Below, in pieces: positions 1 through 64,000 of a stretch of 64,000 bases of DNA. The notes under the pieces are model-generated. The model made no database searches. It saw nothing but the letters and a program-made list of their open reading frames with translations, and had not been told where the DNA came from. The DNA is taken from assembly GCA_024103385.1 (NCBI GenBank), contig JAGFIT010000003.1, positions 1 to 64,000 of the forward strand, written 5' to 3'. The translations under genes and the position numbers were made by a program. How positions within the stretch are numbered: position 1 is the stretch's first letter; every line of letters starts with the position of its first letter. The stretch comes from Vicingus serpentipes. GTDB taxonomy: Bacteria > Bacteroidota > Bacteroidia > Flavobacteriales_E > Vicingaceae.

Positions 1-90
1 TATTTTGGACCAGGATATGGTAAGCCTTGTGCGAGAAAAATATTTTACATTTGGATTTCGTGCTTGACTTTTTCGTTCTTTGGAGTTTAT

Positions 91-182
91 ACTGAGCTAA
101 GTCGAAGTATCAAGAAAAAAGAACACAAAATATTTTGGTACCCCTTCGACATTTCAATCCCGATAACTATCGGGATCGAAAT
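91..182. repeat. intergenic palindromic repeat region
   Basis: Non-coding DNA with nested inverted repeats. ACTGAGCTAAGTCGAAGT at 91-108 is nearly the reverse complement of a motif at 49295-49311. A long palindrome at 151-182 has perfect 9-bp arms, ATCCCGATA/TATCGGGAT, around AC, extended by ATTTC/GAAAT after one mismatch. The first 185 bases are open in frame 1, but the translation looks like no protein I know, so I treat the stretch as intergenic. Confidence 0.6.
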
Positions 183-200
183 CTAACAAACAATAATTGA

Positions 201-208
201 TACATTTG
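201..208 (+). promoter_or_regulatory. -7 promoter element TACATTTG
   Basis: Exact match to the Bacteroidota sigma-70 -7 consensus TAnnTTTG, 33 nt upstream of the ATG of the small lipoprotein gene at 242. It supports that short ORF as a real gene. Confidence 0.5.
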
Positions 209-241
209 CAATAACAATAAGCATTAACCCGTTAAATCATC

Positions 242-361
242 ATGAAAAAAATCATTCCATTCCTCATTGTAATACTTATCGCATTAGTGGCAGTATCCTG
301 TTCCAACACCAGAAAATGTGGTGGTAAAAAGGGAATAAGAACCCCTATGGGCATTATGTAA
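242..361 (+). CDS. small lipoprotein, 39 aa
   Basis: A 39-residue ORF of unknown function with the layout of a bacterial lipoprotein. It has MKK at the start, a hydrophobic core at residues 4-18 and a lipobox-like V-A-V-S-C with Cys20. The mature part would be only 20 residues, basic, with a second Cys26 followed by G-G-K-K-G-I-R-T-P-M-G. A TACATTTG promoter element lies 33 nt upstream, and the stop codon ends 5 nt before the convergent stop of the next gene. Similar tiny basic lipoproteins are, from memory, common in Flavobacteriia, but I cannot name a family. It would be anchored in a membrane; no role can be inferred from the neighbours. Confidence 0.6.
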   Translation: MKKIIPFLIVILIALVAVSCSNTRKCGGKKGIRTPMGIM

Positions 362-366
362 CTCGC

Positions 367-1119
367 CTAAAAAAAGAAAGATAGCATTAACCCCGATGAA
401 GGTGATGCTCCAATTTTTTTCTGAGTAACCCCTCTTTTTCCACTTTCAAAAGTTGAAACTTGGGATCCACTCACAGGAGTAATAACTTGGCTATAACTGT
501 AATCTCCTCCTACTTTTGTGTAAGTAAAAGCATAACCAAACTCAACTCCTAAACTCAATTTTTTAGAGAAGAAGAAATTAAACCCTGCACCAATTCCCAG
601 TCCAAAATAATGTCCTCCATCCTCTCGGGAAATAACTTGTTCTTTATACGTTCCGGTAACATCTGTAATTTCTGTGTTAAAATCTGTGTTAACGCTTCCT
701 ACTCTACCAATAAGTAAGTCTCCCAAAATATAAGGATCTAGTCGTTTAGAACTTCCTAAGTGTTTCTCTAAACCGATATTAATAGTGTACGTTAATTGAG
801 AAACCGTAGAATCTATTTTCTGCAAAGCTCTATTTCCACTAGCTATATTAACACTATCTTCACTAAAAAAGTTTTGATTATCGTAATCTAAAGCCAAGCC
901 TAAACGCAACGCCATATCATTTTTAATATAGTATCGTCCAAAAAGCATAAAATTCCCTTTAGGGTCTCCGAGGCTTTGAACCGCTACATTATTAATTAAT
1001 CCAGAAATACCTAAACTAAGTCCAATATCTCCTTTAACAGGTTTTAACGTATCTGGTTGTTGGGCAAATAAAATCGTAGAAAATAAGATGAATGCAATAG
1101 ACGTGAATATTTTTTTCAT
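367..1119 (-). CDS. outer-membrane beta-barrel protein
   Basis: About 250 residues. The ATG at 1119 gives MKKIF followed by a hydrophobic stretch and L-F-A-Q, a typical signal peptidase I site. A TTG two codons upstream is in frame but less likely. The mature part has alternating polar/aromatic strands, glycine-rich turns such as G-L-G-I-G-A-G-F-N-F, and ends in L-M-L-S-F-F-F. The terminal Phe is the usual outer-membrane barrel insertion signal. It most resembles the small OmpA/OprF-like barrels (OMP_b-brl type) of Bacteroidota. No enzymatic or transport function can be assigned. It converges on the small lipoprotein gene with 5 nt between stops. Confidence 0.75.
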   Translation of the reverse strand: MKKIFTSIAFILFSTILFAQQPDTLKPVKGDIGLSLGISGLINNVAVQSLGDPKGNFMLFGRYYIKNDMALRLGLALDYDNQNFFSEDSVNIASGNRALQKIDSTVSQLTYTINIGLEKHLGSSKRLDPYILGDLLIGRVGSVNTDFNTEITDVTGTYKEQVISREDGGHYFGLGIGAGFNFFFSKKLSLGVEFGYAFTYTKVGGDYSYSQVITPVSGSQVSTFESGKRGVTQKKIGASPSSGLMLSFFF

Positions 1120-1231
1120 TATCAAAGTTTTAAAATTTTCCTTTATAACTAATTTAATTTCTTTTTATTTTCTAAGTGTGCAATTTAATTAAAATCTTTT
1201 AAGCCTTAAGTAAATAAATCGGGTTAATCTT

Positions 1232-1239
1232 TACCTTTG
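1232..1239 (+). promoter_or_regulatory. -7 promoter element TACCTTTG
   Basis: Matches TAnnTTTG. Expected transcription start is about 7 nt downstream, next to the TTG start at 1247, so the message may be almost leaderless. Confidence 0.45.
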
Positions 1240-1246
1240 TCATGAA

Positions 1247-1741
1247 TTGACAAGGATAGGACTAATATCAGATACCCACGGTTACTTAGACCCAAAAGTA
1301 GAGAAATACTTTGCAGCTTGTGATGAAATATGGCACATTGGTGATGTAGGCAACATTGACGTTATAAAACAACTCACCAAAATTAAGCCTGTAAGAGGGG
1401 TTTATGGCAATATTGATGGACAAGACATCAGAAAATTATTCCCAAAAGATTTAAAGTTTACCTGCGAAGAAGTAAAAGTATGGATAACACATATTGGCGG
1501 ATATCCAAACAGGTACGCCAAAGATGTAAAAGATCGAATTAAAATAAGTCCCCCTAACTTATTTATTAGTGGACATTCACATATTCTTAAGGTAATGTTT
1601 GACAAAAAATTAAATTTACTACACATCAACCCTGGTGCTGCTGGTAAAAGTGGATTTCATAAAGTAAAAACCTTAGTTCGGTTTACTATTGATAAAAAAG
1701 ACATTAAAGATTTAGAGGTAATTGAATTAGGTCCTAAATAG
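1247..1741 (+). CDS. YfcE/MJ0936-family metallophosphoesterase
   Basis: 164 residues, a complete small calcineurin-like phosphodiesterase. Metal-binding motifs appear in the family order: D-T-H-G (residues 9-12), G-D-V-G (32-35), G-N-I-D (54-57), and G-H-S-H near residue 110 followed by N-P-G-A-A. Family members hydrolyse phosphodiesters with two metal ions in the cytoplasm; the natural substrate is usually unknown. The start is TTG at 1247, because family proteins begin just before the I-S-D-T-H-G motif and the only nearby ATG (1242) opens a two-codon ORF. A TACCTTTG promoter element lies directly upstream. It appears to be a single-gene transcription unit. Confidence 0.88.
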   Translation: MTRIGLISDTHGYLDPKVEKYFAACDEIWHIGDVGNIDVIKQLTKIKPVRGVYGNIDGQDIRKLFPKDLKFTCEEVKVWITHIGGYPNRYAKDVKDRIKISPPNLFISGHSHILKVMFDKKLNLLHINPGAAGKSGFHKVKTLVRFTIDKKDIKDLEVIELGPK

Positions 1742-1955
1742 ATTATCTGAGAATTAAATCTTTTTCCATTCTTAAAGTAGGCTATCTTTTCGTTTAGATA
1801 ACTTAGTGTAAAATAATAAAGTGTTCAATATAAAATTGTAGAAGTAAAATTAAACACTCTCTAACTATAACAAGAATAGAATAAATTACATTTAAGTTCC
1901 GTTAGAAACCTCAATTTTAAATGTTTTTTGTTTTTTTTAAAGGAAGATTCCATAA

Positions 1956-1963
1956 TACCTTTG
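1956..1963 (+). promoter_or_regulatory. -7 promoter element TACCTTTG
   Basis: TAnnTTTG match 24 nt upstream of the ATG of the M3 peptidase gene. A TTTTTTG run about 25 nt further upstream may be the -33 element. Confidence 0.45.
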
Positions 1964-1987
1964 TCTTTAAAGAAAAAAACAAGGTAA

Positions 1988-4027
1988 ATGAATCCATTAT
2001 TAGAAGCGTTTAATACTCCATATCAAACTACACCTTTCTCTAAGATAAAAAATGAACATTATCAACCTGCTTTTGAAAAAGCAATTGAAATCGCCAAGAA
2101 AGAGATTGATTTAATTGTAGCTAATACAGATGAACCCACATTTGAAAATACAGTTGCAGCATTAGACTATAGTGGTGAATTATTAAATCGTATTTCAAGA
2201 ATTTTCTTTAACCTTAATTCTGCAGAAACTTCTGATGAAATTCAACAAATAGCAAAAGAAGTAACTCCTCTTCTATCTGAATTCAGTAATGATGTGAACT
2301 TGAATGAAGAATTGTTTCAACGTATTAAAGTTGTTTATGAAAACAAAAGCAACTTTAGCCTTACAACAGAAGAGAATACCTTATTAGAAAAGAATTACAA
2401 AAGTTTTGTTAGGAATGGAGCAAACCTTAATGAAACGGATAAAGAAACACTAAGGACTATTGACAAAGAATTATCACAAGCTTCGTTAAATTTTGGAGAA
2501 AATGTTTTAGCCGCTACCAACAAATATGAATTACACATAACAAATGCGGATGATTTAGAAGGACTACCTGATGGCGAAATCGAAGCTGCTTCAATTACTG
2601 CTCAACAAAGAGGAAAAAAAGGCTGGGTTTTTACATTAGATCACCCGAGCTACATCCCTTTTATGACTTATGCCAACAATAGAGAACTAAGAAAAGAGTT
2701 AGCTTTTGCCTCAGGTTCTAAAACATTTAAAGGAGATGAATTAGACAATCAAAACAATATTTTAAAAATTGTCAAATTACGCTATCAAAGAGCTAACTTA
2801 TTAGGCTATAAAAACCATGCTCAATTTATACTAGAGGAACAAATGGCTAGTTCTCCTGAAAAAGTAAATGCGTTTTTAAATAGTTTAATTGAAAAATCAA
2901 AATCTGTTGCTTTGAGAGAAAATAAGCAATTAAATGATTTTGCTCAAGAATTAAATGGACCTACATCTCTTCAATCCTGGGATGTTGCCTATTATACTGA
3001 AAAATTAAAACATAAATTATTTGATTTAGATGATGAGAAGCTAAAACCTTATTTCAAATTAGACAATGTAATTAAGGGAGTATTTTCTATTGCCAACAAA
3101 TTGTATGGTTTAAATTTTAAGGAAATTACAAACATAGATAAGTACCACGAAGATGTAATTACTTATAAAGTGACTGATGAAAATAATGAATATGTTTCCA
3201 TTTTTTATGCTGATTATCACCCTCGACCAGGAAAACAAAATGGTGCATGGATGACCTCTTTTAATGATCAATACATTAAAGATGGAGTTAACAACAGGCC
3301 TCACATTGTGAATGTTTGTAACTTCACTAAACCAACACCTACCAAACCATCTTTGCTAACTTTTAATGAAGTAATTACCTTATTTCACGAGTTTGGACAT
3401 GCTCTTCACGGAATGTTAGCCAATACTCACTTTCCAGGATTATCAGGAACAAGTGTTTACAGGGATTTTGTAGAATTACCATCTCAAGTATTAGAAAATT
3501 GGTGTTATGAAAAAGAAGCATTAGAGTTATTCGCTTTTCATTATGAAACTGGTGAAGTTATTCCTATTGAGTTAATTGAAAAAATAAAAGCTTCTTCTAC
3601 ATTTATGGAAGCCACAAAAATGATGCGCCAGTTAAGTTTTGGAATAACGGATATGGCATGGCATACAATAACCCCTGACAAAATTAATAGTGTTGAACAA
3701 TTTGAAATCAAAGCAATGCAACCTACTCAAATACTTCCTCACATAAAAGGTACTTGTTTTAGTACTTCTTTTTCTCATATTTTTCAGGGAGGATATTCTT
3801 CTGGATATTACTCTTACAAATGGGCTGAAGTGTTAGATGCTGATGCTTTTGAATATTTTTCGGAGAAAGGAATATTTAATAAAGAGGTTGGACAAAAATT
3901 TAAAGAGCATATTTTATCTAAAGGAGGGGCTGAACACCCAATGGAGTTGTACAAGAAATTTAGAGGTCAAGAACCAGATGATGACGCTTTATTAAGAAGA
4001 GCTGGATTGCTAGAACTTAGTGCATAG
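1988..4027 (+). CDS. M3-family oligopeptidase (Dcp/PrlC type)
   Basis: 679 residues, full length for the thimet oligopeptidase (M3) family. The zinc site H-E-F-G-H is at residues 467-471, and the third ligand is probably Glu496 in F-V-E-L-P-S-Q. The C-terminal substrate-closing segment with S-G-Y-Y-S-Y-K-W-A, typical of Dcp and oligopeptidase A, is intact. There is no signal peptide, so the enzyme should be cytoplasmic and trim short peptides released by larger proteases. The sequence does not decide between peptidyl-dipeptidase (Dcp) and oligopeptidase (PrlC) activity. It has its own promoter element, and the next gene is convergent. Confidence 0.9.
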   Translation: MNPLLEAFNTPYQTTPFSKIKNEHYQPAFEKAIEIAKKEIDLIVANTDEPTFENTVAALDYSGELLNRISRIFFNLNSAETSDEIQQIAKEVTPLLSEFSNDVNLNEELFQRIKVVYENKSNFSLTTEENTLLEKNYKSFVRNGANLNETDKETLRTIDKELSQASLNFGENVLAATNKYELHITNADDLEGLPDGEIEAASITAQQRGKKGWVFTLDHPSYIPFMTYANNRELRKELAFASGSKTFKGDELDNQNNILKIVKLRYQRANLLGYKNHAQFILEEQMASSPEKVNAFLNSLIEKSKSVALRENKQLNDFAQELNGPTSLQSWDVAYYTEKLKHKLFDLDDEKLKPYFKLDNVIKGVFSIANKLYGLNFKEITNIDKYHEDVITYKVTDENNEYVSIFYADYHPRPGKQNGAWMTSFNDQYIKDGVNNRPHIVNVCNFTKPTPTKPSLLTFNEVITLFHEFGHALHGMLANTHFPGLSGTSVYRDFVELPSQVLENWCYEKEALELFAFHYETGEVIPIELIEKIKASSTFMEATKMMRQLSFGITDMAWHTITPDKINSVEQFEIKAMQPTQILPHIKGTCFSTSFSHIFQGGYSSGYYSYKWAEVLDADAFEYFSEKGIFNKEVGQKFKEHILSKGGAEHPMELYKKFRGQEPDDDALLRRAGLLELSA

Positions 4028-4068
4028 CGTAACCATACACTATAAACCATATACCAAAAACTAATTAG

Positions 4069-4536
4069 CTACCTCAATCTATCCGCAGCTCTTACCAATT
4101 CATCATCTTTTTTAATAAAACGAATGGTTAAATAGGTAAGAATTAATGATAACACTGGAATGATTGCCCCTAATTTAAAACTCACTTCTGTAGTTGCTGT
4201 ATGGATAGCTGTTTTAGCAACATCACTATACATAACAACTGCTGCAATCTGAAATGCAATTAATAAAATATTGAACTTAGCTAACTTTAATTGTAATTGT
4301 CTATTCTTATAGATAAAGATAATTACCAAGGCTAATAAAAGTACTATCCCTTGTAAAACCCCAACACCCATGTTTTTAGCAATAACAATTGTTGCATCAT
4401 TAATCGCAACCGTTTTATAGGCGTTCATTACATAAATTGCATCCGCACTAGTAAATGCTAGTATAGGAACAAAAAAGAAAACTACTCCTAATATAACTAC
4501 TAATGCTAAAAAAACAGTTTGTATTCGTTGTATCAT
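4069..4536 (-). CDS. DUF4293-family membrane protein
   Basis: 155 residues. It starts M-I-Q-R-I-Q-T-V, the hallmark beginning of DUF4293 proteins of Bacteroidota. Four hydrophobic segments are visible, about residues 8-30, 55-78, 85-105 and 120-140, with short charged loops, consistent with an inner-membrane four-helix protein. No catalytic motif is present and the function is unknown. A TATCTTTG promoter element sits 17-24 nt upstream of the start. It is convergent with the M3 peptidase. Confidence 0.8.
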   Translation of the reverse strand: MIQRIQTVFLALVVILGVVFFFVPILAFTSADAIYVMNAYKTVAINDATIVIAKNMGVGVLQGIVLLLALVIIFIYKNRQLQLKLAKFNILLIAFQIAAVVMYSDVAKTAIHTATTEVSFKLGAIIPVLSLILTYLTIRFIKKDDELVRAADRLR

Positions 4537-4552
4537 AATCTAACTTTTTTAA

Positions 4553-4560
4553 CAAAGATA
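4553..4560 (-). promoter_or_regulatory. -7 promoter element TATCTTTG
   Basis: Reads CAAAGATA on the plus strand. TAnnTTTG match shortly upstream of the DUF4293 start codon. Confidence 0.45.
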
Positions 4561-4608
4561 ACTACTTTAACTCAAAACTGTATGAAGATTGATTATTAAA
4601 GAGATTAC

Positions 4609-4722
4609 CTCGTTCCCTTCGGTAACTCATCAAAAAAAAGTACAGATCCCGATATCTGCTTCGCAATCGGGATTAGTTCAACTAACTATTTTGATCTCGT
4701 TCCCTTCGGTAACTCATCAAAA
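4609..4722. repeat. intergenic direct repeat with hairpins
   Basis: A 27-nt sequence beginning CTCGTTCCCTTCGGTAACTC occurs at 4609-4635 and again, identical, at 4696-4722. The second copy is bracketed by TTTTGAT/ATCAAAA, making an imperfect hairpin. Between the copies lies ATCCCGAT...ATCGGGAT (about 4646-4673), another inverted repeat sharing its core with the palindromes at 151-182 and 62449-62468. This fills most of the gap between the DUF4293 gene and the FtsB-like gene. Confidence 0.7.
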
Positions 4723-4805
4723 TAGAGTTTCACTAACAATAAAGTGTTAATTAGTTGACTTTAAAAAATGAAAATTGACTTAATCTTAAATCTATTTTTG
4801 ATTTT

Positions 4806-5099
4806 ATGATGAGTAAAATTCCCCATTGGTTAAAAAATAGGTACTCCATTACCTTATTGTTTTTTCTACTTTGGGTATTATTTATCGACCAAAATAACAT
4901 CATCACACAGTATGAATACAAAAAACAACTCAATGAGTTGGAACAAGAAAAAATATATTTTAGTGATGAAATAACCAAAACAAAGAAAGAATTAGAAGAA
5001 TTAACCAGCAATCCTAAGTCATTAGAAAAATTTGCTAGGGAAAAATATTATATGAAAAAAGACAATGAAGAAGTTTTTGTTTTTACCACCCAACAATAG
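4806..5099 (+). CDS. septum formation initiator (FtsB/DivIC-like)
   Basis: 97 residues. Topology fits the FtsB/DivIC family: a short basic N-terminus, one transmembrane helix (about residues 15-32, rich in L, F and W), then a coiled coil of about 45 residues rich in Glu, Lys and Leu. It ends with the family's F-A-R-E-K-Y-Y-M-K-K-D-N-E-E signature. Such proteins bridge FtsL/FtsQ at the division septum on the periplasmic side of the inner membrane. The start is one of two adjacent ATG codons (4806 or 4809). The location just before methylmalonyl-CoA mutase genes is, as I recall, shared by other Flavobacteriia. Confidence 0.82.
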   Translation: MMSKIPHWLKNRYSITLLFFLLWVLFIDQNNIITQYEYKKQLNELEQEKIYFSDEITKTKKELEELTSNPKSLEKFAREKYYMKKDNEEVFVFTTQQ

Positions 5100-5149
5100 C
5101 TCCCTCTTGTTTTCCCTTTAATTTAATCTTTTTATCTTATTAAGTTTTT

Positions 5150-5157
5150 TATCTTTG
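5150..5157 (+). promoter_or_regulatory. -7 promoter element TATCTTTG
   Basis: TAnnTTTG match 28 nt upstream of the mutA ATG at 5185. It rules out the in-frame TTG at 5155, which would lie inside the promoter. Confidence 0.5.
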
Positions 5158-5184
5158 TTTCTTAATCCAAGATGTGATGTAAGA

Positions 5185-6369
5185 ATGAAATTGTTTGAAG
5201 AATTTAATCCGGTTAGTTATCAAGAATGGATAGATAAAATAAACCTTGACCTGAAAGGCAAAGATTATCAACAGACTTTAGTATGGAACTCACCTGAAGG
5301 AATTGCTGTTCAGCCTTTTTACAATAGTAGTTCATTAGCTGACAACTTAACGAAGACAGTCCCTCTAAAAAAAAACACTGATTGGAAAATCACAGAGAGA
5401 ATTAACATTCAATCTATTGAAGAAGCCAACAAAAAAGCTTTATTAGCCTTAAAAGGAGGTGCAAATGCTTTACTTTTTATCGGCAACATTAAAGATAAAA
5501 ATGAAATGAATATACTTTTAAAAGATATTCAGACCGATATTATTAACGTTCATTTTTATAACTCCAACCCTAATCACATTTTCAATATCACCTCCTTAAC
5601 CAATGGCTCTATAGGTTATGATTACTTAGGGGAGATGTTTAAAACAGGTAATTGGAATACATCTAAAGAGGAAGATATCAACCAATTAACAATTCTTACT
5701 AAACAAGATAGCTCTATTAAAAACATTATTATTGATGGAGCTCAATATGGCAATAATGGGTCGAGTATTGTGCAAGAGCTAGCCTTTTCGATTAGTCAAG
5801 GTGTTGAGTACATGAATTTACTAACTGACAAAGGAATTAATCCAAATTTAATTGCTCAAAAAATGCAGTTTAATTTTAGTATCAATAGCAATTATTTCTT
5901 TGAAATTGCTAAAATTAGAGCTGCTCGTACCTTATGGAAGTTAGTTTTAGAGCAGTTTCAGGTTAGTGACACTGAATCCATGTACATTCATTCAGAAACA
6001 ACTCCCTCTAATTTTTCTAGTGAAGATGTACACACTAACATTCTTAGAACTACCACAGAAGCTATGTCCGCAATACTAGGAGGATGTGATAGTTTGATGA
6101 TATTGCCTTTTGATGATACCATCCACTTCTCCAATCGAATTGCAAGAAATATACAGCACATACTAAAAGAAGAATCTTTCCTCGATAAAGTTAACAACCC
6201 TGCAGATGGTGCATACTACATTGAACAATTAACAGATGAAATTGCTCAAAAATCATGGAGTTTATTTCAGAAAATAGAAAAAGAAGGAGGCTTTTTAGGT
6301 GTCCTAGAAAATAATTTTCTGAAAAAGGAATTAAAAAAATCACTTGATTCAACACTCCATGAAAAATGA
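5185..6369 (+). CDS. mutA: methylmalonyl-CoA mutase, small (beta) subunit
   Basis: About 394 residues, related to the substrate-binding TIM-barrel half of methylmalonyl-CoA mutase (N-F-S-I-N-S-N-Y-F-F-E-I-A-K-I-R-A-A-R near residue 230, I-A-R-N-I-Q-H near 320). It lacks the C-terminal cobalamin domain, as expected for the structural small subunit that pairs with the catalytic large subunit. The dimer isomerises (R)-methylmalonyl-CoA and succinyl-CoA in the cytoplasm. ATG 5185 was chosen because an upstream TTG (5155) overlaps the promoter. The 3' end overlaps the next gene by 11 nt, and the mutB gene follows, so the three genes should be cotranscribed. It is somewhat short for the subunit but shows no obvious break. 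Confidence 0.87.
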   Translation: MKLFEEFNPVSYQEWIDKINLDLKGKDYQQTLVWNSPEGIAVQPFYNSSSLADNLTKTVPLKKNTDWKITERINIQSIEEANKKALLALKGGANALLFIGNIKDKNEMNILLKDIQTDIINVHFYNSNPNHIFNITSLTNGSIGYDYLGEMFKTGNWNTSKEEDINQLTILTKQDSSIKNIIIDGAQYGNNGSSIVQELAFSISQGVEYMNLLTDKGINPNLIAQKMQFNFSINSNYFFEIAKIRAARTLWKLVLEQFQVSDTESMYIHSETTPSNFSSEDVHTNILRTTTEAMSAILGGCDSLMILPFDDTIHFSNRIARNIQHILKEESFLDKVNNPADGAYYIEQLTDEIAQKSWSLFQKIEKEGGFLGVLENNFLKKELKKSLDSTLHEK

Positions 6370-6760
6370 AAACATCCATATTATCCGAGAAGAGAAATGC
6401 AGTACAGGTACTATCTCTTTGAGAAGTGATAAAATATTAATGTATCAACCATTTGAGCATATTAATACTGTTAATGTTGATGAGTTGAACGAGATGTACG
6501 CCATCTTTATGGATATAACAGGTGGTGTGCCTCATCTTTATTATACAGATAATACGAATACCAAAAGCTTTGGTGCTGAAGAAAGAATTTTGGTTAGCAA
6601 TACCTTTCATCATTTTGCATCAGCATGTGGAATAAAAGAAAATTCCGCAATAACAAGATTCATTACCCATTCTATCGTTTACCTCAACAAGCCAAAAATT
6701 CCCCTAAAAATGTTTAAAACAGAAGAAGCGGCCATTAATTGGCTCAAATCATTGAATTAA
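6359..6760 (+). CDS. STAS/SpoIIAA-like protein between mutA and mutB
   Basis: 133 residues; function unknown. The start is ATG 6359, which overlaps the mutA end by 11 nt; an upstream TTG is less likely. The fold pattern (alternating beta strands and helices, C-terminal [18 protein letters not shown]) resembles the STAS-like DUF7793-type proteins of Bacteroidota, small regulatory or scaffold domains related to anti-sigma-factor antagonists. No signal peptide or membrane segment is present. It stops 4 nt before mutB, so it is translated within the mutase operon and may be an accessory or assembly factor; this is inference from position only. Confidence 0.65.
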
Positions 6761-6764
6761 TATT

Positions 6765-8900
6765 ATGAAACCAGATTTTTCAACTATTCAATATAAAGAT
6801 GCCGGTAAAGCTAAAATGGAACAATTAACCAATAATGATAGTTGGTTAACTGCTGAACAAATTTTAGTTAAAAACAAATATACATCCAAAGATATTGAAG
6901 AGTGTGAGCATTTGAATTTTGCTGCTGGAATCGCTCCAAACCTAAGGGGTCCATACTCTACTATGTATGTAATTCGCCCATGGACTATCAGACAATATGC
7001 TGGTTTTAGTACTGCTGAAGACTCTAATGCATTTTATAGAAGAAATTTAGCTGCGGGACAAAAAGGATTATCCGTTGCTTTTGATTTGGCAACACACAGA
7101 GGGTATGATTCTGACCACGAACGTGTAGTAGGTGATGTAGGAAAAGCAGGAGTTGCTATTGATTCTGTAGAGGACATGAAAATATTGTTCGATCAAATTC
7201 CATTAGATCAAATGTCTGTTTCTATGACTATGAACGGAGCCGTAATTCCAATTTTAGCTTTTTACATTGTGGCTGCAGAAGAACAAGGTGTAAAACCAGA
7301 ACAATTGGCAGGAACTATTCAAAATGACATTTTGAAAGAATTTATGGTAAGAAATACCTACATCTATCCTCCTCAACCTTCCATGCGTATTATTGCTGAC
7401 ATTTTTAAATATACTTCTCAGCACATGCCTAAATACAATTCTATAAGTATTTCTGGCTACCACATACAAGAAGCTGGAGGTACTAATGATATTGAGTTAG
7501 CTTATACACTCGCTGACGGTTTAGAATATCTTAGAACAGGTATTGCTTCAGGGATGGACATTGATAGTTTTGCTCCTCGCTTATCTTTTTTCTGGGGAAT
7601 TGGAATGAACCATTTTATGGAAATTGCTAAAATGCGTGCCGCACGAATGCTTTGGGCTAAAATAGTGAAACAATTTAACCCAAAAAACCCAAAATCATTA
7701 GCACTCAGAACACACTCTCAAACTTCAGGCTGGAGTTTAACTGAGCAAGATCCATACAATAATATTGCTAGAACATGTATTGAAGCAATGGCTGCTGCTA
7801 TGGGAGGAACTCAATCTTTACATACCAATGCTTTAGATGAAGCTATTGCATTACCTACCGATTTTTCAGCTCAAATTGCACGAAACACACAAATTTATCT
7901 TCAAAAAGAAACTCAAATCTGTAGAACAGTTGATCCATGGGGAGGCTCTTATTATGTAGAATATTTGACCCATGAGATTGCCAAAAGAGCGTGGAAACTA
8001 ATTGAAGAAGTAGAAGAATTAGGTGGAATGGCAAAGGCAATTGAAAAAGGGATTCCTAAATTAAGAATTGAAGAAGCTGCAGCTAAAAAACAAGCAAAAA
8101 TAGATGCTGGAAAAGAAATTATTGTAGGCGTAAATGAATATCAGTTAGAAGAAGAAGACCCAATAGAAACCTTAGAAGTAGATAATACCAAAGTAAGAAA
8201 CAGCCAAATCGAACGTTTAAAACAAATTAAAGCCAAACGAAATTCAGAAAAAGTTACTGCTGCTTTAAATAAAATTACCGAAATTGCTAAAAATGGAAAT
8301 GGAAATTTATTAGCTGCTGCTATTGAAGCTGCTAGAGAAAGAGCTACATTGGGTGAGATTTCTGATGCAATGGAAAAGGTTTTTGGAAGGTATCAAGCTC
8401 AAATACGTTCAATAAGTGGTATTTATAGTAACGAAGCAATGGATGATAAAGATTTTATAAAAGCACAAAAAATGACCGACCAATTTGCGGAATTGGAAGG
8501 AAGAAGACCTCGTATAATGGTTACTAAGATGGGGCAAGATGGTCATGATAGAGGAGCTAAAATTATTGCTACCTCATTTGCTGATATTGGTTTTGATGTA
8601 GATATTGGCCCTTTATTTCAGACTCCTGCTGAAGCCGCAAAACAAGCCGTAGAAAATGATGTTCATATCTTAGGTGTTTCTTCTTTGGCTGCAGGACACA
8701 AAACCTTGGTTCCTCAAGTAATTGAAGAACTCAAAAAACTAGGTCGAGAAGATATTATGGTAATTGTTGGTGGAGTTATTCCTCAACAAGATTATCAATA
8801 CCTTTTTGAAGCTGGTGCAGTTGGTGTGTTTGGACCAGGAACAAAAATTAGTAGTGCTGCTCAAGAAATTCTAGAAATTTTAATTGAGCGTACTCCATAA
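6765..8900 (+). CDS. mutB: methylmalonyl-CoA mutase, large (catalytic) subunit
   Basis: 711 residues, full length. The N-terminal TIM barrel carries the family's [18 protein letters not shown] near residues 64-81 and R-S-type substrate loops ([10 protein letters not shown]). The C-terminal cobalamin domain has D-G-H-D-R-G at 592-597, where His594 is the lower axial cobalt ligand, and G-G-V-I-P in the last 60 residues. It is adenosylcobalamin dependent and converts (R)-methylmalonyl-CoA to succinyl-CoA, in propionate, odd-chain and branched-chain catabolism or in the reverse direction for propionate formation. It follows the STAS-like gene after 4 nt. No MeaB or epimerase gene lies in the window. 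Confidence 0.95.
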
Positions 8901-8903
8901 AGT

Positions 8904-9368
8904 TTAATCTTTTCTTGCTAAAAGAATAATCCCCTTCAAGCTTACTTGTAAAAAATAATTACCTTCTCTATTCTTAATCATCATCTGATAATAAGGCTGC
9001 TCTTTTTGTTTTTCTATTTTGTTTATCGTATAAATTGTTAATCCAGGGTAATGTACTTCTAAACTATCTCTCACGTTACTTTGCAAATTAATTGGTTTTA
9101 TTTTAGTCCTCGTTTCCAATAATTTTTTACTCGCATCATAAACTTTAATTATATCTATATCATCCTCTGTATATTCTACCACAAAAATATCTTCATGACC
9201 CGTAGCGGTTGAAATTTCATCCACTTCCCATTGAACATCTGTAGCTTTTGAATGTTTTTCAACAAAGTGTTTTTTTACTATTTCTGGTACTTCATGTGCA
9301 TGCTGAGCTAACAAAGTAGACCCTATAAAACCTAAAAGGAACATAAATGTAAGTGATATCTTTTTCAT
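8904..9368 (-). CDS. secreted PepSY-like protein
   Basis: 154 residues. A signal peptide (M-K-K-I-S, hydrophobic core, L-L-A-Q near residue 22) precedes a domain starting V-P-E-I-V-K-K-H-F-V-E-K-H and D-V-Q-W-E. This pattern is seen in the beta-lactamase-inhibitor-like, PepSY-like family (PF11396) of Bacteroidota, here probably in two half-repeats (about residues 25-85 and 88-154). Such proteins are periplasmic or surface; function is not established. It converges with mutB with 3 nt between stop codons, and a TATTTTTG element about 50 nt upstream could be its promoter. Confidence 0.68.
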   Translation of the reverse strand: MKKISLTFMFLLGFIGSTLLAQHAHEVPEIVKKHFVEKHSKATDVQWEVDEISTATGHEDIFVVEYTEDDIDIIKVYDASKKLLETRTKIKPINLQSNVRDSLEVHYPGLTIYTINKIEKQKEQPYYQMMIKNREGNYFLQVSLKGIILLARKD

Positions 9369-9414
9369 GGCTAATTTATTTTTATCTAAGTTACTATTAA
9401 CTATTTATTTATAG

Positions 9415-9422
9415 CAAAAATA
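9415..9422 (-). promoter_or_regulatory. -7 promoter element TATTTTTG
   Basis: TAnnTTTG match on the minus strand, about 47 nt upstream of the PepSY-like gene. The surrounding DNA is very AT-rich, so a chance match is possible. Confidence 0.35.
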
Positions 9423-9545
9423 TTATCTTATAAAGATACAACGATATAACATATCTTAGTTGAGCAAACATAAAAAAATTTTACTTATCGAAACAATATC
9501 ATTAAACTTGTAGCAAATCTATTTAGAAGAGTAAAAATAGTACCC

Positions 9546-10505
9546 ATGAAAAAAGCATTAAAAATATCTGGAATTGTTCTATCAATAATCATCATAATTG
9601 CTATTATTGGTGCTGTTTATATTAATTCTAAAGGTATTCCATCCTACCCTGTAGAGAAAATTGAATACAAAATTTACAGTACTCCAAGTGGTATAGAAAG
9701 GGGTAAGAAATTAGCCATGATGCTGTGTGTGAATTGTCATAGTGACCCTAAAACAGGAAAATTAACTGGAACACAGATGTTGGATGCTCCAACAGAATTT
9801 GGGAAAATATTTTCCGCTAATATTACTCAAGATAAAACGTACGGTATTGGTGATTGGACGGATGCGGAATTGATGTATCTACTTCGTACTGGAATTAAAA
9901 GAGATGGAAAATATGCTCCTCCTTATATGGCAAAATTACCGAATATGGCTGATGAAGATATTGAAGCCATCATTGCTTTTTTAAGATCTGATGATCCTAT
10001 AGTTGCTGCAGATGCAACAGAAGATTTTCCAACAGAACCCTCTCTTTTAACTAAATTTTTATGTATGGTAGCTTTTAAACCGCTACCTATGCCTACTCAA
10101 GAGATTATATTACCCGATACAACTGATAAAATTGCTTTGGGAAAGTATTTATCTCACAACTTAGAATGTTTTTCATGCCATTCTTCCGATTTTAAAACCA
10201 ACAACTTTTTAACTCCTGAACTAAGTGAAGGATATTTTGGGGGAGGAAATAAACCACTGAATAGAAAAGGAGAAGTAATGCTGACAGCTAACTTAACTCC
10301 TGATATGGAAACAGGTATTGGTTCATGGTCGGAAGCAAAATTTATAAAAGCACTGAAATATGGAATTAAAGAAGGAGAAGAAGCTTTAAGATATCCTATG
10401 GTTCCTTACCCTATGTTAAGTGATGCTGAAGCTAGAGCAATCTATGAATATTTAAAAACCATTCCACCTATTAACAATAAAGTGGAACGATCTGGAATGG
10501 AATAA
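9546..10505 (+). CDS. dihaem cytochrome c
   Basis: 319 residues with an N-terminal membrane anchor or uncleaved signal (about residues 5-27) and two class I cytochrome c domains. Haem sites are C-V-N-C-H at 61-65 and C-F-S-C-H at 208-212. Distal Met ligand candidates are in P-Y-M-A-K-L-P near residue 139 and P-Y-P-M-L near residue 290, each just before an A-I-x-A-F/Y-E-Y-L-type C-terminal helix. It would sit in the periplasm and carry electrons, possibly as the electron-accepting subunit of a dehydrogenase, but no dehydrogenase gene is adjacent. It is a single gene flanked by minus-strand genes. Confidence 0.85.
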   Translation: MKKALKISGIVLSIIIIIAIIGAVYINSKGIPSYPVEKIEYKIYSTPSGIERGKKLAMMLCVNCHSDPKTGKLTGTQMLDAPTEFGKIFSANITQDKTYGIGDWTDAELMYLLRTGIKRDGKYAPPYMAKLPNMADEDIEAIIAFLRSDDPIVAADATEDFPTEPSLLTKFLCMVAFKPLPMPTQEIILPDTTDKIALGKYLSHNLECFSCHSSDFKTNNFLTPELSEGYFGGGNKPLNRKGEVMLTANLTPDMETGIGSWSEAKFIKALKYGIKEGEEALRYPMVPYPMLSDAEARAIYEYLKTIPPINNKVERSGME

Positions 10506-10560
10506 GAAGTATAATGAACGTGCTTACACTTAAGAAAATTCCTCTCTAATAAGTATTGTT

Positions 10561-11106
10561 TTATTTCCCTTTTTTAGAAGGTGTTGCTGTCTTAGCACCT
10601 CCTTTTGCTCCTGAAGTTTTTGGTGCTGCTTTTTTTGCTGTTGGTTTTTTAGCAACTGCTTTTTTTGCTGCAACAGGTTTTTTTGCTGTTTCTTTTTTAT
10701 CTGCAGCTTTCTCTTTCTCTTTTTTAGGTTCCAATAATTTCGCCTTAATTAAAATATTAAACCACTGGAACAATTTCTTTAAATCAGAGTTATATACTCG
10801 TTCTTGATCAAAATTCTTAACTATTTCCTGTAAAAATTTTCTTAACTCTTCTGGAGTTGATTTATGGTCAATAGCCGATTTTCCATCCGTTTTAGCATAA
10901 ATTTTTTCATACACCTCTACCAATGGCAAATCTCCATCTAAAGTGTAAATGCTTATATCACTTAAAGCACTTACTTTTTCTGAAGAATAAACAGGTAATC
11001 TTTTTCCATCAGTAACAGTTTCTACAATTAAACCATTTTTAGTTTGTGAAACTACCTTATATAAACCAGGCTTTCCGGTAATTGAAATAATTGATTCTAA
11101 ATTCAT
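10561..11106 (-). CDS. DUF5606 protein with Lys/Ala-rich tail
   Basis: 181 residues. The first 125 or so match the DUF5606 family of Bacteroidota (starts M-N-L-E-S-I-I-S-I-T-G-K-P-G-L-Y-K; contains L-R-K-F-L-Q-E-I-V). The last 50 are low-complexity Lys/Ala/Pro (K-K-A-V-A-K-K-P-T-A-K-K type), like histone H1 tails, and probably bind nucleic acid or RNA. Function is unknown. A similar tail occurs on the ribosomal protein L21 in this window. It has its own TACATTTG promoter element. The opposite strand shows an apparent ORF through the tail, which is an artefact of the repeats. Confidence 0.78.
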   Translation of the reverse strand: MNLESIISITGKPGLYKVVSQTKNGLIVETVTDGKRLPVYSSEKVSALSDISIYTLDGDLPLVEVYEKIYAKTDGKSAIDHKSTPEELRKFLQEIVKNFDQERVYNSDLKKLFQWFNILIKAKLLEPKKEKEKAADKKETAKKPVAAKKAVAKKPTAKKAAPKTSGAKGGAKTATPSKKGK

Positions 11107-11125
11107 ATTTTATTTTTATGAGGAA

Positions 11126-11133
11126 CAAATGTA
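11126..11133 (-). promoter_or_regulatory. -7 promoter element TACATTTG
   Basis: Minus-strand TAnnTTTG match (CAAATGTA on plus) 20 nt upstream of the DUF5606 start codon. Confidence 0.45.
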
Positions 11134-11178
11134 ACAAAAATGTATAGGAAATCTACAGATTTTAATGCTTCTTCAAAA

Positions 11179-12687
11179 TTAGTTTTTTAACCATCCAAAA
11201 GCCATAGGCAAGTAATGAAGTATATCTCCAGCTATCATAGCATTTTCATCTAAATTTTCTTTTGCAATATCTCCAGCTACACCATGTAAATAAACACCCA
11301 TCAAAGCAGCATCTTTAGGTTGATATCCTTGAGCTAATAATCCAGTAATAACTCCAGTTAAGACATCTCCACTTCCTCCAGTTGCCATTCCTGCATTCCC
11401 TGATGAATTAAAATAAATCATTTGGTCAGGACAAGCAATAGAAGTATTTGCACCTTTCAGTATCACATAAATCTTATTCACAAAAGCAAATTCTTGTTGT
11501 AACTCCAAGCGCTCTTCATCATTACTCCATTTCCCCACTAAACGCTCAAATTCTTTTGGGTGAGGAGTTAAAATACTCCCTTCTGGCAAAAATGCCAACC
11601 AAGTTTTATTTTCTGATAAAATATTCAACGCATCTGCATCTATCACCAAAGGTTTCGTTGAACTTTGTATTAATAGTTTTAAAACATTTTGAGTAGCTTG
11701 TTCTTTTCCTATTCCAGGTCCTATACCAATTGCAGAAAATTGCTCAACAGCACCTAAAGAACATAGAAAATCAACCCCATCATCCTCAATACACATAGCC
11801 TCTGGAACCGAAGTTTGTATAATTTCTACACCACTTTTAGGAACATGAGTAGTTAATAACCCTACTCCGCTTCTTAAACAGGCTTTTGCTGATAGTACTG
11901 CTGCTCCCATTTTACCTTTACTCCCTGCAATTATCAATGCATGCCCATAGGTCCCTTTATGAGAAAATTTTTGTCGATGATGCAAAATAGATTGTGCTAT
12001 CTCTTTGGTAAAATATATTTTTTTACTCTCTACTTCTTTTAAAAATTGAGGGTGTAAACCTATATCCAAAACCTCAAAATCACCCACATAGATGTAGTTT
12101 TCTGGAAACAGCATTGTCAATTTAGGTTGCTGAAAGGTTAAGGTATAATTCGCTTTAACAATATTCTTCTTATCATTATTTATATTAGATTCTGCAAATA
12201 AGCCAGAAGGCATATCTATGGCGACAACATCATTATTACTCTTATTAATTTGATCGACTACACCAGTAATAAATCCTCCTATTGGTTTTGATAATCCTGA
12301 TCCGAAAATAGCATCAATAATAACAGATTGATCAACAATGTTAAATTCATTTTTAGATTCGGTAAGGTAAAGAGGTCTAATATTATCTTCTTTCAATCGT
12401 GTTAAATTAATTCGAAAATCAGCTGAATAATTCTTAGAAAACTCCACAATTAACACCTCCACCTTATAGCCTTCACTTTTTAACAAACGCGCAATCACCA
12501 AGCCATCTCCTCCATTATTACCCACTCCACAAAATATAGAAAAAGGGATCCCTTTATCATATTGTTTAATTAACCATTGTGCACACTGAGTAGCTGCTCG
12601 CTCCATCAAGTTAATTGAACTGATTGGCTCATGTTCAATCGTATAAGCATCAGCCGCTCTAGTTTGTTCAGTAGTTAATATTTTCAT
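11179..12687 (-). CDS. nnr: bifunctional NAD(P)H-hydrate epimerase/dehydratase
   Basis: About 502 residues, the fused repair enzyme for damaged NAD(P)H. The N-terminal YjeF_N epimerase domain has G-N-N-G-G-D-G at residues 56-62. The C-terminal ADP-dependent dehydratase domain has G-P-G-I-G, V-I-D-A-D-A-L-N and G-G-S-G-D with catalytic Asp441. Together they convert S- and R-NADHX back to NADH in the cytoplasm. I chose ATG 12687 (M-K-I-L-T-T-E-Q-T-R-A-A-D), the usual family start; an in-frame upstream start at 12753 would add 22 residues unlike the family. The following downstream gene is the DUF5606 gene, which has its own promoter. Confidence 0.93.
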   Translation of the reverse strand: MKILTTEQTRAADAYTIEHEPISSINLMERAATQCAQWLIKQYDKGIPFSIFCGVGNNGGDGLVIARLLKSEGYKVEVLIVEFSKNYSADFRINLTRLKEDNIRPLYLTESKNEFNIVDQSVIIDAIFGSGLSKPIGGFITGVVDQINKSNNDVVAIDMPSGLFAESNINNDKKNIVKANYTLTFQQPKLTMLFPENYIYVGDFEVLDIGLHPQFLKEVESKKIYFTKEIAQSILHHRQKFSHKGTYGHALIIAGSKGKMGAAVLSAKACLRSGVGLLTTHVPKSGVEIIQTSVPEAMCIEDDGVDFLCSLGAVEQFSAIGIGPGIGKEQATQNVLKLLIQSSTKPLVIDADALNILSENKTWLAFLPEGSILTPHPKEFERLVGKWSNDEERLELQQEFAFVNKIYVILKGANTSIACPDQMIYFNSSGNAGMATGGSGDVLTGVITGLLAQGYQPKDAALMGVYLHGVAGDIAKENLDENAMIAGDILHYLPMAFGWLKN

Positions 12688-12806
12688 GGTTTGGTTTTGA
12701 TCAATTGTCATACCGACCAACGTGGAGGTATCTTCTAACTTTATTACATTCAACTCTAAAGATTCCTCTGTTTCGTTCCTTCGTCACTTCAATCGGAATG
12801 ACAAGT

Positions 12807-13100
12807 TTAATACAGCAACTTCACAACAAAGTTAATGACTACTATAGCAATTACAAAAAGGAATTGGTATTTCAACCAAACAGCACCTTTTTTAAACTTA
12901 AATATAAGATGTGCTATCAAAAAGAAAAACATGAGCAACATAGGCAACAATGCTGGATAATAAGATAAACTTTCTATGATATTCCCTTTTAATAAAGCAA
13001 TAAAGGAGCGTTGCATTCCACAACCTAAACAAGCTATATCAAAATATTTTTGATAAGGGCAGGCTAACATGTTTTCCTCTAGCCAATTGACAAAATTCAT
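12807..13100 (-). CDS. DUF2752-family membrane protein
   Basis: 97 residues. DUF2752 hallmark: a C-x-x-x-C-x-x-C-G-x-x-R type motif, here A-C-L-G-C-G-M-Q-R near residues 23-31 with an earlier Cys14. Hydrophobic segments lie at about 46-66 and 75-95. Function is unknown; the Cys residues could bind a metal. Its ATG overlaps the stop of the upstream TPR gene by one base (TAATG), so translation is probably coupled. It is the last gene of a serS-lipoprotein-TPR-DUF2752 unit. Downstream DNA (about 12760-12802) carries a short intergenic repeat with CGTTCCTTCGTCACTTC. Confidence 0.75.
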   Translation of the reverse strand: MNFVNWLEENMLACPYQKYFDIACLGCGMQRSFIALLKGNIIESLSYYPALLPMLLMFFFLIAHLIFKFKKGAVWLKYQFLFVIAIVVINFVVKLLY

Positions 13101-14971
13101 TAGTTGGTTTTAAATTTCAAAACATCATCATCTGTTTTAATAATCTTAACCCCTTTTTCTAACTCTCTATAGCGTTTTCTAGCATCTACCACATAAATAC
13201 TACTTTGGTAATCAAACATGATTTTCTTATAATATGCTGCTGCTTTTTCTTTGTCATTGAAATGATTATCATAAATCAATGCTAAGTTATACAAAGCATC
13301 ATCTGCTAAAATATCCGTTGGATAAGAACTGGTTATTTCCTTTAAATAAGTTATCGCCTCATCATATTTCTGTTGTTTATAATAAATTTCAAACCGTTTA
13401 AATAAAATATCATCTGCAATAGTATGGTAAGGGTAACCTTTTTTTAATGAATCTAATAAATGTAATGCTTCTACGTTTTTATTTTGAAACGCCAACAAAT
13501 CTGCTTGTGCAAATAACATCAAAGGTGCTTTAGTGGTATCTATACCAATATTGTCAGTAATCAATATAGAAAGTTGCATGGCATCATTAGCAATTAATTT
13601 AGAGGTAGATGCTTTCAATACATCCAATTGCGCTTTAGCCCAACCAAAATCACCTGTATAAAATGAAATCTTAGCATTCTTAAATTTGGCTATCTCACCT
13701 AATTGATCGTATTTAAATTCCTTTTCTACTTGAGAATATAACAAAGACGCATCCCATATCTTTTCTGTAAATAAATAAATATCTGCTAATTCTATTTTGT
13801 TTTTTGCTGCATCATGTGGTTTTAATCTCGGAATAGCTAACACCTCATTAAGTAATGCTATCGCTACTTCTGGTTGACCAATATAAAACGCTTGTAAATG
13901 TGCCAATTGATTAATAAGAGATGCCGTTTCGGGAGTCTTCCCCAATTCATCAATAGTAGATAAATAAGTTTTTTCTAGTTGTAATAAATCTTCTTGAGTG
14001 TAATTTTTAGATGAGGTAATCTTCTCGTTGTAAACATTTACTAAATCTATTTTACTACTGATGTAATAATAATTGTCTGCCCCCTTACCAATAACATATT
14101 GATAGCACTGAATAGCCACATCATAATTTTTACTGGCCAAAGCCAATTGAGCTAAAGCTATTATTCTATTACCGAACTCCTTGTTTCTTTTATCCAATGC
14201 TTTTGCTTGGATAAATGCACCATCATAATTTTCTTCCTGAATATAAACCCAAATTAACATCTCTGCATACACCTTTTTATCAGGATGTTTTTGAATATTT
14301 TTTATCAAAAGCGACTTCAATAAAGCCTTCTTCTCTCCATTTTCATCGGGAGATAAAGCTGTTTGTAAGGCATTTTGAACGCTTTGTAAATACGACTCTT
14401 GATAGGCAAGAATGTCTAAATACTCCATCAACATTTCTTCCGTTTTTCCTTGCAAATTATACACCTGAGCCAATTCAAAATTAAAGGGATAAGACCCTTT
14501 TAATAATTTCCTACCTTTTAAATAAGTTTGAATGGCATAATCGTTTTGTTGATATTTTAAATATCCATTAGCCAATTCTATAATTTGGGTTTGAATAGGT
14601 GAAAGTAATTTTAATGCCTTTGAATAAGTTTGTTCTGATTTTGAGAGCTGATTATCCAACTGGTATAAATTCCCTAAATCAGGGTAATAGCCTAACTCAA
14701 AGGGGAAATGTTTGATTTGCTTTTTTATGAGTTTCTCCGCATTTTTAAACTCTTTTAATTCGATAAAGCAGGTGAGTAGATTGTTATAATAAGTTACATT
14801 ATTAGAATGGTTAAATAGTTTCTCATAATAAATAACCGCTTTATCATACTCTTGATTATTAAAATATTGGGTAGCTAAACGTTCATCTGTCTGATTTTGC
14901 GCATTTATCAATGAAATTGAAAACACGTAGATCAATAAAAATAATATGCCCTTCAAAGCAAGTTTCATCAT
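13100..14971 (-). CDS. secreted TPR-repeat protein
   Basis: 623 residues: a signal peptide (about residues 1-24, ending I-N-A-Q) and then helical repeats over almost the whole length. Clear tetratricopeptide units are at about 30-130 (Y-F-N-N-Q-E-Y-D-K-A-V-I-Y-Y-E-K) and near 510-600 (D-E-A-I-T-Y-L-K-E-I; D-D-A-L-Y-N-L-A-L-I-Y-D). It is a periplasmic or outer-membrane-associated scaffold, possibly for envelope assembly; no specific partner is visible. The start overlaps the preceding lipoprotein gene (ATGA, 4 nt) and the stop overlaps DUF2752 (TAATG), so the three proteins are probably made together and may act together. Confidence 0.8.
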   Translation of the reverse strand: MMKLALKGILFLLIYVFSISLINAQNQTDERLATQYFNNQEYDKAVIYYEKLFNHSNNVTYYNNLLTCFIELKEFKNAEKLIKKQIKHFPFELGYYPDLGNLYQLDNQLSKSEQTYSKALKLLSPIQTQIIELANGYLKYQQNDYAIQTYLKGRKLLKGSYPFNFELAQVYNLQGKTEEMLMEYLDILAYQESYLQSVQNALQTALSPDENGEKKALLKSLLIKNIQKHPDKKVYAEMLIWVYIQEENYDGAFIQAKALDKRNKEFGNRIIALAQLALASKNYDVAIQCYQYVIGKGADNYYYISSKIDLVNVYNEKITSSKNYTQEDLLQLEKTYLSTIDELGKTPETASLINQLAHLQAFYIGQPEVAIALLNEVLAIPRLKPHDAAKNKIELADIYLFTEKIWDASLLYSQVEKEFKYDQLGEIAKFKNAKISFYTGDFGWAKAQLDVLKASTSKLIANDAMQLSILITDNIGIDTTKAPLMLFAQADLLAFQNKNVEALHLLDSLKKGYPYHTIADDILFKRFEIYYKQQKYDEAITYLKEITSSYPTDILADDALYNLALIYDNHFNDKEKAAAYYKKIMFDYQSSIYVVDARKRYRELEKGVKIIKTDDDVLKFKTN

Positions 14972-15519
14972 TCATTAGCTACAGCAGTATCTTTTCTATA
15001 TTTATCCAACAAGGATAAAATTGCTGGTTTTTCTTCTATCAATTTATCAACGGAAACATCTATTCCATTAACTGCATTATTAATTTTATCGTTAAGTGCT
15101 ACTATTATTTCTTGTTCAGTTTTATAATACTCTAGAAACTTTTCTTTAGTAATAGCTCCATTATGTAAATCCTGTTTTAGAGCGCTTAATTGCGTTCGTG
15201 CAAGTGCAATTTCATTTTTAAACGTAAGGTAATTCTTGTGTAAAAAATATAAAGATTTTTTATTGGTATAGTAATCTGCTACCTTAAAAGCCGCTTCTTT
15301 ATCCAAGGTATCATATTTGTTGCCAAAGTCCCACAACTCTTTTTTAATATCTCTCACTACTGTAAACACTTTAGCTGTATCTATTGAGAGTAAAACCTCT
15401 TCAGCACCATCAACTAATTCTAATAAACTATCAACTTCTTTCTCTTCTTTTTCGAATGAATTAATACAAGCATTAAAGAGTAAACTTATTGCTACTATAA
15501 TTGTCAACTGTTTTTTCAT
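14968..15519 (-). CDS. lipoprotein, helical
   Basis: 183 residues from ATG 15519 (M-K-K-Q-L-T-I-I-V). The signal sequence ends in a lipobox-like L-F-N-A-C near residue 18, so a lipid-anchored envelope protein. The mature part is highly charged and predicted helical, with Lys/Glu-rich stretches, and has no motif I recognise. The chosen start overlaps the serS stop in an ATGA, typical for coupling; an ATG three codons upstream is also possible. The 3' end overlaps the TPR gene by 4 nt. Its position suggests a partner for the TPR protein; function is unknown. Confidence 0.72.
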   Translation of the reverse strand: MKKQLTIIVAISLLFNACINSFEKEEKEVDSLLELVDGAEEVLLSIDTAKVFTVVRDIKKELWDFGNKYDTLDKEAAFKVADYYTNKKSLYFLHKNYLTFKNEIALARTQLSALKQDLHNGAITKEKFLEYYKTEQEIIVALNDKINNAVNGIDVSVDKLIEEKPAILSLLDKYRKDTAVANE

Positions 15520-16787
15520 TTTATCCATTCAAATTTAGTGTAAGGAACTAGTACTTTAGGAATTTTTATTCCTTCTGAAGTTTGATTGTTTTCCAATAAT
15601 GCTGCCATAATCCTTGGTAATGCTAATGCACTCCCATTTAGTGTATGCACCAATTGTGTTTTTCCTTCTCCATCTTTATATCTGCATTTTAAACGATTGG
15701 CTTGGAAAGATTCAAAATTAGAAACAGAACTTACTTCTAACCATTTTGTTTGAGCTGCAGAGTACACCTCTAAATCGTACGTTAAAGCGGATGTAAAACC
15801 TAAATCTCCCCCACATAATCTTAATACACGGTAAGGTAATTCTAAATCATTTAGTAGCCCCTTTACATGTTTCACCATATGATCTAACGTTTCATACGAT
15901 TTTTCAGGATGTTGTATTTGTACAATCTCCACTTTATCAAATTGATGTAAACGATTTAACCCCCTTACATCTTTACCGTAAGAACCGGCTTCCCTTCTAA
16001 AACAAGGCGTATAACCTACATTTTTAATGGGAAAATCATTTTCTTTTAAGATGACATCTCGGTATATATTGGTAATAGGTACTTCTGCTGTAGGTATCAT
16101 GTACAAATCATCCACCGTCATGTGGTACATTTGCCCTTCTTTATCTGGCAACTGACCTGTACCATAACCTGATGCTTCGTTCACCATTAATGGCGGAATT
16201 ACTTCTTCATAACCATTCTCAATTGCTTTATCTAAAAAGAAACTAATTAATGCTCGTTGCAGTTTTGCTCCTTGTCCTCTATAAACAGGAAAACCTGCTC
16301 CTGTAATTTTCACTCCTAATTCGAAATCTATTAAATTATACTTTTTAGCTAATTCCCAATGAGGTAAAGCTTCTTTCCCCATATCAGGAAGAGCTCCTTC
16401 TTCGATAACTACTTCATTGTCTTCATCAGATTTCCCTGAAGGAACCATTTCATTGGGTACATTAGGAATTTGATACAATAACTCTTGCAATTGTTGAGCT
16501 ATTTCATTTTGTTGTTCTTTTAAAGAACTAACAGCCTCTTTTAATGTGCTTGCTACTTCCTTTGCTTTATTTGCTTCTTCAGTTTTACCCAACTTAAAAA
16601 ACTCACCAACTTGCTTTGCCAATTGGTTGCTTTCTGTTAGTTGAGCATCTAATTTTTGCTGTGTTGATTTTCTCTTATCATCTAACTCAATTATTTGATC
16701 AATAATTGATACTCCTTCAAAATTTCTTTTTTTTAATCGCTCTATAATTAGCGCTTTATTTTCTCTGATAAATGTTGTTTGTAACAT
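15516..16787 (-). CDS. serS: seryl-tRNA synthetase
   Basis: 423 residues, full length. An N-terminal coiled-coil arm (about 30-105) grips the tRNA-Ser variable arm. The class II catalytic core has T-A-E-V-P at 233-237, motif 2 C-F-R-R-E-A-G-S-Y-G-K-D and motif 3 N-G-S-A-L-A-L-P-R near the C-terminus. It charges tRNA-Ser (and tRNA-Sec, if present) in the cytoplasm. It heads a minus-strand unit whose other members are envelope proteins overlapping by 1-4 nt, so their expression is tied to serS. A hairpin separates it from rpmA upstream. Confidence 0.97.
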   Translation of the reverse strand: MLQTTFIRENKALIIERLKKRNFEGVSIIDQIIELDDKRKSTQQKLDAQLTESNQLAKQVGEFFKLGKTEEANKAKEVASTLKEAVSSLKEQQNEIAQQLQELLYQIPNVPNEMVPSGKSDEDNEVVIEEGALPDMGKEALPHWELAKKYNLIDFELGVKITGAGFPVYRGQGAKLQRALISFFLDKAIENGYEEVIPPLMVNEASGYGTGQLPDKEGQMYHMTVDDLYMIPTAEVPITNIYRDVILKENDFPIKNVGYTPCFRREAGSYGKDVRGLNRLHQFDKVEIVQIQHPEKSYETLDHMVKHVKGLLNDLELPYRVLRLCGGDLGFTSALTYDLEVYSAAQTKWLEVSSVSNFESFQANRLKCRYKDGEGKTQLVHTLNGSALALPRIMAALLENNQTSEGIKIPKVLVPYTKFEWIK

Positions 16788-16849
16788 TCTATAAAATATT
16801 TTTTATAAATATCGGAACAAATTCCCGAATAGCGATTCATATAAACAAG

Positions 16850-16882
16850 AACTCCTGTACCTAAAGCTTAGATACAGGAGTT
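16850..16882 (-). terminator. hairpin after rpmA
   Basis: Inverted repeat AACTCCTGTA (16850-16859) and TACAGGAGTT (16873-16882) with further pairing CTAA/TTAG inside. It lies between the end of rpmA and the start of serS. Only a weak T-run follows on the minus strand, so termination may be partial. Confidence 0.6.
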
Positions 16883-16905
16883 ATTAATTTGAAAAAATTA
16901 TGAGT

Positions 16906-17166
16906 TTAAGCCGTTATTGGTTCAACAGATACGTAAGATCTATTGTTTCTCTTTTTTCTGAATGAAACGACTCCGTCCACTAATGCAAACAACGTATGAT
17001 CTTTACCCATACCTACATTTTCACCAGGATTGTGAACAGTTCCTCTTTGGCGAACAATAATATTTCCAGCAATAGCTGCCTGACCACCAAAAATTTTAAC
17101 TCCTAATCGTTTACTTTCTGATTCTCTTCCGTTTTTAGAACTACCTGCTCCTTTTTTATGTGCCAT
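16906..17166 (-). CDS. rpmA: ribosomal protein bL27
   Basis: 86 residues, normal length. It starts [14 protein letters not shown], the conserved L27 N-terminus that reaches the peptidyl-transferase centre, with no extra cleavable leader. [16 protein letters not shown] follows at about 28-43. It is a component of the large ribosomal subunit. The rplU-rpmA order with a 91-nt gap is the usual bacterial arrangement. Confidence 0.97.
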
Positions 17167-17257
17167 TTTTGTAAGTTTACAAGTTGAAAAGTTGAAAGTT
17201 AAAAAGTTTGAAAAAACATCAAACTATAAACATTGAACTTTAAAAACTAATTTGTTA

Positions 17258-17758
17258 TTACTTTTTATCTTTATTATCTGTTTTTTTAGCTGCTGCTTTT
17301 GGTGCTGCTTTTTTAGTTGCTGCCTTTGGTGCCGCCTTCTTAACTGCTGCTTTTGGAGCTGCCTTTTTAGCTGCTGCCGGTTTTGCTTCAGCTTTTGGAG
17401 CTGCTGCTTTTATTTCTTCTTTTTTAGCGACTGGCTTAGCTCCTCCTTTTTCAGAAATTGCTTCAATTTGGATTTTAGTTAAATACTGACGGTGTCCGTT
17501 TTTAACTTTATATCCTTTTCTTCTTTTCTTTTTAAACACGATTACTTTATCGCCTTTAAGGTGTTCTAATATCTTTGCAGATACGTTTGCACCTGTGATA
17601 GCTGGGGCGCCTACATTTACTTTTCCTTTATCATCAATTAAAAGTACATTATCAAAAGTTACTTTCGCACCTTCTTTTCCTTCTAAACGATGTACAAAAA
17701 GCTGTTGGTCTTTTTCAACTTTAAGCTGTTGCCCTGCTATTTCAACTATTGCGTACAT
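17258..17758 (-). CDS. rplU: ribosomal protein bL21 with Lys/Ala/Pro tail
   Basis: 166 residues. Residues 1-103 are a normal L21 (starts M-Y-A-I-V-E-I-A-G-Q-Q; K-K-K-R-R-K-G-Y-K near 76-84; G-H-R-Q-Y-L-T near 88). The last 60 or so form a low-complexity tail of A-P-K-A-A/V-K-K units not found in the usual 103-residue protein. The core binds 23S rRNA with L20; the tail should be basic and disordered. Such extensions are, from memory, known in other Bacteroidota. A TAAATTTG promoter element lies 29-36 nt upstream. The opposite-strand Cys-rich ORF is an artefact of the repeat codons. Confidence 0.95.
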   Translation of the reverse strand: MYAIVEIAGQQLKVEKDQQLFVHRLEGKEGAKVTFDNVLLIDDKGKVNVGAPAITGANVSAKILEHLKGDKVIVFKKKRRKGYKVKNGHRQYLTKIQIEAISEKGGAKPVAKKEEIKAAAPKAEAKPAAAKKAAPKAAVKKAAPKAATKKAAPKAAAKKTDNKDKK

Positions 17759-17786
17759 ATGTTTTATTTAAATTTTTAAACGGCTG

Positions 17787-17794
17787 CAAATTTA
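17787..17794 (-). promoter_or_regulatory. -7 promoter element TAAATTTG
   Basis: TAnnTTTG match on the minus strand, about 29 nt upstream of rplU. Confidence 0.45.
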
Positions 17795-17835
17795 TTATTT
17801 TTTTTTATATAATTTGCTTTATTTCCTGATTAATT

Positions 17836-20196
17836 CTAAAATGTTAAACTCATCCCAAAGCTTGGCATCAATGGCAATTGATAAACTTTAGCTGCTGTTA
17901 CTCTATCTACAAAGAAAATATTGTTTCTGTTATAGGCATTCGTAACGCTTAAATTAGTCTCTAAAATAGAATTTTTTCCTAGCACAAATTTTCGTTTGAT
18001 GGAAACATCTAAACGATGATAATAAGGCAATCTACCCTTATTCAATTCTGCAAATTCTAAGTTAAGTGTTCCATTGCCCGAAGTATAGGATTGGTCAATT
18101 GTAGAAAATGGAATTCCTTCATAAAATCCTTGGGTTTGAGTAAACGGAAAGCCTGATCCTAAGTTCCAACGTGTATTAAATTCCCAATTCAAGTCTTTTC
18201 CAAATATATAAGAAACAACTAAATTCACATTGTGTCTTCTATCAAATACTGGTGCATAAGTTTGAATACCATCCCATCTCGTTACTTTTCCTAATGAGTA
18301 TATTGCCCACACACTTAAATGAGTTGCTGCATATTTTAAAGAAAAATCAACCCCATAAGCATCGCCTGTTTCGATAATGTATTCTTTTTTTAAGACTTCT
18401 GGTTTGTCTATCGCTTCAACATCTTTCTCATCAAATATTTGGTTTCTATTTGTATTCGTCAATTGCGTAAATCGTTTGTAGTAACCTTCCACATTTAAAC
18501 CTATTGAACGACTAATATCCAATTCAAAACCTACTATAGCATGATTCGCTTTTTGTAATTTGTGAGTAATCTCTCTTACATTCCCATCTTCATCTGTAAA
18601 TTTTTCTTGAAGGTTATCTGGTCCCGATAAAAACCCATAAAATAAATTAACAATATCTCTATCTGAATTCGCACTAATCAAATTTTGCGAATACATTCCT
18701 GTAGCTAATTTTACTCTAAATTTATTGGTTACATTGTATTTATAAGCAAATCGAGGTTCTATAGACAAATTCCCTAAAGAAGCATAATACTGCACTCTCA
18801 AACTAGGCTCTATCACCATTTTTCCTGCATTGATTCGATACATCATAAAACCTGACATTTCTGTGGTGTTATTCTCTTGTTTAATGCTGGTTCCTATAGA
18901 ATTAAAAAATTCAAAATTGGTTCTAAATCCTAATACTTCAAATCCATATTTAAATTGATTATCTCCCGAAAAAGTAGTAAAATCCATTCCCGCATTAAAC
19001 CCTGTAACCTCGCTTGATCGAGGTAAAGCATCCTCTTCAGTTAATTCAATAGAATAATTAGAATAGGCCGCAACCCCTTCTATTAAAGTTTTTGATGTAC
19101 TAGGTATCAACACAAAATTAGCACCTCCACCAGCAGAATTCCAATTTAAATTTGAAACAGTAGAATAATTCACATTGTCTCTAAAATTAAACCCGAAGAA
19201 ACTTACTTTATTTCCATTATCACCATTCAAAGATATTTTACCATAAACATCCGTAAAGCCATATGGCAAACCTAAAGTATCAACACCTCTAGCATTTTCA
19301 GAGTTCAATCCTTGAAAATAAGGCTTGTACATCCCTGAAGCTTGTTCTAAATATGAATGCTTGGCTGACAAAACAAAAGTCATGCTTCCTTTACCCTCTT
19401 TTGATTTTTTTATTGGCCCTTCTACTAAAAACTTAGAACTAAATGAGCTTGCAGACACTTTTCCTCTTATTCTTTTGGCATCACCATCTCTTGTTGTGAT
19501 ATCCATAATAGAAGAAATTCTTCCTCCATATTCTGCATTAAAACCTCCTGTATAAACATCTGCACTACGCATAATATCTGTATCAAAAACCGAAAACAAC
19601 CCTATAGAGTGAAAAGGGTTATAAATAATCATCCCATCTAACAATACTTTATTTTGAACTGGAGAACCTCCTCTAATATACAACTGTCCTCCTTGATCCC
19701 CTGTAAATGTTACACCTGGAAGCACCTGTAAATATTGTGCTAAATCAGGCTCTCCTCCTATTGCTGGAATGGATTTTATTTCTTTTGGAGTTACTTTTTC
19801 TACAGACATTTTAACCTGTGTTTTAGCTTCTTGTTTATCTGCAGAAACAGTAAAAGTTTCCATCATTTTAACTTCTTCTTTAATAATCATTTTTTGAGTA
19901 ACTATCTGATTATCAGATATGTTAATCTTTACCTTCGCAGTATCAAAACCTACAGATGTTACCATTAAGGTGTAACTCCCTGCAGGAACTCTTGTTATAG
20001 AATAAAATCCGTTAACGTCTGTGGCTGTACCCATTGTTGTTCCTTTCAAAAAAACCGTAGCACCAATCTCTACCTCTCCTGATTTTTCATTGTAAACAAA
20101 ACCTCTCACCACACCTTTCTGCGCAAATACGCATGTATGGATAAAAATTATCAATACTAAAATTAACCCTCTATTTTCTTTAATTTTTACCATCAT
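17836..20196 (-). CDS. TonB-dependent receptor with CarboxypepD_reg domain
   Basis: 786 residues. Signal peptide to about residue 26 (C-V-F-A-Q), a carboxypeptidase-regulatory-like beta-sandwich (about 28-110, G-F-V-Y-N-E-K-S-G-E-V-E-I-G-A-T-V), a plug domain (about 130-235, Y-L-Q-V-L-P-G-V and Y-I-R-G-G-S-P-V-Q-N), then a 22-strand-type barrel ending G-M-S-L-T-F. It is an outer-membrane active transporter powered by TonB. No SusD partner is adjacent, so it belongs to the stand-alone receptor class; the substrate is unknown. A TATATTTG promoter element lies about 42 nt upstream. Confidence 0.9.
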   Translation of the reverse strand: MMVKIKENRGLILVLIIFIHTCVFAQKGVVRGFVYNEKSGEVEIGATVFLKGTTMGTATDVNGFYSITRVPAGSYTLMVTSVGFDTAKVKINISDNQIVTQKMIIKEEVKMMETFTVSADKQEAKTQVKMSVEKVTPKEIKSIPAIGGEPDLAQYLQVLPGVTFTGDQGGQLYIRGGSPVQNKVLLDGMIIYNPFHSIGLFSVFDTDIMRSADVYTGGFNAEYGGRISSIMDITTRDGDAKRIRGKVSASSFSSKFLVEGPIKKSKEGKGSMTFVLSAKHSYLEQASGMYKPYFQGLNSENARGVDTLGLPYGFTDVYGKISLNGDNGNKVSFFGFNFRDNVNYSTVSNLNWNSAGGGANFVLIPSTSKTLIEGVAAYSNYSIELTEEDALPRSSEVTGFNAGMDFTTFSGDNQFKYGFEVLGFRTNFEFFNSIGTSIKQENNTTEMSGFMMYRINAGKMVIEPSLRVQYYASLGNLSIEPRFAYKYNVTNKFRVKLATGMYSQNLISANSDRDIVNLFYGFLSGPDNLQEKFTDEDGNVREITHKLQKANHAIVGFELDISRSIGLNVEGYYKRFTQLTNTNRNQIFDEKDVEAIDKPEVLKKEYIIETGDAYGVDFSLKYAATHLSVWAIYSLGKVTRWDGIQTYAPVFDRRHNVNLVVSYIFGKDLNWEFNTRWNLGSGFPFTQTQGFYEGIPFSTIDQSYTSGNGTLNLEFAELNKGRLPYYHRLDVSIKRKFVLGKNSILETNLSVTNAYNRNNIFFVDRVTAAKVYQLPLMPSFGMSLTF

Positions 20197-20237
20197 TAAT
20201 TGATTTTAAGGAAAATTCCATTATAAATAGCAGCTGA

Positions 20238-20245
20238 CAAATATA
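20238..20245 (-). promoter_or_regulatory. -7 promoter element TATATTTG
   Basis: TAnnTTTG match (CAAATATA on plus) about 42-49 nt upstream of the TonB-dependent receptor gene. Confidence 0.45.
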
Positions 20246-20333
20246 GTTAATCTCCTTTTTAATCAATTACCGTTCATCATTTTATATCGATGTTACTCAT
20301 GCAAAAGCATCCGTTAGCATTGCAAGTACACTC

Positions 20334-23300
20334 CTATTTTGTTTTCTCATTAAAGTTTTGAAACAACTTTCCAAAAAACTCAGAAACAGAATCAAACTCT
20401 TTTTTATAAAACAACCCTATTCCTTGGGTATAGGGACTATTTGTATTTTGCAAAGAAAACTGATTTGAGGTATTGAATGCCTTTATCCTTAGCTTACCAT
20501 CCTTAGTAATTTTATATTCTATAGACACATCACCTATCAAACTATTTGTTTGTTGAGCTTCTTCAGAAACGTTCTTTCTATCTGATACTCCCAAATTACC
20601 ATCAACCACTAAACGATCATTGAAAAACTGTGTTGAAAGTGCTAACTCCAACTCTTGATTAGATAGTTCATCTCCTGGACGGTAATTTACTCCTATATCA
20701 AAATCGTTACTTATTTTTGATAACCAATTACTTAACTGATTAGAAAGCAATTCACTAGAAGTAGTTGCTCCAACATTAGCGTTCCCTGAAGTTGCATCTG
20801 CTCCAATTGCAGGTAAAAACCGATTTAACACTAATAAAGAAAAAACTTGTCTGTTTAACTCTTGAATATTTTCTTGTTGATTATTTACATATAAAATACT
20901 TTTTAATTTACTCTTCGTATCCTCATCAGCGGTTGGTAAATTAATGTCAAAATTGATGTCTGGGGTTAACATCAAGTCAGTCATTTTTAGTTTTAAATCA
21001 ACAGGAATTCTTTTTTTGTAAACATTAGCCGTATCTCCTACGCTTGCCAACACATCATACAATCTAGCTCTTAAACGATAAACAGCCGTAATATTTAATT
21101 GGGCCTCATAAGGACTCCCATTCCAAGAAATAGTTCCTCCCTCTTCCAAATCAAAACGCTTATTAATTACATTTTGCAGCGTAAATAAATAGTTCCCATC
21201 CTTAATCGTGTAATCACCAAACATATTTAACTCTCCATTGGTATTAATATTAAGTTTAATATTTCCCTGTCCTCTACTTTTCATCACATCACCTATCTGT
21301 TCATCAAAAATTAATCGTATCTCAGCATCTGGGGTAAGCTCTAAATCAAAATTCATATCAATATTAGATAAGTCTATTTCCTCCTGAACTCTTACACGAG
21401 TAGTATCTCTTGAAACAAATTCAATAAAATTATTCTCTTCCACATTTTCATTATCGTCTAATGGAATATTTAAGGTGGTTCCTTTTTCTGACTTAACCTT
21501 CACATCTATATTCATTTGTTTTCCATATCCACCAACGTTAACCAATCCAGTAACATACGCCTTACCATAATACAAAGAATTGTCTTCCTCGGTAGTATTT
21601 AATGCCAAGAAATTATGAACATCCAAACCTAAATCTAAACTCCAATTGGTAAACCATTCATGGTATATAGTTCCGTTTGCATAGCCTTTATGTTGATACT
21701 CATCTATCAACTCCACATTGTCAAAACTTATCATATCTGGAGTTACATTCACTTTAAAAAGATTCGCAGTGTATGTAGTGTTTAAATAGTTGACATGAAA
21801 AACAGGTTTTTGTAAAGTAATCACTCCGTTTAATTGAGGTTGTTTTACATTACCTGTTATTGATAGTTTGGCACTCACTTTCCCATCCACATCACTTACA
21901 TGCTCCTTTATATAAGTATCAAATATGTTTAACTCTGTTTGATACAGTTCAAAATTTAAATCCAAACTTTCTTCTTCTTTTTTAGGATAATAATTTCCTC
22001 CAAACAGAATGGTTGGTATATGGTCTCTATAAAATTTTCCGTCAATATTCAATGTTTCGGTAGCTGTATTCCAAACAGATTTTGCTTCTCCTTTTCCAAT
22101 TAGATATTCGTTAATCTTAAATTGATTAAAATTTAAATTAGATGAAAATAAAAGTTCTTTATTTAAACTGCTAATTGACGCCACTCCATTAACAATTCCT
22201 TCTACTTTGATTACTTCCTTAGGTATAAAATCTTTAATAGTCAATAAATCAAATTCTTTCAACACAATATCGAGTTGATGACTAGTACTATCAGCAATAA
22301 TGCCATCAATTAATATACTTTGAGGATTCGAAGAAAAACTTAAATTTCTCACCACAATAGCACTGGTATCTACCTCAATCATATTATCATTATTAAACTC
22401 CCACAACTTATTGGCAACAAAAACTGTTGAGTTAGTTATTTTGGTTAAAAAATAATCCTGCCCCTTAAAAAAAGTATTGAAAGATACATCTGCATACGAT
22501 GCTAGTATACCTTCATCATTTTTCCAGTTAATATTTGCCAATATTGAATCGTTGATAATGTTAGTTGAAAAGTGAAAATTATTTACATAAATACTATCAC
22601 TTTTATAAATTTTATCTACTCCAAAATTGATATGTAAATCCGCTTTATTAGACTTAATTCCTAATGATGCATTATTGAAATTGATTCCTACAACATCTGC
22701 CGTAGGTATATTTCCATTAATAGATAAGGTTTGGTCCATTGAATTATAAAATCCAGCAAAAGAAGTGTGGGAAGAAAGATTTATTCCTTTTAAAAATAAT
22801 TTAGAAATGATATCACTATTGTGTAATTCTAAATTAAATCTAAAATCATTTTCGATGTAACGTTGCTCTTTAGTCGTTTTCATCGAAGGAATGTATTGAG
22901 TAATAAAATTTTGAGCGACATCTACCAAATTAGAAAATTGATATTTCCCTTCGACATCAAAATCTAAAACATCTGATTTTATCTTAAACTGCTTATTCCC
23001 ATTTTCATTTCTAGCGGTTATAATAGTTTGGGGCATGTATATAGAATCCAGCTTATCATGATACAGCGCATTTAAAATTTCTACATCACCAACTATATTG
23101 TCAATATGATTACCTACTAAATTCACCTTTAAAACAGTAGAAAATCGTGTTTTCAATTGCCTTTCGCTACTCACCAAATGAAGCTTTGCTAACTTCGCAT
23201 TCTTTATGTTGGAAATAAAGTTAAACGCAGGCATCTTGTTTCTAAAATCAATACTTCCATCAAAATCAAACGAAATATTTTCATCTTTTACTTCTAAAAA

Positions 23301-24749
23301 TCCATTAAACACCTGATTACTAAAATCTCCTTTTACCACTACATTATTATATTCATAATCCTTAATCACTACCTGATTAATTTGGCCCTCTAAATTGGCC
23401 ATCATATCTTCTTTCGAAAAACCTCTCCCTTTAAGATTTACATTCATCGTAATGGCACCTATGTCTTTCTGCATTTCAAAAAAACTTCCCATATCAAAAC
23501 GGTCTGTAATTAATTGACCATTATACGTGGTGTAATTATCATGAAGCTTAACAGCAACATCTGTTGTTAAATCTCCCAAAGCTGTTTTAAACTTTCCGTA
23601 AGCGACAAAATCGTGATAGAACCCAGTAAAATTTCCTTTAAAATGAATGGTTTTTAAATGTTTAAAATTATCAGGCAATTGCAGGTAAGTTTCTTTAACA
23701 AAAGGGTATAATGGAAATTGTTCCAGTTTTTGTTTGGAAGTAATTAGTTCCTTTACATTGATGTGCATAAATATATCTTCAGGATTAGGGATTCCAGAAA
23801 TATTTGCAGAACCTCTAAAAATTGTTCCATCATCCAAAAGAATATCTAATTTTTTCCCTTTTAAATTGGCAATACTTCCTTTTATCTCTCCATCTAATGT
23901 CAACGATTTATTTAAACAATCTAACGTTGGAGCGAAAAAGCAGATGTCTTTAAAGCTAATTAATGAAGTATCAAAATTTGATTTAATAGTAACATCAGTA
24001 ATAAAATTGGCCATATCGGCATAGGTTTCTGTTAAAAAATGAATATCTCCCTGAATAGCAGAGTAAGGAGTTTCAATAGTTAATTCATCCGTTACTATTC
24101 CTTGAGGGGAAATAGCAAACAGAGCTTTTAGTTGATCCATCTGAAAACCACTTTGCTCAAAAAAATTCATTTTGTCTATATTACATTTTACTCCCCCAGT
24201 AATAAAATCAATTTCACTTAGTTCAGTATTTAAATAGGTGATGGATACATGATCGTAATCCACTCCCGCTAACTCTTTCGTATAATCCGCGTTATCATAA
24301 TTAAATTTTCCCTTAACAATAGATGTCTTATTTAAACGAAATTGCCAATCATTCTCTATAGTTGAAGTATCTTTAGGAGTAAAGTAATCCACAATGAATT
24401 GCATATTGTTAGTAGTGTCCGTAGCGTATTTTTTCAGGTTAAAATACATCCCATTCAAAGTCGTTTTTTCTAAAAAGATCTTTTTTTCTTTAATAGAAAA
24501 CTCATCAATAACTACTTTCAATTCCTTAACAAACAACAAGGTATCTTGGTGTTGATCCTCTACATACAAATCATTAATGGTTACTCGGTTAAAAAAATTG
24601 ACGGCCACTTTTCCCACCGTTATTTTGGTGTTTAATTTTTTAGCCAATACTTTTAAATATTGCTGAGCTACTAACGTTTGAGAAGAGGAGTGATATACAG
24701 TCAAAGAAACCGCTCCTGCTAAAAACAAAAGCAAGACCAACAATAACAA
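20334..24749 (-). CDS. TamB-like translocation/assembly module protein
   Basis: About 1471 residues. An N-terminal membrane anchor (L-L-L-V-L-L-L-F-L-A-G-A) is followed by a very long repetitive beta-rich region and a C-terminal DUF490/TamB domain (about 1080-1460, with G-T-I-S-W-N-G-S-P-Y-E-A and F-S-L-L-V-L-N-R-F). TamB-family proteins span the periplasm as a hydrophobic groove, bridging the inner membrane to outer-membrane assembly or lipid transport. The start is unclear. TTG 24749 is the only common start codon, but the frame stays open upstream for 14 codons encoding a basic I-I-K-K-T-K-K-I-G segment that would suit an inner-membrane anchor. ATT at 24773 or 24776 is therefore a candidate start. 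It is divergent from tsaD. Confidence 0.88.
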   Translation of the reverse strand: MLLLVLLLFLAGAVSLTVYHSSSQTLVAQQYLKVLAKKLNTKITVGKVAVNFFNRVTINDLYVEDQHQDTLLFVKELKVVIDEFSIKEKKIFLEKTTLNGMYFNLKKYATDTTNNMQFIVDYFTPKDTSTIENDWQFRLNKTSIVKGKFNYDNADYTKELAGVDYDHVSITYLNTELSEIDFITGGVKCNIDKMNFFEQSGFQMDQLKALFAISPQGIVTDELTIETPYSAIQGDIHFLTETYADMANFITDVTIKSNFDTSLISFKDICFFAPTLDCLNKSLTLDGEIKGSIANLKGKKLDILLDDGTIFRGSANISGIPNPEDIFMHINVKELITSKQKLEQFPLYPFVKETYLQLPDNFKHLKTIHFKGNFTGFYHDFVAYGKFKTALGDLTTDVAVKLHDNYTTYNGQLITDRFDMGSFFEMQKDIGAITMNVNLKGRGFSKEDMMANLEGQINQVVIKDYEYNNVVVKGDFSNQVFNGFLEVKDENISFDFDGSIDFRNKMPAFNFISNIKNAKLAKLHLVSSERQLKTRFSTVLKVNLVGNHIDNIVGDVEILNALYHDKLDSIYMPQTIITARNENGNKQFKIKSDVLDFDVEGKYQFSNLVDVAQNFITQYIPSMKTTKEQRYIENDFRFNLELHNSDIISKLFLKGINLSSHTSFAGFYNSMDQTLSINGNIPTADVVGINFNNASLGIKSNKADLHINFGVDKIYKSDSIYVNNFHFSTNIINDSILANINWKNDEGILASYADVSFNTFFKGQDYFLTKITNSTVFVANKLWEFNNDNMIEVDTSAIVVRNLSFSSNPQSILIDGIIADSTSHQLDIVLKEFDLLTIKDFIPKEVIKVEGIVNGVASISSLNKELLFSSNLNFNQFKINEYLIGKGEAKSVWNTATETLNIDGKFYRDHIPTILFGGNYYPKKEEESLDLNFELYQTELNIFDTYIKEHVSDVDGKVSAKLSITGNVKQPQLNGVITLQKPVFHVNYLNTTYTANLFKVNVTPDMISFDNVELIDEYQHKGYANGTIYHEWFTNWSLDLGLDVHNFLALNTTEEDNSLYYGKAYVTGLVNVGGYGKQMNIDVKVKSEKGTTLNIPLDDNENVEENNFIEFVSRDTTRVRVQEEIDLSNIDMNFDLELTPDAEIRLIFDEQIGDVMKSRGQGNIKLNINTNGELNMFGDYTIKDGNYLFTLQNVINKRFDLEEGGTISWNGSPYEAQLNITAVYRLRARLYDVLASVGDTANVYKKRIPVDLKLKMTDLMLTPDINFDINLPTADEDTKSKLKSILYVNNQQENIQELNRQVFSLLVLNRFLPAIGADATSGNANVGATTSSELLSNQLSNWLSKISNDFDIGVNYRPGDELSNQELELALSTQFFNDRLVVDGNLGVSDRKNVSEEAQQTNSLIGDVSIEYKITKDGKLRIKAFNTSNQFSLQNTNSPYTQGIGLFYKKEFDSVSEFFGKLFQNFNEKTK

Positions 24750-24813
24750 TCCTATTTTCTTTGTTTTTTTAATAATTTCGTAATCTGTTAATTAACCCGT
24801 AAAGTTACATTTA

Positions 24814-25872
24814 ATGCAACAATCTTCAACTATTATTTTAGGCATAGAATCATCTTGTGATGATACTGCTGCGGCAATTATCCGAGATGGCAAAATCCTT
24901 GCCAACGTAGTTGCTAACCAAGATGTGCATAAAGCGTATGGCGGGGTTGTTCCTGAGTTAGCATCTAGGGCTCATCAACAAAACATTGTGCCTGTAGTTG
25001 ATGCTGCTTTAAAAAAAGCCAACATCGATAAATCGGAAATTACTGCAATAGCTTTTACCAATGGTCCAGGTTTGTTGGGGTCTTTGTTAGTTGGTAGTTC
25101 TTTTGCCAAAGCTTTTTCCTTGGCGATGAATATTCCACTCATTGAAGTGAACCACATGCAAGGACATATTTTAGCACACTTTATTCGTGAGGAAGAAAAA
25201 TCTAATTTAAAAGACCCCGTAATGAATACGGGGACTGCGGGAATTCCTGAGTTTCCTTTTATCTGTTTAACTGTTAGTGGTGGACACACCCAAATTGTAA
25301 AAGTGACTGATTATTTTAAAATGGAAGTATTGGGTGAAACCATTGATGATGCAGCTGGTGAAGCTTTTGATAAAGTAGCTAAGATGTTAAACATTCCTTA
25401 CCCAGGAGGCCCTTTGTTGGATAAACATGCACAACAAGGTAATCCGAATACATTTAGTTTTCCTCATCCTAAGGTACCCGACTTAAATTATAGTTTTAGT
25501 GGTCTAAAAACTTCTGTGTTGTATTTCTTAAAAAAAGAATTAAACAACAACCCTGATTTTATAACTGAAAACCTCAACGATATTTGTGCTGCTGTACAAA
25601 AAACCATTGTAGATATATTATTAATTGAGCTAAAAAAAGCCATTGAACAAACAGGCATTACTACCATTGCTTTAGCTGGTGGTGTATCTGCTAATTCTGA
25701 ACTGCGCAAACAATTTAACGAGCTGCAAAAAGAAGGCATAACTACTTACATCCCAAAATTTGAATACTGCACTGATAATGCGGCTATGATTGCTATTACT
25801 GGTTATTACCATTTTTTAAGTCAACAGTTTACTAAACAAAGTACTACTCCCAACGCAAGAATGAAAATATAA
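24814..25872 (+). CDS. tsaD: tRNA threonylcarbamoyladenosine transferase TsaD
   Basis: 352 residues. It starts with I-L-G-I-E-S-S-C-D-D-T, and the metal-binding H-M-Q-G-H spans 114-118. The nucleotide-binding V-S-G-G-H-T-Q, G-E-A-F-D-K-V-A and C-T-D-N-A-A-M-I motifs are all intact. TsaD, with TsaB and TsaE, adds threonylcarbamoyl to A37 of ANN-decoding tRNAs. The protein is slightly long because residues 134-145 (D-P-V-M-N-T-G-T-A-G-I-P) are encoded by a palindromic repeat-like segment placed in a loop before E-F-P-F-I-C-L-T-V-S-G-G. It is divergent from tamB; a weak TACATTTA element abuts the ATG. Confidence 0.96.
   Translation: MQQSSTIILGIESSCDDTAAAIIRDGKILANVVANQDVHKAYGGVVPELASRAHQQNIVPVVDAALKKANIDKSEITAIAFTNGPGLLGSLLVGSSFAKAFSLAMNIPLIEVNHMQGHILAHFIREEEKSNLKDPVMNTGTAGIPEFPFICLTVSGGHTQIVKVTDYFKMEVLGETIDDAAGEAFDKVAKMLNIPYPGGPLLDKHAQQGNPNTFSFPHPKVPDLNYSFSGLKTSVLYFLKKELNNNPDFITENLNDICAAVQKTIVDILLIELKKAIEQTGITTIALAGGVSANSELRKQFNELQKEGITTYIPKFEYCTDNAAMIAITGYYHFLSQQFTKQSTTPNARMKI
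25215..25233. repeat. palindrome inside tsaD
   Basis: CCCCGTA (25215-25221) and TACGGGG (25227-25233) form a perfect 7-bp inverted repeat around ATGAA inside the tsaD reading frame. It resembles the CCCGATA/TATCGGG intergenic palindromes elsewhere in the window. Confidence 0.7.
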
Positions 25873-25902
25873 CAACCTATTGTTTTTGTGACAAAAAAGA
25901 AC

Positions 25903-25910
25903 TAGCTTCG
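25903..25910 (+). promoter_or_regulatory. -7 promoter element TAGCTTCG (variant)
   Basis: One base off TAnnTTTG, with a TTG 20 nt upstream as a possible -33 element, 18 nt before the PsiE-family ATG. The same TAnnTTCG form occurs at 29103-29110. Confidence 0.35.
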
Positions 25911-25927
25911 TTTGGTAATTTTATTCC

Positions 25928-26365
25928 ATGGAAAACAAAAGTTTCTTTGATAAGGTTCTCAACTGGTTCTCGTTGTTTGAGAAAATTATTACGGTATTCC
26001 TATCTATTATTATTGCTTTAATCATCTTAATCGCCTTAATAAGAATATCTGAAAGTTTTTATCACTTATTTGTTCAAGATTTTTATCAGCCCCAAGAAAT
26101 TACATTTAATGATTATCAACTATTATTCGGTAAAATAATGACTTTACTTATCAGTATTGAGTTTATGAGTTCTATTTTAAAAGTTTTAAAAACACATGAA
26201 ATAAAAAACCTGATACAAGATGTAGTTCTGATTACTGCTTTAGCAATAGCTAGAAAATTAATTATTTATGATTACGAGCATCACGATCCTCTATCAACAA
26301 TAGTATTAGGTGGTCTTTTAATTTCAATTGGATTGTTTTATTTTTTAATTAAGAAAAAAGATTAA
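25928..26365 (+). CDS. PsiE-family membrane protein
   Basis: 145 residues with four hydrophobic segments (about 18-42, 65-82, 92-112, 122-140). The segment V-V-L-I-T-A-L-A-I-A-R-K-L-I-I-Y-D before the last helix matches the phosphate-starvation-inducible PsiE family (PF06146). It is an inner-membrane protein; molecular function is not known, and the phosphate link is from E. coli only. No Pho box was identified. It probably has its own promoter after tsaD and is convergent with the next receptor gene. Confidence 0.78.
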   Translation: MENKSFFDKVLNWFSLFEKIITVFLSIIIALIILIALIRISESFYHLFVQDFYQPQEITFNDYQLLFGKIMTLLISIEFMSSILKVLKTHEIKNLIQDVVLITALAIARKLIIYDYEHHDPLSTIVLGGLLISIGLFYFLIKKKD

Positions 26366-26377
26366 GAGGAGTATATC

Positions 26378-28789
26378 CTACCCCATTCCCCCTCCATCAA
26401 AATCTTCGTAATCTCTATCTCCACCTCGTTTTTTCTTTTGATTAATACGATAAGTAAAACTTACTCTAAAATAACGAGAACGCCATTGCATTTCTTGCTC
26501 TGAAACAAAGTTATCCCCATAAGAAGTACTTCTTCTTTTTCTGGTGTTAAACATATCTTTCACATTAAAACTTATTGTTCCATTTCCTTTTAACAAGTCA
26601 AAAGAAAATCCTGCATCTAAGGAGTAACGTGCTTTATTACTTCCTTGTGGGGATTGTTGTGGTGCATTGTAATTGAATGAACTTTGTAAGTTTACTTTCT
26701 TTTTAATCGTCCACTTAGAGTTTAATCGGGTAGACCATGCCCATGTATCACTTCCGTACCGAACTCCGTCAAAGCTTCCTTCTATAATTTCTCTGTAAAA
26801 ATTAAAACTCCCTCTTAAATCCCACCACTTTTTTAACTCATATGAACCCGAGAACTCTATACCAAAAGCATTTGTTATTCCTAAATTCACAGGCATTCTT
26901 TGGGTAACACCGTCTCCATCAGAAAAAGTTATCCAATCCATCGTCCCAGTGGTATAACGATAATAAACGCTAGAAAGCAAAGAGGCTTTTCCCCAATACT
27001 TTAAATGTCCTACTTCAAAAGCATCCGTAAATTCAGGCAACAAATTAGGATTTCCTGAAAAAGTACTTCGTGAATCACTAAAACTAAAAAATGGCAACAA
27101 CCACCAATGTCTTGGTCGTTGAATTCTTCTACTATAACTCATCTGTAAAGAGTTTTCTTTTTTTAATTCATACGATAAATGGGCGCTTGGGAAAAAACTT
27201 AAATAAGTTCTATTATTGACTTCGTTAGTTGTTCTTAAGTTAGTTTTCATTTCGGTATATTCTGACCGTACTCCCAACTGGTAAGAGAATTTCTTTACTT
27301 TTTTTCCTAACATCAAATAAGCTGCTGATACATTTTCATTGTATAACATGTCGTTCCTAAATCCAGGAATATATTCCCACGATCCTAATGAATCATCGAG
27401 CTCTTCTACTGCATAATCATCAGTCACTTCCCTTAAGTTGGCTTTTAATCCTGCTTCTATTTTTCCATCTTTTATAGGATGAACATAATCCGTTTGAAAT
27501 AACCAATTGATAGATCCTTCATTATTATATGCACGCTGTTCAATATTATCTTCTAATACATGGTTATTGGTTTGAGAAATAGTAGAGCTTTCATTGTCTT
27601 TATTAGCAGATTGTTGCACATCAAAAGTGAGCAAACGATCTTTCTTTTTAAATGTTTTTCGATAGTTCAATGAAACGTCATGCGACCCCAAATCCTTATC
27701 TTCTATTTCTTGTCTCTTCAACTCTTGAATCAACTCTCCGGTACCATCAAAATCAGTATAGGAAACATTGTTTTCATTGTCTCCATCGCCAACATTATAG
27801 TTTCCTGAAATCGTGAAAGAATTATATTGATTAAGAAACACTTCTGTCCCTAATCTTAGATTATGATTTTTTTCCACCCGATCCATCGTTGTTTTACTGT
27901 CGTATCTAAAACTGGTATCAGGGTATGTAAATTGCTGATTCGATATTCTTGAACCTGGGGATTCTCTATAATTGGTAGCATAACCTGTAAATACGCTAAA
28001 GTTTTTTCTTTTTATGGTGAGGTTAAAACCTCCTCCATAATTACTAGGGTAACCAAAATCAACATTTACAGAACCATTAATGCCTTCTCGTTTATCTTGT
28101 TTTAAAATAATATTGATAATACCTACTTCTCCTTCTGCATCATAACGGGAGGAAGGGTTGGTAATCACTTCTATCTTTTCTATCTGACTGCCTTGTAACT
28201 GTTTTAATGCTTCGGAAGTACTAATTCCTGTCATCCCAGAAGGTTTTCCATTAATTAGGATTCGTACATTTTGACTTCCTCTTAAGCTTACATTTCCATC
28301 CACATCCACAGCAACTGAAGGTACATTGTCCAATATTTCTGTGGCATTAGCACCTTGGTTCGTTATATCTTTATCTACATTAAAAACACGCTTATCTAGA
28401 TCTAATTCCATGAGTTTTCTCTCTTCCACAACTTCAAATTCTTCCAAATTTTTAATGGAAGGCACCATCTTAATTTTATTTAAATCAACATCTTTATCCG
28501 TTATTACAATATTTGAAACTATTTTTTCTTCAAAACTTAAAAAAGAAATTTTTGCATAATAAGTTCCAGATGGTACTTGCATTGAAAATTTTCCATTCAT
28601 TTCGGTAGCCACTCCTTTGGCATAAGAAGAATCTTTCGCATTAAAAACCCCTACGGAAACATAGGGCAATCCTGTTCCTTGATCATCTAACACCTGACCA
28701 AAAAGCGTATATGTTTTTTTTGAGCCTTGTGAAAAAGCATCCAAAAAACATCCTAATAGCACTATAATTAACCAACTATAACTCTTCAT
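26378..28789 (-). CDS. outer-membrane TonB receptor-like protein (OMP_b-brl_3)
   Basis: 803 residues. Signal peptide to about residue 21 (D-A-F-S-Q), a carboxypeptidase-regulatory-like domain (about 27-110), a plug (about 125-230, with I-L-D-N-V-P-S-V, L-R-G-S-Q-N-V and N-P-S-S-R-Y-D-A-E-G), then a barrel of the OMP_b-brl_3 type. The C-terminus is unusual: after the last strand (Y-F-R-V-S-F-T-Y-R-I) comes a hydrophilic basic and glycine-rich tail (K-K-K-R-G-G-D-R-D and D-G-G-G-M-G) instead of a terminal aromatic residue. It may import a metal or peptide; substrate unknown. No SusD neighbour. Confidence 0.88.
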   Translation of the reverse strand: MKSYSWLIIVLLGCFLDAFSQGSKKTYTLFGQVLDDQGTGLPYVSVGVFNAKDSSYAKGVATEMNGKFSMQVPSGTYYAKISFLSFEEKIVSNIVITDKDVDLNKIKMVPSIKNLEEFEVVEERKLMELDLDKRVFNVDKDITNQGANATEILDNVPSVAVDVDGNVSLRGSQNVRILINGKPSGMTGISTSEALKQLQGSQIEKIEVITNPSSRYDAEGEVGIINIILKQDKREGINGSVNVDFGYPSNYGGGFNLTIKRKNFSVFTGYATNYRESPGSRISNQQFTYPDTSFRYDSKTTMDRVEKNHNLRLGTEVFLNQYNSFTISGNYNVGDGDNENNVSYTDFDGTGELIQELKRQEIEDKDLGSHDVSLNYRKTFKKKDRLLTFDVQQSANKDNESSTISQTNNHVLEDNIEQRAYNNEGSINWLFQTDYVHPIKDGKIEAGLKANLREVTDDYAVEELDDSLGSWEYIPGFRNDMLYNENVSAAYLMLGKKVKKFSYQLGVRSEYTEMKTNLRTTNEVNNRTYLSFFPSAHLSYELKKENSLQMSYSRRIQRPRHWWLLPFFSFSDSRSTFSGNPNLLPEFTDAFEVGHLKYWGKASLLSSVYYRYTTGTMDWITFSDGDGVTQRMPVNLGITNAFGIEFSGSYELKKWWDLRGSFNFYREIIEGSFDGVRYGSDTWAWSTRLNSKWTIKKKVNLQSSFNYNAPQQSPQGSNKARYSLDAGFSFDLLKGNGTISFNVKDMFNTRKRRSTSYGDNFVSEQEMQWRSRYFRVSFTYRINQKKKRGGDRDYEDFDGGGMG

Positions 28790-28940
28790 ATCTTTTCTTT
28801 CATATCGTACACGAAAATAAACATCTTCTTAAAATAGAAAACCTTTATTTTTCAGTATATGACTATTTAAAGTATGAAAGGTTTAATTACGTGATTATTG
28901 GTTTTAATAATGTGAATTGAATATATTATTTTCTCTGTTT

Positions 28941-29025
28941 TACACACCCCTTAATCCCCTCTTTTTAGAGGGGAAACAAATTCCATATTAATTCCCTCCT
29001 AAAAAGGAGGGTTAGGGAGGTGTAT
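28941..29025. repeat. composite intergenic palindrome
   Basis: Two hairpins, CCCCTCT/AGAGGGG (28956-28973) and CCCTCCT/AGGAGGG (28994-29011), lie inside outer arms beginning TACACACCCCTTAA and ending GTTAGGGAGGTGTATA, so the whole element can fold as a cruciform. Related copies are at 48103-48161 and 63022-63090. Confidence 0.75.
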
Positions 29026-29102
29026 AGATAGTCTTAAAATATAAGCACTTTCTCATTCAAAAAAGAATATCTTATATCAAATCACATTAACCAAAAAACA
29101 AC

Positions 29103-29110
29103 TAACTTCG
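29103..29110 (+). promoter_or_regulatory. -7 promoter element TAACTTCG (variant)
   Basis: TAnnTTCG variant of the -7 consensus, 24 nt upstream of the TTG start of the GreA/B-like gene. Confidence 0.35.
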
Positions 29111-29133
29111 TTTAACAACCTAAACAAGAACAG

Positions 29134-29592
29134 TTGAAAACCTTAGCAATAAAAATACAACTCCACAAAAAATGTATTGAAATTATCAATCAACGAATTA
29201 TTGATTTAAAAAATATTATACAAGAAGCACAAAACGCTGCAAACAACGAAACTAAAAGTAGTGCTGGCGACAAACACGAAACAGGAAGAACAATGGCGCA
29301 ACTAGAAACTGAAAAACTGACCAGCCAACTTTCTGAAGCACTAAAATTAGAACAACATATTACTCAAATCAACCCTAAAGTTCAACACCAAAAAGTAGCA
29401 TTAGGAAGTTTAGTGATTACAAACAATGGCAATTTTTACATTGCAGTAAGTTTAGGAAAAATAGAAATTGATGGAATATCTTATTTTGCTATTTCTACTG
29501 TTTCGCCAATTGGGAAACTACTAATTGGATTAAAAGCGAATGATGCTTTTTCTTTTAATGGAAAAAATTATGTGATTGAAAGAATTAAATAA
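29134..29592 (+). CDS. GreA/GreB-like protein
   Basis: 152 residues. The N-terminal half (about 1-75) is a helical, Glu/Lys/Gln-rich coiled coil. The C-terminal half (about 85-152) is a beta domain with G-S-L-V-I-T-N-N-G-N-F-Y-I-A and S-P-I-G-K-L-L-I-G, like the FKBP-like C-domain of transcript-cleavage factors GreA/GreB. The family is common in Bacteroidota and sometimes mislabelled 3-oxoacyl-ACP synthase. It probably acts at the RNA polymerase secondary channel, but the acidic tip residues of GreA cannot be confirmed. The start is TTG 29134 with no ATG in frame nearby. Transcription probably begins just downstream of 29110. Confidence 0.72.
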   Translation: MKTLAIKIQLHKKCIEIINQRIIDLKNIIQEAQNAANNETKSSAGDKHETGRTMAQLETEKLTSQLSEALKLEQHITQINPKVQHQKVALGSLVITNNGNFYIAVSLGKIEIDGISYFAISTVSPIGKLLIGLKANDAFSFNGKNYVIERIK

Positions 29593-29652
29593 TCTCATAT
29601 AAAAAACTACATCATTTTTTCTACTATTTATTTTCCCTATTATTGTATCAAA

Positions 29653-31764
29653 ATGATGCGAGTTTATTCCAATATTATTCTGAGCTGCATACTTTTCATC
29701 AGTTGCTCTATTTCAGCACAACATGAAAAAACTGATTACCCTACCTATGCAGAGCAAGCTTTTGTTATCACTCAATTGGCTGAAAAACACCATATAGCTC
29801 CTAGAAAAGTTGATGATGAATTCTCTAAAAAAATATACATTTCCATTATCAATAACCTCGACCCTTACAAATTATATTTTACCCAAACAGATATTAATAA
29901 ATTAAATGATTTCGAAGATAAAATTGATGATGAAATAAAGTCAAAATCTACCCTTTTTCTGCAACAAGTGATTACTCTATACCAAAAAAGATTAAAATAT
30001 GGAGATAGTTTAGTCAACTCCATACTTTCCCATCCTTTAAATTTTTCTGTTTCATCAGCTATTGTCTTTGATAAAAAATCAACTTCAAAATACGCTAACA
30101 ACCTAACTGAAATAAATAAACGATGGACAAGATGGCTAAAGTACCTCACTTTAGAAACCATGTCAAAAAATCACGCCACAAAAGAAGAAAAAAACTTATT
30201 AAGTAAAGCCAGTTTATTGAAATATGAAGAAGAAAGCAGAACTAAAATTAATGCAAAATACAACAACTTCCATTCTTCTCTCATAGAGGATTACAATACG
30301 TATGAAAATTATATTGCTGAAATGTATTTAAATTCTATTGCAACGGAGTTTGATCCTCACAGCATGTATTTTTCTGCAGAAACAAAAAATTATTTTTTAG
30401 GTCATCTTTCTAGAGAGGATAAATCTTTTGGTTTTGAATTTGAAGAAAATATACTTGGGGAATTATTAGTCGTAAGGCTTGTGCCTGGAGGGCCTGCTTG
30501 GAAATCTAATCAATTAAATAAAGGAGATATCTTATTAGGTATCAAATGGGATGAAGCAGAATGGATGGATCTCTCATTCGTAAATACTGATGAACTGGAA
30601 AATTTAATTTCATTTAACCCTGATGAGGCTCTTCTTAAAGTAAGAAAAATTAATGGAGAAACGATAATTATCCCTTTAGTAAAAGAAATCATTAGGGCTG
30701 ATGAAAACATTATTAAAAGCTTTGTCTTAAAAAATGAAAAAGCTATTGGATATATTTCCTTACCTGGTTTTTATACTGAATTTGAAAGTGAAAATCAGCT
30801 TGGTTGTGCTAATGATATTGCTAAAGCTATCGTTAAAATGAAAAAAGAAAATATTGACGGATTGATTATTGATCTTCGAGGTAATGGAGGAGGTTCACTT
30901 AAAGAAGCTATAGAATTAGCAGGCATATTTATCGATTTTGGTCCACTAACAATTATGAAATCTAAAAATAGTGAGCCTATAACTATTAAAGATTTTAATC
31001 GTGGATCAATATACAACGATCCTTTGCTAATACTTGTAAATAGCCAAAGTGCCTCTGCTTCAGAATTATTTTCAGCTACTATGCAAGACTACCAAAGAGC
31101 TTTAATTGTAGGTTCTCCTACTTTTGGTAAATCTACTGGGCAAGATATTTTGCCCTTAACATTATCTACTACCAATGATAATAAAAACAACCCCTCCTCA
31201 GGATATCTTAAATTAACTTTAAGTATGTTCTATCGATTGAACTGTATAAGTTATCAAAAAATAGGGGTTATTCCCGATATATTTTTACCTTATTTATTTC
31301 ATAATGAAGGCGACCGAGAAAAGGATTACCCTTCTGCACTTTCTTCCGATAGTATTTCAAAAAAAATTTATATGCCTGAAATAAAACAACTTCCTTATCG
31401 AGAGCTAGAAATAGCTAGTGAAAATAGGATAAATACTGATTCTATTTTTACCAAAATAAAAGCAATAAATCAGTCAGAAAAAATAAATAATAAAGATAGC
31501 TTGAAGATATCATTAAAAATAGATGAATTTATTGCATACAAAAATCAGTTGTCTTCGAATACTTCTGATATTCTCAAGGACATTGACAGCAGAGTAACTT
31601 CCCGCTACACTATTGATGAAGTCACTTATGATAATGATCTGTTAAAAACGGATAAGTACACTAAAGAGATTAATAAAATTACCATTGAACAATTAAATAA
31701 AGATATTTACTTAGAAGAAGCTTATAATATTTTATTAGATTTAATAAAAATTAAAAATAATTAA
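29653..31764 (+). CDS. Prc/CtpA-type carboxy-terminal processing protease (S41)
   Basis: 703 residues with a Sec signal (about 1-23; S-C-S-I-S-A-Q, also readable as a poor lipobox). A helical N-terminal domain of the tail-specific protease type is followed by a PDZ domain (about 255-345, with G-F-E-F-E and V-P-G-G-P-A). The S41 catalytic core has S-A-S-A-S-E with Ser468 and F-G-K-S-T-G with Lys493; the 25-residue spacing equals the Ser/Lys dyad of E. coli Prc. It degrades or trims envelope proteins by their C-termini. The next gene follows after 9 nt and encodes another secreted protein, so the two are likely cotranscribed. Confidence 0.9.
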   Translation: MMRVYSNIILSCILFISCSISAQHEKTDYPTYAEQAFVITQLAEKHHIAPRKVDDEFSKKIYISIINNLDPYKLYFTQTDINKLNDFEDKIDDEIKSKSTLFLQQVITLYQKRLKYGDSLVNSILSHPLNFSVSSAIVFDKKSTSKYANNLTEINKRWTRWLKYLTLETMSKNHATKEEKNLLSKASLLKYEEESRTKINAKYNNFHSSLIEDYNTYENYIAEMYLNSIATEFDPHSMYFSAETKNYFLGHLSREDKSFGFEFEENILGELLVVRLVPGGPAWKSNQLNKGDILLGIKWDEAEWMDLSFVNTDELENLISFNPDEALLKVRKINGETIIIPLVKEIIRADENIIKSFVLKNEKAIGYISLPGFYTEFESENQLGCANDIAKAIVKMKKENIDGLIIDLRGNGGGSLKEAIELAGIFIDFGPLTIMKSKNSEPITIKDFNRGSIYNDPLLILVNSQSASASELFSATMQDYQRALIVGSPTFGKSTGQDILPLTLSTTNDNKNNPSSGYLKLTLSMFYRLNCISYQKIGVIPDIFLPYLFHNEGDREKDYPSALSSDSISKKIYMPEIKQLPYRELEIASENRINTDSIFTKIKAINQSEKINNKDSLKISLKIDEFIAYKNQLSSNTSDILKDIDSRVTSRYTIDEVTYDNDLLKTDKYTKEINKITIEQLNKDIYLEEAYNILLDLIKIKNN

Positions 31765-31773
31765 CCTAAACAT

Positions 31774-32805
31774 ATGAAAACAACATTTTTAACATTAACT
31801 ACATTATTTATTTCAACAACATTATTCTGTCAATCATTTAACTCTCCTGTAGAATATATGAATTATATGAGTGATAAATATAAAATCATCAATAAGGATA
31901 CTTGGGACTATACTTCAGCAGTTGCTCATGGGAAGAGTGCTAGAAAAGTAGAAAAAAGAAGAAATGAATTACTCAAAACAATAGATCAATCCAAAAAATC
32001 TATTCAAAAAATTAAAGGATATAATGGAGAAAATGAGTTAAGAGATTCTGTTGTATCCTTTCTTGAGATTAATTACAACGTCATTAATTATGATTACGAA
32101 AAAATTGTCGACATGGAAGCTATTGCAGAACAATCATATGATGCCATGGAAGCATACATTATGGCTCAAGATAAAGCGGGTGAAAAATTAAGAATGGCTA
32201 ATGATATGCTCCAACTTCAGCAAAATCAATATGCAACAAGCCATAATATTTTAATTGATGGTGAATTAGATAAAATTTCTAAAAATTTAAAAGCCGCTAA
32301 TGAAGTATTTGATTATTACCATGAAGTGTATTTGATTTTCTTTAAATCTTACAAACAAGAAGCTTATCTACTAGATGCTATTCAACGTGCTGATGTTAAT
32401 AGTATGGAACAAAATAGCAATGCACTTTTAAGCGCTTCCGAAGAAGGTATTGAAAAATTAAAAGAAATTAAAAGCTTTAGAGGTGATGCATCCATTAAAA
32501 CGAGTGCCTTGGATATGCTCAATTTTTACAAGAAAGAATCTGAAGAAGATATGAATACTATTACTGATTTCTATCTAAAAACTGAAAATTTCAACAAAGT
32601 TAAAGCTGCTTTTGAAGCTAAAAAAGAATCTAATAGAACACAACAAGATGTTGATGAATTTAACAAAGCTGTTAATGACATTAATAGTGCTTCTGAAAGC
32701 TATAACAAGAAAAACAACACATTATTTCAGAAAAGAAGTGAGTTATTGAATAAATGGAACAACTCTGTAAGTTCGTTCTTAGATAGACATGTTGCTAAAA
32801 AATAA
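31774..32805 (+). CDS. secreted helical protein, LIC11966-like
   Basis: 343 residues: a signal peptide (about 1-20, T-L-F-C-Q) and an almost entirely helical, Lys/Glu/Asn-rich mature part. It resembles the LIC11966 family surface proteins first noted in Leptospira and seen in Bacteroidota; this is from overall pattern and I am not certain. No catalytic motif is present. It lies 9 nt after the Prc-type protease gene and is probably cotranscribed with it. It could be a substrate or adaptor of that protease, which is inference. The stop codon overlaps a strong bidirectional terminator. Confidence 0.65.
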   Translation: MKTTFLTLTTLFISTTLFCQSFNSPVEYMNYMSDKYKIINKDTWDYTSAVAHGKSARKVEKRRNELLKTIDQSKKSIQKIKGYNGENELRDSVVSFLEINYNVINYDYEKIVDMEAIAEQSYDAMEAYIMAQDKAGEKLRMANDMLQLQQNQYATSHNILIDGELDKISKNLKAANEVFDYYHEVYLIFFKSYKQEAYLLDAIQRADVNSMEQNSNALLSASEEGIEKLKEIKSFRGDASIKTSALDMLNFYKKESEEDMNTITDFYLKTENFNKVKAAFEAKKESNRTQQDVDEFNKAVNDINSASESYNKKNNTLFQKRSELLNKWNNSVSSFLDRHVAKK

Positions 32806-32846
32806 ATCACAAAAAAGGAGGATTAAATCCTCCTTTTTTGTGATTT
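32804..32846. terminator. bidirectional terminator
   Basis: A 19-bp perfect inverted repeat, AAATCACAAAAAAGGAGGA (32804-32822) and its complement at 32828-32846, with a 5-nt loop. It has T-rich right arms in both directions and lies between two convergent genes, so it serves both. It starts inside the stop codon of the LIC11966-like gene. Confidence 0.92.
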
Positions 32847-32863
32847 ATCTAGAAACCATTTCT

Positions 32864-33580
32864 TTACTCCCCTTCATCCATGGTGTGATACACATTTTGT
32901 ACATCATCATCTTCTTCAATTTTTTCTAATAATTTATCAACATCGGCACGTTGCTCTTCATTTAACACTTTTGTTACTTGTGGTATTCGCTCAAATCCTG
33001 AAGAAATAATTTCAATACCAGCATCTTCAAAATATTTTTGGATAGCTCCAAAACTTTCGAAAGGGGCATAAACGATAATTCCGTCATCATCAACAAACAC
33101 TTCTTCCGCACCAAAGTCAATTAATTCTAATTCTAACTCTTCCACATCTCTACCATCATTTGTAATTTTAAAATTACAAGTGTGATCAAACATAAATTCT
33201 ACCGATCCTGCTGTTCCTAAATTTCCGTCACATTTATTAAAGTAACTTCTAATATTAGCTACTGTTCTGTTATTATTGTCAGTAGCTGTTTCTACCAAAA
33301 TAGCTATTCCATGCGGAGCATACCCTTCAAAAATTACTTCCTTATAGTTACTAGTATCTTTATCTTTTGCTTTCTTTATGGCACGCTCTACATTGTCTTT
33401 AGGCATATTTACCGCCTTTGCATTTTGCATTACAGCACGTAACCTTGAATTACTTTCTGGATCTGGACCACCTTCTTTAATGGCCATTACAATGTCTTTA
33501 CCGATTCTGGTAAACGTTTTAGACATTTTACCCCAACGCTTTAATTTTCTAGCTTTTCTAAATTCAAATGCTCTTCCCAT
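32864..33580 (-). CDS. yebC: YebC/PmpR-family regulator
   Basis: 238 residues, standard length. It starts M-G-R-A-F-E-F-R-K-A-R-K and has the family's G-G-P-D-P-E-S-N-S-R-L and N-M-P-K-D-N-V-E-R-A-I motifs in the first 75 residues, then the acidic C-terminal domains. Family members bind DNA and regulate transcription; recent work also links YebC to translation of polyproline stretches. It follows the sugar-nucleotide operon by 6 nt and may be read through from it. It ends at the shared terminator. Confidence 0.93.
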   Translation of the reverse strand: MGRAFEFRKARKLKRWGKMSKTFTRIGKDIVMAIKEGGPDPESNSRLRAVMQNAKAVNMPKDNVERAIKKAKDKDTSNYKEVIFEGYAPHGIAILVETATDNNNRTVANIRSYFNKCDGNLGTAGSVEFMFDHTCNFKITNDGRDVEELELELIDFGAEEVFVDDDGIIVYAPFESFGAIQKYFEDAGIEIISSGFERIPQVTKVLNEEQRADVDKLLEKIEEDDDVQNVYHTMDEGE

Positions 33581-33586
33581 TCTATT

Positions 33587-34333
33587 TTATAATTTCTTAT
33601 TTAATAAATTTTCTTGATTTACCAATTGGTGTAGATGCTTCAACTTTAAATTATCCTCAAATTGTAATAAATGTTCTATCCGATGACAATCAGTTCCTAT
33701 TCCATCAATTAAATTAGCCTCCACCATCTTTTCTGCTACTTTTTTTGTTTCAGGAGAATAGTGTCCTGTTAATGAAAGTAAATTCAATTGCAATAAAACT
33801 CCTCTTGTTTTTAGTTCTTCATACTTCTCAAAGTCGCGATACCAATAGCTGTATCTTTCTGGATGAGCCAAAATAGGCTTATATCCCGCCATTTGAAGAT
33901 CAAAAATAATTTCTTGTAAATTAGGTGGCTCACTCATAAAGGGCAATTCAAACAATACATAATTGTCTCCAAACGTCAGTATCTTCTTATCCTTTATTAA
34001 CTTAGATAATCCATCATCTAAATTGTATTCTGCAGCTGCAAAAAACTCAATATTGATATTTTGTTTTACTAACTCCTCTCTTACCTCATCCAATCCTTTT
34101 AATATTTTATCAGGCGTATTTTGATAATAATCACACATCATGTGAGGGGTAGTAATAATTTTTTGATAGCCCATCTCTTTAAACTTCTGTATCATAACAA
34201 TGGTGCTCTCCATATCTGGGGATCCATCATCAATTCCAGGTATTAAATGAGAATGAAAGTCTACTCCTACCATAGATAAATCAGCAGGAGGCATGTTTGG
34301 TTCTCTTTTAAATATGCTACTAAAGAAACTCAA
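33587..34333 (-). CDS. CpsB/YwqE-type tyrosine phosphatase (PHP domain)
   Basis: About 248 residues. Metal ligands of the PHP fold are present: D-F-H-S-H-L-I-P-G-I-D-D-G near the N-terminus, T-T-P-H-M-M, A-H-P-E-R-Y and G-T-D-C-H-R. Family members (CpsB, YwqE) are manganese-dependent phosphotyrosine phosphatases that dephosphorylate the polysaccharide co-polymerase kinase and so control capsule length. The start is uncertain. I prefer TTG 34333 (giving M-S-F-F-S-S-I-F); an upstream TTG at 34381 would run through an inverted repeat (GAGGTTTGAA at 34339-34348 with TTCAAACCTC at 34370-34379). It is the last enzyme of the nucleotide-sugar operon, but no kinase is in the window. Confidence 0.85.
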   Translation of the reverse strand: MSFFSSIFKREPNMPPADLSMVGVDFHSHLIPGIDDGSPDMESTIVMIQKFKEMGYQKIITTPHMMCDYYQNTPDKILKGLDEVREELVKQNINIEFFAAAEYNLDDGLSKLIKDKKILTFGDNYVLFELPFMSEPPNLQEIIFDLQMAGYKPILAHPERYSYWYRDFEKYEELKTRGVLLQLNLLSLTGHYSPETKKVAEKMVEANLIDGIGTDCHRIEHLLQFEDNLKLKHLHQLVNQENLLNKKL

Positions 34334-34397
34334 TGTTCGAGGTTTGAAGTTTGAGGTTAACTTTTGAAGTTCAAACCTCAAATTATTTAACTAATCG

Positions 34398-35387
34398 CTA
34401 ATTTACAAATTCTTTTTTGAACCAATCTATGGTAACTTTCAGTCCCTCATTAATTCCAATTTCAGGATTGTAATGAATTAGTTCTTGCGCTAAAGAAATA
34501 TCCGCTAAAGAATCTCTTACATCCCCTGCTCGTTCTTCCCGATAAATAGGTTGAACATCATTACCCACTACATTTTTGATGGCATTAAACAACTCATTAA
34601 TGGTAATTCTACCTCCACAAGCTATATTGATTATTTTTCCTTTTACTTCTTTTTCTGAAAATAAGGCTTTAATGTTTGCTTGTACGGCATTCTCTACAAA
34701 AGTAAAATCCCTACTTTGTTCTCCATCGCCATTAATAAAAGGAGATTTATTTTTTAATACTGCATCCATAAACAACGGAATAGCAGCTGCATAAGGACCA
34801 GAAGGGTTTTGTTTAGGTCCAAAAATATTAAAATACCTCAATCCTATCACATCTAAACCATACACATCAGCAAACACTTGTGCATATAATTCTTTAGTCC
34901 GTTTACTTACCGCATAAGGAGATAGTGGGTTTCCTATCCTGCTTTCCACCTTTGGCAACTCTTTACTATCTCCAAATACCGAAGATGAACTTGCAAATAC
35001 AATTCGTTTTACATTAGAGTCTTTAGCTGCTGTAAGCACATTTAAAAATCCTGTAGCATTTGCTAAATGAGTAGCTAATGGGTTTTCTATAGAACGAGGG
35101 ACAGAACCCAATGCTGCTTGATGCGAAATATAATCCACTCCTTCAATTGCTCTTTTGCACGTTTCAAAATCTGTAATGTCGCCTTCTATAAATTCAAAGT
35201 TCGGTTGATCAAAAAAACGAACTATATTTTTTTTGTATCCATTAGATAAATTATCTAGAACAATCACTTTCCCTGCGTTATACCTCATTAGATATTCCAC
35301 AATGTTAGAGCCTATAAAACCAGCTCCACCTGTAATCAGAAAAGTACTTTTTGAAATATCTATCGTGTGAAAAGGATTATTGTACAT
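34398..35387 (-). CDS. NAD-dependent UDP-sugar 4-epimerase (WbpP/TviC-like)
   Basis: 329 residues, extended SDR. The NAD motif G-G-A-G-F-I-G is at 20-26, catalytic S-S-S at 133-135, and Y-x-x-x-K at 158-162 (Y-A-V-S-K). The first 15 residues before the Rossmann fold and the G-S-V-P-R-S-I-E-N-P segment match WbpP/TviC, which interconvert UDP-GlcNAc and UDP-GalNAc (or the acids). It abuts rfbB with no gap. With the WbpO/TviB-like dehydrogenase two genes upstream, it could yield UDP-GalNAcA, but UDP-glucose/GalA epimerase activity is not excluded. Confidence 0.85.
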   Translation of the reverse strand: MYNNPFHTIDISKSTFLITGGAGFIGSNIVEYLMRYNAGKVIVLDNLSNGYKKNIVRFFDQPNFEFIEGDITDFETCKRAIEGVDYISHQAALGSVPRSIENPLATHLANATGFLNVLTAAKDSNVKRIVFASSSSVFGDSKELPKVESRIGNPLSPYAVSKRTKELYAQVFADVYGLDVIGLRYFNIFGPKQNPSGPYAAAIPLFMDAVLKNKSPFINGDGEQSRDFTFVENAVQANIKALFSEKEVKGKIINIACGGRITINELFNAIKNVVGNDVQPIYREERAGDVRDSLADISLAQELIHYNPEIGINEGLKVTIDWFKKEFVN

Positions 35388-36443
35388 CTATCTATCTGCA
35401 TATTGCTGTTCATAGTAATTCTGATAAGCTCCAGAAGTCACATTATTCAGCCATTCTTCGTTATTTAAATACCAATCAATGGTATTTCGAATTCCTTCTT
35501 CAAATTGTAAAGAAGGTATCCAACCTAATTCTTCTTTTAATTTGGTAGCATCAATGGCATAACGCATATCATGTCCCGCTCTATCTGTAACATAAGTAAT
35601 CAATTGTTCAGATTCTCCTTTAGCTCTTCCCAATTTTTCATCCATCACTTGACAAATCACTTTTATCAAATCAATATTTGTCCACTCATTATGCCCCCCG
35701 ATGTTATAAGTTTCTGCATTTTTTCCTTGATGAAAAATGACATCAATTGCTCTTGCATGATCTTCCACCCATAACCAATCTCTAATATTTTCTCCTTTAC
35801 CATAAACAGGTAATGGCTTATTGTTCTTAATATTATTAATAAACAAAGGAATCAATTTTTCAGGAAATTGATGAGAACCATAGTTATTAGAACAATTAGA
35901 TATGACAATTGGCAACCCGTATGTGTGATGATAAGCCCTCACTAAGTGATCAGAACTCGCTTTGGATGCTGAATAAGGACTACGAGGGTCATAAGGAGTT
36001 GTTTCAAGAAACATCCCTTCCTCTCCTAAAGAGCCATACACTTCATCTGTAGAAACATGATAAAATAACTTATTTGTATAATCCCCTTGCCATAAACTCT
36101 TTGCTGCATTTAATAAATTTGCCGTTCCGACTATATTGGTCATTACAAAATCCATGGGGCCTTCAATAGATCTATCTACATGCGATTCTGCTGCTAAATG
36201 TATAACTGCATCAAATTGATGTTTTCTAAATAATCCATTTATAAAGTCCGCATCAACAATATCTCCTTTTACAAATTCATAATTGATAGCATTTTCAATA
36301 TCACTAAGGTTAGCTAAGTTTCCAGCATAGGTCAATTTATCTAAATTCACTACTTTGTAGTTAGGATATTTATTTACAAATAACCTTACCAAATGAGAAC
36401 CTATAAATCCAGCTCCTCCTGTTATTAAAATTGTTTTATCCAT
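35388..36443 (-). CDS. rfbB: dTDP-glucose 4,6-dehydratase
   Basis: 351 residues. G-G-A-G-F-I-G near 9-15, catalytic D133-E134 in S-T-D-E-V-Y-G, and Y157-x-x-x-K161 in Y-S-A-S-K. Also H-V-D-R-S-I and N-C-S-N-N-Y-G-S-H-Q-F-P-E-K, all diagnostic for RmlB. It makes dTDP-4-keto-6-deoxyglucose, the entry point for rhamnose and many amino-deoxysugars. Its start overlaps the upstream gene stop by one base (TAATG). Unusually, no rmlA, rmlC or rmlD is nearby, so its product must be used by, and its substrate supplied by, enzymes encoded elsewhere. Confidence 0.93.
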   Translation of the reverse strand: MDKTILITGGAGFIGSHLVRLFVNKYPNYKVVNLDKLTYAGNLANLSDIENAINYEFVKGDIVDADFINGLFRKHQFDAVIHLAAESHVDRSIEGPMDFVMTNIVGTANLLNAAKSLWQGDYTNKLFYHVSTDEVYGSLGEEGMFLETTPYDPRSPYSASKASSDHLVRAYHHTYGLPIVISNCSNNYGSHQFPEKLIPLFINNIKNNKPLPVYGKGENIRDWLWVEDHARAIDVIFHQGKNAETYNIGGHNEWTNIDLIKVICQVMDEKLGRAKGESEQLITYVTDRAGHDMRYAIDATKLKEELGWIPSLQFEEGIRNTIDWYLNNEEWLNNVTSGAYQNYYEQQYADR

Positions 36444-37738
36444 TATAAACTCCAGTAGGTCAACTCTTTTATCTTTCCTCTATAAATTCCTTTTAAATCA
36501 ACTATCACGGGATTTTTTGATGTAATAGATTTGAAATAATTTTCGTCCAATTGAAGGTAATCTTCATGGTTCACAGCAACAAGCACGGCATCATAATCAT
36601 TAGCTATTTGTGTAACCAATCCAAAACCGTATTCTTTCTCTAATGAGGCTGAATCTGCATGAGGATCAACAACCTCGACCTTTGCACCAAAAGATTTAAA
36701 TTCATTAATTACATCACAGACTTTTGAATTTCTGATATCACTCACATCTTCTTTAAATGTAGCTCCCATCACTAACACCTTGGATTCACTAATGTGTTTA
36801 CCTGCTGCAATAATTTTTTTAACGGTTTGCTTAGCGGTATATGCTCCCATAGAATCGTTTACAAAACGACCGGCATTAATAATTTGAGCGTGGTAACCTA
36901 GCTCTTTTGCTTTATAAGTTAAATAATAAGGATCCACACCTATACAATGTCCTCCCACTAAACCGGGAGAAAATTTTAAGAAATTCCATTTTGTTCCTGC
37001 AGCATCTAACACATCATAAGTATTAATTCCCATCTTATTAAAAATGATAGAAAGCTCATTCACTAATGCAATATTTAAATCTCTTTGGGTATTCTCAATT
37101 ATTTTGGCTGCTTCTGCAACTCTAATTGTTGTTGCCCTATGCACTCCTGCTTGAACAACTTCTTCATACACTTTTGCTATTTGATCCAAAGATTCAGTAC
37201 AACAACCCGAAACCACCTTTACCACATTCGTTAATGTATGAGTGGTATCTCCAGGATTAATTCTTTCTGGAGAATAACCAACTTTGAAATCATCCCTAAA
37301 TTTCAATCCTGACACTTCTTCTAAAATTGGAATGCAATCTTCCTCTGTACATCCAGGATAAACTGTAGATTCATAAACCACATAATCTCCTTTTTTTAAC
37401 ACTTGCCCAACTGTTTTTGAGGCTCCTATTAAAGGTGATAAGTCTGGTAAATTATGGTTATCAATAGGAGTTGGTACTGCAACTACAAAAAAAGTGGCTC
37501 CTTTTAAATCTTCTAAATTGGATGTAAAATAAATATCACACCCTTCAAAAGCAGAAGCATCTAACTCCTCACTAGGATCTTGACTATTTCGCATCATTTC
37601 AACACGCTGTTCATTGATATCAAAACCAACAACAGACATCGTTTTTGCAAATTCTAACGCAATTGGTAAACCGACATAACCTAGCCCTATGACTGCAATC
37701 TTTGTTTCCTTGTTTTTTAATTTATCGTAAATACCCAT
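36443..37738 (-). CDS. UDP-N-acetyl-hexosamine 6-dehydrogenase (WbpO/WbpA/TviB type)
   Basis: 431 residues, a four-electron nucleotide-sugar dehydrogenase. N-terminal NAD site G-L-G-Y-V-G-L-P, Y-S-P-E-R-I-N-P-G-D, and catalytic Cys265 in G-G-H-C-I-G-V-D-P-Y-Y-L. The G-G-H-C-I-G-V-D-P-Y form is typical of enzymes acting on UDP-GlcNAc or UDP-GalNAc rather than UDP-glucose. It is the first step to a UDP-N-acetyl-hexosaminuronic acid. Neighbouring WbpB-, WbpD- and WbpE-like genes favour UDP-GlcNAc as substrate, while the WbpP-like epimerase would favour UDP-GalNAc. Confidence 0.9.
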   Translation of the reverse strand: MGIYDKLKNKETKIAVIGLGYVGLPIALEFAKTMSVVGFDINEQRVEMMRNSQDPSEELDASAFEGCDIYFTSNLEDLKGATFFVVAVPTPIDNHNLPDLSPLIGASKTVGQVLKKGDYVVYESTVYPGCTEEDCIPILEEVSGLKFRDDFKVGYSPERINPGDTTHTLTNVVKVVSGCCTESLDQIAKVYEEVVQAGVHRATTIRVAEAAKIIENTQRDLNIALVNELSIIFNKMGINTYDVLDAAGTKWNFLKFSPGLVGGHCIGVDPYYLTYKAKELGYHAQIINAGRFVNDSMGAYTAKQTVKKIIAAGKHISESKVLVMGATFKEDVSDIRNSKVCDVINEFKSFGAKVEVVDPHADSASLEKEYGFGLVTQIANDYDAVLVAVNHEDYLQLDENYFKSITSKNPVIVDLKGIYRGKIKELTYWSL

Positions 37739-37742
37739 CTTT

Positions 37743-38810
37743 TTAAATCTCTTTTATCGCTATGTTTCTATTCCTTGTTAATAATTTACTATCTCTTAAT
37801 TGATAGATTCGTTCTATAATTTCAACTACCTTGAGTCCTTCTAAAGCATTCGTAGTAGCAGTGGTTCTCCCTTTTAATGTGTCTATTACATTTTCAATAA
37901 TATAGTGATGATTGGCTGCTGAGCCTTTATATGGCCCATAATCATTCGGAGGATTGGCTGCTGGAAGTTCAGGCATTTCATACCCTTTAATGTTGCACAC
38001 CTCCACTTCATTCATGTACTGCCCTCCTATTTTAACACTTCCTTTTTCTCCAATTATGGTAATGCTGCTTTCTAAATTTTGATCGGCTACCGCTGTTGAA
38101 TAATTTAAACATCCCATTCCTCCATCAACAAAATCAAACGAAACAAAACCTGAATCTTCAAAATCTGTTAAATCAGTATGTGTAAAATCTCCAAATTTTG
38201 CCTGTATGTTATCAATATCCCCAAACAACCAATACATAATATCTATAAAATGAGAAAACTGTGTATACAAAGTCCCTCCATCCAATTCTTGTGTTCCTTT
38301 CCATCCCCCTGCTTTATAGTATCTACTATCTCTATTCCAATAACAGTTTAACTGCACCATATAAATATCACCTAAGGTTTTGTTTTCTATCAATTCTTTA
38401 ATCCATACCGAAGGAGGTGAATACCTGTTTTGCATCACAGCAAAAACCTGCTTATTATTGGTTAATGCTTTATGAATCACTTTTTCACATTTAGCCCTGG
38501 ATAAACCGATTGGTTTTTCCACCACCACATGCATATTTTTATCTAACACTAATGAAGCCTGATCTGAATGTAGTCCATTAGGTGTGCATATATTGACTAC
38601 ATCAATTTCAATGTCTGCTGCTATTAATTCTTCTAGCGAGTTAAAAAAAGGCACGTTGTATTTTTCTATACCTAAATCTTCTTTTGAACCAGTATCACAC
38701 AAAGCTACTAACTCTCCCTCTTCATTACCTATAATCATCTCTGCATGGCGTTTACCAATGTGTCCGCAACCTACCACAGCAAATTTTACTTTTTTATCTT
38801 CCGCTATCAT
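37743..38810 (-). CDS. Gfo/Idh/MocA dehydrogenase (WbpB/WlbA-like)
   Basis: 355 residues. The Rossmann start V-V-G-C-G-H-I-G-K-R-H near residue 12, the family signature E-K-P-I-G-L near 98, and W-K-G-T-Q-E-L-D-G-G near 168. The latter and neighbour genes point to WbpB/WlbA, which oxidises C3 of UDP-GlcNAcA for amination. The family also includes inositol and other sugar dehydrogenases, so the substrate is inferred from context. It overlaps the acetyltransferase gene upstream by 4 nt (ATGA) and is followed 4 nt later by the 6-dehydrogenase. Confidence 0.86.
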   Translation of the reverse strand: MIAEDKKVKFAVVGCGHIGKRHAEMIIGNEEGELVALCDTGSKEDLGIEKYNVPFFNSLEELIAADIEIDVVNICTPNGLHSDQASLVLDKNMHVVVEKPIGLSRAKCEKVIHKALTNNKQVFAVMQNRYSPPSVWIKELIENKTLGDIYMVQLNCYWNRDSRYYKAGGWKGTQELDGGTLYTQFSHFIDIMYWLFGDIDNIQAKFGDFTHTDLTDFEDSGFVSFDFVDGGMGCLNYSTAVADQNLESSITIIGEKGSVKIGGQYMNEVEVCNIKGYEMPELPAANPPNDYGPYKGSAANHHYIIENVIDTLKGRTTATTNALEGLKVVEIIERIYQLRDSKLLTRNRNIAIKEI

Positions 38811-39385
38811 ACTATTATTTTTTGAACTTTACCTGCTTCAAATTTATACTTTTCTTTGCTTTCGGGACAAATTGCTATTCCTTTTTCATCAAAATCCAAC
38901 CGGTGTCCATATTCACTCATCCAACCCATCTGTTTAGCAGGATTGCCAACAACCAAAGCATAAGCAGGAACTGTTTTGGTTACTACTGCTCCTGCTCCAA
39001 TAAATGCATATTCTCCAATATCGTGTCCGCAAACAATAGTAGCATTAGCACCAATAGATGCTCCTTTTTTAACTACTGTCTTAGCATATTCACCTCTTCT
39101 ATTGACTGCGCTTCGTGGGTTAGTTACATTGGTAAATACCATTGATGGCCCCAAAAACACATCATCCTCACAAGTAACCCCTGAATAAATAGATACATTG
39201 TTTTGAATTTTTACATTTTTTCCTAAAACCACGTCTGGGGAAACGACTACATTTTGACCAATATTACAGTTTTCTCCTATGATACAGTTAGGCATAATAT
39301 GCGAAAAATGCCAAATCTTGGTCCCTTCTCCTATTTTACAATTATCATCAATAATTGCCGTTTCGTGTGCAAAATAATCACCCAT
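38807..39385 (-). CDS. left-handed beta-helix N-acetyltransferase (WbpD/WlbB-like)
   Basis: 192 residues made of hexapeptide repeats (I-I-G-E-N-C, I-G-Q-N-V, V-V-L-G-K-N and so on, residues 10-150), a trimeric left-handed beta helix. The loop G-P-S-M-V-F-T-N-V and the later G-H-D-I-G-E-Y-A-F-I-G-A-G fit WbpD/WlbB, which acetylates the 3-amino group of UDP-GlcNAc3NA with acetyl-CoA. Overlaps the WbpB-like gene by 4 nt. With the WbpE-like aminotransferase at the start of the operon, all of B, D and E are present. Confidence 0.87.
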   Translation of the reverse strand: MGDYFAHETAIIDDNCKIGEGTKIWHFSHIMPNCIIGENCNIGQNVVVSPDVVLGKNVKIQNNVSIYSGVTCEDDVFLGPSMVFTNVTNPRSAVNRRGEYAKTVVKKGASIGANATIVCGHDIGEYAFIGAGAVVTKTVPAYALVVGNPAKQMGWMSEYGHRLDFDEKGIAICPESKEKYKFEAGKVQKIIV

Positions 39386-39389
39386 TTAG

Positions 39390-40376
39390 TTAACTTTTTA
39401 TATATCCTTCAAATGTATTGTGCTCCTTTTTGTATAACTCTTCTTTACTCAGGTTTTTAAAGTAGGCATAAGTAATTTTTAGTCCTTCGGCTCTACTCAC
39501 TTTTGGTTCCCAACCTAATATCTCTTTTGCTTTGGTAATATCTGGTTGCCGCTGCATAGGGTCATTTACTGGTAAACCTTTGTAAACAATTTTTTGATTA
39601 GTTCCTGTTAATTTGATAATCTCTTTAGCAAAATCTAAAATAGTAATCTCGTCAGGATTTCCTATGTTAACTGGATAAACATAATCACTGTGCAACAATC
39701 GATAAATTCCTTCTATCAAGTCATCTACATAACAAAATGAACGCGTTTGATTTCCCTCTCCAAAAACAGTTAAATCTTCTCCTCTTAATGCTTGCCCTAT
39801 AAATGCAGGTAAAACTCTTCCATCATTTAATCGCATACGTGGTCCATAAGTATTAAATATCCGAACAATTCTTGTTTCAACACCATGATAGGTATGATAA
39901 GCCATTGTTATCGCCTCTTGGAAACGTTTTGCTTCATCATAAACTCCTCTCGGACCAATAGGGTTTACATTTCCATAATATTCTTCTGTTTGAGGATGAA
40001 CCTCAGGATCTCCATACACCTCTGAAGTAGATGCAATTAACATTCTAGCACCTTTAGCTTTTGCTAGCCCCAACAAATTATGTGTTCCTAAAGAACCTAC
40101 TTTAAGTGTTTGGATAGGAATTTTTAAATAATCAATAGGGCTTGCTGGTGAAGCAAAATGAAGAATATAATCTAATCTTCCTTCTATTTCGATATACTCA
40201 GAAACGTCATGGTTAATAAACTTAAAATTCTCATGAGATTGAAGGTGTGCTATGTTTTTTAGATCACCTGTTATCAAATTATCCATCGCAATCACAGCAT
40301 AACCTTCTTTGATAAAACGGTCACATAAATGAGACCCTAAAAACCCTGCTGCACCAGTTATTAATACTTTTTTCAT
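39390..40376 (-). CDS. UDP-glucuronate decarboxylase (UDP-xylose synthase)
   Basis: 328 residues, extended SDR. NAD motif G8-A-A-G11-F-L-G14 and active-site Y146-D-E-A-K150 in the highly diagnostic [19 protein letters not shown] near 75 is also typical of UXS. It decarboxylates UDP-glucuronate to UDP-xylose. Its substrate is made by the Ugd encoded just upstream (2-nt gap), so the two form one branch of the operon. No membrane segment is present, so it is the soluble bacterial type. Confidence 0.92.
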
Positions 40377-40378
40377 AA

Positions 40379-41680
40379 CTAGCCCCTTCCTATACTACTA
40401 TAAAAATAACCTAACTCTCTCATTTCTTGAACATCATATAAGTTTCTTCCATCAAAAATTACTTTTTGTTTCATTTTTGTTGCCAATTTATTAAAATCAG
40501 GGTTTCTAAACACCTGCCATTCTGTAGCTATAACTAACGCATCTGCATCTATAACTGCCTCATCTCTACTCAAGGCAAATTTTATTTTATCTCCCAATAG
40601 CTCCTTTACATTAGCCATTGCTTCAGGGTCATATGCTGTAATATCAGCTCCTTCCTTTAATAACTCATCAATAATATATAATGCTGGAGCTTCCCTAATG
40701 TCATCTGTATCAGGTTTAAAAGCCAAACCCCATAAACCTATTTTTTTTCCTTTTAAATCTCCTTTAAAGTAATCTTTAATTTTAGGAACAATAATTGTTT
40801 TTTGTTTCTCATTGATAGACATTACTGAATTTAGAATCCCAAATTCATAACCATATTCTTTTCCTGATTTAGCTAACGCTTGAACATCTTTCGGGAAACA
40901 ACTTCCTCCGTATCCTATTCCTGGAAATAAAAACCGTTTACCAATACGTTCATCTGATCCAATTCCAATTCTCACCATATCTACATCAGCACCTACCTTC
41001 TCGCAAAAGTTAGCTATTTCATTCATAAACGTAATCTTAGTAGCCAAAAACGAATTAGCAGCATATTTTGTTAGTTCAGCCGATTTTTCATCCATAAAAA
41101 TAATTGGATTTCCTTGTCGAACATATGGTTTATATAAATGTTCTAATATTTTTCTAGCTTTTACTGAAGAAGTTCCGATAACTACTCTATCTGGTTTCAA
41201 AAAATCATCTACCGCATAACCCTCTCTTAAAAACTCAGGATTAGAAACCACATCAAAATCAACTGTAGCGTTTTTAGCAATAGCAGCAGTTACCTTCTCT
41301 GCAGTACCAACAGGAACAGTACTTTTGTCAATAATTATTTTGTAATCTTTTATTATTTTCCCCAAATGATCTGCAACACCTAAAATATAAGATAAATCTG
41401 CTGAGCCATCTTCTCCAGGAGGTGTTGGTAATGCCAAAAATATAATTTGGGCATCGTTTACAGCTTCTTCAATTTTGGTAGTGAACAATAATCGTCCTTG
41501 CTTGATGTTTCTTTCAAACAAAACATCCAAATGAGGTTCATAAATAGGAACCTCCCCATTTTTCATTTTTTCTACCTTATTGGCATCAATGTCCACGCAA
41601 ATTACATCATTCCCAGTTTCTGCAAAGCAAGTTCCTGTTACTAAACCTACATAACCCGTTCCTATTACTGCTATTTTCAT
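40379..41680 (-). CDS. ugd: UDP-glucose 6-dehydrogenase
   Basis: 433 residues. It starts [16 protein letters not shown], with N-P-E-F-L-R-E-G near 150 and catalytic Cys261 in G-G-S-C-F-P-K-D. This form is typical of UDP-glucose dehydrogenase, in contrast to the G-G-H-C-I-G form of the other dehydrogenase in this operon. It oxidises UDP-glucose to UDP-glucuronate using 2 NAD. The start overlaps the aminotransferase stop by 4 nt and UXS follows after 2 nt. Confidence 0.93.
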
Positions 41681-42810
41681 TTAAAAAATTCTTTTACTGA
41701 TTCGGTAATGTATTTTAATTGTTCATCATCTAGTTCTGTATGCATCGGCAATGAGATAACACTTTTACAGAGTTCCATGGTTATTGGGTAATTCTCATCT
41801 TTAAATTCTGGTCGAACATATGCTTTTTGCTGATGCAACGGTACAGGATAATAAACCATAGCTGGAATTCCTTTTTCTTGTAAAAAAAGAACCAATTCAT
41901 CACGATCAACTCCATTTAACTTCAATGTATATTGATGAAATACATGTGTTGACTGTTGATCAATAACTGGAGTTTCTATCTGGTCAATGTCTGCAAAAGC
42001 ATTATTATAGTATGTTGCTGCTTTTTTTCTTGCAGCACTATAGCTATCCAAATGCGGCAACTTAACTCGTAATATGGCAGCTTGAATAGAATCTAATCGT
42101 GAGTTCACCCCTATTTCATCGTGATAATAACGCTGATACATCCCATGATTTACAATAGCTTCTAATCTTTTTCCTAACTCATCATCATTGGTAAACAAGG
42201 CACCACCATCTCCATAACAACCTAAATTCTTAGATGGGAAAAAAGAAGTTGTCCCAATATCTCCTATTGTTCCCGCTTTTTTAATATCTCCATTCGAAAA
42301 GGTATAGTCTGCTCCTATTGCTTGAGCAGTATCTTCTATTACAAAAAGATGATGCTTTTTAGCTATATTCATCACTGCTTCCATATTGGCACACTGACCA
42401 AACAAGTGAACAGGAATAATGGCTTTTGTTTTTGGGGTAATTGCTTTTTCTAACGCTTCAACATTAATATTAAAAGTAGCTTTATCTACATCAACAAAAA
42501 CAGGGGTCAGATTTAATAATCCAATAACTTCAACTGTAGCTGCAAAAGTAAAATTGGCAGTAATTACTTCATCTCCAGATTTTAACCCCAAAGCCATTAA
42601 TGCTATCTGTAAAGCATCCGTACCATTCCCACAGGGAATTACATACTTTACTTTTAAATAGTTCTCCAACTCTTCTTTAAAAGCTTTTACTTCTGGACCT
42701 TTAATAAATGCTGTTGAATCAATAACACTAAAAATAGCCTTGTCCACCTGCTCTTTAATCTTAGTATATTGACCTTTTAGGTCAACCATTTGAATATTAT
42801 ATTCAGGCAT
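41677..42810 (-). CDS. DegT/DnrJ/EryC1/StrS aminotransferase (WbpE-like)
   Basis: 377 residues, PLP-dependent sugar aminotransferase. It starts I-Q-M-V-D-L-K-G-Q-Y. The PLP lysine lies in S-F-F-P-S-K-N-L-G-C-Y-G-D-G-G-A near residue 195, and the phosphate-binding G-N-G-T-D-A-L near 62. The start and the S-K-N-L-G motif resemble WbpE/WlbC, which transfers an amino group from glutamate to C3 of UDP-3-keto-GlcNAcA. First gene of the nine-gene minus-strand operon; the 132-nt upstream gap is shared with the divergent outer-membrane protein gene and should contain the promoters of both. Confidence 0.88.
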   Translation of the reverse strand: MPEYNIQMVDLKGQYTKIKEQVDKAIFSVIDSTAFIKGPEVKAFKEELENYLKVKYVIPCGNGTDALQIALMALGLKSGDEVITANFTFAATVEVIGLLNLTPVFVDVDKATFNINVEALEKAITPKTKAIIPVHLFGQCANMEAVMNIAKKHHLFVIEDTAQAIGADYTFSNGDIKKAGTIGDIGTTSFFPSKNLGCYGDGGALFTNDDELGKRLEAIVNHGMYQRYYHDEIGVNSRLDSIQAAILRVKLPHLDSYSAARKKAATYYNNAFADIDQIETPVIDQQSTHVFHQYTLKLNGVDRDELVLFLQEKGIPAMVYYPVPLHQQKAYVRPEFKDENYPITMELCKSVISLPMHTELDDEQLKYITESVKEFFK

Positions 42811-42942
42811 TATTTTCTGTTTACAAGATAAGGTTGCTAAATTAACAAAATCTCCATTATTTAAAGGGATTTTTGTTCCAATAACGATTAAGTAATAATA
42901 TATAGTTGATTTATTCGTTAATTTGCGTCTTTAAGCAATAAA

Positions 42943-43743
42943 ATGAAACGCTACTTTTTTATTTTCTTAACCTGCTACAGCTTTATTGCAAAAGCTCAAT
43001 TTTTTATCCCTCAAGAAGAAATTCAAGATTCTGCTTTTACCATACCAATGATTACTGTTTCTTATGCCAGACAATGGACTAGCGCTGATTTAGCCAATAG
43101 ATTTGGCTTTAATAATAATATTGGAGGAAGCTTTGCTATTAAAACTAAAAAACAGTGGTACTTTGGCTTCAAAGGTAATTTTATTTGGGGTGGAAACGTA
43201 AAACAAGATGAAATCCTAAACGATATCACTACTAAAAAATATATCCTAGATGATAACGGTAAATTTATAGATCAAGAAATATTAGCAATTAGTGATGATG
43301 GAAGCGTGGTAGAAATATTTTTAGATGAAAGAGGGTCCTCTTTTTTCTTTATTGCTGGGAAACTGTTTAATGTAATTAGCCCAAATAAAAACTCAGGGAT
43401 ATTGGCGTATGGAGGAGTAGGAACTCTACACCATAAAATTAGTATTAAATACAGGGGAAATGTACCTGCCTTGCAAGATGAATTAAAAGAAGGTTATGAC
43501 CGTTTATCTTTTGGCTATGCCGTTAACGGTTTTGTTGGTTATTTATTTATGAGTAAAAACAGGCTACTTAACTTTTATGGTGGTTTTGACTATACCCAAG
43601 GTTGGACCAAAAACATGCGAAAATACAATTACGATACTCAAAGTTTTGACAACAAAACTAACACTGATATCCTCTATGGTGTTCGTTTAGGTTGGATTAT
43701 TCGATTAAATAAAAGAAAAGCGCAAGAGTTTTATTACAACTAA
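42943..43743 (+). CDS. outer-membrane protein upstream of waaA
   Basis: 266 residues. A signal peptide (about 1-18, I-A-K-A-Q) is followed by a beta-rich mature part with many aromatic strands: W-Y-F-G-F-K-G-N-F, G-I-L-A-Y-G-G-V-G, L-N-F-Y-G-G-F-D-Y and, near the end, Y-G-V-R-L-G-W-I-I-R-L-N. It looks like a small outer-membrane barrel of 8-12 strands; I cannot name the family. The next gene, waaA, starts 14 nt later, so a link to lipopolysaccharide assembly is possible. Some Bacteroidota, as I recall, keep this gene pair. Confidence 0.68.
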   Translation: MKRYFFIFLTCYSFIAKAQFFIPQEEIQDSAFTIPMITVSYARQWTSADLANRFGFNNNIGGSFAIKTKKQWYFGFKGNFIWGGNVKQDEILNDITTKKYILDDNGKFIDQEILAISDDGSVVEIFLDERGSSFFFIAGKLFNVISPNKNSGILAYGGVGTLHHKISIKYRGNVPALQDELKEGYDRLSFGYAVNGFVGYLFMSKNRLLNFYGGFDYTQGWTKNMRKYNYDTQSFDNKTNTDILYGVRLGWIIRLNKRKAQEFYYN

Positions 43744-43757
43744 CTTTTAGCAAAAAA

Positions 43758-44987
43758 ATGTCTTTATTTTTTTACCAAATATTCATTCGATTTTATCTTG
43801 CTACTGTGTATATCTCATCACTATTTAACCCCAAAGCAAAAAAATGGGTTAATGGTAGAAGAAATATTTTTGAACAATTAAAAAATACTATCCCCTCTAA
43901 TGAAAAAATTTATTGGTTCCATTGTGCTAGCTTAGGAGAATTTGAACAAGGAAAACCCATCATCGATTATTTAAAAATAAAAAACGACCGAAATAAAATA
44001 CTCATCACCTTCTTTTCTCCATCTGGTTATGAATTACGTAAAGATTATGAAAATGCCGATTATGTCTTTTACCTTCCTATGGATACTAAAAAAAATGCGC
44101 AAAAATTTATTGAAATCACAAAACCTACAAAAGCATTTTTTATTAAATATGAATTTTGGTATAATTACCTTTTTGAGTTGAACCAGCATCATGTTCCTAC
44201 TTATTTAATTTCTGGTGTTTTCAGAAAACAACAACCCTTTTTCAAATGGTATGGCGGGACTCATCGGAAAATGTTAACTTATTTTGAACATTTTTTTGTC
44301 CAAAACATTCGTTCAGAAAACCTGTTAAAAAAATTAGGGCATAATAATGTAAGTACAGCAGGAGACACTAGAATTGATCGTGTTTATGAAAATTCCACTC
44401 AACCTACTTCAATTCCTTTAATTAAAACATTTAAAGGCAATAAAAAAATAATTATAGTTGGAAGTTCTTGGCAAAAAGAAGAGGAAATAATTGCAGAATT
44501 CATCCATTCTTCTAAAAAAGACTATAAATTTATTATTGCTCCACATGATGTTAGTGATTCACGAATACAAGAAATCAAAAAATTACTACAAGGCAACTAC
44601 ATTAAATATTCCGATGCAAATAGCAACAACATCAAGCAATTTAAAGTCTTAATTATTGATAATATTGGTTTATTATCCAACATTTATCAATATACCGATA
44701 TTGCTTTTATAGGTGGCGGATTTACAGGTTCCTTACACAATATTTTAGAGCCTGCTAGCTTTGGAAACACCTTACTTTTTGGACCAAAACACCATCAATT
44801 TCACGAAGCCGAAGAGTTAATTCAGTTAGCTGCTGCATACGAAATTAAAGATGCTGATGATTTATTGGCGGTTCTTAATCATTTAGAACTTGATAATCAA
44901 TTAATCACTTCTCAAGCATCTTCTATCAAGTATATACAACAAGGTGTTGGAGCAACAAAAATGATTATAAATAAATTAAAATTGTAA
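43758..44987 (+). CDS. waaA: 3-deoxy-D-manno-octulosonic acid (Kdo) transferase
   Basis: 409 residues. An N-terminal membrane anchor (about 3-22) precedes the GT-B fold with F-H-C-A-S-L-G-E-F-E-Q-G-K-P (general base Glu in L-G-E-F-E), A-F-F-I-K-Y-E-F-W-Y-N-Y, and the donor site I-G-G-G-F-T-G-S-L-H-N-I-L-E-P. It adds Kdo from CMP-Kdo to lipid A precursor at the cytoplasmic face of the inner membrane. Cotranscribed with the preceding outer-membrane protein gene. It confirms a lipopolysaccharide-bearing, Gram-negative organism. Confidence 0.93.
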   Translation: MSLFFYQIFIRFYLATVYISSLFNPKAKKWVNGRRNIFEQLKNTIPSNEKIYWFHCASLGEFEQGKPIIDYLKIKNDRNKILITFFSPSGYELRKDYENADYVFYLPMDTKKNAQKFIEITKPTKAFFIKYEFWYNYLFELNQHHVPTYLISGVFRKQQPFFKWYGGTHRKMLTYFEHFFVQNIRSENLLKKLGHNNVSTAGDTRIDRVYENSTQPTSIPLIKTFKGNKKIIIVGSSWQKEEEIIAEFIHSSKKDYKFIIAPHDVSDSRIQEIKKLLQGNYIKYSDANSNNIKQFKVLIIDNIGLLSNIYQYTDIAFIGGGFTGSLHNILEPASFGNTLLFGPKHHQFHEAEELIQLAAAYEIKDADDLLAVLNHLELDNQLITSQASSIKYIQQGVGATKMIINKLKL

Positions 44988-45062
44988 ATCAGCTCTACTT
45001 ACTTAACAAATAACGTTCACAACTTTTATTATTTATTGTGCCGACCCTACAACTTTTAGAGT

Positions 45063-45070
45063 TATCTTTG
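45063..45070 (+). promoter_or_regulatory. -7 promoter element TATCTTTG
   Basis: TAnnTTTG match 25 nt upstream of the TTG at 45095. It shows that the in-frame GTG at 45038 cannot be the start of this transcript. Confidence 0.5.
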
Positions 45071-45094
45071 TATAAAGTTCTAAACTTTTCCAAT

Positions 45095-46198
45095 TTGAAA
45101 GTTGTTAAATTCAATATCAAAAATCAACCTGAATTTTTTAAGGAATTAAGAAAAAGAGTAAACACTCATTTTAAAGAAAAAAACATTTCTAAATACGCCA
45201 ACTTTAATATGAAGTTTAAAACAGGCTTTATGCTTTGTTTGTACTTTCTTCCATTAATATTGATGTTAACTGGCGTGATAACCTCTCTATGGTTGGTTAT
45301 TTTAATGTGGGTATTGATGGGATTTGGTATGGCTGGGATTGGTTTGTCGATTATGCATGACGCTAATCATGGATCTTATTCTAAAAATCAAAAAGTAAAT
45401 AACGCTTTAGGTTATTTAATTCATTTTATTGGCGGATTTCGTGAAAACTGGAAAATTCAGCACAACATTCTACACCATTCTTTTACTAATATAGAAGGAT
45501 TTGATGAAGATATTAAATTTAACATGATGCGGTTTTCTCCTACTCAAAAAAGAAGAGGTGTTCATCGCTTTCAAGTTTTTTATGCGCCTGTTTTTTATGG
45601 GTTTATGACTATGTATTGGTTAACGAGTAAAGATTTTCAACAGCTGATTAATTACAACAAACAAAACTTATTAGCAGGACAAGGATTAACACTAAAGAAA
45701 GGAATAGCTATTTTAATATTCCATAAAACATGGTACCTATTGTTTACGTTAATTTTACCTATGATATTGATTCCTTTAGCATGGTGGCAAGTATTAATAG
45801 GTTTTTTAATTATGCATTATATCTGCGGATTAATTCTAGCGTTTGTTTTTCAATCTGCCCACATTATAGAAGCAACGGACTTTTATGAGGCAGACAAAAA
45901 TGGAAGTGTAGAAAATAACTGGGCAATACACCAAATGAAAACTACCTCCAATTTTGCGGGAAAAAGTATTTTCTTCTCATGGTTTATTGGAGGGTTAAAC
46001 TATCAAATTGAACACCACTTATTCCCTAATATTTGCCACATTCATTATTCTAAAATTGCTAAAATTGTAAAACAAACCGCTAAAGAATTCAATGTTCCCT
46101 ACTATCAGCATAAAACATTTTTCGGAGCACTAAAAAGTCATTTTACTTTACTCCACCAATTGGGTACTGGAAAATACGATAAGGCATTGCTGAAATAA
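45095..46198 (+). CDS. membrane fatty acid desaturase
   Basis: About 367 residues. Three histidine boxes in order: H-D-A-N-H (about residue 88), H-N-I-L-H-H (about 124), and Q-I-E-H-H-L-F-P (about 312), as in acyl-CoA/acyl-lipid desaturases of the delta-6-like group. Four hydrophobic segments group around 45-80, 160-180 and 210-260. It introduces a double bond into membrane acyl chains with O2 and an electron donor, which is relevant for cold adaptation. There is no fused cytochrome b5. TTG 45095 was chosen because a promoter element lies between it and the alternative GTG 45038. It is convergent with the Moco operon. Confidence 0.85.
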   Translation: MKVVKFNIKNQPEFFKELRKRVNTHFKEKNISKYANFNMKFKTGFMLCLYFLPLILMLTGVITSLWLVILMWVLMGFGMAGIGLSIMHDANHGSYSKNQKVNNALGYLIHFIGGFRENWKIQHNILHHSFTNIEGFDEDIKFNMMRFSPTQKRRGVHRFQVFYAPVFYGFMTMYWLTSKDFQQLINYNKQNLLAGQGLTLKKGIAILIFHKTWYLLFTLILPMILIPLAWWQVLIGFLIMHYICGLILAFVFQSAHIIEATDFYEADKNGSVENNWAIHQMKTTSNFAGKSIFFSWFIGGLNYQIEHHLFPNICHIHYSKIAKIVKQTAKEFNVPYYQHKTFFGALKSHFTLLHQLGTGKYDKALLK

Positions 46199-46219
46199 AT
46201 ACTCTAATTATTAGCGTAA

Positions 46220-47131
46220 TTACTCATGCTTTGCATCTTTTAGTATTCTAAACACATGTAATAATGCTGGAAATAAAGCGTCCATAGTTTCTGCAGCACC
46301 TTTAGTAGAACCCGGTACTCCCATCAATAATGTTTCTCCTTTCACTCCCGCTACACTCCTGCTTAACATCGAGTAAGGTGTTCTATCTTGTCCATAATTA
46401 CGAGCAGCTTCCATAATCCCTGGTATTTCTCTATCAATTAAAGGTTTTAATGCTTCCGGTGTTACATCTCTACTCGATAAGCCTGTTCCGCCCGTAAAAA
46501 TAATCATATTCGCTCCTTGAGCTTGGTATTCGTTAACCTTGTCTTGTATGGCTTCCACCTCATCCGGTATAACTGTATAATCCAATATGGCTACTTCACA
46601 TTCTTCTAATTTTTTAATAATGGCTTTTCCTGCTTTATCCTCTTTCTGCCCAGCCGAAATGGTATCTGAACAAACTACTACAGCTGCTTTTAAATCTTTT
46701 CTAAAACGATCTTTAAAATCAGATTTTCCACCCTTCTTTTCTATTAATTTGATGTGATGAATTTCTACTCCTTTATCAATAGGCTTGAGCATGTCGTACA
46801 TGTTTAATGCGACTACACTTGCTCCATGCATGGCTTCTACTTCTACTCCTGTTTTGTAAATCGTTTTTACCGTCATGGTCACCTTAATTTCCAATCCATC
46901 AATTTCATAATCAATACCAGTATATTCTATTGGCATTGGATGACAATCAGCTAATATTAAAGCAGTTTGTTTTACCCCTAATAATCCTACTGCTCTGCTC
47001 ATCGCAAAAACATCTCCTTTAGGAACTGTTCCGTTTTGTATTGCTTCTATCGTTTCTTGTTTGCTCACTTTAACAATTGCTTGTGCTGTTGCAATTCTTA
47101 ATGTACTTGATTTATGTGTTATGTCGACCAT
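46220..47131 (-). CDS. bifunctional MoaC-MogA/MoaB protein
   Basis: 303 residues, a fusion of two molybdenum-cofactor proteins. Residues 1-150 are MoaC (M-V-D-I-T-H-K at the start, D-C-H-P-M-P-I, G-V-E-V-E-A-M-H-G-A-S), which finishes cyclic pyranopterin phosphate synthesis with MoaA. Residues 150-303 are MogA/MoaB (C-S-D-T-I-S-A-G, T-G-G-T-G-L-S-S-R-D-V-T, G-V-P-G-S), which adenylates molybdopterin. The two steps are at opposite ends of the pathway. Such fusions are known in Bacteroidota. It is the last Moco gene of the operon, separated from moaE by an inserted small gene. Confidence 0.93.
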   Translation of the reverse strand: MVDITHKSSTLRIATAQAIVKVSKQETIEAIQNGTVPKGDVFAMSRAVGLLGVKQTALILADCHPMPIEYTGIDYEIDGLEIKVTMTVKTIYKTGVEVEAMHGASVVALNMYDMLKPIDKGVEIHHIKLIEKKGGKSDFKDRFRKDLKAAVVVCSDTISAGQKEDKAGKAIIKKLEECEVAILDYTVIPDEVEAIQDKVNEYQAQGANMIIFTGGTGLSSRDVTPEALKPLIDREIPGIMEAARNYGQDRTPYSMLSRSVAGVKGETLLMGVPGSTKGAAETMDALFPALLHVFRILKDAKHE

Positions 47132-47154
47132 TTTTGTTTAGTTATTTAGTTGCT

Positions 47155-47171
47155 AGTAATCAGTTACTAGT
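47155..47171. repeat. left inverted repeat of four-helix-bundle cassette
   Basis: AGTAATCAGTTACTAGT, matching in inverted orientation 16 of 17 bases of the repeat at 47616-47632. It overlaps the stop codon of the four-helix-bundle gene and is itself partly palindromic (CTAGTAA/TTACTAG at 47153-47170). Confidence 0.7.
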
Positions 47172-47516
47172 ATTTAATGATTTTATGAATCCTGCTGTAA
47201 TCTTAGAAATCTCAATACAATTTTCTCGTAATAATTCTGCTTTTTCTTTATCAAGATAGTTTAATCTTTCAGCTAAATACAACATTGATCTTACTTCACT
47301 ACATGATGCTAAGGAAATAAATAAAAATCGTTTAAAATCTGCATTACTACTCCTATCAAATCCTTCTGCAATATTGTTTGATATGGAAACAGTAGCTCTG
47401 CATATTTGATCTCTAAAACCAAAGTCTTTTGATTCTTTGAAAACCCCATAAACTTCAACTGCTAAATCTTGCGCTTTTTTCCAGGCTATTATATCTTCAA
47501 ATTTTACTATTTGCAT
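47160..47516 (-). CDS. four-helix-bundle protein (S23/IVP-like)
   Basis: 118 residues, four predicted helices. It starts with F-E-D-I-I-A-W-K-K-A-Q-D-L-A, has I-A-E-G-F-D-R near 50 and E-V-R-S-M-L-Y-L-A near 75, which identify the 23S-rRNA-intervening-sequence/four-helix-bundle family (PF05635). These proteins are found in rRNA insertions of Leptospira and as scattered copies in many Bacteroidota and Cyanobacteria; their function is unknown. It lies between moaE and moaC-mogA in the same orientation. It is bounded by inverted repeats at 47155-47171 and 47616-47632 and preceded by a 7-bp tandem array, so it looks inserted rather than part of Moco synthesis. Confidence 0.85.
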   Translation of the reverse strand: MQIVKFEDIIAWKKAQDLAVEVYGVFKESKDFGFRDQICRATVSISNNIAEGFDRSSNADFKRFLFISLASCSEVRSMLYLAERLNYLDKEKAELLRENCIEISKITAGFIKSLNTSN

Positions 47517-47552
47517 TTTTTTCTATTTTCTTATTAAAAGTAACTACTAATT

Positions 47553-47612
47553 ACTGAACACTGAATACTGAACACTGAATACTGAACACTGAATACTGAA
47601 TACTGAATACTG
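47553..47612. repeat. 7-bp tandem array ACTGAAY
   Basis: Eight and a half copies of ACTGAAC/ACTGAAT (order C T C T C T T T, then ACTG) between moaE and the four-helix-bundle gene. Seven is not a multiple of three, but the array is intergenic. Confidence 0.92.
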
Positions 47613-47615
47613 TTC

Positions 47616-47632
47616 ACTAGTTACTGATTACT
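47616..47632. repeat. right inverted repeat of four-helix-bundle cassette
   Basis: ACTAGTTACTGATTACT, inverted copy of 47155-47171 with one mismatch. It overlaps the last codons and stop of moaE. Confidence 0.7.
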
Positions 47633-48064
47633 CTTCCACTGAAAACTACTATTCTCAAAAACTTCTTTTCCGAATACTGGTGCTTTCGCTTTAATCTCTT
47701 CTGTGATATATCGACAAGCGTCAAAAGCCATAGCTCTATGTTTAGAAGACGTAAAAACAAATAAACACAACTCCCCTACTTTTACGACACCTATACTATG
47801 ATAAATGTGCGCACATGTTAAATCATATTTATCAAAAGCAGCTTCACGAATTTCATCAAACACTTTATTTGCCATTTCCGCATAAGCTGAATAATCAATG
47901 GCTATTACTTCTTTTCCTTCAATTTGATCGGCTCTTACCTGACCTAAAAATATATCGTGGGCACCAATATTTGTTTTCACCTGATGATGCGCAATTGATG
48001 TTGCTATTTTTTCAGGTGTTATTGGTCCTTCTACTAAGAAGTTTTTTATTTTCTTTTCGCTCAT
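47621..48064 (-). CDS. moaE: molybdopterin synthase catalytic subunit MoaE
   Basis: About 147 residues from ATG 48064 (M-S-E-K-K-I-K-N-F-L). Family motifs: G-A-H-D-I-F-L-G-Q-V-R near 40, Y-H-S-I-G-V-V-K-V-G-E near 95, and the conserved H-R-A-M-A-F-D-A-C near 113 with K-A-K-A-P-V-F-G-K-E. It transfers sulfur from the MoaD thiocarboxylate to cyclic pyranopterin. Upstream in-frame ATGs (48103, 48088) fall in repeat DNA and are less likely. Its last three codons and stop lie inside the inverted repeat bounding the four-helix-bundle insertion. Confidence 0.92.
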   Translation of the reverse strand: MSEKKIKNFLVEGPITPEKIATSIAHHQVKTNIGAHDIFLGQVRADQIEGKEVIAIDYSAYAEMANKVFDEIREAAFDKYDLTCAHIYHSIGVVKVGELCLFVFTSSKHRAMAFDACRYITEEIKAKAPVFGKEVFENSSFQWKSNQ

Positions 48065-48102
48065 ATTATTTTTTATATTTAATGTCATTGTTTTTAAACA
48101 CA

Positions 48103-48161
48103 CCCCTTAGAATTTCTAAGCAACAAGTTGCAAAGAACTTCTTGTCCCCTCTCAAGAGGGG
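48103..48161. repeat. intergenic palindrome (ACACCCC family)
   Basis: Between moeB and moaE: a run starting ACACCCCTTAG and several small inverted repeats, ending with CCCCTCT-CA-AGAGGGG (48146-48161). Same family as 28941-29025 and 63022-63090. Confidence 0.65.
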
Positions 48162-48164
48162 AAT

Positions 48165-49268
48165 TTACCAATTTACTATGCCCCCTTCGAGGTTAATTAA
48201 GTTATTATAATTGTATTCGTTTTCTAATTGTTCGATAGCCATCCTACTTCTTATCCCTTTCTGGCAAACTACTACTACTTGCTTATCTTTTGCTATTTGA
48301 CTTACAAACTCATCCAGTTCATCTAGTGGGGCGATTAGTACATTCCCTTTTTCTATTCTTGGTTGTTCCCATTCCCCCCTCACATCTACTACTTGAAAAT
48401 CTATTCCTTTTTCATACAACTCTTTCAAGCCATCAACAGCTATCTCTTTTGAAATCGTATTTTGTTGTTTTACGCCACAAAAGAAGTCATAATCAAAGGT
48501 CTCAAAATTAGCTGATTCGTTGATTATTTTATTGATTTGCTCTTCTGATCGTTTAACGTTTAACATCATAAATGCATTATTTAACGCATTGTAGGTTTGT
48601 AACTTACCTGATAAAGGTACTCCTATTTCTAGAATAATTTTTATCGCTTCATTTGCTTGTTGTGTTCCTATTAATCCTGGTAATACCCCAATAACACCCA
48701 CATCAGAACAACTCGGAACACTTCCTGCTTTTGGCGGTTCAGGAAACAAACACCGGTAAGAAGGCCCTCCTTTGTGATTAAATACGGAAACCTGTCCTTC
48801 AAATTTATAAATGGCTCCATAAACCAATGGTTTACCTGTAATTACGCAAGCATCGTTCACTAAATAGCGAGTAGAGAAATTGTCTGTCCCGTCTATAACA
48901 ATGTCATACTTAGAGAATATACTCAAAGCATTGCTTGTCGTTAATTTCTCAGGATAAACATCAAATTGAACCAATGGATTTTGTTGGCTTAATTTTTCTT
49001 TTGCTGCTTCCACTTTCAATTTCCCAACGTCTGCTGTGGTAAATAAAATTTGACGTTGTAAATTACTTTCATCCACCACATCAAAATCAATTAAACCAAT
49101 AGTCCCTACCCCTGCGGCCGTTAAATACTGTAACACAGGACACCCCAAACCTCCAGCACCAATTACCAACACCTTAGCGGCTTTCAGTTTTTCTTGTCCT
49201 TCTAATCCTACTTTATCTAGCAGAATATGACGATTATATCTATTTTTTTCTTTGTCTGTTAAATTCAT
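48165..49268 (-). CDS. moeB: MoeB/ThiF-like adenylyltransferase with rhodanese domain
   Basis: 367 residues. Residues 1-240 form an E1-like domain with nucleotide motif G-A-G-G-L-G-C-P and D-G-T-D-N-F-S-T-R-Y. Residues about 260-367 are a rhodanese domain with active-site C-Q-K-G-I-R-S. It adenylates the C-terminal Gly of MoaD and probably supplies the sulfur itself, as in eukaryotic MOCS3. Of the zinc-type cysteines in E. coli MoeB only the first pair region (Y-R-C-L-F-P; P-S-C-S-D) is partly kept, so zinc binding is doubtful. Gene is in the Moco operon. Confidence 0.88.
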   Translation of the reverse strand: MNLTDKEKNRYNRHILLDKVGLEGQEKLKAAKVLVIGAGGLGCPVLQYLTAAGVGTIGLIDFDVVDESNLQRQILFTTADVGKLKVEAAKEKLSQQNPLVQFDVYPEKLTTSNALSIFSKYDIVIDGTDNFSTRYLVNDACVITGKPLVYGAIYKFEGQVSVFNHKGGPSYRCLFPEPPKAGSVPSCSDVGVIGVLPGLIGTQQANEAIKIILEIGVPLSGKLQTYNALNNAFMMLNVKRSEEQINKIINESANFETFDYDFFCGVKQQNTISKEIAVDGLKELYEKGIDFQVVDVRGEWEQPRIEKGNVLIAPLDELDEFVSQIAKDKQVVVVCQKGIRSRMAIEQLENEYNYNNLINLEGGIVNW

Positions 49269-49294
49269 TTTTTACGTTCTTATTCTTTGTCTGC

Positions 49295-49311
49295 ACTTCG
49301 ACAAGCTCAGT
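49295..49311. repeat. short intergenic repeat ACTTCGACAAGCTCAGT
   Basis: Nearly the reverse complement of the motif at 91-108; both are in intergenic DNA. One base of length difference. Confidence 0.6.
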
Positions 49312-49342
49312 GTGACAAAGAATTATCAGATTTTCAAATTAA

Positions 49343-49579
49343 TTACCCTCCAGCAAAAGGGGGTAATAATGCTATTTCATCTCCATCTTTTATGATTTCA
49401 TCCATTCCTGCTAATGTTTGATTTAAAGCAAATTGATACTCCAAAGTTACTAATTGAGGGTATTTCCTTTTTAGTAATCCATCTAAATCAGCTATAGTTC
49501 TATGCTGTATCTCTACATTTTCTTCTTCCTTAGCAATAGCTTCTGCTATCATACCAAAATATTTAAGCCGTAATATCAT
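49343..49579 (-). CDS. moaD: molybdopterin synthase sulfur carrier MoaD
   Basis: 78 residues, ubiquitin-like. The C-terminus P-P-F-A-G-G has the required terminal Gly-Gly that is adenylated by MoeB and thiocarboxylated. Overlaps the mobA 3' end by 17 nt, so the two are translated from the same message. Works with MoaE, encoded after moeB. Confidence 0.92.
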   Translation of the reverse strand: MILRLKYFGMIAEAIAKEEENVEIQHRTIADLDGLLKRKYPQLVTLEYQFALNQTLAGMDEIIKDGDEIALLPPFAGG

Positions 49580-50111
49580 CTTTAGAGTTTATATTGTTAA
49601 ACACTTTTTTATTGATGTAATTCGCATCCACTATCTTACAATTCATTTGCTCAATAGCCAATTTTATTTTTCGATTTCCTTTAGTTAGTTCCTCATGAAA
49701 CAAATCCAAACAAGAACGATCATAAACACCTATTAATTGGTGTGTTTTTCCTTCTTTTTCAGGAATAACAACATCTACACCTTCCGAATTTTTAATTAAC
49801 AAGCTTAATAACTCTTCATTAACATATGGCACATCACAACTTACAACTAAATTCTTCTGCGTTTTAGAAAATTTTAATCCGGTACAAATACCCGCTAAAG
49901 GTCCTTGTTCTTTTATGATGTCCTCATAAACAATATACCCAAAAGCAGCATATTCTTCTTGATTAGAAATAATGATAATCTCATCCACCAAAGGTTGTAT
50001 TGCATCAATAACGTATTGAATCATCGGTTTCCCATCCAACAACATTAATCCTTTATCCTGTCCCATTCTAGAACTTTTCCCTCCTGCTAATATGATGCCT
50101 GTTAACGCCAT
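49563..50111 (-). CDS. mobA: molybdenum cofactor guanylyltransferase MobA
   Basis: 182 residues. Nucleotidyltransferase signature L-A-G-G-K-S-S-R-M-G-Q-D-K at 8-20, then Q-G-P-L-A-G-I and V-V-S-C-D-V-P. It adds GMP to Moco, forming the MGD cofactor used by the DMSO reductase family (nitrate, formate, arsenate and similar enzymes). Its presence indicates that such an enzyme exists elsewhere in the genome. It directly follows the tauE-like gene (stop and start adjacent). Confidence 0.92.
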   Translation of the reverse strand: MALTGIILAGGKSSRMGQDKGLMLLDGKPMIQYVIDAIQPLVDEIIIISNQEEYAAFGYIVYEDIIKEQGPLAGICTGLKFSKTQKNLVVSCDVPYVNEELLSLLIKNSEGVDVVIPEKEGKTHQLIGVYDRSCLDLFHEELTKGNRKIKLAIEQMNCKIVDANYINKKVFNNINSKDDITA

Positions 50112-50858
50112 TTATGCAAAAAATAATTTAATGGAAGCAGTCGCCAATACAAACGCCAACATATACCTCAACCCTTTATTATTAAGTTTTTTACTTCCTA
50201 AATACCCTCCTAAAAATCCTCCAACTACAGCAATGCCCACTAAAATAAAAGCTTGAAAATCAATTTTAACCCCACTACTCAATTGTCCGCCCATACCTGC
50301 TGCTGAATTTACCCATATAAATAAAGCCGAAACTGCTGCTGCTTCTTTCATCTTTCCCCATTTCATTAATAAAATTATAGGACTCAAAATAATTCCTCCA
50401 CCAATGCCAATCAATCCAGAAAAAAAACCAATTCCTCCTCCCACGGCTAAACCTTGCCAAATTTTTACTTCTTTTATTTCATTCATCTCTTTACCATAAA
50501 CATTTAATAATCTTAAAATGGCAAACACTAACAGAACTGCCAAGATTTTTTTATACAAAGAGGCATCCACTTCTATCATCCCTCCTATAAAAGCGAAAGG
50601 GATAGATGCTATTGCAAAAGTGAAAAATAGCTTCTTATTAAAATGACCTGTTTTTGCATAATGAATAAATGAAATAGCAGCTACAAATAAGTTTAATAAT
50701 AAAGCTGTTGGTTTCATAGTTTCTGGCACAAAACCAAACAAGGCCATCATTGCTAAATAACCACTAGCTCCTCCATGTCCTACTGCTGCATACATAAACG
50801 CAACGATAGGTAAAATCACTAAAAAAATCCAGATATTTTCAATTTCAAATAGATTCAT
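50112..50858 (-). CDS. TauE/SafE-family membrane protein
   Basis: 248 residues with seven to eight hydrophobic segments. Typical TauE/SafE features: G-G-A-S-G-Y-L near the start and G-L-I-G-I-G-G-G-I-I-L-S in the centre (inverted-repeat membrane protein). It could export sulfite or organosulfonates, or transport an oxyanion; the substrate cannot be told from sequence. Its start overlaps the modE-like gene stop by 4 nt and it abuts mobA, so it is translated as part of the Moco operon. Transport of molybdate or of a product of a molybdoenzyme are possible but unproven. Confidence 0.85.
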   Translation of the reverse strand: MNLFEIENIWIFLVILPIVAFMYAAVGHGGASGYLAMMALFGFVPETMKPTALLLNLFVAAISFIHYAKTGHFNKKLFFTFAIASIPFAFIGGMIEVDASLYKKILAVLLVFAILRLLNVYGKEMNEIKEVKIWQGLAVGGGIGFFSGLIGIGGGIILSPIILLMKWGKMKEAAAVSALFIWVNSAAGMGGQLSSGVKIDFQAFILVGIAVVGGFLGGYLGSKKLNNKGLRYMLAFVLATASIKLFFA

Positions 50859-51190
50859 AAATCCAATTCTAACATTACCTTATCCATGTATTTTTGGCAT
50901 TTTGTATTGAGTTTTTCGTACAACTTAATTGCTCTTTCTCCTGCTGGTGTCACCTGTGTTCCTCCTCCTCCTTTACCTCCAGAAACTCTAATTACCAAAG
51001 GTTTTTTAGCCTCTTTGTTCATTCCATCAATAATCTCCCATGCTTTTTTATAGCTCATTTTCATCGATTTTGCTGCAGCACTAATCGATCCCGATTCAAT
51101 AATTTGTTTTAACAATTCTATTCTTCCTTCGGCTAAGAAAGTCCCATTCTTCCCTTCTATCCATATTCTACTTTTTACTTTATAAGGCAT
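50855..51190 (-). CDS. ModE-like winged-helix regulator
   Basis: 111 residues. It matches the N-terminal DNA-binding domain of ModE (I-E-S-G-S-I-S-A-A-A-K-S-M-K-M-S-Y-K-K-A-W near 31-51, then V-S-G-G-K-G-G-G-G-T-Q-V-T near 69-82) with no C-terminal TOBE/molybdate-binding domain. Such short ModE forms lack the known metal sensor, so either they bind another effector or regulate by default. It starts the modE-tauE-mobA-moaD-moeB-moaE set. An FNR-like site and a promoter lie upstream. Confidence 0.88.
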   Translation of the reverse strand: MPYKVKSRIWIEGKNGTFLAEGRIELLKQIIESGSISAAAKSMKMSYKKAWEIIDGMNKEAKKPLVIRVSGGKGGGGTQVTPAGERAIKLYEKLNTKCQKYMDKVMLELDL

Positions 51191-51210
51191 AGCTATCTTC
51201 GTTATATCTA

Positions 51211-51229
51211 CAAATATACAACGAAAGTA
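51211..51229 (-). promoter_or_regulatory. overlapping -7 elements upstream of modE-like gene
   Basis: TATATTTG (51211-51218) is an exact TAnnTTTG match. TACTTTCG (51222-51229) is a TAnnTTCG variant. The centre of the second is 33 bp from the centre of the FNR-like site at 51253-51264, the same distance as for moeA. Confidence 0.4.
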
Positions 51230-51252
51230 ATCTCGTTTAAGGTTAAAAAATA

Positions 51253-51264
51253 TGATTTATATCA
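51253..51264. promoter_or_regulatory. FNR-like operator TGAT-TTAT-ATCA
   Basis: Perfect TGAT-N4-ATCA dyad between the end of moeA and the start of the modE-like gene. Shares the flanks AATn...GnTT with the site at 52487-52498. Confidence 0.5.
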
Positions 51265-51266
51265 GA

Positions 51267-52442
51267 TTAAGGTAAAAGATGTACTTCTACCAATTCTCCC
51301 TCCTTAATTGTGGCGGTCTCTTCTGAAGTAAAAATTAAACAATTGGCTAAAGAAAAAGATTGCAAGGCATCTGAAGATTGTCCTTCTAATGGTGTAACTG
51401 TTTTAAAATCAGTTAACCCTTTTAGAAAATTAGCTCTGCCCGCTTTTTTATTATATGTTCTATCGATTGGCAGTGTTAATTTTGATAATTCTGGTTGTAA
51501 AGACCCTAACATCAGTTTGATTGCAATACTAACATACTCATAAAAACAACTTAATGCTGCTGCAGGATTACCTGGCAATGCAAAAACAGTTACCTTATCT
51601 GTTTTTCCAAAATACAGTGGCTTCCCTGGTTTCTGTTTGATTTTATAAAAAATTGGCTTTACTCCATTTTTTTCTAAAGCTCCTTCAACAAAATCATAGT
51701 CTCCCACAGAAATACCTCCAGATAACAATACGAGATCATTATTTCGTAACCCCTCACTAATTACTCTTTCTGTTTCTGCTTTATCATCTTTCACCACCAC
51801 TATTGCGGGTTGAATACCCATATCTTTTAATGCTGCTTCCAACATAAAAGTATTCGATTCGTATATCTGCCCATCTAGTAGTTCGTTTCCAGGTTTTATC
51901 AACTCACTACCTGTTGCAATAATAATCACTTTAGGTTGCTCATGAACTTTAACTTGGGTTAACCCCAGAGCAGATAAAAACCCCACTCCACCGGCATTAA
52001 TTTTTGTTCCTTTTTTTAGTGCAATCGACCCTTCCTGTATTTGATTTCCTTTTAACCTAATATTCCCTCCTAACTTTAACCCTTCATCTTTTACCAGCAA
52101 TTTTCCATTAACAATCTCCGTTAATTCCTGCATTACTACCGTATTACAAGTATCAGGAACTCTAGAACCTGTAAATATTCTCACTGCTTCTCCTTTAACA
52201 ACCGACACTTCTCTTGTATCTCCTGCAGGAACCTCTTCTACAACAGCTAATGGTTGCTCAATATCCTCAAAATTAAAAGCATAACCATCCATTGCAGATT
52301 GATTGAACAATGGTATTGAAACTGGAGCTACGACATCTTCTGCCAAATAATAATTTAATGCTTCTGATGCATTAACCGATATTATCCTAGAAAGATTTGT
52401 ATTTTCAATTACTTTGTTTTTAGCCTCCTGAACCGAAATCAT
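51267..52442 (-). CDS. moeA: molybdopterin molybdenumtransferase MoeA
   Basis: 391 residues. Complete MoeA: P-L-F-N-Q-S-A-M-D-G-Y-A near 44-55, P-A-G-D-T near 72, the molybdate/MPT-AMP site with T-G-S-R-V-P-D, G-S-E-L-I-K-P-G near 178, and S-G-G-I-S-V-G-D-Y-D. It inserts molybdenum from molybdate into adenylated molybdopterin. First gene of the minus-strand Moco region; its upstream gap holds an FNR-like operator 33 bp from a TAATTTTG promoter element, and the divergent Crp/Fnr regulator gene. Confidence 0.95.
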   Translation of the reverse strand: MISVQEAKNKVIENTNLSRIISVNASEALNYYLAEDVVAPVSIPLFNQSAMDGYAFNFEDIEQPLAVVEEVPAGDTREVSVVKGEAVRIFTGSRVPDTCNTVVMQELTEIVNGKLLVKDEGLKLGGNIRLKGNQIQEGSIALKKGTKINAGGVGFLSALGLTQVKVHEQPKVIIIATGSELIKPGNELLDGQIYESNTFMLEAALKDMGIQPAIVVVKDDKAETERVISEGLRNNDLVLLSGGISVGDYDFVEGALEKNGVKPIFYKIKQKPGKPLYFGKTDKVTVFALPGNPAAALSCFYEYVSIAIKLMLGSLQPELSKLTLPIDRTYNKKAGRANFLKGLTDFKTVTPLEGQSSDALQSFSLANCLIFTSEETATIKEGELVEVHLLP

Positions 52443-52455
52443 TTTATTGTTTTAG

Positions 52456-52463
52456 CAAAATTA
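52456..52463 (-). promoter_or_regulatory. -7 promoter element TAATTTTG
   Basis: TAnnTTTG match (CAAAATTA on plus) 14 nt upstream of the moeA start codon. Confidence 0.45.
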
Positions 52464-52486
52464 AACTGCAATTTAAATTGAAAATC

Positions 52487-52498
52487 TGATTTATGTCA
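52487..52498. promoter_or_regulatory. FNR-like operator TGAT-TTAT-GTCA
   Basis: TGAT-N4-rTCA dyad, 12 of 13 bases identical to the site upstream of the modE-like gene (TGATTTATATCAG). Its centre is 33 bp from the centre of the moeA -7 element, near the -41.5 position of class II FNR/CRP activation. It is also 52 nt upstream of the regulator gene itself. Confidence 0.55.
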
Positions 52499-52550
52499 GT
52501 TTTTGTTCCAATTATTTGAATGAATTTTGATTACCCCTAATTTATTTAGT

Positions 52551-53270
52551 ATGACCAATAATAAAAACATTCCCACTTCATGTCCTCAATGCGAACATAA
52601 AATATCAGGAAATTCGCTTTTTTGTTGCCTCAACATAGATGAAATTAATGAGGTAAGTGACTCCAAGCGAAACATGCTTTTTAAAAAAGGTCAAACCATT
52701 TTTAATGAAGGCAACCATCCGCATGGAATATATTGTATTCATAAAGGAAAAGTTAAAATTCATAAGCTAGGTGAAGAAGGTAAAGATCAAATTGTACGTT
52801 TGGCTAAGGATAATAATTTTATTGGGTATAGAGCAATATTAGGTGGTGACACCTATATGGCTTCTGCAACTGCAATAGAAGATACTCAAGTATGTTTTAT
52901 TCCAAAAGAAGCCATTACCAATTTGATTAAATCCAATTCCTCTTTTTCTTTTTCTCTGTTAGGATTATTATCTGACGATTTAAAGAGAGCTGAAAATAAA
53001 ATTACCAATATGGCTCAAAAACATGTAAGAGAACGTATAGCCGAAGCTATATTATTATTAAAGGAAGCATATGGTTTTAAGGAAGATGGGGTAAGTATAG
53101 ATTCATCATTAACTAGAAAAGAGCTAGCTAATATTGCAGGAACAACAACCGAAACGTCTATAAGAATTTTGTCAGAGTTTCAAAAAGATAAAATGGTAGA
53201 ATTAGATGGAAAAAATATTAAAATAACTAACCTAAACTCCTTAATTAAAACAGCAAATATTTTCGATTAA
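52551..53270 (+). CDS. Crp/Fnr-family transcriptional regulator
   Basis: 239 residues from ATG 52551. N-terminal cysteines C11-x-x-C14 and C25-C26 precede the cNMP-type beta-barrel (about 40-140). A dimer helix (about 140-165) is followed by a winged HTH with recognition helix T-T-E-T-S-I-R (E201, R205), conserving the Glu and Arg that contact the GA of TGA half-sites in FNR/CRP. The cysteines could hold an iron-sulfur cluster as in FNR, though spacing differs. It probably regulates the adjacent Moco genes through the TGAT-N4-ATCA sites. An in-frame TTG at 52527 is rejected in favour of the ATG. Confidence 0.85.
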   Translation: MTNNKNIPTSCPQCEHKISGNSLFCCLNIDEINEVSDSKRNMLFKKGQTIFNEGNHPHGIYCIHKGKVKIHKLGEEGKDQIVRLAKDNNFIGYRAILGGDTYMASATAIEDTQVCFIPKEAITNLIKSNSSFSFSLLGLLSDDLKRAENKITNMAQKHVRERIAEAILLLKEAYGFKEDGVSIDSSLTRKELANIAGTTTETSIRILSEFQKDKMVELDGKNIKITNLNSLIKTANIFD

Positions 53271-53302
53271 AATATAAACCTATTTATTATCATACAGTTA
53301 CA

Positions 53303-53314
53303 TGATTCAAATCA
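53303..53314. promoter_or_regulatory. FNR-like operator TGAT-TCAA-ATCA
   Basis: Perfect TGAT-N4-ATCA palindrome immediately upstream of a TTG (-33) and 34 bp from a TATATTTA -7 element of the orphan cNMP-domain gene. Confidence 0.5.
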
Positions 53315-53338
53315 TTGTTTTCGATTCCAAAGACTAAT

Positions 53339-53346
53339 TATATTTA
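53339..53346 (+). promoter_or_regulatory. -7 promoter element TATATTTA
   Basis: One base off TAnnTTTG, with TTG at 53315-53317 as a possible -33 element (21 nt between). It supports TTG 53360 as the translation start. Confidence 0.35.
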
Positions 53347-53359
53347 CTACAAATTTAAA

Positions 53360-53770
53360 TTGAACAACATCAAGTCTAAATTAAATAAAAGCATTCTAAA
53401 GGATTTAATCGAAGAGATTAAATCCAGTTCAAGAGTATTTACTATTGAAAAAGGAGATTACCTATTTACGGAAAACTCTCCATTAGAGTTTGTTTATTTA
53501 ATAGATGAAGGAGAGGTGGCTTTATTAAAATTAAATAAAAATAATGATTCCATTGAATTGATGAATCAACAAGGTGGTGACATCGTTGGTGTAGACATTT
53601 TATTTAAGAATTCTCTTTGCGATTATTCTGCTGTAGCTAAAAAGTCGTGCAAATTATACCGAACATCTCTAGAAAAATTTCAACACATTTTAAGTCATCA
53701 AAAAGAAACCTCCATGGAACTAATGAGGTATCTTTGCTCTCTTCTCAACCAACTAGAAAGTAAAATATAA
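53360..53770 (+). CDS. orphan cNMP-type sensor domain without HTH
   Basis: 136 residues. One Crp-like effector domain: I-E-K-G-D-Y-L-F-T-E-N-S near 28-39, V-Y-L-I-D-E-G-E-V-A-L-L near 46-57 and G-G-D-I-V-G-V-D near 75-82. The chain ends after the C-helix with no DNA-binding domain, and no HTH remnant follows in any frame that I could see. It may bind a ligand or the dimer helix of the neighbouring regulator. The start TTG 53360 is preferred because a TTG at 53315 would lie within the promoter. An FNR-like site stands upstream. It follows the Crp/Fnr gene on the same strand but has its own promoter. Confidence 0.72.
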   Translation: MNNIKSKLNKSILKDLIEEIKSSSRVFTIEKGDYLFTENSPLEFVYLIDEGEVALLKLNKNNDSIELMNQQGGDIVGVDILFKNSLCDYSAVAKKSCKLYRTSLEKFQHILSHQKETSMELMRYLCSLLNQLESKI

Positions 53771-53937
53771 CTCTGCTCATAAAACTTATAAAAAAATAAA
53801 GGAATAAAACCGTTCATCCTCATCTAATACCTTCTAACAAATAATTTGGTTATTTGATTAAATGTTCAAGTTATTATATTCTTTTTAATCCAAAATTTAT
53901 ATATTTTTAGTCTTTCAACTAAAAAAAATCTACAATC

Positions 53938-56900
53938 ATGGTAATTAAAACGAATATCAAAAAACTTCTATATACTGGGATTTTCATTTTCTCCATAATT
54001 ACACAAAGTGTTGTTTTTGCTCAAGGCTTTGAAGGGTACTACCGTTTTCCAGCTATACATGGTAATAAAATAGTATTTGCTGCTGAAGGAGATTTATGGA
54101 CTGTTCCTCTCACTGGTGGCTTAGCTCAACGTTTAACAACTCATACTGAAGAAGAAACTTATCCTGTTATCTCTCCAGATGGAAAAACCATTGCTTTTTC
54201 TGCAAGTTATGAAGGACCAACAGAAATTTATACCATGCCCATAGATGGAGGATTAACTACTAGATGGACCTATGAGGGAGATGCTTCTATAGCCAACTGT
54301 TGGACTCCTGATGGAAAAATTGCTTACGCTACTCGAGCTTTTTCTACTTTGCCTGATTATCAAATAGTAACTATTGATACTAAAACAAAACAAAAAACAA
54401 GAATTCCTTTAAGTCAGGCAAGTGAAGCTTCTTTTAGTGGCGATGGAAAAACGATTTTCTTTGTTCGTCCTGCTTTCCATAGAAATGTTACAAAACGATA
54501 CGAAGGTGGTACTGCTCGTCAAATATGGAAATTTACTGAGGGAGAAGCGGAAGCTATTCAATTGAGTAAAGGACATAAAGGAGAAAGTCATCATCCTATA
54601 TGGGCTAATGGCAGAGTTTATTTTATCACAGGTAGAGACGGAACCATGAACATCTGGTCGATGGATGAAAATGGAGAAAACCTAACTCAACACACCAAAC
54701 ATGAGGGTTTTGATGTTCGGTATGCTAAAATTTCTGGAAATAATATTGTCTATCAATTAGGTGCCGATATCTGGCACTACGATATTGCAAAAAATACACA
54801 ACAAAAAATTGACATTCGTTTAGCTTCCGATTTAGACCAATTAAGAGAAAAATGGGAAACCAATCCATCAAAATATATTACCTCTGCATTTCCTGATAAA
54901 AAAGGGGAGCGTGTTGTTATTACCGCTAGAGGCAGAATTTTTGTTGCTCCTATAAAAACAGGAAGGTTTGTAGAGTTTACGGATAAAAGTAATGTTCGTT
55001 ACCGTGATGCCATTTTCTCTCCAGATGGAAAGAACATCTATACGTTGTCTGATGAAAGCGAAGAATTTGAGTTTATAAGTCTGCCATCTAATGGTATTGG
55101 AAAAAGTAAACCAATCACCAAAGACGGAAAAATATTAAGGTATGCCGGAATTCCTTCTCCTGATGGAAAATGGATAGCATATGATGATTTAGCTAATAAT
55201 ATGTATTTATTAAATCTTGCAACTGGAGAAAGTAAAAAAATCTCCACCAATGAAGAAGGAATCTATTCTTTTTCATGGTCGCCAGACAGTAAATATATTG
55301 CTTTTGTGCAAGTAGCAGAAAACACCATGGCTCAAGTGATGGTTTATGATATTTCTACTAACGAAACATTTCCTATTACTAGTGATAGAGCAAACAGTAG
55401 ACAACCTAAATGGAGTCCTGATGGGGAGTTTATCTACTTTTTATCTGATAGAAGTTTTACCACTATAGTAGGAAGTCCTTGGGGAACTAGACAACCTGAA
55501 CCTTACTTTGATGCAAGTGAAAAAGTATACCATATTGCGCTCCAAAAAGGAACAAAATCCCCATTTCGTAAAGAGGATGAATTAAGTAATAATGATAAAC
55601 CTGCTGACAAGAAAGAAGATAATAAATCAGACGGTGTTCAAGTGATTATTGATAAAGAAGGAATCATAGAACGAATTACTGAAGTTCCTGTTAAGCCGGG
55701 AAATTACAGAGGTTTAGCTGTGAATGACAAAGCCATCTATGTAATGTCAAGTAGCACTGGAGTAGATGCATCTACAGATTTATGTGTAATTAAGATTACT
55801 AATGAAGAAGAGGTAAAACTAACAACTATGGTAGATGGTGTAGATAACTTTACGCTTACCGAAGATGGCAAAAAAATATTAGTGAAAAAAGGAAGCAATT
55901 ATTACATGGTTGGTGCTGGAACTGGTAAAGTTGGAAGCCTAAATGATGACAAAATTGACTTAAACGGATGGAAATTTTCCATTAACCCAAGAGAAGAATG
56001 GAAACAATTATTTACTGATGCATGGAGAATGGAACGTGATTATTTTTACGACAAAAACATGCACGGAGTTAATTGGAAAGCAATGCACGATAAATATTTT
56101 CCGTTAACAGATCGTGTGACCACCAGACTTGAATTATCAGATTTAATAGGACGATTTGTTGGCGAATTGGCCGCTTTACACACCAGTGTTAGAGGAGGAG
56201 ATATTAGAAGCGATAATGAGAATATTAGTGTTGCTGATCTTGGTGCACAATTTACTAGAGATGAAAAAAGTGGTGGTTTTAAAATTGAATACATCTATCA
56301 AGCTGATCCTGATTATCCTGATGAAAGATCTCCATTAGATGATCCTTATTTAGATTTTCAAATTGGAGATGTTATTACCAATATAAATGGGAAAGAAGCA
56401 TTAGGTGCTATTGATATAGGAGAACTGATTAGAAATCAAGCTGGAAAACAAGTTAGAGTTACTTATAAACGTGGCTCAACCACTAAAGAAGCTGTTGTGG
56501 TACCGATAAGCAGTTCATTTAATCTACGCTATGATGATTGGGAGTACACTAGACGATTAGCAGTGGAAAAAAAGAGCAACAATAAAATTGGCTATGTACA
56601 CCTCCAAGCAATGGGAACTAACGACATCAATCAATGGTATAGAGAGTTTTATCCTGTATTTAATAAACAAGGATTAATTGTAGATGTAAGACACAATAAT
56701 GGTGGGAATATTGATAGTTTTATATTGGAAAAATTATTAAGAAAAGCATGGATGTACTGGAAATCAAGAGAAGGAAACCCTAGTTGGAATATGCCTTATG
56801 CTTTTAGAGGGCATATTGTTGTTTTAGTAGATGGAAATACGGCTTCTGATGGAGAAGCTTTTGCAGAAGGGTTTAAAGAATTAGATTTAGGTACCTCTAT

Positions 56901-57195
56901 TGGTATGCGAACTTGGGGTGGAGAAATATGGCTAAATAGCTCCAACCGTTTAAGCGATGATGGTTATGCAAGAGCTCCAATGCATGGAGTATATAACGAT
57001 AAGGGAGAATGGGTAATTGAAGGTCATGGATTTGTGCCAGATATTGAAGTGGATAATTTACCACACAGAACATTTAAAGGTGAGGATGCACAACTAGAGA
57101 AAGCTTTAGAAGTGCTAGAAAAACTAATCAAAGAAGACCCTAGAGATGTTCCTCCTGTGCCAGCCTATCCTGATAAATCTTTTAAAAACAAATAA
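53938..57195 (+). CDS. tricorn-like S41 peptidase
   Basis: 1085 residues with a signal peptide (about 1-29, V-F-A-Q). An N-terminal WD40-like/beta-propeller region (about 40-540) repeats the S-P-D-G-K motif. It is followed by a C1-type domain, a PDZ-like domain (about 800-870) and the S41 catalytic core with N-T-A-S-D-G-E containing nucleophile Ser970. H-T-S-V-R-G-G near 747 is a candidate catalytic His. Family members (tricorn protease homologues) degrade oligopeptides from larger proteases; here it would be periplasmic or outer-membrane associated. It is convergent with the copper ATPase gene, sharing a terminator. Confidence 0.9.
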   Translation: MVIKTNIKKLLYTGIFIFSIITQSVVFAQGFEGYYRFPAIHGNKIVFAAEGDLWTVPLTGGLAQRLTTHTEEETYPVISPDGKTIAFSASYEGPTEIYTMPIDGGLTTRWTYEGDASIANCWTPDGKIAYATRAFSTLPDYQIVTIDTKTKQKTRIPLSQASEASFSGDGKTIFFVRPAFHRNVTKRYEGGTARQIWKFTEGEAEAIQLSKGHKGESHHPIWANGRVYFITGRDGTMNIWSMDENGENLTQHTKHEGFDVRYAKISGNNIVYQLGADIWHYDIAKNTQQKIDIRLASDLDQLREKWETNPSKYITSAFPDKKGERVVITARGRIFVAPIKTGRFVEFTDKSNVRYRDAIFSPDGKNIYTLSDESEEFEFISLPSNGIGKSKPITKDGKILRYAGIPSPDGKWIAYDDLANNMYLLNLATGESKKISTNEEGIYSFSWSPDSKYIAFVQVAENTMAQVMVYDISTNETFPITSDRANSRQPKWSPDGEFIYFLSDRSFTTIVGSPWGTRQPEPYFDASEKVYHIALQKGTKSPFRKEDELSNNDKPADKKEDNKSDGVQVIIDKEGIIERITEVPVKPGNYRGLAVNDKAIYVMSSSTGVDASTDLCVIKITNEEEVKLTTMVDGVDNFTLTEDGKKILVKKGSNYYMVGAGTGKVGSLNDDKIDLNGWKFSINPREEWKQLFTDAWRMERDYFYDKNMHGVNWKAMHDKYFPLTDRVTTRLELSDLIGRFVGELAALHTSVRGGDIRSDNENISVADLGAQFTRDEKSGGFKIEYIYQADPDYPDERSPLDDPYLDFQIGDVITNINGKEALGAIDIGELIRNQAGKQVRVTYKRGSTTKEAVVVPISSSFNLRYDDWEYTRRLAVEKKSNNKIGYVHLQAMGTNDINQWYREFYPVFNKQGLIVDVRHNNGGNIDSFILEKLLRKAWMYWKSREGNPSWNMPYAFRGHIVVLVDGNTASDGEAFAEGFKELDLGTSIGMRTWGGEIWLNSSNRLSDDGYARAPMHGVYNDKGEWVIEGHGFVPDIEVDNLPHRTFKGEDAQLEKALEVLEKLIKEDPRDVPPVPAYPDKSFKNK

Positions 57196-57209
57196 ATAAG
57201 GAACTATTA

Positions 57210-57236
57210 AAGAGGTTGGACTTAGTTCAACCTCTT
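57210..57236. terminator. convergent terminator
   Basis: AAGAGGTTG (57210-57218) and CAACCTCTT (57228-57236) form a 9-bp stem with a 9-nt loop, followed by GCTTTTT on the plus strand. The right arm overlaps the last codons of the copper ATPase gene. Confidence 0.8.
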
Positions 57237-59342
57237 GCTTTTTAATCGGATAGAGTTTCCAATTACAATTACATCAGAAAAAGCCATTGTTAAAGCTGCT
57301 ACCATAGGATTTAAAAACCCAAACGCAGCTATAGGTATAGCAACGATATTATAAAAGAAAGCCCAAAACAGGTTTTGTTTAATTGTTTTTAAAGTATGCT
57401 TACTAATTAAATAAGCTTCATACACCTGTGTTAAATCTTTATCATTTAGTAAAACTACTTGAGCACTCTGTACTGCTATTTGTGTACCCTTACTTAAAGA
57501 AACACCCACTGAAGCTTTCACTAAAGCTGGAGCGTCATTAATTCCATCACCAACCATTACTGTTGGATGAGTCAACTCCAATTCTTCTATTTTCTTAATT
57601 TTATCTTGAGGCAGCTGTTCGCTATAAATAGTAGTTATTCCTATTTTATTCGCTAAATCATTGCATTTTTCAGCTCTATCTCCACTTAGTAAAATGGTAT
57701 TTAACCCTTGTTGATTTAATAGAGAAATGGTTTCGGATACGTTTTCTTTCAACTCATCTTCTATATCCACTCCTGCTACTAAAACCTTATTTTTAAACAC
57801 AAATAGATTGTGATTTTTTCCTTGTGTTTGTTCTAAATCAATTCGATAAGAACCTACTTGATAATGATTTCCTGCACTATCTTTCGCTTCTATCCCCTTC
57901 CCTTTTATTTCATTTACTTCCTCTAACACTATTTTATGCGCTTCGTCTTTTAAACAATTAACCATTGATTTGGCTATAGGATGAGAAGAGTGCTCTTCAA
58001 TACTTAACAAAATATTTTTTAAATCTTGCTCTTCTATTAATTCGTAAAACTGCATTTTTTTGATAATAAAATTACCTGTCGTTAATGTTCCTGTCTTATC
58101 AAAAACCACGTTTTTACTATTTGCAAACAACTCTAACGTACTACCTCCTTTAATCAAAATTCCTTTTTTAGCTGCCCTACCTATTCCTACCATTACAGCT
58201 GTAGGGGTTGCCAATCCCATAGCACAAGGACAAGAAATAACTAACACCGCAATACTTTGCATCATTGCTTGCTTGAAACCTGCATCAACCACCCAAAACA
58301 CCATAATGAAAGTAAAAACCGAAATCCCGATAACTATAGGAACAAAAATGGCACTCACTTTGTCTCCCAATCGTTGAATAGAAGGTTGATCTTGTTGTGC
58401 ATTTTTCACTAATTCGATGATTTTCGATAACATCGTTTCTCCCCCTACTTTTTCTGCCCTCATTTTTATTGAACCATCCTCTATAATTGTCCCCCCTATC
58501 ACTTTAGCTCCTATTGTTTTTTCCAAAGGAATACTCTCTCCTGATATCATTGATTCATTAATGGTTGCTTCTCCCCAAACAATTTCTCCATCTACAGCAA
58601 TTTTATCTCCTGTATTCACTTGCAATACATCTCCTACCTGAATTGCATCATAATTTACACTTTCAGTTGTTCCATCAGGTAAAACCCGCCTAGCAATAGT
58701 TGTTTGTAGCTGGTTCAGCTCTTTAACAGCAGTAGTTGTTTGTTTTACCGACCGATGTTCAAACACGTTACCCAACAACACTAAAGTCGTAATAGTAGCT
58801 GCTGTTTCGTAAAATAAATAGTTGTGGACTTCATGCGTACCATAGTACATTATTGTACCTGTTAAGCTATAAAAAAATGAAGCTGTAATACCAGTAATTA
58901 TCAGCACATCCATATTAGGAACCCCTGTTTTTAAAGAGCCCCATGCACTTTTACCAAATTGTAAAACTCCCACAATAAATACAGGAATGCACAAACCAAA
59001 CTGTACCCACGCATCATTTAAAATAAATGTAGATGGCACAAACATGTGTAAAAACAAAGGAATAGTAAAAGGTAAGGTGAAATAAAACTTTTTTTCAATA
59101 CCTAACAAGCCTTCATTTTCTTTGTTTTGAGGTATAATTACCTTATATCCCAACCCATTAATACTTGCTTTTATGTCATCTATCAATATGGTTTTATTGT
59201 CCTTGTACACCACCTCTCCTGTAGAAAAATCAACATTCACACCCTCTAATCCCTTTTTTTCTAATTGTTTTTTTATACCTAAAGCACAGTTAGAGCAGGT
59301 CATTCCTTCTACATTTAATGTTACTTTTTTTGAGTTAGACAT
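57222..59342 (-). CDS. copA: copper-translocating P-type ATPase
   Basis: 706 residues. One N-terminal HMA domain with G-M-T-C16-S-N-C19, eight transmembrane segments with the metal-binding C-P-C (371-373) in S-C-P-C-A-M-G-L, phosphorylated Asp415 in D-K-T-G-T-L-T, and G-D-G-I-N-D-A near 597. The C-P-C and the N-terminal MTCxxC identify a P1B-1 copper(I) exporter; a gold/silver form cannot be excluded. It pumps Cu(I) out of the cytoplasm. No copper regulator gene is beside it. It is convergent with the tricorn-like gene and 100 nt from the divergent tRNA-His. Confidence 0.92.
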   Translation of the reverse strand: MSNSKKVTLNVEGMTCSNCALGIKKQLEKKGLEGVNVDFSTGEVVYKDNKTILIDDIKASINGLGYKVIIPQNKENEGLLGIEKKFYFTLPFTIPLFLHMFVPSTFILNDAWVQFGLCIPVFIVGVLQFGKSAWGSLKTGVPNMDVLIITGITASFFYSLTGTIMYYGTHEVHNYLFYETAATITTLVLLGNVFEHRSVKQTTTAVKELNQLQTTIARRVLPDGTTESVNYDAIQVGDVLQVNTGDKIAVDGEIVWGEATINESMISGESIPLEKTIGAKVIGGTIIEDGSIKMRAEKVGGETMLSKIIELVKNAQQDQPSIQRLGDKVSAIFVPIVIGISVFTFIMVFWVVDAGFKQAMMQSIAVLVISCPCAMGLATPTAVMVGIGRAAKKGILIKGGSTLELFANSKNVVFDKTGTLTTGNFIIKKMQFYELIEEQDLKNILLSIEEHSSHPIAKSMVNCLKDEAHKIVLEEVNEIKGKGIEAKDSAGNHYQVGSYRIDLEQTQGKNHNLFVFKNKVLVAGVDIEDELKENVSETISLLNQQGLNTILLSGDRAEKCNDLANKIGITTIYSEQLPQDKIKKIEELELTHPTVMVGDGINDAPALVKASVGVSLSKGTQIAVQSAQVVLLNDKDLTQVYEAYLISKHTLKTIKQNLFWAFFYNIVAIPIAAFGFLNPMVAALTMAFSDVIVIGNSIRLKSKRLN

Positions 59343-59422
59343 CCAACAAAATTACACATTATCTAGAAGCAAAAATTCTTACCTAAATTTATAAAACATT
59401 GCTTTTGTTTTGAAAAAAGATT

Positions 59423-59430
59423 TATATTTG
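59423..59430 (+). promoter_or_regulatory. -7 promoter element TATATTTG
   Basis: TAnnTTTG match 12 nt upstream of the tRNA-His gene. Confidence 0.55.
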
Positions 59431-59441
59431 CAGCCGTAAAT

Positions 59442-59516
59442 GGTGGTTGTAGCTCAGTTGGTTAGAGCACTGGTTTGTGGTGCCGGGTGTCGTGGGTTCG
59501 AGTCCCATCTTCCACC
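59442..59516 (+). tRNA. tRNA-His (GTG)
   Basis: Anticodon GTG at 59477-59479 in a 5-bp stem (59470-59474 with 59482-59486). D stem AGCTC/GAGC, T arm GTGGG-TTCGAGT-CCCAT. G-1 is at 59442 opposite C73 (59516), the identity element of tRNA-His. The acceptor stem G1TGGTTG7 (59443-59449) with C66TTCCAC72 (59509-59515) has two adjacent U-U mismatches (59447-59511 and 59448-59510). Only CA of CCA follows, so CCA is added enzymatically. The tRNA-His 3' end is repeated at 59679-59695. Confidence 0.93.
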
Positions 59517-59529
59517 CATCAAAAAAGGA

Positions 59530-59557
59530 AAGCTTCGAGAGTCTCGGAGCTTTTTTT
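59530..59557 (+). terminator. rho-independent terminator of tRNA-His
   Basis: Stem AAGCTTCGA (59530-59538) with TCGGAGCTT (59544-59552) containing one G-T pair, then a run of seven T. Confidence 0.9.
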
Positions 59558-59678
59558 GTTGAGGAAATTTTAGACAAGCTCTTTTGAGATAAAATAAACG
59601 AAAACAAAAAAACAGTCGTATCACGTCTTTCGTTTTTTTAATGCAGGTTACATGAAGATAAAAGGGACCAACAGAGTT

Positions 59679-59695
59679 AGTCTCATCTTCCACCC
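59679..59695 (+). repeat. partial tRNA-His 3' end duplication
   Basis: AGTCTCATCTTCCACCC matches 59501-59517 (AGTCCCATCTTCCACCC) at 16 of 17 positions, in the same orientation, 178 bp downstream. No other part of a tRNA is present. Confidence 0.8.
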
Positions 59696-59731
59696 TTAAA
59701 AATGAAAATCCTTAGCACAAGCTAGTTTTTT

Positions 59732-60172
59732 TTATTTTATCAATCTTCTATGATAAGAAATTTGCCCTAAATGGTAATTGATGTGTCCAGATATGTGAAT
59801 CAAAAAGTGCCCTGTAGTCATTTCATAACCTAACACTTCAATAGGAAAAACTGAATTCAAATCTTCTTGTGATAATGTAGTAAGTACACTCTCAACTACT
59901 TCAATGGTATCATCAATTTGTTTTAACAGTTCAGTAACGGGTACATTTTTAGCACTAAACTCCTTTTCTCGATCCCTGACGTAATCGGTATTTCCAAGGG
60001 TATGTCCAATATAATGATTCAAATTACCTACAAGGTGTAAACACAAATTACCTCCGCTATTTTTGATGTCTTTTTCTATTTTCCACAACAACGACTCATC
60101 AGCATAAGCGTTCACTTCTTTTTTTAACCTTCCTAAATCACGAATAATTAATTGCGTTATCGAATCGATCAT
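59732..60172 (-). CDS. DinB-like protein
   Basis: 146 residues, all-helical. Probable metal-site histidines lie at H41-L-V-G-N-L-N-H48, G-H-T-L-G-N near 52, and H-I-S-G-H-I-N-Y-H-L-G-Q-I near 129-141, the arrangement of the DinB/YfiT superfamily. The superfamily includes thiol-dependent transferases; no substrate can be named. It ends shortly after the tRNA-end repeat and follows the next gene by 4 nt, so it is in one unit with the two genes upstream. Confidence 0.78.
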   Translation of the reverse strand: MIDSITQLIIRDLGRLKKEVNAYADESLLWKIEKDIKNSGGNLCLHLVGNLNHYIGHTLGNTDYVRDREKEFSAKNVPVTELLKQIDDTIEVVESVLTTLSQEDLNSVFPIEVLGYEMTTGHFLIHISGHINYHLGQISYHRRLIK

Positions 60173-60176
60173 TGTG

Positions 60177-60845
60177 TTAGTTTTTAGAAAACTGATTTAG
60201 TTGTAAATCCATTTTTATTATCACATTTTTAACGGATCTTTCTATAGGTAATTCTTTAAATTCCCTTACGTAGTAAGGAAAAGGTTTTCTTAATTGTTTG
60301 AATTTTTTATCTTTTATGACTAAGGCAGTTAATGTTATTCCTGAGCTTCCACCATTGATGGATTCTTTTTCATTTTCAGCAAGGTAATCACTCTTAGCAT
60401 AATTTTTAGAACCAGGCTCAATAGAGGTAAATTCTGCCACATAAAACACATCATTTGAAACTTTTATGGACGAATCTGCTTCCAAATTGTCATTCAGAAA
60501 AACAATTTTATCCAATTGATTCTTAGTTACGTAGCTAGAATATTCACTATAAAAAAAATAAACTGGACAAAAATCAAAGTACCCCCTAAAAGCAGCAACT
60601 ATTTCTTTGTTTCTTAACCAATTCTCATGAACTAATTTATCAGCTAATTCCGTTTTACCTGCTTTTCTCATTGCATTAATTGAATTATTTTTTTGGCTAA
60701 GCCTAACCAACAGAACACCTTTTTTCAATTGAGTAATATGGTTCACTGCATCTATTTTATCTTTCTTCTTATAGTTAATTTTTTTTTCTTCCTGAGAGAA
60801 AGATATTAAAGGGAACATTAGGAATATAAAAATTATCCTTTTCAT
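60177..60845 (-). CDS. secreted protein of unknown function
   Basis: 222 residues with a signal peptide (about 1-17, L-I-S-F-S-Q). The mature part is basic at the start (K-K-I-N-Y-K-K-K-D-K) and has A-F-R-G-Y-F-D-F-C-P-V-Y-F-F-Y and K-P-F-P-Y-Y-V-R-E motifs that I do not recognise. It probably faces the periplasm. Its start overlaps the stop of the 59-residue gene by 4 nt (ATGA), and DinB-like follows after 4 nt, so the three genes appear cotranscribed. Confidence 0.7.
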   Translation of the reverse strand: MKRIIFIFLMFPLISFSQEEKKINYKKKDKIDAVNHITQLKKGVLLVRLSQKNNSINAMRKAGKTELADKLVHENWLRNKEIVAAFRGYFDFCPVYFFYSEYSSYVTKNQLDKIVFLNDNLEADSSIKVSNDVFYVAEFTSIEPGSKNYAKSDYLAENEKESINGGSSGITLTALVIKDKKFKQLRKPFPYYVREFKELPIERSVKNVIIKMDLQLNQFSKN

Positions 60846-61021
60846 AATTTATTGATTTGATTAATCTTAGCTTCTAAGTTATTCATTTTTTCACTTAATT
60901 CTACTAATTTTTTTAAAATTAAAATGTGTGTCTTTTTTGCATCTATTCCAACAGGACTAGCATCACTATGGATGATTGCTGCAATTTCATTGTATTCTTT
61001 CTCTGCAATTTCAAAATTCAT
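60842..61021 (-). CDS. small conserved-looking protein, 59 aa
   Basis: 59 residues starting M-N-F-E-I-A-E-K-E-Y-N-E-I-A-A-I-I-H. It has S-D-A-S-P-V-G-I-D-A-K-K-T-H in the middle and a C-terminal amphipathic helix (E-L-S-E-K-M-N-N-L-E-A-K-I), so a two-helix coiled-coil peptide. Cytoplasmic, no signal. The stop codon overlaps the following gene in an ATGA, and rarA ends 16 nt upstream, which supports translation. I recall similar short proteins next to rarA in other Bacteroidota but cannot cite one. Function unknown. Confidence 0.65.
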   Translation of the reverse strand: MNFEIAEKEYNEIAAIIHSDASPVGIDAKKTHILILKKLVELSEKMNNLEAKINQINKL

Positions 61022-61037
61022 AAGGCTTTTATTTTAA

Positions 61038-62318
61038 TTAATAGTTGTATTTATCTTTCCACTTATCTTTTAAGAAGTTTCTTAATCCTGCTTCTTTTGA
61101 GTTGTTCCCTGGATCATAAATCTTAGTCCCTTTAATCTCATCTGGTAAATATTCTTGAACTTCAAAATTACCTTCATAGCCATGCGAATATTTGTAATTG
61201 GCTCCGTAACCGATATCCTTCATCAGTTTAGTGGGTGCATTTCTAATGTGTAAAGGAACAGGAAGATTACCTGTTTCTTTCACGATTCCTTGAGCGACAT
61301 TAATGGCCTCATAAGAAGCGTTACTTTTAGCAGAAGTTGCTAAGTAAATCGTTGTTTGTGATAAAATGATGCGTGCTTCAGGCATACCAATGACATTTAC
61401 TGCCTGAAAACAATTATTGGCAATTACCAAAGCCGTTGGATTGGCATTACCCACATCTTCAGATGCTGAAATTAGTAATCTTCGAGCAATAAACTTTGGA
61501 TCTTCTCCTCCTTCTATCATCCTAGCCAACCAATAAACTGCTCCATTAGGGTCACTGCCTCTAATGGATTTGATAAAAGCTGAAATGATGTCATAATGTT
61601 GATCTCCCGCTTTATCATAACGCACCATATTCTGTTGCACAATATCCACAACAATATCGTTGGTGATTTCAATCTTCTCCTTTTCAAAACTATTGACTAC
61701 AATTTCTAATGTGTTCAACAACTTTCGAGCATCTCCACCAGAAAGTTGCAATAAGGATTCATGCTCTTTAATAACAATTTTTTTCTTCTTTAATTCCTCA
61801 TCAGTAGTGATTGCTATATCTACTAGCTTCAGTAAATCTTCTTTGGTTTGCTCTTTTAAAACATATACTTGGCAGCGTGATAGTAATGCTGATATCACTT
61901 CAAAAGAAGGATTTTCGGTAGTAGCACCAATTAAGGTAATAACTCCCTTTTCTACAGCTCCTAACAATGAGTCTTGTTGGGATTTACTAAATCGGTGTAT
62001 TTCATCAATAAAAAGTACTGGGTTATTCGTTCCAAAAAATTGTTGTGATTTGGCTTTTTCAATCACCTCTCTCACATCCTTAACTCCAGAATTAACTGCA
62101 CTTAAGGTATAAAAAGGCCGTTTTAAATAATTAGCTATAATATTGGCTAAAGTGGTTTTTCCAACTCCTGGTGGACCCCAAAATATCATGGAAGGGATTA
62201 CTCCTTTTTCTATAAAATTACGCAATGTACACCCTTCGCCAACAAGGTGTTGTTGCCCAATATAATTTTCAAAGGTATTGGGACGTAAACGTTCTGCTAA
62301 TGGAGTTAGGTTGTTAAT
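61038..62318 (-). CDS. rarA: replication-associated recombination protein A (RarA/MgsA)
   Basis: About 426 residues if begun at ATT 62318. Walker A is G-P-P-G-V-G-K-T-T and Walker B F-I-D-E-I-H-R-F; T-T-E-N-P-S-F-E is the family sensor segment. The C-terminus has the MgsA tetramerisation region with N-A-P-T-K-L-M-K. RarA is an AAA+ ATPase acting at stalled forks with SSB. The first common start codon in frame is TTG 62225, but that drops the conserved P-L-A-E-R-L-R-P and G-Q-Q-H-L segments, which are encoded just upstream in the same frame. No ATG, GTG or TTG exists between them and the in-frame stop near 62370, so an ATT (62318) or ATA start is likely. Confidence 0.88.
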   Translation of the reverse strand: MNNLTPLAERLRPNTFENYIGQQHLVGEGCTLRNFIEKGVIPSMIFWGPPGVGKTTLANIIANYLKRPFYTLSAVNSGVKDVREVIEKAKSQQFFGTNNPVLFIDEIHRFSKSQQDSLLGAVEKGVITLIGATTENPSFEVISALLSRCQVYVLKEQTKEDLLKLVDIAITTDEELKKKKIVIKEHESLLQLSGGDARKLLNTLEIVVNSFEKEKIEITNDIVVDIVQQNMVRYDKAGDQHYDIISAFIKSIRGSDPNGAVYWLARMIEGGEDPKFIARRLLISASEDVGNANPTALVIANNCFQAVNVIGMPEARIILSQTTIYLATSAKSNASYEAINVAQGIVKETGNLPVPLHIRNAPTKLMKDIGYGANYKYSHGYEGNFEVQEYLPDEIKGTKIYDPGNNSKEAGLRNFLKDKWKDKYNY

Positions 62319-62448
62319 TGTTATTCGTTTTTGGTTGATTGTTTCGAAAGTTAAATATAATCATAAATTTTCTTCATTCCTGAAGAAGTAATAACGAATA
62401 TCATGAATCTAGATTAATAAAAACCAAAACTCAAAACTCTCCTTCAAC

Positions 62449-62468
62449 ACCCCGATAGCTATCGGGGT
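62449..62468. repeat. 20-bp perfect palindrome
   Basis: ACCCCGATAGCTATCGGGGT, an uninterrupted palindrome between rarA and the DUF1697 gene, sharing CCCGATA/TATCGGG with the element at 151-182. Confidence 0.8.
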
Positions 62469-62482
62469 CAGGATGACAAAGA

Positions 62483-63016
62483 TTAAAATTGAGTGCTGAC
62501 TATTTCCGACAATTTTTTAACGGTGTTTAAATTTCGAGTAGTTGCAACAACTTTCAATTGTTGCTCAAAAAAATTGTTATTCATTTTAGCTCTTCCATAA
62601 CCATCAGGGCAATGAAAATAAATTACTTTTTTGTTGATTTCATAAAACTCATTACTAAAATTAAAGGTGACTAATTTTTGAACGTCTTCTTGTTCAGGTA
62701 ATTCCGCTAGAAAAGTGAAATACATTTTTTCAATATCCTTAAACGGATTATTATTGAGTGCTTCTTTAATTTCTTGGGGAGTAAGGATCAAATTAGGCAC
62801 ATCAAATCCATAATGCTCCTGAATTTTATCAAAAATTAGTTGTTGCAATGCTGATGCTGACATTATCTGATAATCAAAAACCACATTGCCACTTTGAATG
62901 TATGTTTTTATATTTTTAAAGCCCAACTCTTCATATAACAGTTTCAAGTCGGCCATCTTTATTTTTTTCTGACCACTAACGTTAATTCCTCGCAGTATGG
63001 AAATGTAGGTTTTCAT
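62483..63016 (-). CDS. DUF1697-family protein
   Basis: 177 residues. Family start M-K-T-Y-I-S-I-L-R-G-I-N-V-S-G, then Y-I-Q-S-G-N-V-V-F near 39-47 and N-N-N-F-F-E-Q-Q-L near 144-152. DUF1697 proteins are cytoplasmic and widespread; the role is unknown. It stands alone between two palindrome-rich gaps. Confidence 0.82.
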   Translation of the reverse strand: MKTYISILRGINVSGQKKIKMADLKLLYEELGFKNIKTYIQSGNVVFDYQIMSASALQQLIFDKIQEHYGFDVPNLILTPQEIKEALNNNPFKDIEKMYFTFLAELPEQEDVQKLVTFNFSNEFYEINKKVIYFHCPDGYGRAKMNNNFFEQQLKVVATTRNLNTVKKLSEIVSTQF

Positions 63017-63021
63017 ATTTT

Positions 63022-63090
63022 TCCTCCCTTGAGGGAGGATTAAGGTGGGTGTAATTAAGCCAAAACACCCCTATAATCCCCTCAAGGGGA
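63022..63090. repeat. intergenic palindrome (ACACCCC family)
   Basis: TCCTCCCTTGAGGGAGGA (63022-63039) and TCCCCTCAAGGGGA (63077-63090) joined by GGGTGT...ACACCC, a composite of hairpins like 28941-29025. Confidence 0.75.
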
Positions 63091-63098
63091 TATTAATA

Positions 63099-64000
63099 CT
63101 AATAATATTTTCCCTTCAGCAAATAATTCTGCACATAATCGGCTACTCCTTCCTCTAACGTAGAAAAAGGTTTATCGTAACCAATAGATTTCAATTTAGC
63201 CATATTGGCTTCTGTGTAATATTGATACTTATCTCTAATGTCTTCTGGAGTGGGTATAAAACTAATATTTGGTTCTTTGTCTAAAGCTTTGAACGTATTT
63301 TTTACCAAATCTAAAAAGGTACGTGCTTTACCTGAACCTAAGTTGTATAATCCAGAGTCTTTTCTATGATTCAATAAAAATAGACAAACCTCTACTACAT
63401 CTTTCACATAAACAAAATCACGCAATTGCTCTCCATCTTTATAATCTGAGTTGTGAGATGCAAACAACTTCATCCCACCAGTTTCATTTATTTGATTAAA
63501 CGCATGAAAAATTACCGATGCCATTCTTCCTTTATGATATTCATTAGGCCCATATACATTAAAGAATTTTAATCCTGCCCAGAAATAAGGTTTCTTTTCT
63601 TGAGCCAATGCCCATTTATCAAAATCGTTTTTAGAATCTCCGTAAGGATTTAATGGTTTTAATTGGTTGACTATTTCATGGTTATCGTCATAGCCCAACT
63701 CACCTAACCCGTAGGTTGCTGCTGAAGACGCGTAAACTAATGGTATTCCAAACTCTACACAAATATTCCAAATGTCTTTTGTGTAGTTGAGATTTAATTT
63801 ATCAAAAATAGCTTTATCAAATTCCGTAGTGTCTGTTCTCGCTCCAATATGAAAAATAAATTGTACAAAATGCTCATTTTCTCTTAACCAAGGAATAAAT
63901 TCCTCTCTATCTACTTTTTGTGAGTAAGTTTTCCCTTCAAAATTTTTGTTTTTTTCTTCATTAGAAAAATCATCTACCAAGACAATGTCCTTGAACCCTT
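63099..64000 (-). CDS. rfaD: ADP-L-glycero-D-manno-heptose 6-epimerase (partial)
   Basis: The 5' end is beyond the window; about 300 C-terminal residues are present. It carries H-I-G-A-R-T-D-T-T-E, S-S-A-A-T-Y-G, Y-G-D-S-K-N-D-F-D (Y-x-x-x-K), F-F-N-V-Y-G-P-N-E-Y-H-K-G-R-M-A-S-V and R-D-F-V-Y-V-K-D, all matching HldD/RfaD. It makes ADP-L-glycero-D-manno-heptose for the inner core of lipopolysaccharide. The frame is open to the right edge, and the N-terminal NAD motif is outside. Confidence 0.9.
   Translation of the reverse strand, partial: GFKDIVLVDDFSNEEKNKNFEGKTYSQKVDREEFIPWLRENEHFVQFIFHIGARTDTTEFDKAIFDKLNLNYTKDIWNICVEFGIPLVYASSAATYGLGELGYDDNHEIVNQLKPLNPYGDSKNDFDKWALAQEKKPYFWAGLKFFNVYGPNEYHKGRMASVIFHAFNQINETGGMKLFASHNSDYKDGEQLRDFVYVKDVVEVCLFLLNHRKDSGLYNLGSGKARTFLDLVKNTFKALDKEPNISFIPTPEDIRDKYQYYTEANMAKLKSIGYDKPFSTLEEGVADYVQNYLLKGKYY

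Follow-up and report, generated by a model that had tools for sequence, protein, structure and literature searches.

The window analysed here, a stretch of 64,000 nucleotides from Vicingus serpentipes (contig JAGFIT010000003.1, positions 1 to 64,000), contains a cluster of genes for the molybdenum cofactor (Moco). The Moco gene moeA (51267..52442, minus strand) is divergent from the gene of a 239-aa Crp/Fnr regulator (52551..53270, plus strand), which we call FnrA. On the other side of moeA lie a modE-like gene (50855..51190, minus strand) and the remaining Moco operon (46220..50858, minus strand), comprising a TSUP permease, mobA, moaD, moeB, moaE, a 23S-IVP-like gene and a moaC/moaB fusion. 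The 23S-IVP-like gene, a homolog of the 23S rRNA-intervening-sequence protein (PF05635), is located at 47160-47516, between moaE and moaC/B; in genomes G026 and G018 (L145, L153), frames of 115-119 aa whose family was not recognised adjoin moaE. The 111-aa modE-like protein scored 92.8 bits against TIGR00637, just under the cut-off of 98.5, and a domain search found no C-terminal molybdate-binding (Mop) domains in it. As it thus appears to consist of the ModE N-terminal HTH without the molybdate-binding domains, this protein may not sense molybdate directly. Downstream of fnrA, an orphan gene (53360..53770, plus strand) encodes a 136-aa cNMP-domain protein without an HTH; its TTG at 53360 is conserved in relatives and is probably the start codon. 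Further downstream, 53938-57195 encodes a large tricorn-like S41 protease with a PD40/WD40 propeller, which has no dyad of its own of the kind described below.

Three palindromic sites in this cluster, which a first-pass annotation had described as TGAT-N4-ATCA-like dyads, are present at exactly the positions it gave. The dyad TGATTTATATCA (51253..51264), between moeA and the modE operon, would serve modE-TSUP-mobA-moaD-moeB-moaE-moaC/B on the minus strand, and TGATTCAAATCA (53303..53314) lies upstream of the orphan gene; both match TGAT-N4-ATCA perfectly. The remaining dyad, TGATTTATGTCA (CTGATTTATGTCAG; 52487..52498), is common to moeA and the regulator and has one mismatch to TGAT-N4-ATCA and none to TGAY-N4-RTCA. 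The sites at 51253 and 52487 do share 12 of 13 core bases, as had been noted (TGATTTATATCAG and TGATTTATGTCAG). Because 62 matches to TGAT-N4-ATCA with one mismatch were found across the whole AT-rich window against 51 expected, which is no enrichment, a motif count by itself is no proof of function. The pattern TGAY-N4-RTCA occurred three times in the 1115 bp of intergenic DNA of the Moco cluster (46200-53900), where a first-order Markov model predicts 0.05 occurrences (P(>=3) about 2e-5), and was not found in the remaining ~5030 bp of the window's 6.1 kb of intergenic DNA.

The dyads are combined with promoter-like sequence in a constant geometry. All three -7 elements that the first-pass annotation had placed 33-34 bp away are present: TACTTTCG (51222..51229, minus strand) for the modE operon, TAATTTTG (52456..52463, minus strand) for moeA and TATATTTA (53339..53346, plus strand) for the orphan gene. 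Their centres and those of the dyads at 51253, 52487 and 53303 are 33, 33 and 34 bp apart, respectively. Together with its dyad, TAATTTTG is a perfect match to the composite of operator and -7 element, and TACTTTCG matches with one mismatch. Absent from the first-pass annotation was a -7-like element on the regulator side, GAATTTTG (52522..52529, plus strand), whose centre is likewise 33 bp from dyad 52487. This dyad is therefore flanked on both sides, by TAATTTTG towards moeA and by GAATTTTG towards fnrA, and from the latter autoregulation of fnrA is predicted.

Among 187 gene-facing pairs of site and orientation, many of them homologous across related genomes and hence not independent, the distance between the centres of TAnnTTTG and the dyad was exactly 33 bp in 27, and in 43 when TAnnTTTR was used; the next spacing for TAnnTTTG accounted for at most 6. 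The TAnnTTTG -7 element is that of the Bacteroidota -33/-7 promoter type. At class II Crp/Fnr promoters, some 41.5 bp separate the start from the centre of the activator dyad upstream of it, and the 33-bp distance between dyad and -7 element is as expected for sites of this predicted class. The genome of V. serpentipes holds ten perfect composite matches, five of which fall within the window Moco cluster and a nitrate reductase (nar) island described below, i.e. within about 0.95% of the genome (binomial about 2e-8, calculated by hand). Those outside the nar and Moco loci (C8, C33:42613, C49 and C83) adjoin genes that are not obviously respiratory, and are likely chance matches or minor members.

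Comparison with related genomes, which the first-pass annotation had asked for, showed the dyads to be conserved at all three places. The adjacency of moeA and FnrA is kept in relatives at 66-70% identity, and the dyad between them is intact in all eight relatives that have both genes on the contig, where it reads CTGATTTATGTCAG or nearly so. In a further relative (L012), represented by a contig fragment without moeA, it is degenerate. The modE dyad occupies the same position in six relatives (G044, L084; G024, L093; G019, L098; G025, L144; G004, L159; G006, L085) and was not found at the modE operon of G035, a genome without nar genes. Upstream of the orphan gene the dyad is found in 11/11 homologs in the family, including three that are located elsewhere in the genome. 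Most of the distant Bacteroidia regulators (50-58% identity) also have a dyad upstream; some of these regulators sit beside narGHJI (L112, L115) or a moeA-modE operon (L114, L121).

A search of V. serpentipes' own genome with the pattern TGAYTTANRTCA led to a second contig, C33, which encodes narG, narH, narJ, narI, a cytochrome c, porin-like and hemerythrin-like proteins, moaA, two Crp/Fnr regulators and two MFS transporters that we read as NarK. Its nar island has 9 dyads in 1643 bp of intergenic DNA, and none was found in the 4146 intergenic bases of the rest of C33. In the nar islands of relatives, 90 dyads were counted in 33105 bp of intergenic DNA, where three control patterns made by rearrangement gave 1, 1 and 4; many of the counted sites are homologous between related genomes and hence not independent. 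The narK genes are separated from the other nar-island genes by a CBS/DUF294 nucleotidyltransferase-like gene and a gene for a PAS + RNase_T exonuclease protein (C33, L057:520-2010 and 2112-3956), an arrangement seen in several genomes of genus g1. moeA is present in narG-minus genomes too, usually within an operon with other Moco genes; since the moeA loci of 12 such nar-minus genomes hold just one dyad in 6068 bp of intergenic DNA, the dyads track nitrate respiration rather than moeA. The first-pass annotation had predicted a compact regulon for Moco production. Its operators, their class II-like geometry, its Moco targets and adjacent Crp/Fnr regulator stand and gain comparative support, but the regulon is neither compact nor confined to Moco, as the nar island shares the operators. 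Because the same operators are positioned at a nar island with its own moaA, supply of Moco for NarG is the likeliest purpose. A second Moco enzyme of the genome, formate-dehydrogenase-like and encoded on C82, has no nearby dyad and is for this reason left out of the regulon.

The operator itself differs from that of FNR. The search pattern itself fixes the inner TGAY-N4-RTCA; of the outer bases next to it, over 103 sites (206 half-sites), 77% are A, 15% C, 5% G and 3% T, while T makes up 37% of the flanking background. The operator is thus (A/C)TGAY-N4-RTCA(T/G), unlike the classical FNR box TTGAT-N4-ATCAA, in which the outer base is T. In FNR, Ser212 is the residue linked to this outer base. 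In the recognition helix of FnrA, TETSIR, the Glu201 and Arg205 pointed out earlier are indeed kept and are invariant in 18 homologs; the FNR residues E-x2-S-R are not matched, and the alignment places Ile204 at the position of Ser212. The classical FNR recognition code thus does not apply, the outer base being A or C rather than T, and the sites are FNR-like but not strict FNR boxes, with the outer T/A missing and Ile in place of Ser212. The description as FNR-type operators in the first-pass annotation is to be narrowed in this sense.

FnrA has the Crp/Fnr architecture, with PF00027 (cNMP-fold sensor) and PF13545 (HTH_Crp_2) both above their cut-offs, and its closest PDB chain is 2gau, a Crp/Fnr family protein. 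The best NCBIfam model was FNR (NF008365) at 103 bits, which falls far short of the curated cut-off of 228. Cys11, Cys14 and Cys115 are invariant across the 18 homologs and Cys25 is found in nearly all; Cys115 aligns with the central cysteine of FNR, completing a set of three N-terminal cysteines and one central, with a spacing of C-x2-C-x10-C compared to C-x2-C-x5-C in FNR. Outright membership of FnrA in FNR is ruled out by the box, the recognition helix and the model cut-off. Among 46 genomes of the family, 16 of which have narG, an FnrA-like regulator was found in all 16 narG-positive and in 3 of the 30 narG-negative genomes (Fisher 1e-9), and in relatives FnrA often lies ~7-20 kb from narG on the same contig. 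Genome G044, with fnrA and Moco sites and no narG match, was considered as a natural knock-out and dropped: FnrB lies beside narK on another of its contigs, and narG may therefore sit in an assembly gap.

We propose, with a probability of about 80%, that a Crp/Fnr-type regulon turns on nitrate respiration together with Moco for its nitrate reductase, and that the dyads serve as its class II activator sites. The regulon would be split over two contigs, with moeA, the modE-to-moaC/B operon, the regulator and the orphan cNMP gene in the window, and narGHJI, the two NarK-like transporters, moaA and two further Crp/Fnr regulators on C33. Since the Moco genes have conserved palindromes that match those of the nar genes in kind, Moco is predicted to be made when the cell turns from oxygen to nitrate respiration. 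FnrA (52551-53270) is our best guess for the reader of the dyads; it would be the main one, acting as an activator, also of its own gene from the common dyad 52487. The conservation of its cysteines suggests that FnrA could sense O2 or NO via an Fe-S cluster on Cys11, Cys14, Cys25 and Cys115.

That the dyads are chance AT-rich palindromes next to ordinary promoter-like sequence would agree with the lack of window-wide enrichment of TGAT-N4-ATCA at one mismatch, but conservation in relatives, enrichment over the control patterns and the fixed promoter spacing leave this explanation with a negligible probability, and we regard it as ruled out by the first two. It is also improbable that the dyads repress, with the regulator silencing the Moco genes under a particular redox condition. 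Repressor sites are usually variable in position or overlap the start, whereas the exact 33-bp spacing recurs over dozens of promoters, the nar island included, and corresponds to the class II activator position. A precedent for repression does exist in E. coli, where FNR represses moeAB while it activates moaABCDE (PMC10845959).

FnrB (16273) and CrpC (28780) on C33 and the cbb3-linked FnrC57 on C57 all keep the E-x3-R helix, and with several such paralogs in the genome the site reader is not unique; overlapping reading of the sites by paralogs is likely. The operators and the nitrate/Moco regulon could thus be real with one of these three as the main reader and FnrA as a mere target, which we consider possible but rather unlikely. 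FnrB retains a Cys cluster and the Ser-Arg pair of the FNR type, and in genome G042, with neither narG nor an FnrA-like regulator, the orphan dyad is still present; if functional there, it must be usable by another paralog. On the other hand, it is the FnrA-like regulator that accompanies narG in 16/16 genomes, while close FnrB orthologs are absent from G004 and from several narG-positive g6 genomes, all of which still have dyads. FnrC57 lacks a dyad at its own divergent promoter, and the outer A/C would suit Ile204 of FnrA better than the Ser of FnrB. We thus retain FnrA as the preferred main reader.

Coupling of Moco synthesis to an FNR-like protein is of a known kind. In E. coli, FNR controls narGHJI. 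As in V. serpentipes, a Crp/Fnr regulator there ties both NarGHI nitrate respiration and Moco synthesis (for the Moco genes, PMC10845959) to anaerobiosis. In contrast to E. coli, the outer T is nearly absent from the box described here (3% at -1), Ile replaces Ser212 in the regulator, the promoters belong to the Bacteroidota -33/-7 type, the moeA and the modE operon each have a predicted class II activator site, and the regulator gene adjoins moeA and uses a common operator. In Proteobacteria, too, several Crp/Fnr paralogs control the entry into nitrate respiration or denitrification, for example FnrL and the Dnrs in Dinoroseobacter and FnrP, NarR and NnrR in Paracoccus (PMC5398030, PMC4771820). 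Compared with these FNR/DNR/NnrR/NarR systems, the present one differs in phylum, in the outer operator base, in the C-x2-C-x10-C spacing and in its HTH-less cNMP partner gene. For Bacteroidota, Crp/Fnr proteins of Flavobacteriales MAGs were assigned to carbon sensing by MalR similarity and matrix, in a meta-regulon study whose authors stress missing prior knowledge for some community members (PMC8510549). These proteins belong to the same superfamily and order as the FnrA family, whose cysteines are FNR-like and whose proposed regulon is that of nitrate and Moco. In the literature that we searched, no operator for nitrate respiration is described in the FnrA-bearing Bacteroidota group. Here a whole regulon is legible from sequence: its operator is FNR-like in altered form, the spacing to the unusual -33/-7 promoters of this phylum is fixed at 33 bp, and nitrate reductase would be controlled together with its cofactor. 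TGAY-N4-RTCA-N23-TAnnTTTR offers a search pattern for anaerobic regulons in other Bacteroidota.

The orphan gene, always behind the same dyad, makes the role of an HTH-less partner a testable question. Structure prediction (pLDDT 81) gave a CRP-type sensor domain with a single helix at the end, and no HTH was found in its homologs across 11 genomes. In the set tested, its best matches outside its own family were second Crp/Fnr proteins encoded directly downstream of FnrA in distant relatives, and the orphan seems to derive from such a second regulator by loss of the DNA-binding half, and to have been kept since. It might, tentatively, be a dedicated component of the regulon: a descendant of the second Crp/Fnr protein that lost the HTH and kept a C-terminal helix at the place of CRP dimerisation. 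Expressed from the same dyad, it would form pairs with FnrA or another paralog, or bind a ligand as a sensor, and thereby damp or tune the nitrate/Moco regulon. HTH-less CRP-domain proteins are known from Flavobacteriia through CrpR1a of Riemerella anatipestifer, removal of which has a phenotype (PMC13277301). In CrpR1a the CRP part has 179 aa and the HTH is encoded in a separate overlapping small ORF; the orphan has 136 aa, no HTH in the 11 genomes and a dyad in front of it. Crp-like frames of 150 aa in L088, L090, L093 and L098 were considered as further truncated proteins and rejected, the upstream sequence suggesting ordinary regulators called from internal ATGs.

Full-length second Crp/Fnr genes downstream of FnrA are located at L085:3244-3936, L087:6898-7545, L108:6816-7550, L113:6791-7528 and L115:6816-7520. 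The dyad ahead of them mostly reads TGAYTC, as the orphan dyad does. Their recognition helix (e.g. TTKNYLYK) is without E-x3-R, and they should therefore read another sequence. Elsewhere, on contig C76 of genome G000 (49033-49044, L053), a long perfect palindrome, TAAACTGATATAAATCAGTTTA, lies upstream of a small cysteine-containing gene by an RND-like transporter, and is a possible further target.
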